Under the pieces are notes generated by a model, which was not told the origin of the DNA, made no database searches, and saw only the letters and a program-made list of their open reading frames with translations. Shown piece by piece: positions 1-47,928 of a stretch of 47,928 nt of DNA (positions within the stretch are counted from its first letter, which is position 1; each line of letters opens with the position of its first letter). The translations under genes and the position numbers were made by a program. Origin of the DNA: Candidatus Taylorbacteria bacterium RIFCSPHIGHO2_01_FULL_46_22b (lineage in GTDB: Bacteria; Patescibacteriota; Minisyncoccia; Phycocordibacterales; DSPV01); the NCBI GenBank assembly GCA_001820875.1, contig MHRF01000001.1:56899-104826 (forward strand). The letters are read 5' to 3'.

Positions 1-216
1 CGCGCGTCCTTTTTTTACATAATCAAAGAAAAGACCGCACTGCCCTGAAAGATTGCTCTTCAGAACAGCACGGTACTGGTATGGGAGACTCCGTAGAGTC
101 TCGCGCGTTAGGTCCAAAGGACCTTACAGTTCGCGTTTAGCCCCGCGTTTGGGCACCCGTAGGCTGTTTCAAAGATTACTCCCTAATAAAATAATTGCAA
201 GAGGAAAACAGAAAAA

Positions 217-1186
217 TTACTTCCCTGCTGGTTTGTTGTTTGCATCCCGCAAACCCGCAACGGTGAATTCGGCCTTAATCGTATCGTGAGGGTCGTACCC
301 CTCAAGCTTGACCTGATCAAGGTTAAAATCATTGAGAGATTTCAGATCGGAGCTGATAGAGAGAGTGGGAAACGCTTTTGGTTTTCTTTTTAATTGCTCT
401 TTCGCCGGCTCAAAGTGATCTTCATAGATATGGACATCGCCAAATGTATGCACAAATTCCCCCACTTCTCTCCCCAAAATCTTGGCGACAATGTGACAAA
501 GTAAAGCATAACTCGCAATATTAAATGGCACACCTAAAAATATGTCTGCACTGCGTTGGTAGAGTTGGAGCGAAACCTTCTCATTTTTGATATTAAACTG
601 ATACATGTTGTGACAAATCGGAAACCGGTTCGCATCCTCTGGTTTTGCCATCGTGTAAAGATATTCAGGATTCCACGACGTTACGATTGCATTGTGACAT
701 GAGGGATCATTTCGAAGTTCCTCAATCGCCCACGCCAATTGATCTATTCCTTTGCCATCTTTGGTCGGCCAATGCCTCCACATGTCACCATACACTCTCG
801 GTAAATTCCCAAACTTCTTTGCAAATTCCGCATCCTCTTTTATTTTTCCTATGAAGATCTCTTTTTCCATCTCCGGAAACTCCCCTTTCTTTGCACGCTC
901 CTGATACATCCTATGCGGATAGTCATCCCAAATATGCACATCATTGTCAACGAGATATTTTATGTTCGATTGACCTGTCATAAACCAAAACAGTTCATGT
1001 CGAACTCCTTTCCAATACACACGCTTGGTGGTCAACAATGGAAATCCTTTTGATAGATCAAAACGAATCTGACGACCGAATACCCCGAAAGTTGCCTTGC
1101 CGTGGCCCTGATCGACTTGCCGATCCCCTTTCTCAACTGTTTCCTTGAGAAGATCGAGATACTGCTGTTCTGGATGAATGCTCATA
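217..1186 (-). CDS. thyA: Thymidylate synthase
   Basis: Translation from MSIHPEQQYLDLLKETVEKG has RVYGDMWRHWP, DPSCHNAIVTSWNP, FPICHNMYQF, LYQRSADIFLGVPFNIASYALL; start trimmed from the ORF track. Confidence 0.97.
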
Positions 1187-1189
1187 GAG

Positions 1190-1744
1190 TTAGCGCCCCG
1201 CGCGTTTCTTCGCCGGCGCAAAATTGTTCCAGTTATTTTTTGCAAATCGACCGATTTTTTTATAATTTCTTTTGGGAGGAGACGAGAGTTTCGAGAACGT
1301 AAGTTGGGCAATATCCATCCCCGGATGGAGCACAATCGGGACGGTGTTCTGATTAGTCAGTTCAAGCGTGACATTGAGAAAATGACCTGGATTAATAATA
1401 CCTGCGGTGTTGTGAATCATGAGACCAATCCGTGCGAGAGACGATTTCCCACCGATTTGGATAAGAAAATGGTCGGTGCCAAAATACTCCTTTGATGTTC
1501 CAAGCACTGAAATCCCTGGGTGGAGTACAAACTCTGCTCCATCGGCTATATCAACCTCGCGTGTTTTGGCAAAAATCTTTTTTACCGGATCAATCAAATA
1601 GGTCGAGCTTTCATCGTTGATAATAAATTTATTTCCGAGACGAATATCGTAGCTTGCCGGCTGAAGGCGTGCCACATCAAAAGGCTCGAGTGTAATCTCT
1701 CCTACTTTCACTGCCTTTTCAATATCAATGTCTGAAAGATACAT
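1190..1744 (-). CDS. dcd: dCTP deaminase (dUTPase-like fold)
   Basis: MYLSDIDIEKAV...LQPASYDIRLG...IGGKSSLARIGLMIHNTAGIINPGH motifs. Confidence 0.95.
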   Translation of the reverse strand: MYLSDIDIEKAVKVGEITLEPFDVARLQPASYDIRLGNKFIINDESSTYLIDPVKKIFAKTREVDIADGAEFVLHPGISVLGTSKEYFGTDHFLIQIGGKSSLARIGLMIHNTAGIINPGHFLNVTLELTNQNTVPIVLHPGMDIAQLTFSKLSSPPKRNYKKIGRFAKNNWNNFAPAKKRAGR

Positions 1745-1752
1745 AAAAGATG

Positions 1753-2433
1753 TTATTCAATAGTAAAAATTTTGTCAGTCCCATAGTATTCCGGCCAGTG
1801 AGCGTTGTAATGTGCAAACATCCGCTCCAATCTCTCCTGTGACAATTCCGAAAGTCCGAGCTTCCCCATAAACTGCTCTAGTTCTTTTTTTACTGATGCT
1901 ATCTCTTTATCTGAATCAATCAATCGTTCAAATTCTGCAAGATATCCGTATCCTGCGTTGCGATCAATACAAATGTTTGTATTGCCTGATTTATACTCCT
2001 CGCGCTCGCGAGACCATTTGGCTTGATAGGTAAGACCTGCAGACAGGAGTATTTTGTCTAATTCATCCAAGGTCTTTTCAACTGCTGATTCAAACTCAAT
2101 ACGGGAAACACCATTTGAACTCGTGTGATCATCAACCGATGCTTTCACGATAAATAATATCTTCCCCCGTGCAGAACGAGAACGAATTGATATGGTCTTT
2201 GCATCAGTTAACAACTTACTAAGTGCTACCTGTTTTTCTGTGGGGAGAATCGGCAAAATTGCATCGAGTAATTGCTTGCGACTTTTTGGTTCAGTGAAAT
2301 AATGATTGAGCTCGCTGTGACTTGAAGTGAGCGCGAGAGAGGGATCAATCTTTTTTAAACCAACGCGAAGCTTCTCGGCATTCTCCTTGCTACCCAAGAG
2401 TGTTTTTATTTCAATTTCATAGTGGGACGACAT
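1753..2433 (-). CDS. CYTH-domain protein
   Basis: N-terminal YEIEIKTLLG (ExExK-type motif), IEFESAVEKTLDELDKIL, YKSGNTNICIDRNAGYGYLAEFERL. Confidence 0.75.
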   Translation of the reverse strand: MSSHYEIEIKTLLGSKENAEKLRVGLKKIDPSLALTSSHSELNHYFTEPKSRKQLLDAILPILPTEKQVALSKLLTDAKTISIRSRSARGKILFIVKASVDDHTSSNGVSRIEFESAVEKTLDELDKILLSAGLTYQAKWSREREEYKSGNTNICIDRNAGYGYLAEFERLIDSDKEIASVKKELEQFMGKLGLSELSQERLERMFAHYNAHWPEYYGTDKIFTIE

Positions 2434-2479
2434 AGGATAGAATGTAATTACGTACTAGAAGTATTACACAAGCCGCCAC

Positions 2480-2986
2480 ATGCAACAATCTAGACAAACC
2501 AATAAAAAAGCGCGTATTAGCGCTATTGCAGCGATTGGTGCCCAAAATCGCGTATTAGGCAAAGAAAACAAACTCCTCTGGCATATTAAAGAGGACTGGG
2601 ATCGGCTCAAAGCACTTACGCACGGCCACCCCATCATCATGGGCAGAAAGACATTTGAATCTATTGGCAAACCGCTCCCCAAACGAACCAATATTGTCGT
2701 CACGAGAGACAAATCTTTTTCCGCAGAGGGGTGTGTTGTCGTCCATTCGCTTGAAGACGCGGTCAGGAAAGCGCGCGAAGTTGATCAGAATGAAATTTTT
2801 ATATTCGGCGGTGCAGAAATATACAAACAAGCCCTCCCCTTCACCGATCGGCTATACCTGACACTTGTAGAAAGCGAAGAATCGGGAGATGCCTTTTTCC
2901 CTGCCTACGCGGAATTTAAAACTGAAATCGAACGAGTGCACCATGAAGGAAATCCTGCGTACACGTTTCTCACTCTCGAGCGATAA
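2480..2986 (+). CDS. folA: Dihydrofolate reductase
   Basis: ISAIAAIGAQNRVLGKENKLLWHIKEDWDRLKALTHGHPIIMGRKTFESIGKPLPKRTNIVVTRD, IFGGAEIYKQAL. Confidence 0.95.
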   Translation: MQQSRQTNKKARISAIAAIGAQNRVLGKENKLLWHIKEDWDRLKALTHGHPIIMGRKTFESIGKPLPKRTNIVVTRDKSFSAEGCVVVHSLEDAVRKAREVDQNEIFIFGGAEIYKQALPFTDRLYLTLVESEESGDAFFPAYAEFKTEIERVHHEGNPAYTFLTLER

Positions 2987-3145
2987 AGATTCCTCGGGAG
3001 AAACCTCGAAGAATCTTTGTTCGCATCGCTCGTTCGGAAGAGAAAAAAGAGGATACTTTCTTCTCTTCGCACCACACGAGTGCTCCCAATTTCATAGTCG
3101 CTTTACTCTTTGAAATTTAGGTCGCTCACTCGCTAGCGAATAAAC

Positions 3146-3177
3146 AAAAGGCGCCCCGATCGGGGCGCCTTTTTTAT
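3146..3177. terminator. Bidirectional rho-independent terminator between convergent folA and rplK
   Basis: AAAAGGCGCCCC-GATC-GGGGCGCCTTTT perfect 12-bp stem, T-run. Confidence 0.9.
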
Positions 3178-3599
3178 TACTTCACATCAATACCGAGTGA
3201 CCGCGCACTTCCTTCTATAATCTTCATAGCAGCGGCTACATCGTTGGCATTTAGATCCTTGAGTTTCTTTTCAGCAATAGCTTTTAGTTGTGCTTTGGTG
3301 ATACTCCCCGCTTTCTGTTGAGCGCTCTTGCCCGCACCCTTCTCAACTCCAGCTGCTTTCAAAATCAGATTGGTTGCAGGCGGAGTCTTGAATACCAGTC
3401 CGAATGTTTTGTCTTCATAGACGGTAATCTCAACCGGAACCAACTCCCCGCGCATCTCTTTTGTTCCCTCGTTAAAACGAGTGACAAATTCACCAATATT
3501 TACTTTCGCCTGACCAAGTGCAGGACCGATAGGAGGAGCTGGATTTGCTTTGCCCCCTTCAATCGTCAGTTTAAGTCTGCGTACAATCTTTTTTGCCAT
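3177..3599 (-). CDS. rplK: 50S ribosomal protein L11
   Basis: [47 protein letters not shown]. Confidence 0.97.
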
Positions 3600-3608
3600 A
3601 GTAGTGTA

Positions 3609-4154
3609 TTAAATCTTTTTTACCTGCAAATAATCAAGCTCCACTGGAGTCTCGCGACCGAACATCGACACTAGAACTTTCACTTTTCCTCGATCTTCGT
3701 CGACTTCCCCAACTTTCCCTTCGAAATCTTTGAATGGACCGTCAGCAATAATGACCGCATCGTCGATTGAAAGATCAATGGTGTGCTTCACCGTATCTGA
3801 ATTCATCTTCTTGAACAAACCTTCGATCTCTGCTTTATTCAGAGGAACCGGATAGATACCTGAACCAACAAATCCAGTCACGCGAGGCGTATTGCGCACC
3901 ACGTACCACGAATCATCAGTCACAATCATATCCACGAGAATATACCCTGGGTATACTTTCTCCTGTTCTTCAACACGCTTGCTTCCTTTTACTTTGATTT
4001 TCTTTTCAGTCGGGACTACAACACTGAAAATTTTGTCTTCCATTCCCAACGATTCAATGCGCTGGCGCAAATTTCGGGCTACTGCATTTTCATAGCCAGC
4101 ATACGTGTGTATTGCATACCAATTCCGTGCTTGTTCAAGTTTCTGTTTCGACAT
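3609..4154 (-). CDS. nusG: Transcription termination/antitermination protein NusG
   Basis: NWYAIHTYAGYENAVARNLRQRIESLGMEDKIFSVVVPTEKK, YPGYILVDMIVTDDSWYVVRNTPRVTGFVG, KOW region GPFKDFEGKVGEVD. Confidence 0.97.
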   Translation of the reverse strand: MSKQKLEQARNWYAIHTYAGYENAVARNLRQRIESLGMEDKIFSVVVPTEKKIKVKGSKRVEEQEKVYPGYILVDMIVTDDSWYVVRNTPRVTGFVGSGIYPVPLNKAEIEGLFKKMNSDTVKHTIDLSIDDAVIIADGPFKDFEGKVGEVDEDRGKVKVLVSMFGRETPVELDYLQVKKI

Positions 4155-4156
4155 GT

Positions 4157-4336
4157 TTATTGAATCAATTTTTCAAGACCCAAAGAAAATACATAATCAA
4201 AAAAACCGAGAAGCAATGCGAACGCAAGTGACACACCAATAACTGCAAGTGTGTAGCCCACTGCCTGTCGGCGAGTTGGCCAGTTCACATGCTTCATTTC
4301 ACCCTTTGTTTCCTTTATATAATCAACTATTTTCAT
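4157..4336 (-). CDS. secE: Preprotein translocase subunit SecE (59 aa, not in the ORF track)
   Basis: Manual minus-strand translation MKIVDYIKETKGEMKHVNWPTRRQAVGYTLAVIGVSLAFALLLGFFDYVFSLGLEKLIQ*; canonical position upstream of nusG-rplK. Confidence 0.93.
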   Translation of the reverse strand: MKIVDYIKETKGEMKHVNWPTRRQAVGYTLAVIGVSLAFALLLGFFDYVFSLGLEKLIQ

Positions 4337-4448
4337 ATGTTCTAAAAAAAACCGCCCCCGTGGGCTTGTCTAAATATACTATTCCTATAGAGAGAAAAAG
4401 TCAACTGCAAGACTTAACCTTGCAGGAATCAACGGATACTGACCGAGA

Positions 4449-4488
4449 GGCCCGCGCGGAATCCTTCCGCGCGGGCCTTCTCTTTTTT
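4449..4488. terminator. Strong hairpin/terminator
   Basis: GGCCCGCGCGGAA-TCC-TTCCGCGCGGGCC then TTCTCTTTTTT. Confidence 0.75.
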
Positions 4489-4530
4489 CCATCCCTATAT
4501 TCTACATTCATTGTTCACTTCCCTCTGTCC

Positions 4531-5334
4531 CTATCGTATCTCGTACGTGATACTCACATTCGACTGATACTTATTCTCTCCAGCTGGCAATTCAGGTGTG
4601 GGTGCGGAAGCCGTGTCCCCTCCCATACCAAATGCGGCATTCTTTGCATAATAGATCGGGTAATTTCCACCTTCAGAAAATCCGACAATTCGTACCAATT
4701 TCACCCCGAGTGAACGGGCAAGTTCTTTGGCGCGAATCTGAGCATCAGTAATTGCCTTGTCACGTGCCTCTTTGAGCACTGCATCCTCTTCTTCCACAGT
4801 AAATGAAAGACCGCTGACCTGTGTTACCCCAAGTTCACCCATACCCGCAACAAGTTTCCCTGCATCTTCAATCTCTCGCACTTTGACATCAATTGATTGT
4901 GACACCACATATCCAAGAAGTGTCTGCCTTCCTGATGGGCATGGATATGCAAAACACTGAATAGTCTGGTAATCATACTTCGGATAAATATTGTACGCAG
5001 TAGTCTTGATATCTTTCTCGGCAACACCGTTTTTCTTCAAAAAATCGAGAGCTTCTTTAGTCAGTTCGGTGGTTGATTCTTGCGCCTTGCTTACCAGAAG
5101 TGACTCATGTTCGATTGTCACAGAAAATGTAGCAATGTCAGGAACTGCTACCGCTTCGCCATTTCCACTGACAGTAATCGAGCTCATGGCCGGCACATCA
5201 CGTCCAACATACGGAAGTTTTTTAAATGTCTCTACTGCCTTTGCCAATACAAAAACTGACACGACTACTGCAAGCAACGCAATAACTTTACGTGTTCGAT
5301 CAGTCCACACCCCCCCGACTATATTTGAATCCAT
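4531..5334 (-). CDS. SIMPL-domain (DUF541) secreted/membrane-anchored protein
   Basis: N-terminal TM; ITVSGNGEAVAVPDIATFSVTIEHES...DIKTTAYNIYPKYDY, DAQIRAKELARSLGVKLVRIVGFSEGG. Confidence 0.85.
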   Translation of the reverse strand: MDSNIVGGVWTDRTRKVIALLAVVVSVFVLAKAVETFKKLPYVGRDVPAMSSITVSGNGEAVAVPDIATFSVTIEHESLLVSKAQESTTELTKEALDFLKKNGVAEKDIKTTAYNIYPKYDYQTIQCFAYPCPSGRQTLLGYVVSQSIDVKVREIEDAGKLVAGMGELGVTQVSGLSFTVEEEDAVLKEARDKAITDAQIRAKELARSLGVKLVRIVGFSEGGNYPIYYAKNAAFGMGGDTASAPTPELPAGENKYQSNVSITYEIR

Positions 5335-5398
5335 GATTCTTCAATTATTCTAATAATTAGTAAACTATGCTGATACAGACGGATAAAACATCTAAGTA

Positions 5399-6274
5399 TT
5401 ACCGAGCGCTCGCGCCGTGCCGCCGAGCCGCTTCAATCAAGTTTTCAAACAATGAAAGCACGGTCATCGGACCAACCCCGCCGGGAACCGGAGAAATCGC
5501 CAAAACCTGATCTTTCACTCGCACAAAATCGACATCCCCGATGAGTTTCGGAGCACTTATTTCCTCGGCAAGAGACTCCTTATTTGAAACATTAATGCCA
5601 ACATCAACCACTACTTGTCCTTTATGCACGTGTTCTGGAGTAATGAGCAGAGGGCTGCCAGTCGCCACGACCAGAATGTCCCCTCGTTTGGTCACTTCTG
5701 GCAGATCTCGGGTAAACCGGTGACAGATGGTAACCGTCGCATTTTCATTGAGAAACGCGAGTGCCGTTGATTTTCCTACCAGCAATGATCGGCCCACCAC
5801 CACCACTTCCCTCCCTTCAATCGGCACTTCGTAGTGTCTTAAGAGAGAGAGCACTCCTTTAGTCGTCGCAGGTAAAAATCCCTGATGATCATTTTCAAGT
5901 AGAGACTTGAGATTACGAGCAGTCAATCCGTCTACATCTTTTGTTGGATCAATGGCTTCAATAACTACCCGCCGATCAATTCCTTGAGGAAGCGGGAGTT
6001 GGATAATAACCCCGTTCACCGCGGGATCGGCATTGAGACGTCTTATTTCAAATAATACGTCTTCAGTGGAAACATCTGCTGAAAGACGCACTTGTTCTAT
6101 TCTTGCTCCAATCAGCTCACCAAACCGAATTTTCTGGATAACATATGCTTCCGATCGTTCCAATCTACCAATCTGTACAATCCCCAACACAGGAGCAAAT
6201 CCAAGTTCCCGAATTTCACGCCGAAGTTCGGGAACTCTCTGATCTCGCACTTTTTTTCCATCAAGAAGTATCAT
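5399..6274 (-). CDS. folD: Bifunctional methylenetetrahydrofolate dehydrogenase/cyclohydrolase
   Basis: VNGVIIQLPLPQGID, DVDGLTARNL, VVVVGRSLLVGKSTALAFLNENATVTICH, ISPVPGGVGPMTV. Confidence 0.95.
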   Translation of the reverse strand: MILLDGKKVRDQRVPELRREIRELGFAPVLGIVQIGRLERSEAYVIQKIRFGELIGARIEQVRLSADVSTEDVLFEIRRLNADPAVNGVIIQLPLPQGIDRRVVIEAIDPTKDVDGLTARNLKSLLENDHQGFLPATTKGVLSLLRHYEVPIEGREVVVVGRSLLVGKSTALAFLNENATVTICHRFTRDLPEVTKRGDILVVATGSPLLITPEHVHKGQVVVDVGINVSNKESLAEEISAPKLIGDVDFVRVKDQVLAISPVPGGVGPMTVLSLFENLIEAARRHGASAR

Positions 6275-6333
6275 GGGGGCTCTTAGAAAAGTTATTGTAT
6301 CACAAAGACAGAACTCTCCTGAAGCGCTCTTTA

Positions 6334-7590
6334 TTACTCGTACCGCAATGCTTCAATTGGAGATTTCTTTGAAGCTTGTCTAGCGGGGTACCCTCCAAAT
6401 ACAAGGCCAACAAGAGACGAAACAAAAATACCGAGTGCAGCTCCTGAAAAAGGAAACACGAATTTCCAATTAAGTCCGAGTCCTGCTGAAAGACCGAGGG
6501 AAATGATAAATGAAAGCCCCGTGCCAAGCAGAATCCCTATCATCCCTCCAATGGCAGTCAGAAATACCGCCTCAAGTAAAAATTGAGTCAATATATCCCT
6601 ATCAGTCGCGCCTATCGCTTTTCGCAATCCAATCTCGCGGGTACGTTCGGTTACTGAAACCAACATAATATTCATAATGCCGATCCCGCCGACAAACAAT
6701 GCAATGGATGCCATAGCGATCAAAAACCATGTTAGAGAAGTGGTAATCGTCGAAAGTCGAGCAGCTAAATCCACTTGTGTCTGAATAAAGAAATCATCAT
6801 CGTCCGGATTACTTATACTGTGATTCTCTCGCAAGGTATCTTTGATATCAGCTACCGTCTGTACAATTTTATCTTCGTCAGAAGCAGAAATGATAATTCG
6901 GTCAAAATATTTGCGTCCAAAGAGATGTGTTTGCGCAGAAGTATACGGCACCAAAACCATCTCATCGAAATTAAAAAATGAAACCTGCCCTTTTTCTGAA
7001 AGAACCCCAATAACTTTAAAATTCCTTCCTTTAATCTTAATCCTCTGACCAATGGGATTATCAACTGAATCGAATAATTCTTCTCGCACCTTATTCCCTA
7101 TCACTGCCACATCAGCGCTTGCTTTAACATCCTCTGTGTCAAAAAAAGACCCCTGACTTGGGAAAATATCAAATATATCTGCAATAATATTATTGCTCTC
7201 CGCGCTTCCCCCACCAAGCACGGTCGTCTGATAAGTCTTGGTACCGTAAGAAGATTGAGCAGTTCCAAAAATTACCGGCATTATGTCTGCGGCAAAAGGA
7301 ACATTTGATTTGCTCTGCAAACTTTCTACATCTCGAATCTTCAATGAATCAAGAAAAACATTTGCAAAATCACTCGGTCCTTTAGGCTCGCGACCAGGGA
7401 TAACCACAATGGTCTTGGTTCCTAAACCTTGAATCTGATCTAAAACGAGCTCCTGCGCCCCTGCTCCAAGCGACATCACGAGCATAATCGCCGTAATGCC
7501 GATGACAATGCCAAGAATCGTTAATGCCGATCGTGATCGATTTGATCGAAGACCTGCCAACGCTGTTTCTATAGTTTGTTTGAGTTTCAT
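6334..7590 (-). CDS. MacB-like ABC transporter permease (FtsX domain)
   Basis: ALAGLRSNRSRSALTILGIVIGITAIMLVMSLGAGAQ, FVGGIGIMNIMLVSVTERTREIGLRKAIGAT. Confidence 0.92.
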   Translation of the reverse strand: MKLKQTIETALAGLRSNRSRSALTILGIVIGITAIMLVMSLGAGAQELVLDQIQGLGTKTIVVIPGREPKGPSDFANVFLDSLKIRDVESLQSKSNVPFAADIMPVIFGTAQSSYGTKTYQTTVLGGGSAESNNIIADIFDIFPSQGSFFDTEDVKASADVAVIGNKVREELFDSVDNPIGQRIKIKGRNFKVIGVLSEKGQVSFFNFDEMVLVPYTSAQTHLFGRKYFDRIIISASDEDKIVQTVADIKDTLRENHSISNPDDDDFFIQTQVDLAARLSTITTSLTWFLIAMASIALFVGGIGIMNIMLVSVTERTREIGLRKAIGATDRDILTQFLLEAVFLTAIGGMIGILLGTGLSFIISLGLSAGLGLNWKFVFPFSGAALGIFVSSLVGLVFGGYPARQASKKSPIEALRYE

Positions 7591-7591
7591 A

Positions 7592-8314
7592 TCATTTGCT
7601 AAACTTCTCAAGCGAAGCCCGCTGTGCCACCTGTGTGTCAGATTCAATCACTCCATCTTTGAGACGAATGATACGCTTGGCATTTTCAGCGGTGTATGTC
7701 TCATGCGTGATAAGTATCACGGTATGTCCTTCGTCGTTCAACCGGCGGATTATTTCCATAACAATCTGTCCTGATTTTGAATCGAGATTCCCCGTTGGTT
7801 CATCGGCAAAAATAACCGAGGGATTATTAACCAAAGCGCGCGCGATAGCTGCCCGCTGTTTCTCACCACCTGATAGTGTAGAAGGTTCTGCATTGAGCCT
7901 ATGGAAAAGATCCACAGATTTGATAGCGCTAATCGCACGTTCATGCCATTCCTGTTCCGGCACTGAAGAATAACGCAAGGGCAAAAGTACATTCTGGAGA
8001 ACGCTCGTGCGCGATAATAAATTAAATGCCTGAAAAACAAACCCAAGTCGTTCATTTCTAATACGGGCAACCGCATCAGGTGTATAGGCAGATATATCCT
8101 TTCCTTCAAACACGTAACTCCCTTCCGACACGGAATCTAGGAATCCAAGAATATGCAGGAGGGTTGATTTCCCAGAACCAGAAGGTCCCATGACTGCCAC
8201 AAATTCGCCTTTGTGTATTTCCAAAGAAATATCCCGAAGTGCAATTGTCTTGGTTTCTCCTTCGCCGAATATTTTACTCACCCGATCTATCTTAATGAGT
8301 GCAGGCATATGCAT
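7592..8314 (-). CDS. ABC transporter ATP-binding protein (LolD/MacB type)
   Basis: Walker A GPSGSGKST, signature LSGGEKQRAAIARAL, Walker B VIFADEPTGNLD. Confidence 0.96.
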   Translation of the reverse strand: MHMPALIKIDRVSKIFGEGETKTIALRDISLEIHKGEFVAVMGPSGSGKSTLLHILGFLDSVSEGSYVFEGKDISAYTPDAVARIRNERLGFVFQAFNLLSRTSVLQNVLLPLRYSSVPEQEWHERAISAIKSVDLFHRLNAEPSTLSGGEKQRAAIARALVNNPSVIFADEPTGNLDSKSGQIVMEIIRRLNDEGHTVILITHETYTAENAKRIIRLKDGVIESDTQVAQRASLEKFSK

Positions 8315-8367
8315 AGTATACCCCTTTGTCTCAAAGAAAGAGGCTCAAGGACACGGTGGTATAAAAA

Positions 8368-9909
8368 CTATCGATTGGTTACCACCATGTCGCCCTCGGC
8401 GAGTCCCGAAAGAACCTCGATTTGTCCATCTGAACTCTTAAGACCGACCATAATAGTTTTTTCGATAAGAGAGCCGTCCTTGGCAGGAACACGAACAATT
8501 TTGCTACCATCTACATCAGACACTGCACGTATAGGAATCATGAGAACATTTTCCTTTTTTGCAGAAAGCACATCAATATTTGCGGTCATGCCTGAACGAA
8601 TCCGGTCATCTTTCCCAAGAAAACTGAAAGTTACTTTATATGTTGCGACATTATCAATAAGAGTTTCTGCTGGATCAATGCGATCAACAAGTGCATCAAA
8701 TGCCGTGTCGTTTCCATACGCATCGAGAGTCACCGTAGCGCTCTGCCCCGCAGAAAGTTTAGCAATGTCAGCTTCGGGTACATTTGCTTCAATTTGGAAA
8801 CCCCTATCTCCAATTATTGAAACCAAGACTGAATTTGCAGAAACCACTTCCCCAATCTTACCGTCCTGCCGAGTCACTACTCCGGCAAATGGAGCGTGAA
8901 TAGAAGAAACATATATTTTGTGCCTCATGCTATCCACATTTGCCTGATCCCCTGCAACCTTGGCGGCAGCTGCATCTATTTCTTCGGGCGCCGAACCTGC
9001 TTCTGCCACTTTAAGATTTTTCTCCGCGATGGTTCGATTGGAAACCGCTGTATTGTAACTATCCAAACCACTTATCACATTGGTAAGCGCCGTATTTACC
9101 GCTGATCGGGCAGTAGAAACGTTGGCGCGGTAAGCAGTGATTGTTGTTTGAGAAAGCGGTTGTGTCGGCGTAAGTGAGTTGACTATAAGCGCAAGTGTAT
9201 CAAAAAAGGCGCTCACAGTGTTTAGATAGGTGCGAGCGGTCTGCGCAAACAAAAGAGTGTCGCTTCCCGAGTTCAGAGACGAAAGCGATGTATTCCATGT
9301 GTTTAAAATCTTTTCTACATCAACCCGTGCAGCATTCACTTTGGTTCGAAGTTGATCGTCATTGACAGTAATATTGATTGCTGGAAATGAAGAGCGGGCG
9401 TTGTCAAAAAATTGATCGCCGTAGTTGTGCACCGCGTCATCAGTTTTCGTGTACGCATCCTGTATCTTATTGGTAAGATCCGATCTCGCATCCAATACCG
9501 CTGTGTCAGCGGCCAACGCTTTTGATTGCAATACCGCGAGATCCGCTGGGCGCGTACCTCGCTGTAACTGTGCCAACACTGCCTGATCAGCAAGAAGAGT
9601 CGCCTCGGCTTGGCGCAAGCTATAAACATCCGATGATGCATCGAGGCTTAAAAGCGTCTGGCCTGAAAAAACATGGTCGCCTGCGCGCACTGGAACTGCT
9701 GCAATTCTCCCTCCATTTTCAAATGAAAGTTCAACGTGATCAACTGCTTTGACACTCCCTGTAATACTTACCTCCTGTATCAAAGTGCCCGCCTTTGCTT
9801 CCACCAAATCATACTGCGGAGCTGAACGATGAAATACGGCATACAAAATAATCACCAACACAATAGCTGCGGGTATATAAAATAATTTTCTACGAATGAT
9901 TTTTTTCAT
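8368..9909 (-). CDS. Periplasmic-adaptor-like (HlyD/MacA/RND MFP) protein
   Basis: N-terminal TM, IQEVSITGSVKAVDHVELSFENGGRIAAVPVRAGDHVFSGQTLLSLD, long coiled-coil, IHAPFAGVVTRQDGKIGEVVSANSVLVSI. Confidence 0.88.
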   Translation of the reverse strand: MKKIIRRKLFYIPAAIVLVIILYAVFHRSAPQYDLVEAKAGTLIQEVSITGSVKAVDHVELSFENGGRIAAVPVRAGDHVFSGQTLLSLDASSDVYSLRQAEATLLADQAVLAQLQRGTRPADLAVLQSKALAADTAVLDARSDLTNKIQDAYTKTDDAVHNYGDQFFDNARSSFPAINITVNDDQLRTKVNAARVDVEKILNTWNTSLSSLNSGSDTLLFAQTARTYLNTVSAFFDTLALIVNSLTPTQPLSQTTITAYRANVSTARSAVNTALTNVISGLDSYNTAVSNRTIAEKNLKVAEAGSAPEEIDAAAAKVAGDQANVDSMRHKIYVSSIHAPFAGVVTRQDGKIGEVVSANSVLVSIIGDRGFQIEANVPEADIAKLSAGQSATVTLDAYGNDTAFDALVDRIDPAETLIDNVATYKVTFSFLGKDDRIRSGMTANIDVLSAKKENVLMIPIRAVSDVDGSKIVRVPAKDGSLIEKTIMVGLKSSDGQIEVLSGLAEGDMVVTNR

Positions 9910-9932
9910 ACAATAGTTCTTAAATTACTGCA

Positions 9933-11093
9933 TTACCGAGATAACAGGAAATGCCGATACCCCATAAAAGAAAGTGCTCCAAGTGCGGCGAGGAAGAACC
10001 CAAACCAGATGAGCAGTCCGACATACGGGACAAGACCAATAATACTCAAGCCCAGTACACCAAGCACGGCACTCCACCAAGAAACTACCGGCCCCATGGG
10101 TTTGCGAAAAACTTTCTGTTGGACGATAGAGGCGAACAGTACGCCGGCATACACTTGCGCAATTAATATCAAAAGTCCCCACACGGCCATCATGATGGCA
10201 GAAATAAGTCCTCCAAAAATCGTAATCAAAATAATGATGCTCGCAAATGGAACCACAATCAGCACCACAAATCCAACCAACACCATTTTCCAAAAACCAG
10301 CTAAAGAATTATTGACGAGACTGACAGAAACCCTTCTGAAAACTAACACAAAGAGTAGCGCCGCAGTCATCAACAACAATATTCTGATTACAAACGCAAC
10401 ACCAAACAGTCCTGCAAAAAATCCGTGCACATCGCGAGCGGATAAGAGCGGCGCGGAATATTCAAAATGAGTTTCTCCGGTAATAACCGCCTGTGAATCA
10501 ATGAGAGCTTCTTGGGAAGACTGGTAAGTTATATCACCGTCAATAACAGCATTCGGGCCAATGCGCACTTGTCCAGCAGCATATACGTGTACATTTCCAG
10601 ATATATGCCCATCAATAAATACATCCCCTCCAGCTAAATAGGCGCTCTTCCCGACACTACCAAGTAAAGAAACTTGTCCGCCAGCAATGAGCGCATCTCC
10701 TAAAATTTTCACTGTCGGCAATACCGATATGTCTCCGCCAATTAGGAGCGTGTCTCCTGAAACTGAACTTGTAAGTGTTAACTTACCGCCAACCGCCCGT
10801 ATATTTTCTGAAACAGGTCCCAATACTTCAACGGTTCCACCTGCCACAAACAACGTTCCTGAAATTGGTCCCGAAAAAGTAGCTGCCCCTGCAGCAACAG
10901 TAACATCGCCGTCAACTGGCGCAGATACAATAGCAGTTCCAACTGCCATATAGACATTCGGATTGACTATTTCCCCTAATGGAAGTGCTGCTTCCTCTCC
11001 TACCCGTACAGTTGCAGCAGATACTGAAAATGCAAACGACAGAGAAACAAACACTGCCAATACTATGGCGCGGCGTGCAAATACTGAAATCAT
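9933..11093 (-). CDS. Polymer-forming (bactofilin-like) surface protein with C-terminal TM helices
   Basis: Repeating GDVTVAAGAATFSGPISGTLFVAGGTVEVLGPVSENIRAVGGKL beta-repeats, signal peptide, multiple C-terminal TM segments. Confidence 0.7.
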   Translation of the reverse strand: MISVFARRAIVLAVFVSLSFAFSVSAATVRVGEEAALPLGEIVNPNVYMAVGTAIVSAPVDGDVTVAAGAATFSGPISGTLFVAGGTVEVLGPVSENIRAVGGKLTLTSSVSGDTLLIGGDISVLPTVKILGDALIAGGQVSLLGSVGKSAYLAGGDVFIDGHISGNVHVYAAGQVRIGPNAVIDGDITYQSSQEALIDSQAVITGETHFEYSAPLLSARDVHGFFAGLFGVAFVIRILLLMTAALLFVLVFRRVSVSLVNNSLAGFWKMVLVGFVVLIVVPFASIIILITIFGGLISAIMMAVWGLLILIAQVYAGVLFASIVQQKVFRKPMGPVVSWWSAVLGVLGLSIIGLVPYVGLLIWFGFFLAALGALSFMGYRHFLLSR

Positions 11094-11171
11094 GGACACA
11101 GTATAACAAAATAAAATCGACTCGTCCTGTCTATACAAAAGTGAAGAAAAAACTGAAATAAGCTGTCGAAA

Positions 11172-11624
11172 CTACATTTCCGCGGGACTACGAGAAATCT
11201 GCAGATACCCGAGAGTTGAAACAATAAACACGAGACTAGAGGTAAGCACAGAAAACATGCAGTAGATACAGGCCGCATGGAGCACAAATAATTGTACGTA
11301 CAAAAGCCACATCGAGAACAGAAACGCGGGGATTGCAGCAAAGAAAATCAGCTTCAGAGCTTGGTTGTTTCTCCGATCAAGAAAGATAAGTGTGAGCAAA
11401 AAAACCGCGAAATAAAAGAGAAGTCCGAGCAATGCGATTGGTATCGGGCCGATAGTTGAGTAGCTACTCGAGGTCACTGTATCGCATCCAGAAAATAGAA
11501 CGCAGGGGGGAATCTCTCCTTTGAAATGCTTAACCGTCAAGTATGCGGTATCGGCAAATCCAAACAAGCTAACCAAAAGCAGCGCCCACGGTCCCCAGCT
11601 AGTTACTTTTCGCAATAATTTCAT
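11172..11624 (-). CDS. Vitamin K epoxide reductase (VKOR) family protein
   Basis: Four TM; HFKGEIPPCVLFSGCDTVTSSSYSTIGPIPIALLGLLFY and HAACIYCMFS (CxxC). Confidence 0.88.
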   Translation of the reverse strand: MKLLRKVTSWGPWALLLVSLFGFADTAYLTVKHFKGEIPPCVLFSGCDTVTSSSYSTIGPIPIALLGLLFYFAVFLLTLIFLDRRNNQALKLIFFAAIPAFLFSMWLLYVQLFVLHAACIYCMFSVLTSSLVFIVSTLGYLQISRSPAEM

Positions 11625-12282
11625 CAATCTGTTGTTTAAACGACGCAAGTCCGGTAGGATTCTGCAACTTATACCCGTTCATAAAGAATGTCGGGGTGGC
11701 GTTCACTTCGGCAGCAACACCCCCGCGATACTGTTCCATTACCTTGTCCGCAACTTCAGCTTTCTCTATGTCAGAGCTAAATTGAGTCGCATTTAGACCA
11801 AGGCGGGCTGCGTACACTGCAAATAATTTCTTAGCGGCAGATTCATCGGCAGCTGCTACCCATTCCGTTTGGTTCTCAAACAAAATTCGATACATCTCCC
11901 AAAACTTCCCTTGCATTCCCGCGGCTTCTGATGCCGCAGACGCGCTGGGCGCATACGGATGTTGAGCAAGAGGAAAATGTCGATACACAAATTTAATCTC
12001 TCCTGAATACTCTTTGACTACTTGTTCAACAAGCGGGAAATAGCTTGCACATGCAGGACACTGAAAATCGCTGTATTCAATAAGTACATTGGTCGAAGTT
12101 GCAGAACCAATAACCCAATCGCTTTCTGAAACAGGCGGAAGCGAAGCAACAGGCTTAGATTCAGGTGCTTCCCCTGGCTTTGCACCCGCAAGCAAAAAAG
12201 CTCCGATTATCACAGCAGTTAAGACCAGAGCCCCTCCCACCCAAAGACCTATGCGTTTCCCTGATAGTTGGTTTGCATCCAT
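11599..12282 (-). CDS. DsbA/thioredoxin-fold disulfide oxidoreductase (Thioredoxin_4)
   Basis: TNVLIEYSDFQCPACASYFPLVEQVVKEYSGEIKFVYRHFPLAQHPYA, VNATPTFFMNGYKL. Confidence 0.9.
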   Translation of the reverse strand: MDANQLSGKRIGLWVGGALVLTAVIIGAFLLAGAKPGEAPESKPVASLPPVSESDWVIGSATSTNVLIEYSDFQCPACASYFPLVEQVVKEYSGEIKFVYRHFPLAQHPYAPSASAASEAAGMQGKFWEMYRILFENQTEWVAAADESAAKKLFAVYAARLGLNATQFSSDIEKAEVADKVMEQYRGGVAAEVNATPTFFMNGYKLQNPTGLASFKQQIDEIIAKSN

Positions 12283-12364
12283 ATATCCTATAGTTAAAAG
12301 TTAACACGGCCAGTATAACACAGAGGGATTAGAGAATCAGCTTCACATATCTGAAAGAGTAGCG

Positions 12365-13354
12365 TCAGACATCCCCCACCTTTTGCAATAAAAACTGCTG
12401 AAGACGGTAGGTCTTAGCGTGACTACAAAGGCCGAGGTATGAGGGAAGGTTTTGTTTGCTCACCTGCGCAAACATTCTATGTTTTGTTCGTGTACGCACA
12501 ACCGTTCGATGTGGCAAAACCACATAACCCAAGAAATCAACGCCACTCTTAATTTTCCGGAAAATAACTTTTCGGTCATGCAACTCAAGATGGAGACGCT
12601 CTCGCACATCTCTTACGATATATCGTAAGAGAACGTCTAATTGTTTCCTATCGGTAGAAAGTAAGACAAAATCATCGCAATAGCGAATGTAATATGCAAC
12701 TTTGAGTTCGTGCTTAATAAATTGATCAAGCTCGTTCAAGTAGACATTTGTGAATAATTGACTCGTAACATTGCCGAGAGGTAATCCTTTTCCAAACTCT
12801 GTTTCAAACGAATCAATGATTTTATATATTAAACTGAGCAATCGTCCATCAGTGATCCTCCGCCGTATTAAACTTTTTAGGACACTGTGATCAATTGAAT
12901 CAAAAAATTTCCGGATATCGCACTTAAGCGCGAATCCTAGCTTTCGATGATTTAAAGTTACCTTTCGGGAAAATTCCTCAAGTCTCTTTACTGCTTTATG
13001 TGTCCCGCCATTTATCCTAGAGGAATACGAATCAAAAATGAAAGTCGGGTCAAAAATTTTATACAATTTTCTATACACGGCTTGAAACAACACTCGGTCG
13101 CGAACGCTGGCTTTGTGAATTACCCGTGGCTTCGGGTCATTGATTCGAAACGCAACATATGGGTCAGGCTTCCATGACTGATGGGCGAGTTCATGATTCA
13201 GTTGAAATAAATTATCTTCTAGAGTAAGCTCAAATCTCAAAACATCAGCTTTCTTATGCTTCCCTTTCCGAAATTCTTTCCACGCCAACAATAAATTATC
13301 AATCGAAATTACATCATTAAAATTCAAACCATGACGACCCCCCCCCAACGACAT
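12365..13354 (-). CDS. DGR-type reverse transcriptase
   Basis: KPRVIHKASVRDRVLFQAVYRKLYKIFDPTFIFDSYSSRINGGTHKAVKRL, ALKCDIRKFFDSIDH, GLPLGNVTSQLFTNVYLNELDQF, YIRYCDDFVLLS, SGVDFLGYV; the IDH...GNVTSQLF and YxDD-type motifs are group II/DGR RT-like. The ATG at 13352-13354 is the first in-frame start. Confidence 0.93.
   Translation of the reverse strand: MSLGGGRHGLNFNDVISIDNLLLAWKEFRKGKHKKADVLRFELTLEDNLFQLNHELAHQSWKPDPYVAFRINDPKPRVIHKASVRDRVLFQAVYRKLYKIFDPTFIFDSYSSRINGGTHKAVKRLEEFSRKVTLNHRKLGFALKCDIRKFFDSIDHSVLKSLIRRRITDGRLLSLIYKIIDSFETEFGKGLPLGNVTSQLFTNVYLNELDQFIKHELKVAYYIRYCDDFVLLSTDRKQLDVLLRYIVRDVRERLHLELHDRKVIFRKIKSGVDFLGYVVLPHRTVVRTRTKHRMFAQVSKQNLPSYLGLCSHAKTYRLQQFLLQKVGDV
12609..12632. 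promoter_or_regulatory. 24-bp perfect palindrome TCTCTTACGATATATCGTAAGAGA inside the RT coding sequence
   Basis: Identical to the central 24 bp of the palindrome at 15460-15489; shares a 20-bp core with 15001-15032. Confidence 0.85.
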
Positions 13355-13355
13355 T

Positions 13356-13697
13356 TTGCCGATTATCCATTGCATTAGCATACTATATAAAGAACTGTAT
13401 GCTACCGCAGACAAATTTCCGAAACAGCACAAGCTCGGTATTCATGCTGAAATATTGCGTCAATCTCTAAAAATCCTATCGCTCGCCGTTGAGGCGGCCT
13501 TCAAATCAAAATTTTTAAAACTGCCTATATTGGAGAAACTGCGAATAGAAATTGAGATATTAAAACATCTTGTCCGCACTGAAAACGAATTGAAAATTAT
13601 AGACACCAAAATCTATCTCCGCCTATCCGAACAGCTCGTTGAGATTTCCAAAATGACGAGCGGGTGGCTAAAATTCATAACGCAAAAAGGAGTTTGA
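13356..13697 (+). CDS. Avd-like four-helix-bundle DGR accessory protein (non-ATG start or frameshifted N-terminus)
   Basis: LPIIHCISILYKELYATADKFPKQHKLGIHAEILRQSLKILSLAVEAAFKS...LEKLRIEIEILKHLVRTENELKIIDTKIYLRLSEQLVEISKMTSGWLKF; typical Avd/S23-like pattern next to a DGR RT. Confidence 0.85.
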   Translation: MPIIHCISILYKELYATADKFPKQHKLGIHAEILRQSLKILSLAVEAAFKSKFLKLPILEKLRIEIEILKHLVRTENELKIIDTKIYLRLSEQLVEISKMTSGWLKFITQKGV

Positions 13698-13711
13698 AGC
13701 TCCTTTTTGCG
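13681..13711. terminator. 12-bp perfect hairpin abutting TR; Avd stop codon lies in its loop
   Basis: CGCAAAAAGGAG-TTTGAAG-CTCCTTTTTGCG. Confidence 0.75.
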
Positions 13712-13712
13712 A

Positions 13713-13835
13713 GAAACTTCACGAGAACGAAGGTTCGGATTCGCATTCTGCAGATTGTACCTGTTCACGTAGAACTTCTCATTGTCTGGATTCCAGTTGA
13801 CCTTCACCGCATCGCCGTCAACATCAATCGAACCT
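13713..13835 (-). repeat. DGR template repeat (TR)
   Basis: Near-repeat of 14071-14193; 17 of 18 mismatches are at adenines of the minus-strand TR. Confidence 0.93.
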
Positions 13836-14012
13836 TGTTGCCCGCGTCCGTCCACATCTCCGAGAATCTTTTGCAAAACTCTCTGTGTCCCACTCAGGGT
13901 ACTTTGATCATAGTATAGACGCGGGCAAGCAGTTTCTTTGTTATTGGCAAATTGTTATCCCAATTGTCGGAACCAATTTCATAGCCGGATTAAATAGTAA
14001 CATAAAGAAAAT

Positions 14013-14036
14013 CCACGGCGAAAGCATTCGCCGTGG
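14013..14036. other. Hairpin/cruciform downstream of VR
   Basis: CCACGGCGAA-AGCA-TTCGCCGTGG: 10-bp perfect stem, 4-nt loop, 34 bp beyond the VR end. Confidence 0.7.
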
Positions 14037-14070
14037 GTGTGCTAAAGGGAACAAAGCCCAAGGTTAAAGG

Positions 14071-14193
14071 GAAACTGCACGAGAACGAAGGTCCGGATCC
14101 GCATACTGCAGATTGTACCTGTCCACGTCGAACTACTCACCGCCTGGACCCCAGCGGACCCTCACCGCACCGCCGCCAACATCAACCGAACCT
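14071..14193 (-). repeat. DGR variable region (VR), 3' end of the target gene
   Basis: Hand alignment to TR (offset 358 bp). Confidence 0.93.
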
Positions 14194-14801
14194 GTAAGTG
14201 TCGCGGTAGCTTCGGGGTCAATGTGCTTCTTGTGTTCAGTGTAATGCTGATCCTCGAACAAGAGAGCCTCAGTTGCCCGCATCATTTCAACGCGGTCGCG
14301 GAAGTTATCTTCCCACGAACGATTCTGAAGTTCCACATCTGCTTCCTGTCGCCCACCGTGAAGCAGAGCGTAGTGCCCAAGACGACGGCGATCATTCGGA
14401 ATCAGATGGTTGAGGGATTTGCTTTCGTCCCACTTCCAAACCTTGAATTTCGCCTCACTCTTCCATTTACTGAAAACATCTTCCGGTCCGGCGAAATATG
14501 ACGGCAGAACAAGAATGGTCTTCAGGTAGCCTTTCGGCCGTGGAACGTAGATGGAGCCGAACTCGTTGTCGCCGTAGGAAAGAAGCCAGCGTTCGCGATA
14601 GTATTTGAGTTGCGCCTCGATCTGTCGCGAGTACGCTTTTGCTGCATTCTCGAATGGGTCTTGGTGGGCGTTGCAACGCGACAATTCGTCGAGCGATAAC
14701 GCCTCCGATTCCATTTGAGCGATGGTGTCTCCGAGCAATCTAAGCGCCTTTTTTGTTTCGGCGGGAAGAGTGCTACCAGTAGTTAGAGCGGTTGTGCTCA
14801 T
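14133..14801 (-). CDS. DGR target (variable) protein, truncated by an in-frame TAG inside the VR
   Basis: C-terminus TGSVDVGGGAVRVRWGPGGE* then in-frame FDVDRYNLQYADPDLRSRAVSL*; TR encodes VNWNPDNEKFYVNRYNLQNANPNLRSREVS, typical of DGR C-type-lectin C-termini. Confidence 0.9.
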   Translation of the reverse strand: MSTTALTTGSTLPAETKKALRLLGDTIAQMESEALSLDELSRCNAHQDPFENAAKAYSRQIEAQLKYYRERWLLSYGDNEFGSIYVPRPKGYLKTILVLPSYFAGPEDVFSKWKSEAKFKVWKWDESKSLNHLIPNDRRRLGHYALLHGGRQEADVELQNRSWEDNFRDRVEMMRATEALLFEDQHYTEHKKHIDPEATATLTGSVDVGGGAVRVRWGPGGE

Positions 14802-15000
14802 GGTACCAGCCTTTCTTTGTTTTAGTTTTTACCAATGAACAGTCGAAATCAAGCCCGAAAGCTCAACTTTCTGTCCAGTAGCACTTTACCATAATTGATA
14901 GGGTTTGTAAAGAATATCAGTTATTTAAACCTTCCATTCAAAATAATGTTCTTGTATTCTTCCCTTCGCATCGTAAAAACATCTGCCAAAACCAGTAGTT

Positions 15001-15032
15001 TCCATATCTTACGATATATCGTAAGATATGGA
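15001..15032. promoter_or_regulatory. 32-bp perfect palindrome overlapping the start of the TrpR-like gene (candidate operator)
   Basis: TCCATATCTTACGATATATCGTAAGATATGGA; contains the ATG at 15028. Confidence 0.85.
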
Positions 15033-15420
15033 TATGCCGCATATATCAAAACGACTACTTGAACAGAAAAAATTTCTTGATATCCACAAAGAACTCTTCA
15101 AGGTTATTACGCAACTTTCTCGTTCTGGAAAGACTAGCGTTGCGCTGGGCACACTCCTCACCAAAACCGAAAAATTAATGATTGCGAAACGATTAGCAAT
15201 CATCTGCATGCTCGACCAAAAAGAATCAACGTATGCTATCGAACAAGTGTTAAAAGTAAGTCCTTCGACAGTTGCTAGAATATTCCTTCAATACGAACGG
15301 GGTATTTATTCAGAACTGCTCAGAGAAATCCGAAAACAAAAGAGCTTTTGGATACAACTCGAGAAGATCATTCCCCCACGAGTCGGTAGAAATCGTTTTA
15401 AAAATTTCCTACAATTCTAA
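15028..15420 (+). CDS. TrpR/YerC-YecD-like helix-turn-helix regulator
   Basis: LLTKTEKLMIAKRLAIICMLDQKESTYAIEQVLKVSPSTVARIFLQYERG resembles the Trp-repressor-type HTH. Confidence 0.75.
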   Translation: MDMPHISKRLLEQKKFLDIHKELFKVITQLSRSGKTSVALGTLLTKTEKLMIAKRLAIICMLDQKESTYAIEQVLKVSPSTVARIFLQYERGIYSELLREIRKQKSFWIQLEKIIPPRVGRNRFKNFLQF

Positions 15421-15459
15421 GCTAACTACATCGTAACAACCTAACTGAAAGATCCCGCT

Positions 15460-15489
15460 CTATCTCTTACGATATATCGTAAGAGATAG
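15460..15489. promoter_or_regulatory. 30-bp perfect palindrome just downstream of the TrpR-like gene
   Basis: CTATCTCTTACGATATATCGTAAGAGATAG. Confidence 0.85.
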
Positions 15490-15520
15490 GTATAGGAACA
15501 AGAGTAACAAATATTTACTC

Positions 15521-15660
15521 CTCTCGGCCAGAAATTCGACTCTTACAGAGTCAGTACCCCGATTGGTTTTTCTTTTCGCACAAGTGCTCAAGAAAAAGCT
15601 CAATCGGGCTTCGATTCTTGCACGGACGCGCTTAGGCACGTCCTCGAGAGGATTATTCCG
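15521..15660 (-). repeat. tRNA-tail structured repeat unit (Arg copy)
   Basis: Contains a tRNA-Arg 3'-end copy (ctctcggccagaaattcgac), hairpin gactcttacagagtc, core ccccgattggtttttcttttcgcacaagtgctcaagaaaaagctcaatcgggc and inverted T-arm ttcgattcttg. Confidence 0.8.
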
Positions 15661-15673
15661 TTTCACTCCACAA

Positions 15674-15745
15674 TCCTCTCGGCCAGAATCGAACTGGCAT
15701 CGTCTCCTTCGGAGGGAGACATCCTATCCATTGAACGACGAGAGG
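15674..15745 (-). tRNA. tRNA-Arg(CCG)
   Basis: Minus strand CCTCTCGTCGTTCAATGGATAGGATGTCTCCCTCCGAAGGAGACGATGCCAGTTCGATTCTGGCCGAGAGGA; anticodon loop CTCCGAA. Confidence 0.93.
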
Positions 15746-15805
15746 TTGTCTTATAACTTCCATACAATAGAGGGTATCTGGATATCAGGCAAGCATATTT
15801 AAACT

Positions 15806-16360
15806 CTATGCATCAAACCGATAATCGGCAATTGAAAACAGGTCAACACCATAATATTTTTTGTGGACCACGGCCTGATCTTCAAACACCGCTTTCTCCC
15901 ACGAAAGTCCCAGAAGTTCGGCTCCCTTTCGTACACCTGCTTCACTTGGCGCTTCGATCTCAAGCACCATAGGAATTTTGGGCCACTCATCAATGTCAAA
16001 TGTCGTATCACCATGCGTAAATGTCTTCCGTTTTTTCTCCTGAAAACGAACAAGTGGCAGGCCTATTGCAGTCAAAAATTTCACCGCATCCTCTGCAGAA
16101 GAAATATTCACCTCAACTTCTTCAGTGCTATCAACTCCCCATGTTGGATTTGCTTTGTATGTTAGCCAGTGTGTCTTGCCATCCGTGCGCACGCGCACCC
16201 GCCGGAACTGTTTCATCCATTCAGGGTGCGCAAAAATCCATTCTCTAAAAAAGAAATCACCAATTTGTTTTGCTCCAACTTCAGATAACTTCTTGAGAAG
16301 CTCTTTCTGATCGAGGTCAAGCCACCGCGCCTCTACTTCTTTGTGTTCGCTGTTCGACAT
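15806..16360 (-). CDS. CYTH-domain protein (CyaB/class IV adenylate cyclase-like)
   Basis: KEVEARWLDLDQKELLKKLSEVGAKQIGDFFF...RRVRVRTDGKTHWLTYKAN...FDIDEWPKIPMVLEIEAPSE. Confidence 0.85.
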   Translation of the reverse strand: MSNSEHKEVEARWLDLDQKELLKKLSEVGAKQIGDFFFREWIFAHPEWMKQFRRVRVRTDGKTHWLTYKANPTWGVDSTEEVEVNISSAEDAVKFLTAIGLPLVRFQEKKRKTFTHGDTTFDIDEWPKIPMVLEIEAPSEAGVRKGAELLGLSWEKAVFEDQAVVHKKYYGVDLFSIADYRFDA

Positions 16361-16377
16361 AAAGCGCGATTCGTTTA

Positions 16378-17208
16378 TTAATTACACACTCCTCCTTTTG
16401 GTACTGTGATGAGTTCTTTCACAGTAATTGCATTTTTATAATCCGCACCAAATCCATCTTCTGGCGCCGGAACAATTTTTCCAGAAATCACTATATAAAC
16501 AGGGGCATACGGATCTGTAGCAGTCGCCGCATTTGTATTGTAGGCACCCGTTAAATCTCTATAGGCAGGAGAGTCTCCCATCACCCAGTAATCAGTTTTT
16601 TCAGCGCACGACTTAAATGTCCGTGCTTCATGTCCCATAACTAAATTTCCATAGAAAACCGACTCACCTACCTCGAGTGGTTGAATTTCAGACAACACGC
16701 CGTATTTAACAAGAAGGTATTTGGTCACCCCTAAAGAAGGCTTTGCGGTCATGGGTTCCGAGGGTTTGCGATCTGCAAAATTCACTGCCGCAAGACCATC
16801 TTGTATCGAGATTGTATTGGGGGTAATTCGATCACCGAGTAAAATTGCATTCGTACCTTGGAAACCTCCTTCGCTCTGTATCGCAGCAACCGCATAAAAG
16901 AATGAGCCACTTCCCCCTCTCTCTTGCGTCAAAAATGAAACCGCGTCGAGCAACCCATCCCCCGTGACATCACCCAACACTGGCTCGCCAAATAGACGAG
17001 TGGTTACTACTGATGCAGAACCGAGCGCTGCTTCATGAGTTTCAATTCCATCTTTCAAAGTAACTGACTGTCCATCAATGACGTACGTCGAGTTCTTCGG
17101 ACTATCAGCCAGTTGTTCTTTCACCTCATCAGACGATTTAGGTCCAAGAACAAACAGGAGGGCGATAACCACACCGACAAATACAAGCACTCCAATGATT
17201 TTTTTCAT
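16378..17208 (-). CDS. Conserved hypothetical membrane-anchored protein
   Basis: Single N-terminal TM, DVTGDGLLDAVSFLTQERGGSGSFFYAVAAIQ. Confidence 0.6.
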   Translation of the reverse strand: MKKIIGVLVFVGVVIALLFVLGPKSSDEVKEQLADSPKNSTYVIDGQSVTLKDGIETHEAALGSASVVTTRLFGEPVLGDVTGDGLLDAVSFLTQERGGSGSFFYAVAAIQSEGGFQGTNAILLGDRITPNTISIQDGLAAVNFADRKPSEPMTAKPSLGVTKYLLVKYGVLSEIQPLEVGESVFYGNLVMGHEARTFKSCAEKTDYWVMGDSPAYRDLTGAYNTNAATATDPYAPVYIVISGKIVPAPEDGFGADYKNAITVKELITVPKGGVCN

Positions 17209-17259
17209 ATACGAAAAGTTATTGATTTCCTCATCTTAACACGCCCCCCAAAACAGAAC

Positions 17260-17832
17260 CTATTTCAGTACTGCAACACCAAACTCTTGTAGCACTTCTT
17301 TCAAAACTTCTATCGGTAAGCCAAGTATATTAGTCTCGCTCCCCTCTATACGCTCAACGAATTTTTTACCGACGCCTTGATACGCATACCCACCTGCCTT
17401 TTCGAGAGACTCGCCGGTTTCTACATACTCATCAATTTCTTTTTCAGAAAAAGACTTAAACCAGATCTTCGTTTCAACCAATTTTGTAATTTCCCTTCCC
17501 GCATGAATAACCGTCAAACCTGAAAGCATTGCATGAACAGATCCACTTAACAATTTCAGCATCTTTCTTGCATTTTCTTTGGTAAGAGGTTTCCCCAGTA
17601 GCTTCCCTTCATACACGACAAAAGTATCAGCGCCAATAACAATGGCCTCTGGATTTTTTTGAGCAACATCTTGTGCCTTTCCTCTAGACAAATGTGTAGC
17701 AAGTTCATGTGGCAGAAGAGGCAAGGTCATATCTTCTATGTAGTTGCTGGGAAAAACTTCAAATACAAAACCAGCATCTTCCAAGACTTTCCGTCTCCCT
17801 AGAGACTGTGATGCGAGGATTAATTTCTTCAT
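17260..17832 (-). CDS. maf: Maf-like nucleotide pyrophosphatase
   Basis: MKKLILASQSLGRRKVLEDAGFVFEVFPS...IVIGADTFVVYEGKLLGKPLTKENARKML...VETGESLEKAGGYAYQGVG. Confidence 0.93.
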   Translation of the reverse strand: MKKLILASQSLGRRKVLEDAGFVFEVFPSNYIEDMTLPLLPHELATHLSRGKAQDVAQKNPEAIVIGADTFVVYEGKLLGKPLTKENARKMLKLLSGSVHAMLSGLTVIHAGREITKLVETKIWFKSFSEKEIDEYVETGESLEKAGGYAYQGVGKKFVERIEGSETNILGLPIEVLKEVLQEFGVAVLK

Positions 17833-17838
17833 AACGTG

Positions 17839-17911
17839 GGTGCCTACTGGGATTCGAACCCAGACTAGAAGCTCCACAGGCTTCCGTGCTAACCATTACA
17901 CAATAGGCACC
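17839..17911 (-). tRNA. tRNA-His(GTG)
   Basis: Minus strand GGTGCCTATTGTGTAATGGTTAGCACGGAAGCCTGTGGAGCTTCTAGTCTGGGTTCGAATCCCAGTAGGCACC; G-1:C73, loop CTGTGGA. Confidence 0.93.
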
Positions 17912-17969
17912 ATGTCGTGAACCAACAAGTACAAATTACACTAAAAAAGCTGAAATCGCCACTGGCGTC

Positions 17970-18527
17970 TCACTCATACTTCGGCGGTTCTTCAACAACA
18001 CCTGCTTTGAAATTCGCGAATCGTGCAAGTGCGTAACAAAGACTCGAAAGCCGGTTGAGATATGCTCTGGTGTGTTCGCCGATAGAAATCTCCCCTGCCT
18101 CAATCGCGCGAATCACGGTACGCTCGGCGCGGCGCGCAAATGTTCGCGCTACATCGAAACTTGCTCCCATTTCTGTCCCGCCGGAAATAAAGAAAGTTTT
18201 TATCGGCGGCATCTCCCGCTCAATCTCATCGACAAGCACTTCGATCTCCCCCACTTTGCTCGGTTTTATCGTTTTCTCTGCACCAGCAATCTCGGCCTGC
18301 ACAATAAAAAGATTTCGCTGTGTCAGTGCCAGCATCTCCGCAGCCGTCTTTCCGTCAATTTTCCATTTCAATGCTTTTGCTTTCACCTTACACAAACCCA
18401 AAAACGAATTGAGTTCATCAAGTGTCCCCAGAGCTTCCGTGGTGCATGACGCTTTAGAAACCCGCTCACCGGATTTTTGTTTGAGCGTCTTGGTTGTTCC
18501 TCCATCGCCTTTTCGGGTGTAAAGCAT
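17970..18527 (-). CDS. Cob(I)alamin adenosyltransferase, PduO type
   Basis: MLYTRKGDGGTTKTL...TEALGTLDELNSFLGLCK...FISGGTEMGASFDVARTFARRAERTVI. Confidence 0.9.
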   Translation of the reverse strand: MLYTRKGDGGTTKTLKQKSGERVSKASCTTEALGTLDELNSFLGLCKVKAKALKWKIDGKTAAEMLALTQRNLFIVQAEIAGAEKTIKPSKVGEIEVLVDEIEREMPPIKTFFISGGTEMGASFDVARTFARRAERTVIRAIEAGEISIGEHTRAYLNRLSSLCYALARFANFKAGVVEEPPKYE

Positions 18528-18567
18528 ACCCTAAGCCTACGCCTCTCAAGAAAGGTCGTCCAGCAAA

Positions 18568-18840
18568 CTATCCTTCAATATTGAAACCGGAAAATCCCCC
18601 TGTCGATTCCTTATATTCTGCTTGTATATTTTGGACTTTTGAAAAAAATGACCCTTCTTTTAATTTGCCTAAAAATTCAATCAAAAGAGCAGGATCCCCT
18701 TCAGCAATGACCTCAACTGATCCGTCCTCCAGATTTCGTACAGTGCCGGTAATACCAAGTGTTCGTGCATGTCGCCGTGCGAATGCGCGATAAAAGACAC
18801 CCTGTACGATTCCAAAAGCTTTTGCTTCGAGTCGCTTCAT
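18568..18840 (-). CDS. acyP: Acylphosphatase
   Basis: MKRLEAKAFGIVQGVFYRAFARRHARTLGITGTVRNLEDGSVEVIAEGD. Confidence 0.93.
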   Translation of the reverse strand: MKRLEAKAFGIVQGVFYRAFARRHARTLGITGTVRNLEDGSVEVIAEGDPALLIEFLGKLKEGSFFSKVQNIQAEYKESTGGFSGFNIEG

Positions 18841-18918
18841 AATCAACTTGTATTTAAATAGTATATCTGCTAATTTCTTCAATATATAGTTCCCAACCCT
18901 CAAAGAGAAAGGCTCACT

Positions 18919-19215
18919 ATGAGCAAGGCGAACCGTGACGCAAGACGGTTGACTGAAAAAGCCGACAGGCAAGCGCAAAAAGACCGACAAATGAAAAAAC
19001 CCGATGGCACCAGCGCCTATGCAAAAAAAATCAGAACAAAAGGGCGTTTTGCGTGGATGGGACAGAACGCAGAAGGTGAGGAGCAGCAACCTCCACCACC
19101 GCCAAAGGACTGGACACCCAAGACGTCTTACCAGAGCCCCGCGCTTGTCACTCTGCCATCGGGTCGGAAAGCGTGGATTACCAGCAGTGGTTGTGATCTG
19201 AAATTTGTGGGATGA
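18919..19215 (+). CDS. Hypothetical protein
   Basis: 98-aa ORF MSKANRDARRLTEKADRQAQKDRQ...SGRKAWITSSGCDLKFVG; preceded by agagaaaggctcact. Confidence 0.45.
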   Translation: MSKANRDARRLTEKADRQAQKDRQMKKPDGTSAYAKKIRTKGRFAWMGQNAEGEEQQPPPPPKDWTPKTSYQSPALVTLPSGRKAWITSSGCDLKFVG

Positions 19216-19278
19216 CGATGTCGTCTGCGAAAGATGGAGGTCTCCTCCATCTTTTCTTTTACATGTGGTGCAAGAGAG

Positions 19279-19459
19279 AGGAGAAAGGACTTGGTCACGA
19301 GTTTTTGGTCGACCATCGTCTCCCAAAACTCTCGACCCCGACTCGCCCGTTTTGCCTGCTGGCAAAACATGGCTCCGTCTTTCAAGTCCTCACGCGAGCA
19401 AAGCAATTTGCTCGCTTCCCGCAACAAAATCAAAAACCCCTTTCGGGGTTTCGATTTTG
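19279..19459 (-). repeat. Divergent tRNA-tail structured repeat unit (Leu copy)
   Basis: From the tRNA-Leu 3' end: hairpin acaaaatc...gattttgt, hairpin gcgagcaaa-gcaa-tttgctcgc, inverted T-arm ttcaagtcctc, distal partial direct copy gagaaaggacttgg. Confidence 0.55.
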
Positions 19460-19540
19460 TGCGCGGGAGAGGACTTGAACCTCCACGCCTTGCGGCATAC
19501 GCACCTCAAGCGTACGTGTATACCATTTCACCACCCGCGC
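19460..19540 (-). tRNA. tRNA-Leu(GAG)
   Basis: Minus strand GCGCGGGTGGTGAAATGGTATACACGTACGCTTGAGGTGCGTATGCCGCAAGGCGTGGAGGTTCAAGTCCTCTCCCGCGCA; loop CTTGAGG, long variable arm. Confidence 0.92.
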
Positions 19541-19632
19541 GTCCGGCCATTATGCCAAAAATTGAGGAATGTTCAAGTAAAAGAAAGCCGGACATCGTTC
19601 TGATGGCCGGCGAGCGAGAAAACGTGTAGAAC

Positions 19633-19886
19633 TTACGGGCACACGCATTTGATGTCAAACAGTTCACCGAGCGTGCGAGGCGTCCTGCAGTGAGAACACT
19701 GCACATAGTAGTCCTGCGGACATCGGGCACTATGTCTCCCGATTTTTTTGACTGTGTCTGTGAACACTCGCCGACACATCGGGCAGGTGATATCTATCAC
19801 TTGTCTCCCAGATACATCAGTTCCATCCTTCCAGACGAACTGGCACAACTGACTAAGCAATGCGGACTGGTACACGTGTTGACTCA
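19633..19886 (-). CDS. Small zinc-ribbon-like hypothetical protein
   Basis: ITCPMCRRVF...RCPQDYYVQCSHCRTPRTLGELFDIKCVCP, paired CxxC motifs. Confidence 0.5.
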
Positions 19887-20185
19887 TAGGGATTCTTTCG
19901 TTGAACTGGTTCATTGACGAACTGAAGCAGGAATACAACCACTCGGTTGTATTCGGCAGCGGCCATTTTCTGCCGTTTTCCCCTTTTCCATTGAAATCCT
20001 CTACGAGCAAGATCGAGGAGCGCTGTTTGTTCAGGCCTATTCGGTTTAGTGCGCTTAACAAGCTCGATTACCTTCTGCGCATCAACATCACGACCCATTT
20101 CGACATAGGTCTTGAGCGCTGCGCAGACATCCATCGAAATAACTGATGGGTCATTCGCTAAGTCTGTAAAAGACCTGTCTTGCAT
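19853..20185 (-). CDS. Hypothetical protein
   Basis: MQDRSFTDLANDPSVISMDVCAALKTYVEMGRDVDAQKVIELVKRTKPNRPEQTALLDLARRGFQWKRGKRQ; overlaps the next ORF start. Confidence 0.5.
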   Translation of the reverse strand: MQDRSFTDLANDPSVISMDVCAALKTYVEMGRDVDAQKVIELVKRTKPNRPEQTALLDLARRGFQWKRGKRQKMAAAEYNRVVVFLLQFVNEPVQRKNPYESTRVPVRIA

Positions 20186-20258
20186 GGGTTTCCTTTCTCT
20201 TTCGAGTTCAAAAACTAAAATACCATTAAAAATAACTTGCGTCAAATAACTTTCGAGA

Positions 20259-20296
20259 AAATAACACCGCGCGCCCTCGGGCGCGCGGTGTTATTT
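20259..20296. terminator. Terminator downstream of rplS
   Basis: AAATAACACCGCGCGCCC-TC-GGGCGCGCGGTGTTATTT perfect inverted repeat. Confidence 0.85.
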
Positions 20297-20306
20297 GAAT
20301 TTAAAT

Positions 20307-20774
20307 TTATGAGGATTTGATTGTCTCGACTTCTGCAACTGCTTCCTTATTGACGACTGGGTCTAGTTTTTCCGCTGGCGGTGCTTTTATTACTCGCAAT
20401 TCGCTTTTCATTTTGCGGCGGATTTCTTTCGCTGCTTTCTCGCGAATGTGATAGAGCTTTGCGCGGCGCACGCGTGCGCGGCGGGTAATTTCTATTGTAT
20501 CAATCAGCGGAGTATAGAGCGGAAAAATGCGTTCAACGCCAACACCGTCAACTACGCGCCGGACCGTAAATGTCGAACCTGCTTCAGTGCCGTGTTTGAC
20601 GGCAAGCACCAGTCCTTCAAACGCTTGCAGACGAGTCTTGTCCTTCTCCCCTTTTTCGGCATTCCCTTTATCGACAACTTTCTGCATCACTCGGACGGTA
20701 TCACCCGCGCGAAGACCAAGAAGCTTGCGCGCTTCAATATCAACGGATGAAATTTTGATTGTTGGGGTGGCCAT
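20307..20774 (-). CDS. rplS: 50S ribosomal protein L19
   Basis: [12 protein letters not shown]...[74 protein letters not shown]. Confidence 0.96.
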
Positions 20775-21128
20775 ATAAAACAAACTAAGTAGGAGTAATC
20801 TAACATATCCACCTGTATCAGGCAAGAATCCGCCCCAGTCGAGACTGGGGCATGGATGACTTGGCGAGAAATCGCCTAGGGAGCAAATTGGAACGTAAGC
20901 TGGTTGAGTTCTTCCGGTTTGCAACTGGGAATTTCCAACTGTGTCCAGCGCGTGGAAGGAGCGGTCGGTGCGGATGCAAGGACTTGATTCACTCTTCGGA
21001 TGGCTAACGCCATTGTGCACAGAGCAAGAAAGTCTGTCTGTTGTGTTCTCTCGGTTGCTGCAAGCAGCGGTTCAAACATGGTGTTCATAATCTTTTGGTG
21101 TTCGGATCCTACACCCAGACTACCACTT

Positions 21129-21848
21129 TTACTCTGATGTGAGAAGTTTAATCGCGTGTTCAAAATCTGCTGGATATGGCGCGGTTGCGGAAATCTCTTT
21201 TCCTCCTCTTCCTTTAAACGTGATCTTATACGAGTGAAGCGCGGTGCGGGAAAATCCGAGCGCGGGAGCGCGCTTGGCGGCATACAAAGAATCAGAAACC
21301 ACCGGATGATTAACTGCTTTAAAATGCACGCGAATCTGGTGAGTTCTTCCGGTCCGCGGCTGCGCTTCGATAAAACTAAATCCGTCTTTGCGCTTCAATA
21401 CCTTAAACCACGTGATCGCTTCGCGCATCACTCCTTTTGCTCCGCGACCTGCAGACTTCTGACGAAAATCGTTTGCACTGCGGCCGATTGGACGATTAAT
21501 AATTCCCCGATCATCTCTAAGTTCACCGTAGACAAAAGCGCGGTATATCTTGTGCACCTGCCTATCGGCAAATTGCCGTTTCATATACAAAAAAGATTCG
21601 GGGTTTTTTGCAATCACCATCGCGCCGCTCGTCTCGCGATCAAGTCGATGTACAATCCCCGGCCGCGCGATTGCAGTTCCATCTGCCAGCACAATGGGTT
21701 CGCCTACGCTCTCAATTGTAGGGTAATTTTTTACAATCCAATCAACCAGTGTGGGTTCCACCGTCCGCCGATCAGCATGCACCACAAGTCCTGCTGGTTT
21801 GTTGATCACCAGAACATCGTCATCTTCATAGAGCACAACTACTTCCAT
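21129..21848 (-). CDS. RluA-family pseudouridine synthase
   Basis: YEDDDVLVINKPAGLVVHAD, RPGIVHRLDRETSGAMVIAKN, PRTGRTHQIRVHFKAVNHPVVSDSLY. Confidence 0.94.
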   Translation of the reverse strand: MEVVVLYEDDDVLVINKPAGLVVHADRRTVEPTLVDWIVKNYPTIESVGEPIVLADGTAIARPGIVHRLDRETSGAMVIAKNPESFLYMKRQFADRQVHKIYRAFVYGELRDDRGIINRPIGRSANDFRQKSAGRGAKGVMREAITWFKVLKRKDGFSFIEAQPRTGRTHQIRVHFKAVNHPVVSDSLYAAKRAPALGFSRTALHSYKITFKGRGGKEISATAPYPADFEHAIKLLTSE

Positions 21849-22879
21849 AACACATTGCTAACCTCTGCAGAAAGCACCGTCACCGATGAATCGGAAGCGC
21901 GATAGACATAATATGCAGAGACTAAAATAAGAATCATCACGCAAACCGAAGCGACATGGTGTGCACGATGATCATGTCGGACAAAAAGCACTCCGCACAA
22001 TACAATCAGCAAGATCAGACCGATGATAGCGTATACAAGTGCAAGCAATTTGCTCGGACTTGCGACAAATCTATCTATAAATGATGAGTACTGTGTGAGA
22101 GATGATGCCCCAACTGCCGCAATAGTTTCAGGAGAGACATCAATAGCATTAGCATTTTTCACTGCCACAAAACTCTGTGCATCCGTTTCTGATTCTTGTA
22201 TTGCCACAACAGGCACTTCTGCCTCGATTGAAACAATTGAAACTTCAGACTCGGTAACTTCTTCTGCAGGTGGAGAAAATTCAGAAGGAACCGGAAGTAC
22301 TGCAGATGCACTTTGCACCGGAAGCTGGCTGCCAAACATCTGTACGACAAATACTGTTCTGCGCCCGTTGTGTATTCCCTCCGCAGTGGCAATGCCAATT
22401 TCATTAAAATGTCCACTCAAAATATTTGCGCGATGCCCTGGCGAATTCATCCATGCGTCATTGACTGCAGCAGAATCGTCAAAATCAATGGCGAGATTCT
22501 CTCCCGCGTAGAGAAACGGATACCCTGCCTTGGTAAACCAGTGCCACGGAGTAACGCCAGTCGGACTCTCGTGCGCAAAGTATCCGTGCAAAGCCATGTC
22601 TGCGGCTTTCAGACGCGCTGCTTCAGAAAGCAGCGGATTAATTGTCAGCGCTGAAAGTTCATATGATGCACGATCACTGTTTGCAAGATCAACCAAGACG
22701 CTAGGCAAAACGCTTGCAAGAAAATTATTGGTCTTCAGTACGATCCGATATGTCTGTGAAACAAAAAGTGTTCCCAACACAAAAACAAGGAGCGCCAATA
22801 CACCAGTCGCACGCAGAATATGCGGGCGAAAATTATTTTCTTTGTGCGGGATAAGAATTTTCTTCACGAGACGTCTCAT
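21839..22879 (-). CDS. CAP/SCP (YkwD-like) domain membrane protein
   Basis: NPLLSEAARLKAADMALHGYFAHESPTGVTPWHWFTKAGYPFLYAGENLAIDF...VNDAWMNSPGHRANIL. Confidence 0.88.
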   Translation of the reverse strand: MRRLVKKILIPHKENNFRPHILRATGVLALLVFVLGTLFVSQTYRIVLKTNNFLASVLPSVLVDLANSDRASYELSALTINPLLSEAARLKAADMALHGYFAHESPTGVTPWHWFTKAGYPFLYAGENLAIDFDDSAAVNDAWMNSPGHRANILSGHFNEIGIATAEGIHNGRRTVFVVQMFGSQLPVQSASAVLPVPSEFSPPAEEVTESEVSIVSIEAEVPVVAIQESETDAQSFVAVKNANAIDVSPETIAAVGASSLTQYSSFIDRFVASPSKLLALVYAIIGLILLIVLCGVLFVRHDHRAHHVASVCVMILILVSAYYVYRASDSSVTVLSAEVSNVLWK

Positions 22880-23021
22880 GACGAAAATTAAAGCATAAAA
22901 ATAAGGAAAAAACAACCCCTTATGAGCTTGGTGTTCAAAATATGGCTCTAAATCAGAGTAAATTAGTGCTCGTACCCGATTCATCTTCCCAGATGATGAA
23001 GGTTTATTAATAGCGCTTACT

Positions 23022-24662
23022 TCAAGGAGCTTCAGTATTTACAGGAACTTCGGGGACTGTCTCGACAGGCATAACAGTCTCTTCAGGAGAAATACTCACT
23101 TCAGAAACAGGGTGGGCTTCCTCTTGCGACTCTACTGGTGTGTCGACAAAAAGTGCTTCGGGCACATCAACAGGAATAGTGTCCGCTACAAATGTTTCTG
23201 ACAAAACTTCTTGCGTTTCTACCGGCTGTGTGGATTCTGGAATCGGCTCGGGAACACTGGGAGTAGATGAACCAGCCTGATCGACAATAGAATTGTGTTC
23301 GGAGATTATTTCCGTGGGAGTAGAAGTTGCCTGTTCTTCTTCAAGAATCGGCAAAACAACAGGTTCTTCAAATTCCCCGCCGGAAGATACACTCTCCAAA
23401 ATTATTTCAGGAGTTGAAGTAGTGAGAGTGGTTGAAACGTTCTCATCTATTATTTCAACAATCAACACAGCCGGCACGGACAACTCCGCCTCGGAAAGTG
23501 TGTTTGCATATCCTGCGGTTGGGATAGGATCAATGTGCGCGCCCAGACCATCGGGAATACGCGCATACGATTTGTTCGGCGGCACTGGGTCGCAAGTACC
23601 TCCAGAACTTGAAATAGCGTTTGCTGCACCTGCAGTTGGCTCATGTTCGCACACCTCGTGATTTCCATAGATAAACATATCCACCAATACATCTGACGCA
23701 CTGTAGAGCCGAATTTCATCCGCATCGTTATCCAAAATCTCCTTGTTCATATACACCACGAGCCACCCATGTGCGGGGATAGTGGTCGCCCCAAATTGCG
23801 TATTGGCTCCGATGATAGGAACTTTGTTTTCTGGAAGTCCGCTCTCATCCCAAATATAAAATCCGGAAAGATTAACTGCAACCGCACTGTTGTTGTACAA
23901 CTCTACCCACTCCCCTTGCGGTTGAAGACTGAAATCATCCCCAAAATTAATCCCATATGCTTGGCCTTCTGGATTGGGCAAAAATTCATTGATAACAATC
24001 ATGCGAGCGTGAAGCGCAAGGTGTACTCGTTCTTCATCTCGATATCCTTCACCTTCATTTGCTCCATCTCGCCACCCGCGATAAACGAGATCCACATAAC
24101 AAACATCTCCCTGAAAAACCCCGATTGCATCTCCCGACAATGAAAGTGCGAGTGGCCATGCGCCAACAGTTGTCGTCGCGCCAGTTGAAATGGAAAGTAG
24201 CGGCCCACTGTATATAAATGGCGAAGTGGTCGCAGTTGCAATAATCGCATTGCAAAATGCGTTACTCCCCGACTGTTTTTCAGCAGTCACTCGATACCGC
24301 AAATCAAAACTCTCAACTGTCGGAGTCACCACAGGAATAATCACCTTACCTCCTCCTGCTTCAGAGCCAATATAGGCCTCTACAGAGCCATCTGAAGAAA
24401 TTGAGAAGTCGAGCGAACCAGCGGAAAGCACGTTCGCTTTTGATGCATCCTGATCAATAAAATACGAGAGTGTGTGACCGACATTCCCCAAAGAAAGGGT
24501 CAGAAGCGTTGCTACTGCAAACACAAAGAACAGAAGCTTCGCAGGATGTTTTCCGCGAACAATATATGCACCTGCTTTTGAAAAAGGGTGCGGCGCGAAC
24601 ACACCATCTGTCATTCGCTGGCGCACATACACTAAATTATTTTTTTGCTGGACAGATTTCAT
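23022..24662 (-). CDS. Lamin-tail-domain surface protein with N-terminal SipW/TasA-like region
   Basis: MIVINEFLPNPEGQAYGINFGDDFSLQPQGEWVELYNNSAVAVNLSGFYIWDES...; N-terminal SYFIDQDASKANVLSAGSLDFSIS; acidic Thr/Pro/Glu-rich C-terminus. Confidence 0.75.
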   Translation of the reverse strand: MKSVQQKNNLVYVRQRMTDGVFAPHPFSKAGAYIVRGKHPAKLLFFVFAVATLLTLSLGNVGHTLSYFIDQDASKANVLSAGSLDFSISSDGSVEAYIGSEAGGGKVIIPVVTPTVESFDLRYRVTAEKQSGSNAFCNAIIATATTSPFIYSGPLLSISTGATTTVGAWPLALSLSGDAIGVFQGDVCYVDLVYRGWRDGANEGEGYRDEERVHLALHARMIVINEFLPNPEGQAYGINFGDDFSLQPQGEWVELYNNSAVAVNLSGFYIWDESGLPENKVPIIGANTQFGATTIPAHGWLVVYMNKEILDNDADEIRLYSASDVLVDMFIYGNHEVCEHEPTAGAANAISSSGGTCDPVPPNKSYARIPDGLGAHIDPIPTAGYANTLSEAELSVPAVLIVEIIDENVSTTLTTSTPEIILESVSSGGEFEEPVVLPILEEEQATSTPTEIISEHNSIVDQAGSSTPSVPEPIPESTQPVETQEVLSETFVADTIPVDVPEALFVDTPVESQEEAHPVSEVSISPEETVMPVETVPEVPVNTEAP

Positions 24663-25189
24663 AGATCAGTTTCTTTTTTGCGTTTGCGCCGCAGCAACAT
24701 GACCTCGCGGATAATGCGTGTCGACTCATCAAGAATAATGAGACTCGCGGGAATACCAATAAGCAAGGTGAATCCGATCGGCTTGCGGGCAAAATCGAGC
24801 ACAAACCCGAGATACGGAACATCAACAAGCACTTTGCCGATTACATCACTCGCACTGGTTTCAGTCGGATCGGCTTCTTCATTGGCATCTCCTTTGGTTA
24901 GAAAATAAGTCTGCCCGCTTGATTCACGGATAGAAACAATCCGGTGCGTGGTTGGAATCTGTCGGGGAGTATCTTCGCCAAACGTAATCACATCACCGAC
25001 TTTATACAGAGTTTGCGGCTTCACAACCACTACGGAACCAGTCAGTATCGTTGGCTCCATGGAACCTGATTTCACAATCTTGATCTCAATGTTCCCCGTA
25101 ATAGGAAGAAGCGATACGAGAAAAAGTCCTGCCACGCCGACAAGCAACACTACAAACAATCCGTATAAAATTTTTCCGATGATGCTCAT
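24659..25189 (-). CDS. Signal peptidase I, SipW-like
   Basis: VKSGSMEPTILTGSVVVVKPQTLYKVGDVITFGE...TTHRIVSI...FLTKGDANEEADPTE. Confidence 0.88.
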   Translation of the reverse strand: MSIIGKILYGLFVVLLVGVAGLFLVSLLPITGNIEIKIVKSGSMEPTILTGSVVVVKPQTLYKVGDVITFGEDTPRQIPTTHRIVSIRESSGQTYFLTKGDANEEADPTETSASDVIGKVLVDVPYLGFVLDFARKPIGFTLLIGIPASLIILDESTRIIREVMLLRRKRKKETDL

Positions 25190-25192
25190 AAA

Positions 25193-26434
25193 TTATCTTC
25201 GGCCGAATGAAAAGAAATTCCCAAAACTACTAAAACCTTTTTTCTTTGGCACATTGATATTTCCCCAGTACCCTCCCTTATCCTCATCCTTGTCTTTGTA
25301 ATCTTTATCATTGTGTCCATATTGATTGCGGTCATAATCTTTCTCATGATGATTATCATCTTTTGAAAGCGGGCAGTACGCCGTGTTCTTTTCCTCAAAA
25401 TCGTTTTTCAGAGTTTCATAACTCCCTGCCGGATATACTGCGTTGAACATCGAGATCACTTGCGAAGTTGTATAGGGATAATCTACATTCGTATGCGCAG
25501 CATTGAGAAGCGCGGCAACCGTCTGCCGGCCGAGCGCATTCAATCCTCCCCCACCTAAATTCAAGACTTGTAGGAGAGTCTTTCCAGGGAACGCATTCTC
25601 AAAAATGGCTGAAAATAAGGTGTTTTTAGTGTACCCTTTCCAATTACTTGTGTGATTTTTCCAATACCCAAGACTGCATCCGCTGTCATTTCCTGTTTTA
25701 CAATTGAATGATGGATTCGATCCTGACGGGACAGCGCGAATTGAAACGTCCACCGACATCGAGTCGGTTTGTGCCGCGTTGCCCAAGGCACTCCCATCGC
25801 ACGTGATTGCCGCTGTCTCCAAATTCACATTCAAATCTCCCGCGCACCAATACACACCGATATACCGGTCTTGGTTCACCCTGCAGGAAGATCCGTGATT
25901 GATATCCCCGATTGAATACGTCTTGTTGTTGAGTACCTGTATCGCAGACTGTGTTGTGGTGCCAAAGAGAGGTCGTTCACCGATTTCAAATATATTATCG
26001 CCATCATCAACCCATGAGAAAAATTCCATACCGGCGGCAAGTTCCCCGTCCGCATTTCCATTTCCATCAGCAAGCGCTTCCGGTTCATTCTGACCATTGT
26101 CTGCGCTCTGCAAATTCTTGAAATCAACACAGAGCCACGCATCAGACTTTTTCACATGCATACTAATTGTGTTCTCCCCGTAATCCCCCGGCTTGATATC
26201 ATCGAAGTTAAAGAATTTATCAACTGCCGGAACAAGGTTCTTCAATGCCCATGTGCCAGAAGGGCGGGCCACACCGTTGTATGTCGCCTCGCTATCAATT
26301 TTGAGATCAATCCCAGATGTCGCAAATGTTGTTCCCGAATCGACTCCTTGCACCAACGCAGCTGACACAGCAAGCGCGAACACTCCTAGGATAAGGAGTG
26401 TTCGCGCCCCAATTTTTATCAGCGTCGCGTTCAT
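25193..26434 (-). CDS. SipW-dependent/TasA-camelysin-like surface protein
   Basis: N-terminal TM then FATSGIDLKIDSEATYNG; GCSLGYWKNHTSNWKGYTKN. Confidence 0.7.
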   Translation of the reverse strand: MNATLIKIGARTLLILGVFALAVSAALVQGVDSGTTFATSGIDLKIDSEATYNGVARPSGTWALKNLVPAVDKFFNFDDIKPGDYGENTISMHVKKSDAWLCVDFKNLQSADNGQNEPEALADGNGNADGELAAGMEFFSWVDDGDNIFEIGERPLFGTTTQSAIQVLNNKTYSIGDINHGSSCRVNQDRYIGVYWCAGDLNVNLETAAITCDGSALGNAAQTDSMSVDVSIRAVPSGSNPSFNCKTGNDSGCSLGYWKNHTSNWKGYTKNTLFSAIFENAFPGKTLLQVLNLGGGGLNALGRQTVAALLNAAHTNVDYPYTTSQVISMFNAVYPAGSYETLKNDFEEKNTAYCPLSKDDNHHEKDYDRNQYGHNDKDYKDKDEDKGGYWGNINVPKKKGFSSFGNFFSFGRR

Positions 26435-26446
26435 GCGCTCTCTAAA

Positions 26447-27886
26447 CTAGGGGTTCTTTGTGTTAGTAACTGTACAGATAATCGCCTGCCCTTCGTTGAG
26501 ACTCACGTTACCAGGGAGTGTCAGCGGACACGCAGCTCCCGAAACACCCGTCAATGTGTACCCGGCAAATGCGTCTTCAGTGATAGCGTGCGGTGTGTTT
26601 GCGGTAACTGCATACGAAGTGTTCTGGGGTACCACCGTCCCATCAACTCGCATCGTAAACTGAACGGGGAAAGCAAGCGGTGGTGTGCCCGCAACATTCT
26701 TAATCAGTGTGATAGAAGGAGAAATGTCGTCGTTAGTAATCGTACACGTCTTATTGTCTCCTACGGTAAGCGTGATCTGACCTGACACATCACAATCCCC
26801 GCTGTAAATTGCTTGATACCCGCCGATTCCCGATTCAGTCACCATGTAGGTGTCTGGAGCAACTACGGTAGGAACGCCACTGGTCAGCGGGATCACTACA
26901 GAATTAACCGCAAAAAGTTGGAAGTCAGCGACAACATTGTTTCCTCCATTATTGTTCGTAATCTGTTTGATGACCGTCAGAGTTGCAAGTCGTGGCTCTT
27001 CCTCATTACAGAGATAGTCTGCATTGTGTCTCGCCTGAACCGCACGAAAGGCGACATCGAGAGTTGCGCCATCGGTTTGTGTCAGGTTGTTGAGAGAAGT
27101 TCCATCACAATTTACACCTGAAGCAACTGAAGGATTCACCCCTTGACTAGCCGCGACTGGGTTAAGCGTTAATGTTCCAAAGCACCATGCCTTTGCGATG
27201 TAGACCGTCTGCTCTGCAGGGAGTGGCCCCGAAGTTCCCCATACGTTATGTGTTGAGTCCGCAAGTGCGACAGAAAATGGTGTGCTGGTGGCAAGGTTGT
27301 AGAGCGTCCTTACGCCACCTGAAATAGTATTCTCATTTTCTTCATATACATTGTCTCCATCGTCAGCCCACCAGAAGAATTGCAGATTTTGTGCAAGTTC
27401 TCCATCCCACGTGTTGTTGATATCTTCCAATGTATCTGGGGTCGAGAGTTCCGGCTCGGTGGACGAACGATCGTCGTTTGAAGTCAGAGAAACGTCCATA
27501 CACGCCCATGCTTCGTTCTGCACGTGTAATGAGATAGTGTCTTCACTCTCATCATCAGGCTTTATATCGGTGAAATTGAAAAAGAGAAGCCCGTTGTCGA
27601 GATCGTCGAGCGTCCAACTTGTCGTGCACGCAGTCCCAGCAACGGGATACGCGGCACTACCCTGCCATTGCCAGACATGAATATCGTCCTCTAGATTTAG
27701 GTCAACATCTGTACACTTGTTGCCGTTATAATAGCTTTCGTTGTCGACCAGAAGATCAATCGCACCGGCGGCAAATGTGTTGCCGGTCGAGGTCTCGGTG
27801 TCAGAGAAAAACGCGCCAGTCACCCCTGATGCAATCACTGCACCTGCACCAAGTATTGTGATGAGTCCAAATATAATTCGTCGCAT
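26447..27886 (-). CDS. SipW-dependent/TasA-camelysin-like surface protein with C-terminal prealbumin-like repeats
   Basis: GAFFSDTETSTGNTFAAGAIDLLVDNESYYNG; C-terminal TLTVIKQITNNNGG...ITLIKNVAGTPPLAF. Confidence 0.78.
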   Translation of the reverse strand: MRRIIFGLITILGAGAVIASGVTGAFFSDTETSTGNTFAAGAIDLLVDNESYYNGNKCTDVDLNLEDDIHVWQWQGSAAYPVAGTACTTSWTLDDLDNGLLFFNFTDIKPDDESEDTISLHVQNEAWACMDVSLTSNDDRSSTEPELSTPDTLEDINNTWDGELAQNLQFFWWADDGDNVYEENENTISGGVRTLYNLATSTPFSVALADSTHNVWGTSGPLPAEQTVYIAKAWCFGTLTLNPVAASQGVNPSVASGVNCDGTSLNNLTQTDGATLDVAFRAVQARHNADYLCNEEEPRLATLTVIKQITNNNGGNNVVADFQLFAVNSVVIPLTSGVPTVVAPDTYMVTESGIGGYQAIYSGDCDVSGQITLTVGDNKTCTITNDDISPSITLIKNVAGTPPLAFPVQFTMRVDGTVVPQNTSYAVTANTPHAITEDAFAGYTLTGVSGAACPLTLPGNVSLNEGQAIICTVTNTKNP

Positions 27887-27988
27887 AATATTTTTTTACT
27901 CCCTTTCTTTCCCAAAAAGTAGGAGTGAGTTAATAAACCGAGGTTAATAAAAGATCTTCTATGCTGATCGGAAATCCCTCACAGCCCG

Positions 27989-28015
27989 CCGAGCACCATC
28001 ACAAGTGGTGCTCGG
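27989..28015. terminator. Hairpin downstream of the TasA-like gene 28031-29716
   Basis: CCGAGCACCA-TCACAAG-TGGTGCTCGG. Confidence 0.65.
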
Positions 28016-28030
28016 AACGGCTAAGAGAGA

Positions 28031-29716
28031 CTAGTTGTGCGGATATATCACCAGAGTTTCCGGTGTGAAATCTGCTTCAAGTGATCCTCCTACTTGAACA
28101 GCGCCGGTGAGATTCCAGAAGTTGTTTTCTGCAAACACATCTGTCGGGAGTACACCGTACGTATTCAACATCGTTCCACCAAGGAAGTTGTTGAACTCTA
28201 CGTTACCTCCGTCATACGCTGAATCAACGCCGATTGCTTCCTGTGCCGCAACAGAGTTATTGAATTCGTTAGCTCCGACTACCGCACCATTCAACTGACC
28301 AATACCGGCAAGGTTATTGTCGATATCGTTGTAACGAATGAGCCATGGGGTTCCAGCACCAAGATCAGGATTTGTGTAGATACCTGTCGTCCATTCCTGA
28401 ATGGTGTTGTTCTCGACAAGAATGTCAGAAATTGCTACACCGGCTACGTTAACAACGCCACGACTTCCACCCGATGTGGTAACGTCATTCAAGCCTGGAC
28501 CATCGATGTCGTTGAACACGATGTCGAGATTATCAACACCCGACTTGATGTAGAAACCTGCAAAAGTTCCTTCAGCATTACCACCAGTCACTTCAAGACC
28601 CTTCACCGTTACATTGTCAGCATCGATGATAAATCCACCATTAACGACTGCTGAACCAACTACACCAAGTCCTGCGATCGTTACACTTTTGTTGACGTTA
28701 ACAACTTCAGGATAGGTTCCTGCGGCAACACAAATAGTTTCACCAGCTGTTGTACCTGCATCATCAATTGCCGCCTGAATAGTTAAGAAGTTTGGAGCAA
28801 CAGGACTCGAGAATGAATCGTCCACAGTTGCATCACAAACTAATGGCGCAACATATGCCCCAAGCACTGCTCCTACTGGGCGTGCAGCTTGTTCCCCTCC
28901 CTCAAACGGAGGCAAACTTGAACAAACAAATTGAGCGTTGTTGCGAGTTTGTACTGCTTGGAACGAAACATCTATGACGATGCCGTCAGTCTGTGCAATG
29001 TTGTTGTCGCCAGAGCCATCACAGGTAAAGCCTGTACCACGAACGAGCGGGCCAGATGTATTAACACCATCCTGCGCAACCACTACAGGCGTCAAAGTCC
29101 CAAAGTACCACGCTTTGCCAATGAAACGAGTTGAACCACCAAGTATTGCCGAGCTGGTACCTGTCGTCGAATCTGCAATAGTGTGCCAGTTTCCATTAAA
29201 GATAGTGCCAGCTGGTCCCGTCAATTCGGTAATAATTGTCTCCCCTGTCTCGTAGACGTTGTCTCCGTCATCGTTCCAGAACGTGAAATTCAAGAAATTC
29301 TGAAGTTCACCATTGTCGCCAAGTGCTGGGCCAACATCGCCCGCGTCTGATTCTGGATCAACGAGTGTATTTTCTGGAGTTGCGGTGATATCTGCCGCCA
29401 TACATGCCCATGCATTATTGCTTCCCGCGTGAACGGAAATAGTATCCTCGCCAATATCCCCTGGTTTTACATCAGCAAAACTGAAGAACAATTGGTTAGT
29501 GAGATTAGAAATCGCCCACGTATTGTTCGGGCTTGCAACAAGCACGCCTGCCGCGTTAGTAACGTAACTTGTGTTATCAATCTGAAGATCAATATCACCT
29601 GCCGCGAATGTGTTTCCAGTCGAAGTCTCGGTGTCGCTAAAGAATGCGCCCGTGGCACTCACTACGAGTGCGCCGATAAATACCAGTGTCCCTAAACTAA
29701 GTAGTATTTTTCTCAT
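28031..29716 (-). CDS. SipW-dependent/TasA-like surface protein with C-terminal right-handed beta-helix
   Basis: GAFFSDTETSTGNTFAAGDIDLQIDNTSYV; FLTIQAAIDDAGTTAGETICVAAGTYPEVVNVNKSVTIAGLG. Confidence 0.78.
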   Translation of the reverse strand: MRKILLSLGTLVFIGALVVSATGAFFSDTETSTGNTFAAGDIDLQIDNTSYVTNAAGVLVASPNNTWAISNLTNQLFFSFADVKPGDIGEDTISVHAGSNNAWACMAADITATPENTLVDPESDAGDVGPALGDNGELQNFLNFTFWNDDGDNVYETGETIITELTGPAGTIFNGNWHTIADSTTGTSSAILGGSTRFIGKAWYFGTLTPVVVAQDGVNTSGPLVRGTGFTCDGSGDNNIAQTDGIVIDVSFQAVQTRNNAQFVCSSLPPFEGGEQAARPVGAVLGAYVAPLVCDATVDDSFSSPVAPNFLTIQAAIDDAGTTAGETICVAAGTYPEVVNVNKSVTIAGLGVVGSAVVNGGFIIDADNVTVKGLEVTGGNAEGTFAGFYIKSGVDNLDIVFNDIDGPGLNDVTTSGGSRGVVNVAGVAISDILVENNTIQEWTTGIYTNPDLGAGTPWLIRYNDIDNNLAGIGQLNGAVVGANEFNNSVAAQEAIGVDSAYDGGNVEFNNFLGGTMLNTYGVLPTDVFAENNFWNLTGAVQVGGSLEADFTPETLVIYPHN

Positions 29717-29942
29717 ACTCTATTATTTATTTTATAAACTGATAATTTTCTTCTAATAGTTCCCCCCGACCACTCATCAAGACTCAATCATCTTTTAATT
29801 TTCCCTTGATTCAGGACTCTAAAGCCCTGATCAGTGCGGGGGTTCATACTGTCTTGTATTTTTTTATCGACCAAAAAAATACCTGTCCACACATAAGCCG
29901 AGAAACTCTCGATTCCCTTACAAGCGTATGTGTGTCATAGAC

Positions 29943-29980
29943 GGAAAAAGCTTTGCATCCCAGGATGCAAAGCTTTTTCC
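29943..29980. other. 18-bp perfect inverted repeat
   Basis: GGAAAAAGCTTTGCATCC-CA-GGATGCAAAGCTTTTTCC. Confidence 0.8.
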
Positions 29981-30212
29981 AGCAACGACAAAAGACCTTT
30001 TCAAAAAGGTTTTCAAACAGAAAAATTCCCAGATTAAAAAAGAGTTGTATCAAAGCTGGTTTCCCAAACAGCTATTAACGCAAACTAGTGTAACTGAATC
30101 TCTAAAAGTCCATCGTTGATACTGTTAAAAACACTGTGGGTATCATGTTGGAATGTTGTCGGTTTCCTGTGGAGAGCACACTTGCACAAGACTTCCCACT
30201 CTCGCGTCAATA

Positions 30213-30244
30213 GCAAAGCCCGCTCTTTTCAGAGCGGGCTTTGC
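30213..30244. terminator. Terminator downstream of the giant surface protein gene
   Basis: GCAAAGCCCGCTCT-TTTC-AGAGCGGGCTTTGC. Confidence 0.8.
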
Positions 30245-30276
30245 GTTGAGATTTTAGAGAAAATCTCCTGTCTGCT

Positions 30277-33200
30277 TTAGTTTCCCTGCATTGCTTTCAA
30301 CTCTGCTTGGAGTTTAGCAACTTGTGCGAGGAGTGCCTGAAGCTGTGCTAAGAGCGCATCAGTATTTACTGTTGAAGCGCCTGCGACAGTTCCATTACCT
30401 GCATTGAGCGCAACACGAGTCTTCGGACCAACGATGCCAACTGGATCAAGACCGTGTTTCGTTTGGTAGGCCTTAACTGCAGCTTGTGTTAGAGGACCGA
30501 AGTAGCCAGTGATCGGACCAGTGTAAACACCTTCTGCGGTCAAAATCTTTTGGAGCTCGGTAACATCAGCACCGCGTGATCCAAGAGAAAGCGTTCGGGT
30601 GAAGTTGAATGCCGCTGCACCCAAGACCTGTCCTTGTGTTCCTGCGCCAGAAAGTTCAATACCGGCCGAAGCAGTTGCGATTACGCTATTTCCTAATCCG
30701 TAGCGGACAAAGACTGTCTTTACGCCGCTTCCTGAAGTGAGTGTCCATGAAACCGTATTAGTCAGCGTCGTCCATGCACCGTCTGCAAATGAAGCGTCAT
30801 TTGAAATCCACATCTGGTTTGCCGCGGACGGAGCAGCTAGCGTCAAGGTCACAGTAGCAACATTCGTTTGAGTCGCTCCGTTGTTGATCTTGAGCGAAGC
30901 TACTTGGGTGAATCCACCTCCACCGCCACCGCCTCCACCACCGCCAGCTGGAGCAGCTGCCGCTGTAGGTGCATTTTGAGTTTCTTTTGTCACTTCATTA
31001 CCAACTGTCTCTGGAGAACCATGAGAAACAGGTCGAAGGAAGTAGATTGTTCCCACAGAAAGTCCTGAAACGGTTACCGAGTGAACGGTTGTAGTTGCAG
31101 AATCCTCAACAGTTGAGAACGCGTAACCGTAGTTCGGAGCAGAGCCGGTCACCGGATCATGCGAAACTGTATCGTAGATTACGCGTGAAGTTGCGCCGTG
31201 ATCAGTCGTCCAAGTAATCGTAATCGAGTTTGTTGTTGCGGTCGTTGCTGCTTCGCTACCAATAACCGGAACCACGTTTACGGTGCGAGTTACTTGTACT
31301 GCTGCGTTACCAGAAAGATCAGAAACGTTGTAAGTGATTACATAGCTTCCCATCGTTGAGGTAGCAACCGTGTCGCCACCAATTACGATGCTTCCGGTCA
31401 GATCGCCGTTGACATCATCGAGTGCGGTTGCACCGGCATCTGTGTAGGTGTCACCGACATGGAGAGTTACCACTGAACTACCCGTGAGTGTGATAACTGG
31501 AGGAAGAGAGTCAACTACATTTACTGTTCGCGTGGTGCTTGTCGAATTGAGTGAAGCATCGGTCACGCTGTAGAGAACGCTGTAGGTACCAAGTGCTGAT
31601 GTATTTACTGCAGACGCATCAATCGTTGCAACAAGTCCACTGTCGTAGTTGTCGCTCACATCTGCACCGAGTTCAACATAGGCGTTGGTAACCACAATGA
31701 TCTGCGGATTAGCGCCGAGGATGGTGATAACTGGAGCCTGTGTATCTACCACGTTTACCGTACGAGTCTTCTGCACTGCAGTGTTGCCTGCGGCATCAAT
31801 TGCATCATAGGTCACCGTGTAGCTTCCCACCACTCCCGTGTTTACCGTTGTAGTTGAGATTGTTAGTACCGGACTTGCATCAAGTGCATCCGTAACGGTC
31901 GCACCAAGTTCGATGTATTCCGAACCGACTTCAATTACTTGTGGATCATCTCCATCAACCGTAATGACCGGAGCGGTCGTATCAACGATGAGTGTTCGTG
32001 AAGTGTTTACGGTCGTATTTACTAATGCATCAGTTGCCTGCACAGATATCGGGTATGATCCGTCTACAAGCACGGGAGTGGTAATCGTCCATGTGCCAGT
32101 CTCTTCACCGTCTGCGTCGTAGTTGTTGCCGTCAATCGTTACGACAACAGTTGCATCTATATCAGTTGTACCGGTGATTGCTGTGGCGTTGATTACCGGA
32201 GCGTCAACCGTGAGTGTCGGAGCGACTGCGTCATACGGCATGGCAAGCTGTGTTGCCTGTCCGTTTGGATTGAGTGCAACGTCAGTGGCGACTCCATAGG
32301 CGACATCAGCAGTTACAGTGAACGGCCCTGCATTATCTGGTGTGATGTCGAAAGTGTATACCGCATCCGAACCTGCAAAGTTGCCAATCGTTCCGTTTGA
32401 GACGGAAATGTCAGAGCTGTCAAAACCGGTAACTGGTTCAGAGAATGTAACCGTTACTGGGATTGGAGAAATGTTAGTTGGATTTGAAGCTGTGGTGCTC
32501 AAGAGAACAGTAGGAGCGGTGATATCAACGGTGAATGAAATAGTCTCCACATCGCTGTTGCTCAACGCATCAGTCGCGGTAATTGAGAGTGAGTGTGGTG
32601 TTTCAGAGAGAGCAGAGAGCACGAGTTCAACAGCTGATTCACAGGCAATCGGAGTGGAATCCAATTCACAAACGAGTGTTGTGTAATCGCCAGTAACATG
32701 GAATGTTACTGCAGTGTCAGCAGTGTTGATGAATGAAGCCGGAGCGCTGTCGATGACTACTTCAGGAGCAACCGTAACCAAGAATGATTGGTCGACATCG
32801 ACTGCTGGATTGTAGTTTGCATTTCCAGCCTGTGATGCGCGAACGGTCACGGTGCCTGCACCAGTGATAGTCAGCGTATCCGCGTCAACTGTTGCTGGAC
32901 CAGAAATAATACTGAATGAAACCGGAAGGCCAGAGCTTGCGGATGCAGTGAGTGCAAACGGAGTGGCATTCGTTGCTTTGTTAGCAAGCGGATCAAATGT
33001 AATGGTCTGATCAGCAGGATTGACAGTGTGGCTTACTCCACCTGAAACATTTGAGTTGAAGTTTGCATCACCATTGTATGTGGCAATCAAAGTCTTCAGA
33101 CCTGCTTCGGTCGAAGTAACATCACACTGGCCGGCTGATACGTCTGCGGTACATTCGCTACCTCCCGTCACGGTTACCGTGCCAGTCGGAGTTCCCGCCC

Positions 33201-36200
33201 CCGGACCTTGAACGCTCACGCCCCACTTCACAGCGTATGAGCCGTTTACAAGAGTCGGAGTTGAAAGTTCTACCTCATTTGTTATCGCAACTGATACACC
33301 TGCCTTGTCTACCGTGTGAGAAACAGCGCTTGAAGTACTGCCCGTGTATGTGCTGTCGCCACTGTAGGTTGCAACGAGTGAGTAGGTGCCGACAAGTGTT
33401 GCGACAGAATCACTAACGATACAGCTGCCATTCTCAACGTTGGCTGAACATCCTGTTCCACCGTTTACAGTTACGGTGACAGTTCCGGTCGGAGCTGCAA
33501 CCCCGCTAATCGGAGTTACTGACCATGCGACTGTGTAGAATTCGCCAGTTACCGTCGGAGTTGCGAGGGCAACATCATTAGTGATGACGGTTGCAGTGCC
33601 TGCCGCAGTGATTGCGAAGTCTGAAGAAACAAAGGTGAGGGTGTAATTTGAACCAGCAGTCAAAGTTCCCTGCGTGATTGCGTATGTGCCAACCGCTTCA
33701 CCAGCAACTCGCGAGAGTTCTCCGGTGAATACATCGAGGCCAACGAGCGGAGTTGCAGAGTAGGTGAATACCGGATCGACAGCGCCATATACTTTATTCT
33801 GGCCTACCGTTGCAGAAACGGTAATCGCTTTTGCAACCACATGCACTGTGCGAATTACTTGCACTGCTGCATTGAGTGCAGAGTCGGAAACATTGTAGGT
33901 AACAGTGTAATCACCAAGGACAAGTGTGTTTACTGGATTGACAGTAACAATTGAGCCCGTGAGATTTCCATCCACTGCATCAAGTGCAGTTGCACCTGCG
34001 TCAGTGTAAGTAAAACCGTACTCAACTGAAACTTCAGCATCACCGGTGAGAGTGATAACCGGAGCGCCGTCAGTCACTGTTACAGTGAACGTAGTCGGAG
34101 TTGCGTTATTGCCGCTTGCATCAGGACCAGCATTGCACGTTACGATAGTCGGACCGAGAGGAAATACTGAACCGGAAGCGGGAAGACACGAAGCAATCAA
34201 GCCGACATCAATGTTGTCAGTAACAGACGGCAACGTATAGTTGACCGTTGCACCTGCTGGCGAAGTCGCATCAGCAGATACGGGGTCGTGTGCGGCAATT
34301 ACCGGAGCGGTATCAACTACCCCGATATCAAATGTCTTTGAGACAGCGAGATTGCCACTCGTGTCAGCTGCGGTACAAGTGACAGTGGTCGTGCCAAGTC
34401 CGAATGTAGAACCTGAAGCGGGAAGACAGAATGATCCGAGTGTTGAATCAATATCATCTGTTACAAGAGGTGCGCTGTACACCACTGGCATACCTGAAAG
34501 CGAGCTTGCGTTGAGTGTCATATTTGACGGCTGAGCGATAACTGGAGCGACTGCACTTGACGCAGGGGCGCTCGGCATCATCGCAAGACCTTGAGACACC
34601 GTAATCACCGAAGCGCTGGAAGTCTGAATGTGATCAACTAATCCGTCAATGTTCTCTGTCGTGGTGCAGTAATCATATTCAGCAGTTGCCGGACATACCG
34701 TATCCTCCACTTGATGGAACATGAAAATGAGCCATGTCTTTGTTGCAACAGCCGTATTTACTTCAGCGATCATTTCCGCGAGCGTGGTAGTATCAGTCAC
34801 TTCAAAAATCTTGAGTGCGTAGCGATCTGTGGACTGATCGTTGAATCCTTCCTGCGTGCTGCGACCGCCGCTAAATCCGGCTGCTTGCAAACGTGCGATT
34901 ACAGAAGGAGCATCGTATCCATCACCGAATGTGTATGCATAGTTGTCCACCGGAACACCCATAGAAGTGATGAGATCGAAGCGTGATCCATCAACTTCGT
35001 GCTGAAGCACGTCAGCAGGAGTTGAAGCAGAGAGAGCAACTGTGTGCGTGCGAGAGTGAGCGGCGATATCGTGACCAGAAGTTTTCATGCTCAATACTTC
35101 TGTTTCATTCATGTAGATATCTCCGTGCACCTGATTCATTGCGTCGCTGTAGATATACTGCGTGCTCTTGTAGCCTGCAGCATCGAGAAGCGGAATGGCG
35201 TTGTCCAAAATAGACTGCCAACCGTCATCGAAGGAGAACGTAACAAATCCCTGATTGAATATGTCGGTATTGATGACGAATTCAGGAACTGAAAGTACGT
35301 TGCTCGTATTGTTTGATGCATCCTTAACTGCAACGGTGCAGTTTGCGTACGTTCCGTTTGCAAGTGAGTTAAAGGTGATCGTGTTGTTCCCTACTACTGC
35401 ATTGGTTGCAGGGATTGAACATGATCCACCAACTACAACAGAGCCAGCTTCATCAGTGGAGAAGGTGTAGCTCGGTGTGCTGTCGTTTGTCGGTGTCGGC
35501 ACTGCAGTTACCTGTGAGATTACTGGAGCGATAGCGTCAGGAGCAGTCACGGTAACTACCGGACTAACTGCAATGTTAGTTGTCCCGCTAGAACCATCTC
35601 TTGTTGCCGTGGTGAAGGTATACGCACTAGCAACTGGCGCAGTAAGATTTTCATAACGAAGATCAAACGAATCTCCATTATCACAGTCATCAATGTTAAC
35701 TGTAACAACGTTCGAAGAAACCGAAACATCGTTATTACCATTTTCGGGATCATTACCACACGTACTACTTGAAACAGTCACATAACCAGCATTTCCCGAA
35801 GTGGTTTCCTGAGGATTTGTCCAACCAGCAGGTATCGTAATAGTTAGGTCTGAGCTGTCAGAAAAATTTCCACCACTGTTATTTGTGAAGTGGAACACAA
35901 AATCATTGTTTGTGCTTGCTGACAAAACAGAAGAGGGAGCAACCGTCATTGTTCCACTACCATCCATAACCGGAGTTACGTTAAGAACTTCTGTGGGATC
36001 CGTGCTATCGAAAGAAACTGCGGCAGTTAAGGTACGGTTACCGGTAACCGTATCTTTGTAGTAGAAACTAGCTGAGTGTGAAGTGTCACTCCCACCAACA
36101 TTACTCAGAGTTACCGTTGTGACCGGAATCGTTCCAGCAGCGTCGCTGTAGAAAGTACCATTCGCCGCTCCATCACTTAAAGTTACAACAGCATCGGGAG

Positions 36201-36468
36201 CTGAAGAAAGAGTACAGTTCGACACAAAGAAGGAATCACTTGCCGCAACTGTAAACACTGTGGTTACCTGTCCAGTTACAACAGTTGAGGGTGAAGAGGA
36301 GAATAACAAATTATTGCAACCCGAAGCTTCTGCTACACCTGCAGGAACAAAAAGAAGCGAAAACGCAAAAAGCGCAACGACAAAAGCGCCACCCGTTTTC
36401 TTGTTGATAAAGGAGGAAACAAACTTACCAACGCGAACATGCGCGCCGGACCCTATAAAAATAGACAT
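30277..36468 (-). CDS. Giant (2063 aa) multidomain surface protein: polysaccharide deacetylase, HYR/Ig-like repeats, DUF5011-like repeats, C-terminal PG-binding domain
   Basis: FVTFSFDDGWQSILDNAIPLLDAAGYKSTQYIYSD; repeated PVITLTG...YTDAGATALDAVDGNLTGSIV; C-terminal LGSRGADVTELQKILTAEGVYTGPITGYFGPLTQAAVKAYQTKHGLDPVGIVGPKTRVALN. Confidence 0.88.
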   Translation of the reverse strand: MSIFIGSGAHVRVGKFVSSFINKKTGGAFVVALFAFSLLFVPAGVAEASGCNNLLFSSSPSTVVTGQVTTVFTVAASDSFFVSNCTLSSAPDAVVTLSDGAANGTFYSDAAGTIPVTTVTLSNVGGSDTSHSASFYYKDTVTGNRTLTAAVSFDSTDPTEVLNVTPVMDGSGTMTVAPSSVLSASTNNDFVFHFTNNSGGNFSDSSDLTITIPAGWTNPQETTSGNAGYVTVSSSTCGNDPENGNNDVSVSSNVVTVNIDDCDNGDSFDLRYENLTAPVASAYTFTTATRDGSSGTTNIAVSPVVTVTAPDAIAPVISQVTAVPTPTNDSTPSYTFSTDEAGSVVVGGSCSIPATNAVVGNNTITFNSLANGTYANCTVAVKDASNNTSNVLSVPEFVINTDIFNQGFVTFSFDDGWQSILDNAIPLLDAAGYKSTQYIYSDAMNQVHGDIYMNETEVLSMKTSGHDIAAHSRTHTVALSASTPADVLQHEVDGSRFDLITSMGVPVDNYAYTFGDGYDAPSVIARLQAAGFSGGRSTQEGFNDQSTDRYALKIFEVTDTTTLAEMIAEVNTAVATKTWLIFMFHQVEDTVCPATAEYDYCTTTENIDGLVDHIQTSSASVITVSQGLAMMPSAPASSAVAPVIAQPSNMTLNASSLSGMPVVYSAPLVTDDIDSTLGSFCLPASGSTFGLGTTTVTCTAADTSGNLAVSKTFDIGVVDTAPVIAAHDPVSADATSPAGATVNYTLPSVTDNIDVGLIASCLPASGSVFPLGPTIVTCNAGPDASGNNATPTTFTVTVTDGAPVITLTGDAEVSVEYGFTYTDAGATALDAVDGNLTGSIVTVNPVNTLVLGDYTVTYNVSDSALNAAVQVIRTVHVVAKAITVSATVGQNKVYGAVDPVFTYSATPLVGLDVFTGELSRVAGEAVGTYAITQGTLTAGSNYTLTFVSSDFAITAAGTATVITNDVALATPTVTGEFYTVAWSVTPISGVAAPTGTVTVTVNGGTGCSANVENGSCIVSDSVATLVGTYSLVATYSGDSTYTGSTSSAVSHTVDKAGVSVAITNEVELSTPTLVNGSYAVKWGVSVQGPGAGTPTGTVTVTGGSECTADVSAGQCDVTSTEAGLKTLIATYNGDANFNSNVSGGVSHTVNPADQTITFDPLANKATNATPFALTASASSGLPVSFSIISGPATVDADTLTITGAGTVTVRASQAGNANYNPAVDVDQSFLVTVAPEVVIDSAPASFINTADTAVTFHVTGDYTTLVCELDSTPIACESAVELVLSALSETPHSLSITATDALSNSDVETISFTVDITAPTVLLSTTASNPTNISPIPVTVTFSEPVTGFDSSDISVSNGTIGNFAGSDAVYTFDITPDNAGPFTVTADVAYGVATDVALNPNGQATQLAMPYDAVAPTLTVDAPVINATAITGTTDIDATVVVTIDGNNYDADGEETGTWTITTPVLVDGSYPISVQATDALVNTTVNTSRTLIVDTTAPVITVDGDDPQVIEVGSEYIELGATVTDALDASPVLTISTTTVNTGVVGSYTVTYDAIDAAGNTAVQKTRTVNVVDTQAPVITILGANPQIIVVTNAYVELGADVSDNYDSGLVATIDASAVNTSALGTYSVLYSVTDASLNSTSTTRTVNVVDSLPPVITLTGSSVVTLHVGDTYTDAGATALDDVNGDLTGSIVIGGDTVATSTMGSYVITYNVSDLSGNAAVQVTRTVNVVPVIGSEAATTATTNSITITWTTDHGATSRVIYDTVSHDPVTGSAPNYGYAFSTVEDSATTTVHSVTVSGLSVGTIYFLRPVSHGSPETVGNEVTKETQNAPTAAAAPAGGGGGGGGGGGFTQVASLKINNGATQTNVATVTLTLAAPSAANQMWISNDASFADGAWTTLTNTVSWTLTSGSGVKTVFVRYGLGNSVIATASAGIELSGAGTQGQVLGAAAFNFTRTLSLGSRGADVTELQKILTAEGVYTGPITGYFGPLTQAAVKAYQTKHGLDPVGIVGPKTRVALNAGNGTVAGASTVNTDALLAQLQALLAQVAKLQAELKAMQGN

Positions 36469-36705
36469 AGAGCTCTGGTTATTTATTAACTAACAAACTA
36501 AAAGTACGTACTTGAAGCAGTTTCCCAGAGCTACTTGAAGTAATTTGCTATGCTACTCGCCTGACTTCAAAATACAAGCGAAAAAAATTCCACGACATAT
36601 TCGAAAATTGATGTCAACTATACAATTAATTGCAGAAGCGTAGTATCACGCACGAACAGCTCCTTTCTTTTGAGAGGGGTTTCATTTTTTGAGAACAGAA
36701 ACGAG

Positions 36706-36769
36706 ATCAGAGCGGGCCTAAAAACTCCAGCTTATAGCTGGTTTCCCAGGGTTTTAGGCCCGCTCTGAT
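36706..36769. other. Long structured inverted repeat in a divergent intergenic region
   Basis: ATCAGAGCGGGCCTAAAAC...GTTTTAGGCCCGCTCTGAT 19-bp perfect arms enclosing CCAGC-TTATA-GCTGG. Confidence 0.75.
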
Positions 36770-37048
36770 TTTGTTCCGGTAAATCACGACAGGACACCGG
36801 ACGTATCCACAGTATACCTGCAAAAAACACGGTCAGATGTGGAAGAAAACGGGGGTGCACAAAATAGGTGTACTTTTTTTCAAATAGATAGTAGACTCGA
36901 ACCAAGTCGCAAACCTGAAAACAAAGGGCGCGCGACACAGGGAAACCAGCTAAGCCGCAAAGGCTATGGCTGTTTTATTTTTGTCAAAAACAAATACTGC
37001 TGATATCAAAAAAACCGCGCTGAACCGGATCGTATTCACCTATCACCC

Positions 37049-39682
37049 ATGCCGGTATTTTTAGACAGCACCAAACGCCGCAAGACCTATTTTCGAGTTG
37101 CGGTAGTCGCATGTTCGGCACTTCTTGTTGGAGGTGTCATTGGTTTTTCTCTGCTCCTTTTCCGAGGCGAACAAAAAAGACCTGTCGTTCGATATGAAAA
37201 TACGGCAGACTCGTATCTCTATTACTACAGCGGCGCGGGAGCAAAAAAAGTAGCGCTCACCTTCGACGACGGACCACGCTTTAAAATTACAGAAGAGTTG
37301 ATGGATATTCTCGAGGCGCAAAAAGCTCCGGCAACATTCTTCTTTCTCGGACAACACATACTCCTCCAGCCACATATCGCGTATGAAACTGCAAAGAGAG
37401 GTTTCATAATCGGCAATCATTCGTTCTCACATCTTGAAAATGTACACAAGACGCAAAAGCGTCTCGCGCTTGAACTGCGGTCAACTGGCTATCTGATTTC
37501 AAAAATTACTGGGACAAGTCCTGAATACTACCGGCCTCCTTTTCTCCTCGGCATCGGAGTCGATCCGACAGTAAATCCATACCTCCCGATCCCAAAGGAT
37601 GTTCTCTGGACACTCGAAAATGGATATGTGCCTGTCGGCTCCGACATTGATGCACGAGACTGGCTCGCCACTTCATCAGAAGCCGTACTTCTCGGAATCA
37701 AACAGGCAACAGAAGGATCCGCGCAGGGGCATATTGTGCTTCTACACGAAGAACGACATACCGTCGAAGCTCTACCTTCAATCATCTCGTATCTACGAGC
37801 AGAAGGGTACACCATTGTACCTCTGTCAGAATTACTCAACCCGCCCAAGACACTTGTACTCACCGATACACTGCAAACAGGAGATACTGATGCAACAACA
37901 AACGGACAAGTGTCTAAACTCCAGTGGTTTTTGTATAAAGCGGGCGAATTGGATCCGTATCTCATCACGGGAACATTCGGAGCGCAGACCATGAATGCCC
38001 TCGGTCGATACCAGCTCCGCACTGGCATTGTCGAACCAACCAATATTGATCCCTCACGTTTTGGCGTTACCGATCAGAGGACTCGCGAGGTGCTTGCCGA
38101 ACACGCGACAGAAGTTCTTGCGGGAACATCTGCACTCGCTCCCTCCAGCGCCACAGCCAACGTATGGCAAAACTCACAAGCATGGGTTGGAAATCTCGCA
38201 AGCAAGGCGTACATCAACCTGTTCCCCATTTTCAGAAATATTCTTGCATTCATGGTGATGTTTACGCTTCTTCTTGTAGTACTTCGAATAACTCTTCTCC
38301 TCACACTAATTGTCATAGGAAAATATAGGAAAGTCCAACCGCGTACTGAATATGATCATGACAAGAATCGAGGAATCTCGGTACTCATCCCCGCATATAA
38401 CGAAGCCGAAAACATCCGGTCCACAGTCGAAAGCGTTCTCGCAAGTGAATATGAAAAGAAAGAAGTCATTGTTATTGATGATGGATCAACTGACGCAACT
38501 GGAGACATCGTCCGCGCGACCATAGCCGCGCACCCCGAAGCGAATCTCAAGCTGATTCAGGTTGAAAACGGCGGAAAAGCTCGTGCGCTCAACCAAGGGG
38601 TTGCAGCGAGCCGATACGATATTTGTGCAGTGCTTGATGCCGATGCCGTGCTCCATTCCGAAGCTCTTCAGTATTTCGTACAGCATTTCAAAGACAAAGA
38701 TGTCGGTGCAGTTGCTGGAAAAGTGTATACAACCGGAAGCAAAAATTTGCTCGACCTCTTCCAAGCACTGGAATATGCTATGGGCCAAAATATCGACAAG
38801 CGCGCATTTTCAGTCATCGGATCAGTCGGCGTAGTCCCCGGCCCTGCAGGCGCATGGCGGAAAGAATATGTCCTTGCCGCGGGCGGGTTCAGCACTGATA
38901 CACTGGTTGAAGATCAGGACATGACATTAACGCTTCTTCATCAAGGAAAAAAAGTACACTATGAGGAACGGGCAATCGCCTACACCGAGACCCCTCACAC
39001 ACTTAAAAATTTCCTCAAGCAAAGGTTCCGCTGGATATACGGAACTATGCAGTGTTTCTGGAAACACAAGAGTATTTTCATAGAACAGCCTAAAAGCATG
39101 ATGAGTTTGGTAGTGCTGCCCAATGTTTTCTTTTTCAACATCATCATTCCGCTCACCTACCCGTTTGCAGACTCCGCACTCTTGTTCGGACTCATATTCA
39201 AAGACTGGACGAGTCTTGTGCTCCCTTTCCTCTTGTTCACTGTGTTTGATCTTACCTATGCGTGGTTCGGTGTAAGAAAAGAAGAGAAAAATTGGCGACT
39301 GCTTCTGATGGTACCCTTGCAACGTATTGTTTATCGACAACTCTTGTATATCACTGTCGCTCGAAGCGTTGTGCGAGCAATCGAAGGGATCGGATCGGGA
39401 TGGAATAAATTCCCCAAAATGGGAGAGACGCAGCGTTTTTATTTCTCGGCAGTTTCTTCTGGGACCGAGTCATACACAATGCATGAACCAATCGTAAGCT
39501 CCGTATTTATACCCACCAGTCAGCCGTCAGTGATTGAAACTCCGCCAAAGGCAGAGAGCGAACCACAGGTATTTGCAGAACTTCCTGCGCCAAAAGAAAT
39601 TTTGCTTGAAACAAACCCTACCGTATGGGCTCCTGACACACTGGCGCATCAACCGGACGAGCAGACAATTCATACCGCCTAA
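37049..39682 (+). CDS. Fused polysaccharide deacetylase - PG-binding - family 2 glycosyltransferase
   Basis: KVALTFDDGPRFKITEELMDIL...IGNHSFSHLENV; ISVLIPAYNEAENIRSTVESVLASEYEKKEVIVIDDGSTDATGDIV...AVLDADAVL...LVEDQDMTLTL...QRFRWIYG. Confidence 0.93.
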   Translation: MPVFLDSTKRRKTYFRVAVVACSALLVGGVIGFSLLLFRGEQKRPVVRYENTADSYLYYYSGAGAKKVALTFDDGPRFKITEELMDILEAQKAPATFFFLGQHILLQPHIAYETAKRGFIIGNHSFSHLENVHKTQKRLALELRSTGYLISKITGTSPEYYRPPFLLGIGVDPTVNPYLPIPKDVLWTLENGYVPVGSDIDARDWLATSSEAVLLGIKQATEGSAQGHIVLLHEERHTVEALPSIISYLRAEGYTIVPLSELLNPPKTLVLTDTLQTGDTDATTNGQVSKLQWFLYKAGELDPYLITGTFGAQTMNALGRYQLRTGIVEPTNIDPSRFGVTDQRTREVLAEHATEVLAGTSALAPSSATANVWQNSQAWVGNLASKAYINLFPIFRNILAFMVMFTLLLVVLRITLLLTLIVIGKYRKVQPRTEYDHDKNRGISVLIPAYNEAENIRSTVESVLASEYEKKEVIVIDDGSTDATGDIVRATIAAHPEANLKLIQVENGGKARALNQGVAASRYDICAVLDADAVLHSEALQYFVQHFKDKDVGAVAGKVYTTGSKNLLDLFQALEYAMGQNIDKRAFSVIGSVGVVPGPAGAWRKEYVLAAGGFSTDTLVEDQDMTLTLLHQGKKVHYEERAIAYTETPHTLKNFLKQRFRWIYGTMQCFWKHKSIFIEQPKSMMSLVVLPNVFFFNIIIPLTYPFADSALLFGLIFKDWTSLVLPFLLFTVFDLTYAWFGVRKEEKNWRLLLMVPLQRIVYRQLLYITVARSVVRAIEGIGSGWNKFPKMGETQRFYFSAVSSGTESYTMHEPIVSSVFIPTSQPSVIETPPKAESEPQVFAELPAPKEILLETNPTVWAPDTLAHQPDEQTIHTA

Positions 39683-39734
39683 AACACAAAACGATTGCAG
39701 TTTCATTAAAAAAGGATAGAATGCTTTCTTTGTA

Positions 39735-41036
39735 ATGAAACAGGATAATTTTTGGAAAATCTTTTGGTCAACCATGCTGACAGTACTCGTGATATGTACG
39801 AGTGCCTTGTTGTGGCTGAAAATCGGATATTTGCGGTTGCCGGAAGATACCGCGCTTGCGGCGGCAGTTGGAGTGCGATATGACCCCGCACGCGATCCCT
39901 TTAGAAAAGAGGTGGTACCTGAAGAAATGGTTATACGAAAAATCCCTCTTTTGGCAGACTATTTGTATCGAGAATCTATTCCCTTCGGGTTTGAGGATTG
40001 GTCGTGGGGAGTTGCGTCAAAATGGAGATCGAGCGAGCAAGCATTTGAAGGAACCTTCTCACTGCACGCAAAATTTCAAGAACCATGGGCGGGTGTGCGC
40101 TTGAGTGCCCCGTCAGTCGATATTACAGAATACCAATCACTTTCGCTGTCTGTATATCCTGACGCGAACATCACTGATTTATATTTAGAACTGTATAACA
40201 TCTATGGACAACCTATTGAACGTCAATCACTCTCGTGGTACGCACATGAAAACAAGCTGACGCCAAATCAATGGAACGCTTTGAGAATCCCTATCTCGAA
40301 TCTCATCTCATCGCGGGAAAACATAAAAGAAATTACTGGATTTTCTATCAGTGCAGGAGAGAAAACCGGATCTGCTTTCATTGATGCAGTCCAATTTACC
40401 CGCACCGCAACCGTATACCCGCGCTGGGAAATGGCAAGTTCAAGCGCCGGAGGATGGGGAGCAGATATATTTGCAAGCACCACGCAAGTGTCTCTTCCTT
40501 ATTCGCTCTCGAGAACAGAAAGCGATCTTCTGAATTGGCGTCCGATTTTTGGAACATTTAAAAACAGTGAAAAAGGAGTGTTGGTTGGACCGACAGAAAA
40601 GAAAACCACTGGGTCTATGGCAGTATTTGGAGGCGGAAAAGAGTGGGGAAACTATCGCGTAAACATGGGGATTTATTGGGGGATGACCAGTACTTTCTCA
40701 ATCTTGGTCAGATTTGCTGATGACGCAAATTTTGTCGCCTGCGCATATTCAAACTACGGTTCATTCATTCAGATGTATCAAGTCAAAGACGGAGACTCAA
40801 CACTGGTTGCACAATCCCCTCTGCTTGCAATCCGAACTCTTGAACCGTGGAAGGATGCTTCTCACGGAGCTGAAGTTCGGGGCAATAAAGTCTCTTGTTT
40901 CTTGGACGGCGAACGAATTGTCTCTGCCGATTTGCCTACTATGCCTTCTCGAGGGACTGTGGGAATAGAAACATGGAGTGTGAACTCGGATGATTACCCG
41001 CACACGCTCCAGTCTCTCACTGTGTCTCCGCTATAA
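39735..41036 (+). CDS. Hypothetical secreted protein, carbohydrate-binding/LamG-like
   Basis: Single N-terminal TM; LHAKFQEPWAGVRLSAPSVDITEYQSLSLSVYPDANITDLYLELYN; downstream of the GT2 gene. Confidence 0.5.
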   Translation: MKQDNFWKIFWSTMLTVLVICTSALLWLKIGYLRLPEDTALAAAVGVRYDPARDPFRKEVVPEEMVIRKIPLLADYLYRESIPFGFEDWSWGVASKWRSSEQAFEGTFSLHAKFQEPWAGVRLSAPSVDITEYQSLSLSVYPDANITDLYLELYNIYGQPIERQSLSWYAHENKLTPNQWNALRIPISNLISSRENIKEITGFSISAGEKTGSAFIDAVQFTRTATVYPRWEMASSSAGGWGADIFASTTQVSLPYSLSRTESDLLNWRPIFGTFKNSEKGVLVGPTEKKTTGSMAVFGGGKEWGNYRVNMGIYWGMTSTFSILVRFADDANFVACAYSNYGSFIQMYQVKDGDSTLVAQSPLLAIRTLEPWKDASHGAEVRGNKVSCFLDGERIVSADLPTMPSRGTVGIETWSVNSDDYPHTLQSLTVSPL

Positions 41037-41061
41037 ATTTTTTACTCTTCACTTCTCGAGC

Positions 41062-41092
41062 AAAAAGGAGCGCGCATCGCGCGCTCCTTTTT
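41062..41092. terminator. Bidirectional terminator between convergent genes
   Basis: AAAAAGGAGCGCGC-ATC-GCGCGCTCCTTTTT. Confidence 0.88.
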
Positions 41093-41121
41093 GGGACTTT
41101 GTCCCACCGTGAATGCCCTTT

Positions 41122-42717
41122 TTATTGGGTTACCGCAGTATTTCCGTATTGCTGCGTGCACGATCCGTTCTGGAATACCGGTCCTGCAACCACCCTATAG
41201 TTGGAAGCGGGATTTTTTATGGCAACATGCACTTCTCCGTTTAGATCGGTAACTGCACTTGCGCAATTATCAGCCTGTGCATTTGTCCCACTTTGCCCGT
41301 CGATCCACATATCAAGCCATGTAGTAGTTCCTGAAGGAAATCCTGTATGACATGGCCCATTTTGGGGAGTGTTTCCGTCTCCACAGGTATCTTCAACAAT
41401 GAAGTATCGGCGGACGTTCGGAATATAGAATTTGGTACCGGCAGGATAATCGAGTATATCTTGCCCACTGATAATCGAATGCCCTACAGCAATCGTAATT
41501 GGATCAGCATACGTACCCGTGCCTCCGGCTTTTTGATGGATAATCGGATGTGAAATATCAGCACTTCCGGGAGGAGTGTTGTCATAATACGTGTACGCAG
41601 TGGTATACGCGTTCAAGTAGATCTCACCTACTTGCGGAGAGGGCGGAGGAGTCGAGGTACCACTTAATCCGGTGATGATAAAGCTTGAAACAGCGAGGGC
41701 ATTGCTTCGATTCCCGAGCACATCGGTAACTCGTATGGTGCAGTTTGAATGCGTTCCGACTGCGAGCGTGGAAAAGACAATGGTGTTATTTCCAGAAATC
41801 GCAGAAGAAGTTCCGCTCGTACAATCTCCAGCATAGGTGATAGTTCCTTTTTCGGTCGATTTGAATGTGTAACTCGGAGTGGTATTTGTTCCCGTCAGAG
41901 GAACTGCCGTTATCTGTGAAAGGACAGGTGCTGTGTTATCAAGCACCACAGAAACGGTAATTGTTCCGCTCGTATTTCCTGCTGTATCACGCGCCTGAAC
42001 GTGCAGATAATATGTTCCGGTTCCTGTGGAACGAGTCGCTGTCGTTACCGAACTGAAGCTTCCGCTCGGAGAAGAGTTAGAAGTAGTGTCTATCAAGAAT
42101 CGGAAAGTCGCACCGCTCTCTGAATTCCAACTCCATGTTTTACTTTTGCGGACAGTGATGTCATTCGAAAGTCCGCTGATAACCGGTGGAGTGGTATCGG
42201 ATGGATTTGTCGGGACTGTCGTGGTTGCACGTGGTTTTTTATATTGAGAGAATCTCTTTTGCAATTCAGTAGTCTGCTCAAACGCCGCATTGACTCGTGC
42301 CTGAAGCGTTTCAAGGGAAACAGCCGCAGTTGTTGTCGGTTCGGATGCCACTACGTTACTTGAAACTGCTGCTGGAGTATTAGCCACTAATAATGCATTC
42401 GCTTGTGTTCGAGACATGGGGCCAAAATATCCGCTGACAGGATTGATATCGTACTTCTGCTGGAACGCCCGCACACCTCTATAGGTCAGCGAGTAAAAAT
42501 TTCCGTTAATGGGACCGCTGTACACTTCCTGCTCGGTAAGAAACTCCTGCAATTGTCTCACCTGATCGCTGTCTTGCATGCCCCAACTTAGATTGCGCTC
42601 AAAGGAGAAATCGGCTGCATAAACTGTAGTAGTAACTAAACTAGTTAAGAGAATAAACGTCACTAGAACACTTTTATATTTATTTGTCATGTAATGAGTT
42701 AACGATCTTGCTAACAA
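41122..42717 (-). CDS. Secreted PG-binding-domain protein with Ig-like region
   Basis: FERNLSWGMQDSDQVRQLQEFLTEQEVYSGPINGNFYSLTYRGVRAFQQKYDINPVSGYFGPMSRTQANALL; C-terminal YPAGTKFYIPNVRRYFIVEDTCGDG. Confidence 0.8.
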   Translation of the reverse strand: MLARSLTHYMTNKYKSVLVTFILLTSLVTTTVYAADFSFERNLSWGMQDSDQVRQLQEFLTEQEVYSGPINGNFYSLTYRGVRAFQQKYDINPVSGYFGPMSRTQANALLVANTPAAVSSNVVASEPTTTAAVSLETLQARVNAAFEQTTELQKRFSQYKKPRATTTVPTNPSDTTPPVISGLSNDITVRKSKTWSWNSESGATFRFLIDTTSNSSPSGSFSSVTTATRSTGTGTYYLHVQARDTAGNTSGTITVSVVLDNTAPVLSQITAVPLTGTNTTPSYTFKSTEKGTITYAGDCTSGTSSAISGNNTIVFSTLAVGTHSNCTIRVTDVLGNRSNALAVSSFIITGLSGTSTPPPSPQVGEIYLNAYTTAYTYYDNTPPGSADISHPIIHQKAGGTGTYADPITIAVGHSIISGQDILDYPAGTKFYIPNVRRYFIVEDTCGDGNTPQNGPCHTGFPSGTTTWLDMWIDGQSGTNAQADNCASAVTDLNGEVHVAIKNPASNYRVVAGPVFQNGSCTQQYGNTAVTQ

Positions 42718-42846
42718 AGATGGCCAATATAATGCTAATTACCCTTCTCTCATAGTGAAGACTGTTGTATCGAGGAGTCCTTACAAGAAAGGAGCTTAGA
42801 GCGATATTAGCGGCTTAAAGCCAAAAGTAAAGATTGACTAATCTCG

Positions 42847-43055
42847 ATTCGGTGCGCCCTAAGAGACTCGCTGACTACATCGGCAGGTGAGTTTCGACCT
42901 CGCCTCCCTTCGGTCGCGAGGTAACGAAACTCCTTTCGAGTCTCTTACGGAAGCACGCAGGTGCTTCCTAGGTCGCATTTCTCGCTTCGTGCCACAAAGG
43001 GGTACTTCTTGTTTTCTAATTCCCTCTGGTCATAAGAAAACAAAGTTGCTCGTAT
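42847..43055 (-). repeat. tRNA-tail structured repeat unit (Val, distal)
   Basis: Direct copy attcggtgcgccctaagagactcg (42847-42870), inverted ttcgagtctctta (42935-42947), hairpin ggaagcac-gcag-gtgcttcc (42949-42968). Confidence 0.8.
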
Positions 43056-43200
43056 GCGCCCTAAGAGACTCGAACCTTACAGGTTCAGTAACCCAATTGG
43101 ATTTTCTGTTCGCAGAAGCTCCAGAAAATGCTCAATCGGGCTTCGAGTCTCTTACGCATCGTGCATAGGCACGATGCTTGGGCACACCTCGAAAATTCGG
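43056..43200 (-). repeat. tRNA-tail structured repeat unit (Val, proximal)
   Basis: Direct copy gcgccctaagagactcgaac, small hairpin gaaccttacaggttc, core acccaattggattttctgttcgcagaagctccagaaaatgctcaatcgggc, inverted ttcgagtctctta, hairpin gcatcgtgcataggcacgatgc. Confidence 0.85.
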
Positions 43201-43274
43201 TGCGCCCTAAGAGACTCGAACTCCTGACCTTCCCCGTGTAAAGGGGCTGCTCTACCAACTGAGCTAAGGGCGCG
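43201..43274 (-). tRNA. tRNA-Val(TAC)
   Basis: Minus strand GCGCCCTTAGCTCAGTTGGTAGAGCAGCCCCTTTACACGGGGAAGGTCAGGAGTTCGAGTCTCTTAGGGCGCA. Confidence 0.94.
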
Positions 43275-43409
43275 CATGCTCACAATAAATGGTATTGGGT
43301 CTTAAGGCAAGTCTAGTAAACCCACCGTATCTCTCTTTTTGCCGTGCTATACTAATATCCGTAGATTATTCGCCTAAGAATATACTATGTTGGGAGCGCA
43401 TTAATTTAC

Positions 43410-43475
43410 TCGACAGAGAGACACTCGTTGCCTCTTTGTCGAAATGAAAACCCGCCCCTTTGGGCGGTTTTTCAT
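43410..43475 (+). promoter_or_regulatory. Hairpin plus terminator in the leader of the ATP-grasp gene (possible attenuator)
   Basis: TCGACAGAGAG...CTCTTTGTCGA stem, then AAAACCCGCCCCTTTGGGCGGTTTTT 16 bp before the ATG. Confidence 0.5.
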
Positions 43476-43490
43476 ATAGAATTAGACATT

Positions 43491-44690
43491 ATGCACAGAC
43501 CCCCTGAACCAGAGGCAAAGTATGGCAGCGTCAAATGCGTTTTTTGCGGAGACAGTCCGGTCTCCCATATTTCTTCCTACATCAATGAGACACTTCTCAT
43601 TTTGTTTCATGCGGCAGTTTCTAAGATAGGTTTAGAAAGAATAGTCAGGTGGATTGATCCAGTTACAGAATTTTCCGCACGAAGTTTTATAAAAATATCA
43701 CGTTTGTTTTCACTCATTACGATAAGTGAAAACCCCGAAACTATCGCTTCCCTGCGCTCTCGCCTCATCTTTGACGAAGCCGTGCGACGCAATATTCCCA
43801 TCCATCACTTTTTTTTTATGGGGAAACCAGTTGATTGGTTTGAAGCGTATGTAAGAGGCCGGTGGCACTGTTTCCCCAGCATCCCCTTACCGCCCGAACT
43901 CGCACGCGATCCTTTTGAATTGATAGATGATAAATATCGTCTGAAACAAGAACTCGCAAAAGCCCGAATAGCAGTTCCTATCTCTTTTTCAGCAACGACT
44001 ATATCTTCCGCAGTGAATGCGTTCAAAAAAATTGCCGCGCCAGTTATCGTCAAACCGCGCACGGGTTCGCGAGGGCGACATACCACAGTCTTTATCACTA
44101 AAGAAAAAGAGTTGATAGAAGCGTTCCGCTGTGCCCGAAAACTAAATCAATTTGTGTTGATTGAAGAATATCTCACCGGTAGCGTCTGCCGTGCAACACT
44201 CGTAAACGGAACACTGCGCGGGTTTCTCAAGGGAGATTCCCCATACGTAATTGGCAACGGCACTTCATCAATACAAGAACTCATCGCGGAGAAAAACAAA
44301 ACTCGACATAGCCGAGTCGCAGAAGTGTTGATCCGACCCGAACTTACTATGTTTACTAGACGCCAAGGATATGAACTCGACGATGTTCTTCCGAAAGGCA
44401 CCGTACTTCCTGTTCTCTCCCGCACTGGACGACTCTTTGGAGGCAGTACTCGGGAAATGTGTTCAGAAATTCATTCGAAACTTGTCGAAAAACTGGAACA
44501 AGCTGCGCGCGTTGCAGGTGGCACTGTTATTGGTTTTGATGTGATAACCCCTGATCCAACAAAAGATCCCGACACAGTTCACTGGGGAATTATTGAAGGA
44601 AACAGCGTTCCATTTATTGATCTGCACGATTTTGCGCTTGAAGGCAAGCCAGCCAATGTCGCCCAGTATATTTGGGATTTGTGGAAATAG
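43491..44690 (+). CDS. ATP-grasp domain protein (RimK/cyanophycin-synthetase-like)
   Basis: DDKYRLKQELAKARIAVPISFS...APVIVKPRTGSRGRHTTVFITKEKELIEAF...FVLIEEYLTGSVCRATLVNG...IGFDVITPDP...WGIIEGNSVPFI. Confidence 0.82.
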   Translation: MHRPPEPEAKYGSVKCVFCGDSPVSHISSYINETLLILFHAAVSKIGLERIVRWIDPVTEFSARSFIKISRLFSLITISENPETIASLRSRLIFDEAVRRNIPIHHFFFMGKPVDWFEAYVRGRWHCFPSIPLPPELARDPFELIDDKYRLKQELAKARIAVPISFSATTISSAVNAFKKIAAPVIVKPRTGSRGRHTTVFITKEKELIEAFRCARKLNQFVLIEEYLTGSVCRATLVNGTLRGFLKGDSPYVIGNGTSSIQELIAEKNKTRHSRVAEVLIRPELTMFTRRQGYELDDVLPKGTVLPVLSRTGRLFGGSTREMCSEIHSKLVEKLEQAARVAGGTVIGFDVITPDPTKDPDTVHWGIIEGNSVPFIDLHDFALEGKPANVAQYIWDLWK

Positions 44691-44707
44691 GTTTCTGAAT
44701 CTAAGAA

Positions 44708-45565
44708 CTATTGAGAATCGGGTACGTGTTCCGAATACGACCCTCGCTTTTCATCAGGCAATAGAGCTGCAAGAGAGCGCATCAAAATCTCGGACTGTTC
44801 TCGAAGAGAACTAGAAAGTTGTTTGAATCTCGCAACCTCTTCTGCAGACAGTTTTTCTCCGTTTCTTCGCTTATCAAAAATTTCTTGATACTCCCCTATT
44901 CCTTTGATAGAGGTAAGTTCAATCGGTTTCCCGATTAACACATCCACATCAGGGCGTTCGCGAATCTTATCCAACATATTCTTTCCGACAAGAAAGGGTT
45001 CTTTTGATTTCATATCCACCGCGACAGGAAGAAGCACTGCATCAGCTATTTGTGACAAATAGACTGCACCAACACCACCCCGAGTTAATCCTCCCGTCTC
45101 TGAGGGATTATGCGCAGATACCACAATTTCTTTTCCGCTTTCCATAGCATCCCGCATCGCGACGAAATTATTAGGATTGAACCGAGCATCTTTTCCTCCC
45201 ACTCTCTTTTTATAATCAATGGGGAAAAAATTTTCCTTGCCCGCAACAGTGATACTTGCATTACCCATAGGGTCTTCAAAAAAATGGTGGTGCGTCGAAA
45301 CATCCGATATGGCCATATCAAAATCAGACCCAAGTGTCTTAACCACCAAAGGGATGTCCAAATCTGATATATGGGTCGTAGCAACAACCACCTTTCGATC
45401 TGGTGGCAAAATTTCTAAGTTTTCTCTACCCGAAACAGAAATCTCACCAATGAGCGGTCGGATATTCACTTCAAGTGCGAGAAGCAACCGCTTCGGAGTT
45501 CCTTTCTTCTCCTTTTTGTGTTCAGAGTTATTTGGAAGAGAAGCGGGATATTGTTCGGAATTCAT
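44708..45565 (-). CDS. PlsC-like acyltransferase family protein
   Basis: VVVATTHISDLDIPLVVKTLG...NPSETGGLTRGGVGAVYLSQIADAVLLPVAVDMKSKEP...VDVLIGKPIEL. Confidence 0.6.
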   Translation of the reverse strand: MNSEQYPASLPNNSEHKKEKKGTPKRLLLALEVNIRPLIGEISVSGRENLEILPPDRKVVVATTHISDLDIPLVVKTLGSDFDMAISDVSTHHHFFEDPMGNASITVAGKENFFPIDYKKRVGGKDARFNPNNFVAMRDAMESGKEIVVSAHNPSETGGLTRGGVGAVYLSQIADAVLLPVAVDMKSKEPFLVGKNMLDKIRERPDVDVLIGKPIELTSIKGIGEYQEIFDKRRNGEKLSAEEVARFKQLSSSLREQSEILMRSLAALLPDEKRGSYSEHVPDSQ

Positions 45566-45599
45566 CTTCTGTTTTAGTGTGATACCCTCTTTGAAAAAT

Positions 45600-46136
45600 C
45601 TAGATACCTTGTGTCCTCGACTGACGTGCTCGCTGGATCAATTCGTCTCGAAGTTGTTCAGCAATATCTTTGGAAACTGCGGGAAGTCTTCCTTCTGCAC
45701 CAGCCCCCATTACCCCATGACGCGACACGGTGGCACTTGCGCCTGCTGTCTGAACATTAATATCAGAAAGTCCGAGAAGACGAGCTAAAATCCCTCGATA
45801 GATATCAACATTTTGAATCCGGTCGTACGGGATGGTGACATATTTCTTGTAAATAACCCCCGACTCCTTGCGGAAACCTGACTCAATAAGTTCGTAACGG
45901 TAATAATGATAGGTAAGCTTGGCCCAGATAAAACAAAGGATGAGAAACGCCGGAATAATCACCCACAACCAGTTCAAAAAACCGAAAGACATCTCAACTG
46001 TATTGTCCTCTACTGCATCACTAACCCCTCCTAAAAAAGCCGACAACCAAACGCTCAAAATTACGATTGGGATAAACGAACGCAAAACAAAACTGAAGAA
46101 GAAAAACCATACTGACTTGGGATCAAGTTGTTTCAT
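45600..46136 (-). CDS. Bacterial PH-domain (bPH2/YdbT-like) membrane protein
   Basis: Two TM helices then YRYELIESGFRKESGVIYKKYVTIPYDRIQNVDIYRGILARLLGLSDINVQTAG. Confidence 0.85.
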   Translation of the reverse strand: MKQLDPKSVWFFFFSFVLRSFIPIVILSVWLSAFLGGVSDAVEDNTVEMSFGFLNWLWVIIPAFLILCFIWAKLTYHYYRYELIESGFRKESGVIYKKYVTIPYDRIQNVDIYRGILARLLGLSDINVQTAGASATVSRHGVMGAGAEGRLPAVSKDIAEQLRDELIQRARQSRTQGI

Positions 46137-46200
46137 ATAAATATATAAAAATGGTATAGAGAGACCGCCGACCTTCCTTATTATACATCATGTAGAAAAA

Positions 46201-46246
46201 CTCGGTAGGAATCGAGGCTTACAGCTTCAGTATCCCGATTGAGCTT
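46201..46246 (-). repeat. Truncated tRNA-tail structured repeat
   Basis: ctcggtaggaatcgaggcttacagcttcagtatcccgattgagctt shares cagtatcccgattg with the 47.2-kb units. Confidence 0.7.
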
Positions 46247-46281
46247 ATTTAGATATCAAGCCTGAGGCTGCTAGGTCGGGG

Positions 46282-47136
46282 TCAAATTCTAGGAATTTCT
46301 CTTAAAAATGTTTCTCCAAAAAAAGTATGCGCGATTTGAGCTTGGTTTTTAGCTCCATTTTCATCTGGAATATTTACAGTGGTGCTTATAAGACGTGCAA
46401 GTTTAAGATCAACCGGTGTATTTGTTCTCCATTCTTTTAGAATTTTTGCATCTCTAGGATCTTCATTAATCTGCAACAACTGATATCCAACTTCTATCAA
46501 ATCTTTTGCTTGATAAACGATTATATATCCATTGTCATAAATAATACGGTCTTGAGAAAACGCACAAACCCCGAGACCACCGGCACCAACTGTTCCTGAG
46601 CGTATTGCCTTCTCAAGAGATTCTCCAGATATCGCATGCACCAACAAACTATCCGATTCTATTGGTCTGTATACTCCGTTTCCAATCACACAATTAAAGA
46701 TCCCATCTTTTGAATGTGTTTCATAATAGCTATTAGGTACTTTCAGTAGATCTCTCTTAACTTGCTCCCCTCTTTTCTCAAGTTGAGAAGTATAATAAGT
46801 ATCTTGTTCTAATGTACTTACCATATCGGCTACATATTTAACACTCCACTCTTCAAACCCAAACTTTTCTTTTTGAAACTCATTTTCTTGGCTATATACA
46901 AATTGCAAATATCTATTCCAACCATCGATATCATTGGACAAATTATTTTTAGATATGGTATCTGGAGACAGATTACTAAATTCTCTCTCCCACATTTTAC
47001 TTAAAAAACTCTTTCTTTGCTCTCTTGCATGCTCAATAGCTTCGGTACGATTTAAGTTTGGAATATTGGAAATAAACCCCTCAATATCTATTGGATGTTG
47101 CTCACCATATTTAAACTGTGGCGATGTTTCTGACAT
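46282..47136 (-). CDS. Hypothetical protein flanked by tRNA-tail repeats
   Basis: 284-aa ORF; LLVHAISGESLEKAIRSGTVGAGGLGVCAFSQ. Confidence 0.7.
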   Translation of the reverse strand: MSETSPQFKYGEQHPIDIEGFISNIPNLNRTEAIEHAREQRKSFLSKMWEREFSNLSPDTISKNNLSNDIDGWNRYLQFVYSQENEFQKEKFGFEEWSVKYVADMVSTLEQDTYYTSQLEKRGEQVKRDLLKVPNSYYETHSKDGIFNCVIGNGVYRPIESDSLLVHAISGESLEKAIRSGTVGAGGLGVCAFSQDRIIYDNGYIIVYQAKDLIEVGYQLLQINEDPRDAKILKEWRTNTPVDLKLARLISTTVNIPDENGAKNQAQIAHTFFGETFLREIPRI

Positions 47137-47203
47137 TATCTAATTCTAGCTCGTAACGGATAATTTGCGTAATTATGACCACCTCGGTCTATCTCACTAG
47201 CGT

Positions 47204-47487
47204 GTGCCCTCGGTAGGAATCTCTCCCTACGGGAGCAGTATCCCGATTGGTTATTTTATTTCGCTTCGCTCATAAAATAAGCTCAATCGGGCTTCGATTC
47301 CTACACGCAAGCACGCGGGTGCGTCCTTGTAGGAAATACATATCGACCCTTACAGGGTCAGTATCCCAATTGGTTTTTCTTTTCGCGAAAACGCTCAAGA
47401 AAAAGCTCAATCGGGCTTCGATTCCTACACGCAAGCACGCAGGTGCTTGCTCGAGGGCAAAAATCTCCCTTCGCTCTATTTTTGCCC
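47204..47487 (-). repeat. Two tandem tRNA-tail structured repeat units plus hairpin gggcaaaaat...atttttgccc
   Basis: Two copies of the core (tatcccRattgg...gctcaatcgggcttcgattcctacacgcaagcacgc). Confidence 0.85.
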
Positions 47488-47800
47488 ATAAAGGAATTGA
47501 ATTGGAACGGAATACTCCGAAATATCCGAGAGATTAAAGACCTTTTGACGGTCGTCCTCCCGGAGGCAGGCATAATTCCGGACTTTTCAACCATTTATGC
47601 CTAAACACATGGAACCTGCCTTTTACAACCATCATTTTAGCAGAAAAATATGGATCATTCCAGACCTCATCGGCTCCCAATTAAACGCCCCGATTGTTGC
47701 CACGTGTGTGCCCTTGTGGCGAGCTTTGTGCCAAGAGTAGGAGCTTTGCACCAATTGAGACACTGACGAGCCGTAAAACCAAATTTGAGAGCGTGGGACG

Positions 47801-47855
47801 ATTTGCTTAACTTATGTAATGTTAAGCAAATTATGCCGAGTCATATTTGCTTAAC
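47801..47855. repeat. Inverted repeat with a third half-site, ATTTGCTTAAC
   Basis: atttgcttaac (47801-47811), gttaagcaaat (47821-47831), atttgcttaac (47845-47855). Confidence 0.8.
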
Positions 47856-47928
47856 AAAACTTCTTATCCAAACACGAGCACTTTATCCGACTCTTCAACC
47901 ATCTTGAGTAAATCTGTCATGGTAGAAA

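Follow-up and report, generated by a model that had tools for sequence, protein, structure and literature searches.

The window analyzed here, a 47,928-nucleotide stretch of the genome of Candidatus Taylorbacteria bacterium RIFCSPHIGHO2_01_FULL_46_22b, carries on its minus strand a gene for tRNA-Val(TAC) (43199-43273; ARAGORN; Rfam RF00005, 65.7 bits), which anchors two tandem units lying 3' of it. Nucleotides (nt) 54-74 of the tRNA (43220-43200) constitute its resident 3' end, here called S. Read on the minus strand, the units share one order of parts: an inverted copy of the tRNA 3' end with a GC hairpin inside it, then the core hairpin and mini-hairpin, and last a direct copy (S') of that same 3' end. 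Unit 1 opens with the complement of the acceptor 3' strand (GGTGTGCCC, 43180-43188), an arrangement also found in 42 units of relatives, followed by the GC hairpin (GCATCGTGC-CTAT-GCACGATGC, 43156-43177) and the inverted copy of the T-arm (TAAGAGACTCGAA, 43142-43154), such that the hairpin interrupts the inverted copy exactly between its anti-acceptor and anti-T-stem parts. The class-A core hairpin comes next (GCCCGATTGAGC...CCAATTGGGT, 43091-43141; match to the covariance model R1, described below, at 43061-43155 with 100.7 bits), and then TACTG and the mini-hairpin AACCT-GTA-AGGTT (43073-43090), the third palindrome of the unit, which lies just before the direct copy (43055-43074). Unit 2, also on the minus strand, consists of an anti-acceptor segment TGCGACCTA with the GC hairpin GGAAGCAC-CTGC-GTGCTTCC (42949-42977), which interrupts the inverted copy at the same point, a second TAAGAGACTCGAA (42935-42947), a class-D core hairpin and mini-hairpin that differ from those of unit 1 (42871-42934), and the distal copy of the tRNA 3' end with its flank (CGAGTCTCTTAGGGCGCACCGAAT, 42847-42870).

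The sequence CGAGTCTCTTAGGGCGC occurs exactly three times (42854-42870, 43056-43072, and 43202-43218), giving direct-copy spacings of 202 and 146 bp, against a chance expectation of 0.06 with 3 mismatches allowed, and three copies were seen in 0 of 100 shuffles. These exact copies and shuffles confirmed the original prediction that tRNA-Val is followed by two tandem "tail" units with direct and inverted copies of its 3' end. The distal copy is, as had also been claimed, identical over 24 nt to 43195-43218 and runs beyond the tRNA 3' end. Unit 1 folded far better than its own shuffles (z = -8.5).

Further units lie elsewhere in the window, all on the minus strand. One is found 3' of tRNA-Arg(CCG) (tRNA, 15674-15745; unit, 15519-15651; R1 match 15527-15623, 90.0 bits), and a divergent class-C unit, assigned by its inverted copy GAGGACTTGAA and the class-C consensus, lies 3' of tRNA-Leu(GAG) (tRNA, 19459-19540; unit, 19281-19440, ends approximate). 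A tandem pair with arms of the tRNA-Arg(TCT) type, with no recognizable tRNA adjoining, occupies 47334-47430 (R1, 89.5 bits) and 47204-47306, and the S' of the second unit (47204-47218) agrees at 15 of 15 positions with nt 60-74 of the tRNA-Arg(TCT) encoded in this genome. Between this pair and a decayed third unit of the same type (CAATCGGGATACTG-AAGCTGTAAGCCT-CGATTCCTACCGAG, 46203-46294; R1, 20.3 bits, E=0.004) there is a gene for 284 amino acids (46282-47136, minus strand), with no Pfam or PADLOC match, that is a candidate for cassette cargo. Elsewhere in the window, an 877-amino-acid open reading frame on the plus strand (37049-39682) resembles, by eye, a polysaccharide deacetylase fused to a glycosyltransferase.

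A DNA search of the whole genome gave further copies at tRNA-Arg(CCG), Cys, Leu, Tyr, and Gly. Among its 46 tRNA genes, 22 have a downstream inverted match of at least 9 nt (26 as judged by eye), and the units each match their own tRNA: 19 tRNAs do so at 11 or 12 of 12 positions, compared with a mean of 0.9 and a maximum of 6 when the tRNAs were permuted. In a manual tally, none of the 8 tRNA genes with an encoded CCA has a unit, compared with 26 of the 38 without CCA. This striking relation is not a general rule, because it is weak in other genomes (17/43 versus 140/246).

A family restricted to one order of Patescibacteria

The original prediction had set the occurrence of units at other tRNA loci of related genomes, and a covariance-model and Rfam search, as checks. 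We built the covariance model R1 from an alignment (A1) of 13 class-A units from this genome, to which small manual changes were made (1 nt was removed from the Tyr unit and 4 nt from one orphan). With R1, 36 of 60 genomes from the same order proved to have units, up to 37 in a single genome; these counts are lower bounds because R1 covers class A and B cores only. In a 380-genome sample of the phylum, R1 detected units in 10 of the 17 genomes from this order and in 0 of the 363 genomes from outside it. A fixed-pattern search of GTDB genomes returned 48 stretches, and every informatively named record was from Patescibacteria (Taylor-, Zambryski-, Nomura-, Kaiser-, Lloyd-, and Vogelbacteria, among others). 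At the loci that we fetched, 157 of 289 tRNA genes had a downstream inverted match of at least 9 nt, compared with 3 of 289 in a reversed control; this is no census, because the loci were partly picked for bearing units. The reading of the tRNA-Val locus as a stacked array of very small tRNA-addressed units was therefore right, since units lie at many other tRNA loci, and an assembly artefact is ruled out because the family recurs in many independently assembled genomes. In Rfam, only tRNA and tmRNA families were matched and none corresponded to the units; we found no description of them in the literature, mostly open-access, and one exact core pattern had no match in IMG/VR, a single pattern being a weak test of viral carriage. 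Thus, the family is restricted to one order of Patescibacteria, a group of tiny and largely uncultured bacteria, and it looks like an undescribed family of miniature cassettes anchored at tRNA genes. It accounts for puzzling repeats adjoining tRNA genes in these assemblies.

To define the duplication, we compared S with S' in 41 units with a clean distal copy. Identity was near 1 from nt 60 through the acceptor strand, fell to 0.83 at nt 74, and was at background at nt 75 and to the left of nt 60; the profile was anchored on nt 61-70, so that nt 60 and nt 71 onward are its informative points. The direct repeat is therefore tRNA nt 60-74, a sharply bounded segment of 15 nt. At individual loci, the displaced copy of Leu-TAG keeps a CCA and the resident tRNA has none, and the distal copy of Gln-CTG, whose resident tRNA likewise lacks CCA, runs into a CCA and then a flank that matches the one next to the unit-free paralogue Gln-TTG.

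Comparison of two species of one genus showed presence and absence of units at orthologous sites. Leu-CAA followed by miaA, and Pro-TGG followed by an epimerase-like gene, have the same synteny in both species and a unit in only one, and at Ser-GGA and Gly-CCC presence and absence are reversed between the same two species. No excised circle or within-strain polymorphism was seen, and the evidence for gain and loss is this presence or absence between species. In genome G025, the distal copy of an Arg-type array contains a Val-type cassette with its own S copy and spacer; the inserted cassette is identical at 150 of 170 positions to the native Val cassette, and several of the stem changes are compensated. 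The presence or absence at orthologous tRNAs, the Val-in-Arg insertion, and the displaced 3' fragments with their sharp 15-nt duplication support integration-like behavior at tRNA genes, as had been suggested from the tRNA-Val locus. That each unit is a classic integrase-targeted element is not supported, since no integrase travels with the units; in this genome no S-S' interval exceeds 330 bp, and in most unit-bearing genomes a single Xer was the only such enzyme found.

In a few cases, spread over several genomes, one or two genes separate the tRNA from the unit. At three loci, S' matches nt 60-74 of the adjoining tRNA at 15 of 15 positions, with no better or equal match among 273 distinct tRNA 3' ends: Ser-GGA, with an SDR gene and the unit at 1169 bp; Ser-ACT, with a Zn-ribbon gene, a DUF6671 gene, and the unit at 1761 bp; and Asn, with a DUF4260 gene and the unit at 576 bp. 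A 147-amino-acid gene in the opposite direction follows tRNA-Trp, where S' matches at 14 of 15 positions and one other tRNA matches better, and 3' of a tRNA-Asn a TspO gene lies between two units (inverted copy, 12/12; distal copy decayed). A unit (1501-1580) also follows a tmRNA gene (locus L137, 1032-1428), and the target is thus a tRNA-like 3' end, not only tRNA genes.

Taken together, these results suggest that the units serve as distal, right-end sites for miniature cassettes that are anchored in the tRNA T-arm and carry zero to two genes, a proposal to which we would give about an even chance. The cassette would occupy the tRNA gene at about nt 60 and supply its own nt 60-74, comprising the 3' strands of the T-stem and acceptor stem, N73, and C74, so that the tRNA would stay functional because the cassette brings this copy. 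The original 3' end would be pushed to the far side of the cassette, where it would be seen as S', and between the two copies there would be optional cargo, either a terminator-like hairpin alone or one or two genes, and then the unit. Arrays may lengthen both when units are duplicated in tandem and when a further cassette enters a displaced copy at its T-loop, and units may be lost by recombination between repeats. Mobile cassettes with the restore-and-displace logic of tRNA-integrating islands are the best-supported reading of the data, one that we hold with middling confidence, its mechanism being inferred.

Folding, descent, and other explanations

The structure of the units bears on whether they act as DNA or as RNA. 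In the 13 class-A units, 24 of 31 pairs change on both sides and 91% of cells pair, and the covariation score was reached by 0 of 500 shuffles, with strong compensatory change in both core and mini-hairpin. Across the order, the core conserves TACTG, the GTA triloop, and a GAG/CGAA internal loop; class-C units have the same plan with two hairpins. Covariation of this kind would be expected of a functional RNA, co-transcribed with the tRNA or made from its own promoter, that regulates tRNA folding or 3' processing, possibly as a strand-exchange switch in which the inverted copy has two possible partners, the 3' end of the tRNA itself and the distal copy. The minimum-energy fold does pair the inverted copy with the tRNA 3' end, and the GC hairpin, an insert of 21-26 nt in 34 of the 42 units of relatives in which both flanks could be located, sits where the D/anticodon domain of a tRNA would leave the helix. 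The pattern of descent in one genus, where units are present in 24 of 24 genomes and some loci are vertically inherited, is also as expected of a resident functional element and speaks against free mobility: the Thr-GGT unit is orthologous in four genomes, and its distal copy has changed once together with the tRNA acceptor.

Several observations count against this explanation. In relatives, many units lie beyond a terminator-like hairpin directly 3' of the tRNA, genes can separate tRNA and unit, units are absent from many genomes of the order, and they turn over at orthologous tRNAs. The inverted and the distal copy depart from the tRNA independently of each other, so the two are not maintained as a pair, and selection for their pairing is unsupported. 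Furthermore, G-T (G-U) pairs make up 0 of 510 mini-hairpin pairs, compared with 3% in the acceptor stems and 5% in the T-stems of tRNAs at the same loci, which suggests that selection or correction acts on the DNA; this is not decisive, because the model itself favors G-T. Core stems have 46 G-T versus 21 A-C mismatches (tRNA stems, 79 versus 5), an excess that is somewhat RNA-like. On balance, we consider a functional RNA rather unlikely as the basis of the family; under it, an RNA complementary to the tRNA's own 3' end would follow many of the tRNAs, which would also be new.

At G-U pairs of the tRNA, 28 of 33 informative positions in the inverted copy agree with an exact reverse complement of the tRNA 3' strand, and a copy of the tRNA 5' half (a split-tRNA mimic) is ruled out because the inverted copy tracks the reverse complement at these pairs. 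Template switching can create and correct perfect hairpins (PMC8794818) and could explain both the source and the upkeep of the inverted copies. It is also the center of an explanation that needs no dedicated mobility, in which slippage produces the 3'-end duplications, replication template switching makes the inverted arms and hairpins and keeps them perfect, and gene conversion homogenizes the cores. This fits the agreement with the 3' strand at G-U pairs; in addition, stem changes are mostly from one Watson-Crick pair to another, and cores cluster by genome, being most similar to a core at a different tRNA of the same genome in 36 of 121 cases, compared with 5 expected. Near-identical cores at two tRNAs of one genome can differ in their left parts, so that cores may spread by gene conversion and not by movement of whole cassettes. 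However, a mutational process alone does not predict a specific core shared across the order (TACTG, the GTA triloop, and the GAG/CGAA loop), and the gene-bearing cassettes and the Val-in-Arg insertion need transfer over a longer range. As an account of the whole family, we therefore regard these processes as improbable.

If the units are mobile cassettes, their movement would call for an enzyme, and we compared recombinase families between the 36 unit-bearing and 24 unit-free genomes. No tyrosine recombinase, serine recombinase, Y1, reverse transcriptase (RT), or Cas1 family is common to all unit-bearing genomes, apart from the housekeeping Xer, and a dedicated partner from any of them is accordingly rejected. 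Serine recombinases, RT, and Cas1 showed no association with units; RT is missing from nine unit-rich genomes and Cas1 from 35 of the 36 unit-bearing ones. Y1 showed a weak association (nominal p = 0.022, with five families tested), its genes being present in 29 of the 36 genomes with units and in 12 of the 24 without. Such RAYT-like genes, of about 220-250 amino acids, are common in the order (e.g., G047:C6, 32164-32400). Genome G047 also has three class-B cores (L117, L130, and L136), of which two are near copies of one another. Their arms are self-complementary and bear no relation to tRNA sequences, and they may be a stand-alone lineage of the family. Insertion of the IS200/605 type is not known to make a target duplication. 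The Y1 excess, the three G047 cores with non-tRNA arms, and the bulged, imperfect palindrome of the core would suit REP- or MITE-like non-autonomous hairpins moved by a Y1 (HUH, RAYT-like) transposase, with arms adapted secondarily to tRNAs, but four unit-rich genomes (G007, G013, G034, and G041) have no Y1 match, no unit lies beside 13 Y1 genes of other genomes, the only unit near the Y1 gene in G047 belongs to a tRNA-Val (so that a RAYT link there is rejected), and the units have a 15-nt target duplication, all of which makes this explanation very unlikely.

Almost all genomes carry a single Xer-type tyrosine recombinase (for example at L193, 6083-7003), and in those rich in units there is often no other; no Xer was detected in G455, an incomplete genome with 22 units. 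In the genome of the window, a second XerC lies beside a phosphoenolpyruvate-carboxykinase-like open reading frame in G000:C2 (L163, 1864-2721), a 13.8-kb contig that may be bin contamination. Under the cassette reading, movement would occur by site-specific recombination in trans, and folded DNA may be the recognized form. The housekeeping Xer is a candidate for the enzyme, by elimination only: it is the one recombinase that is nearly always present, and no dedicated recombinase tracks the units. A more specific version of the proposal is integron-like gene capture, with any tRNA or tmRNA gene as the entry platform, the folded unit as the recombination site, and a single housekeeping Xer acting on it; we put this forward as a tentative possibility. 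Were it true, gene-poor episymbionts could acquire single-gene cassettes without an integrase of their own. The cassette reading in general, if true, would imply a compact DNA-cassette system that occupies a large share of the tRNA genes in an order of reduced-genome bacteria, its sites following the sequence of each host tRNA. It would add a new class of structured non-coding repeats that Rfam lacks and a clean natural case for asking whether a housekeeping Xer can act on folded sites. It would also open a way for Patescibacteria to gain and lose genes without phages or large islands.

Comparison with known systems

The units share features with four known systems. Casposons, which are Cas1 transposons, also duplicate their target site at tRNA 3' ends (PMC4046053). 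Unlike casposons, the units have no terminal repeats or PolB, are much smaller, have a duplication that takes in the complete 3' strands of both the T-stem and the acceptor stem, and occur in genomes that, in 35 of 36 cases, lack Cas1. REP/RAYT palindromes and MITEs resemble the units in being short, non-coding, multicopy, tandem, and folded into imperfect, bulged hairpins, whereas the units have arms that match the adjoining tRNA, lie almost always at tRNA 3' ends, and show no consistent link to Y1.

The units also resemble integron cassettes and their attC sites in layout. Both form arrays of short cassettes in which a gene is followed by a folded site with structure conserved more than sequence; gene-less cassettes occur, and several of the genes are read in the direction of the array. 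In the present family, the folded site that stands after each proposed cassette is a covarying one. The differences are that there is no attI platform, the anchor being the T-arm of any tRNA; that a copy of the target is displaced; that no attC R-box was recognized when the core boxes were judged by eye; and that, in this genome, no integron integrase reached the NCBIfam cut-off (TIGR02249; its own Xer scored 143 bits against a cut-off of 265).

Genomic islands that integrate into tRNA and tmRNA genes by means of tyrosine integrases (Islander) follow the restore-and-displace logic described above (PMC4383910). Unlike these islands, the units belong to cassettes of about 0.1-1.8 kb without an integrase, end in a conserved folded structure that includes an inverted target copy, and reach half or more of the tRNA genes in a single genome. 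In both, a replacement tRNA 3' end is carried and the original displaced (PMC4383910), the crossover lies in the T-loop or T-stem, tRNA and tmRNA genes are targets, and insertions are stacked. The pairing of a regenerated 3' end with a displaced fragment, a feature of such islands, was found here both in the S/S' profile and at individual loci.
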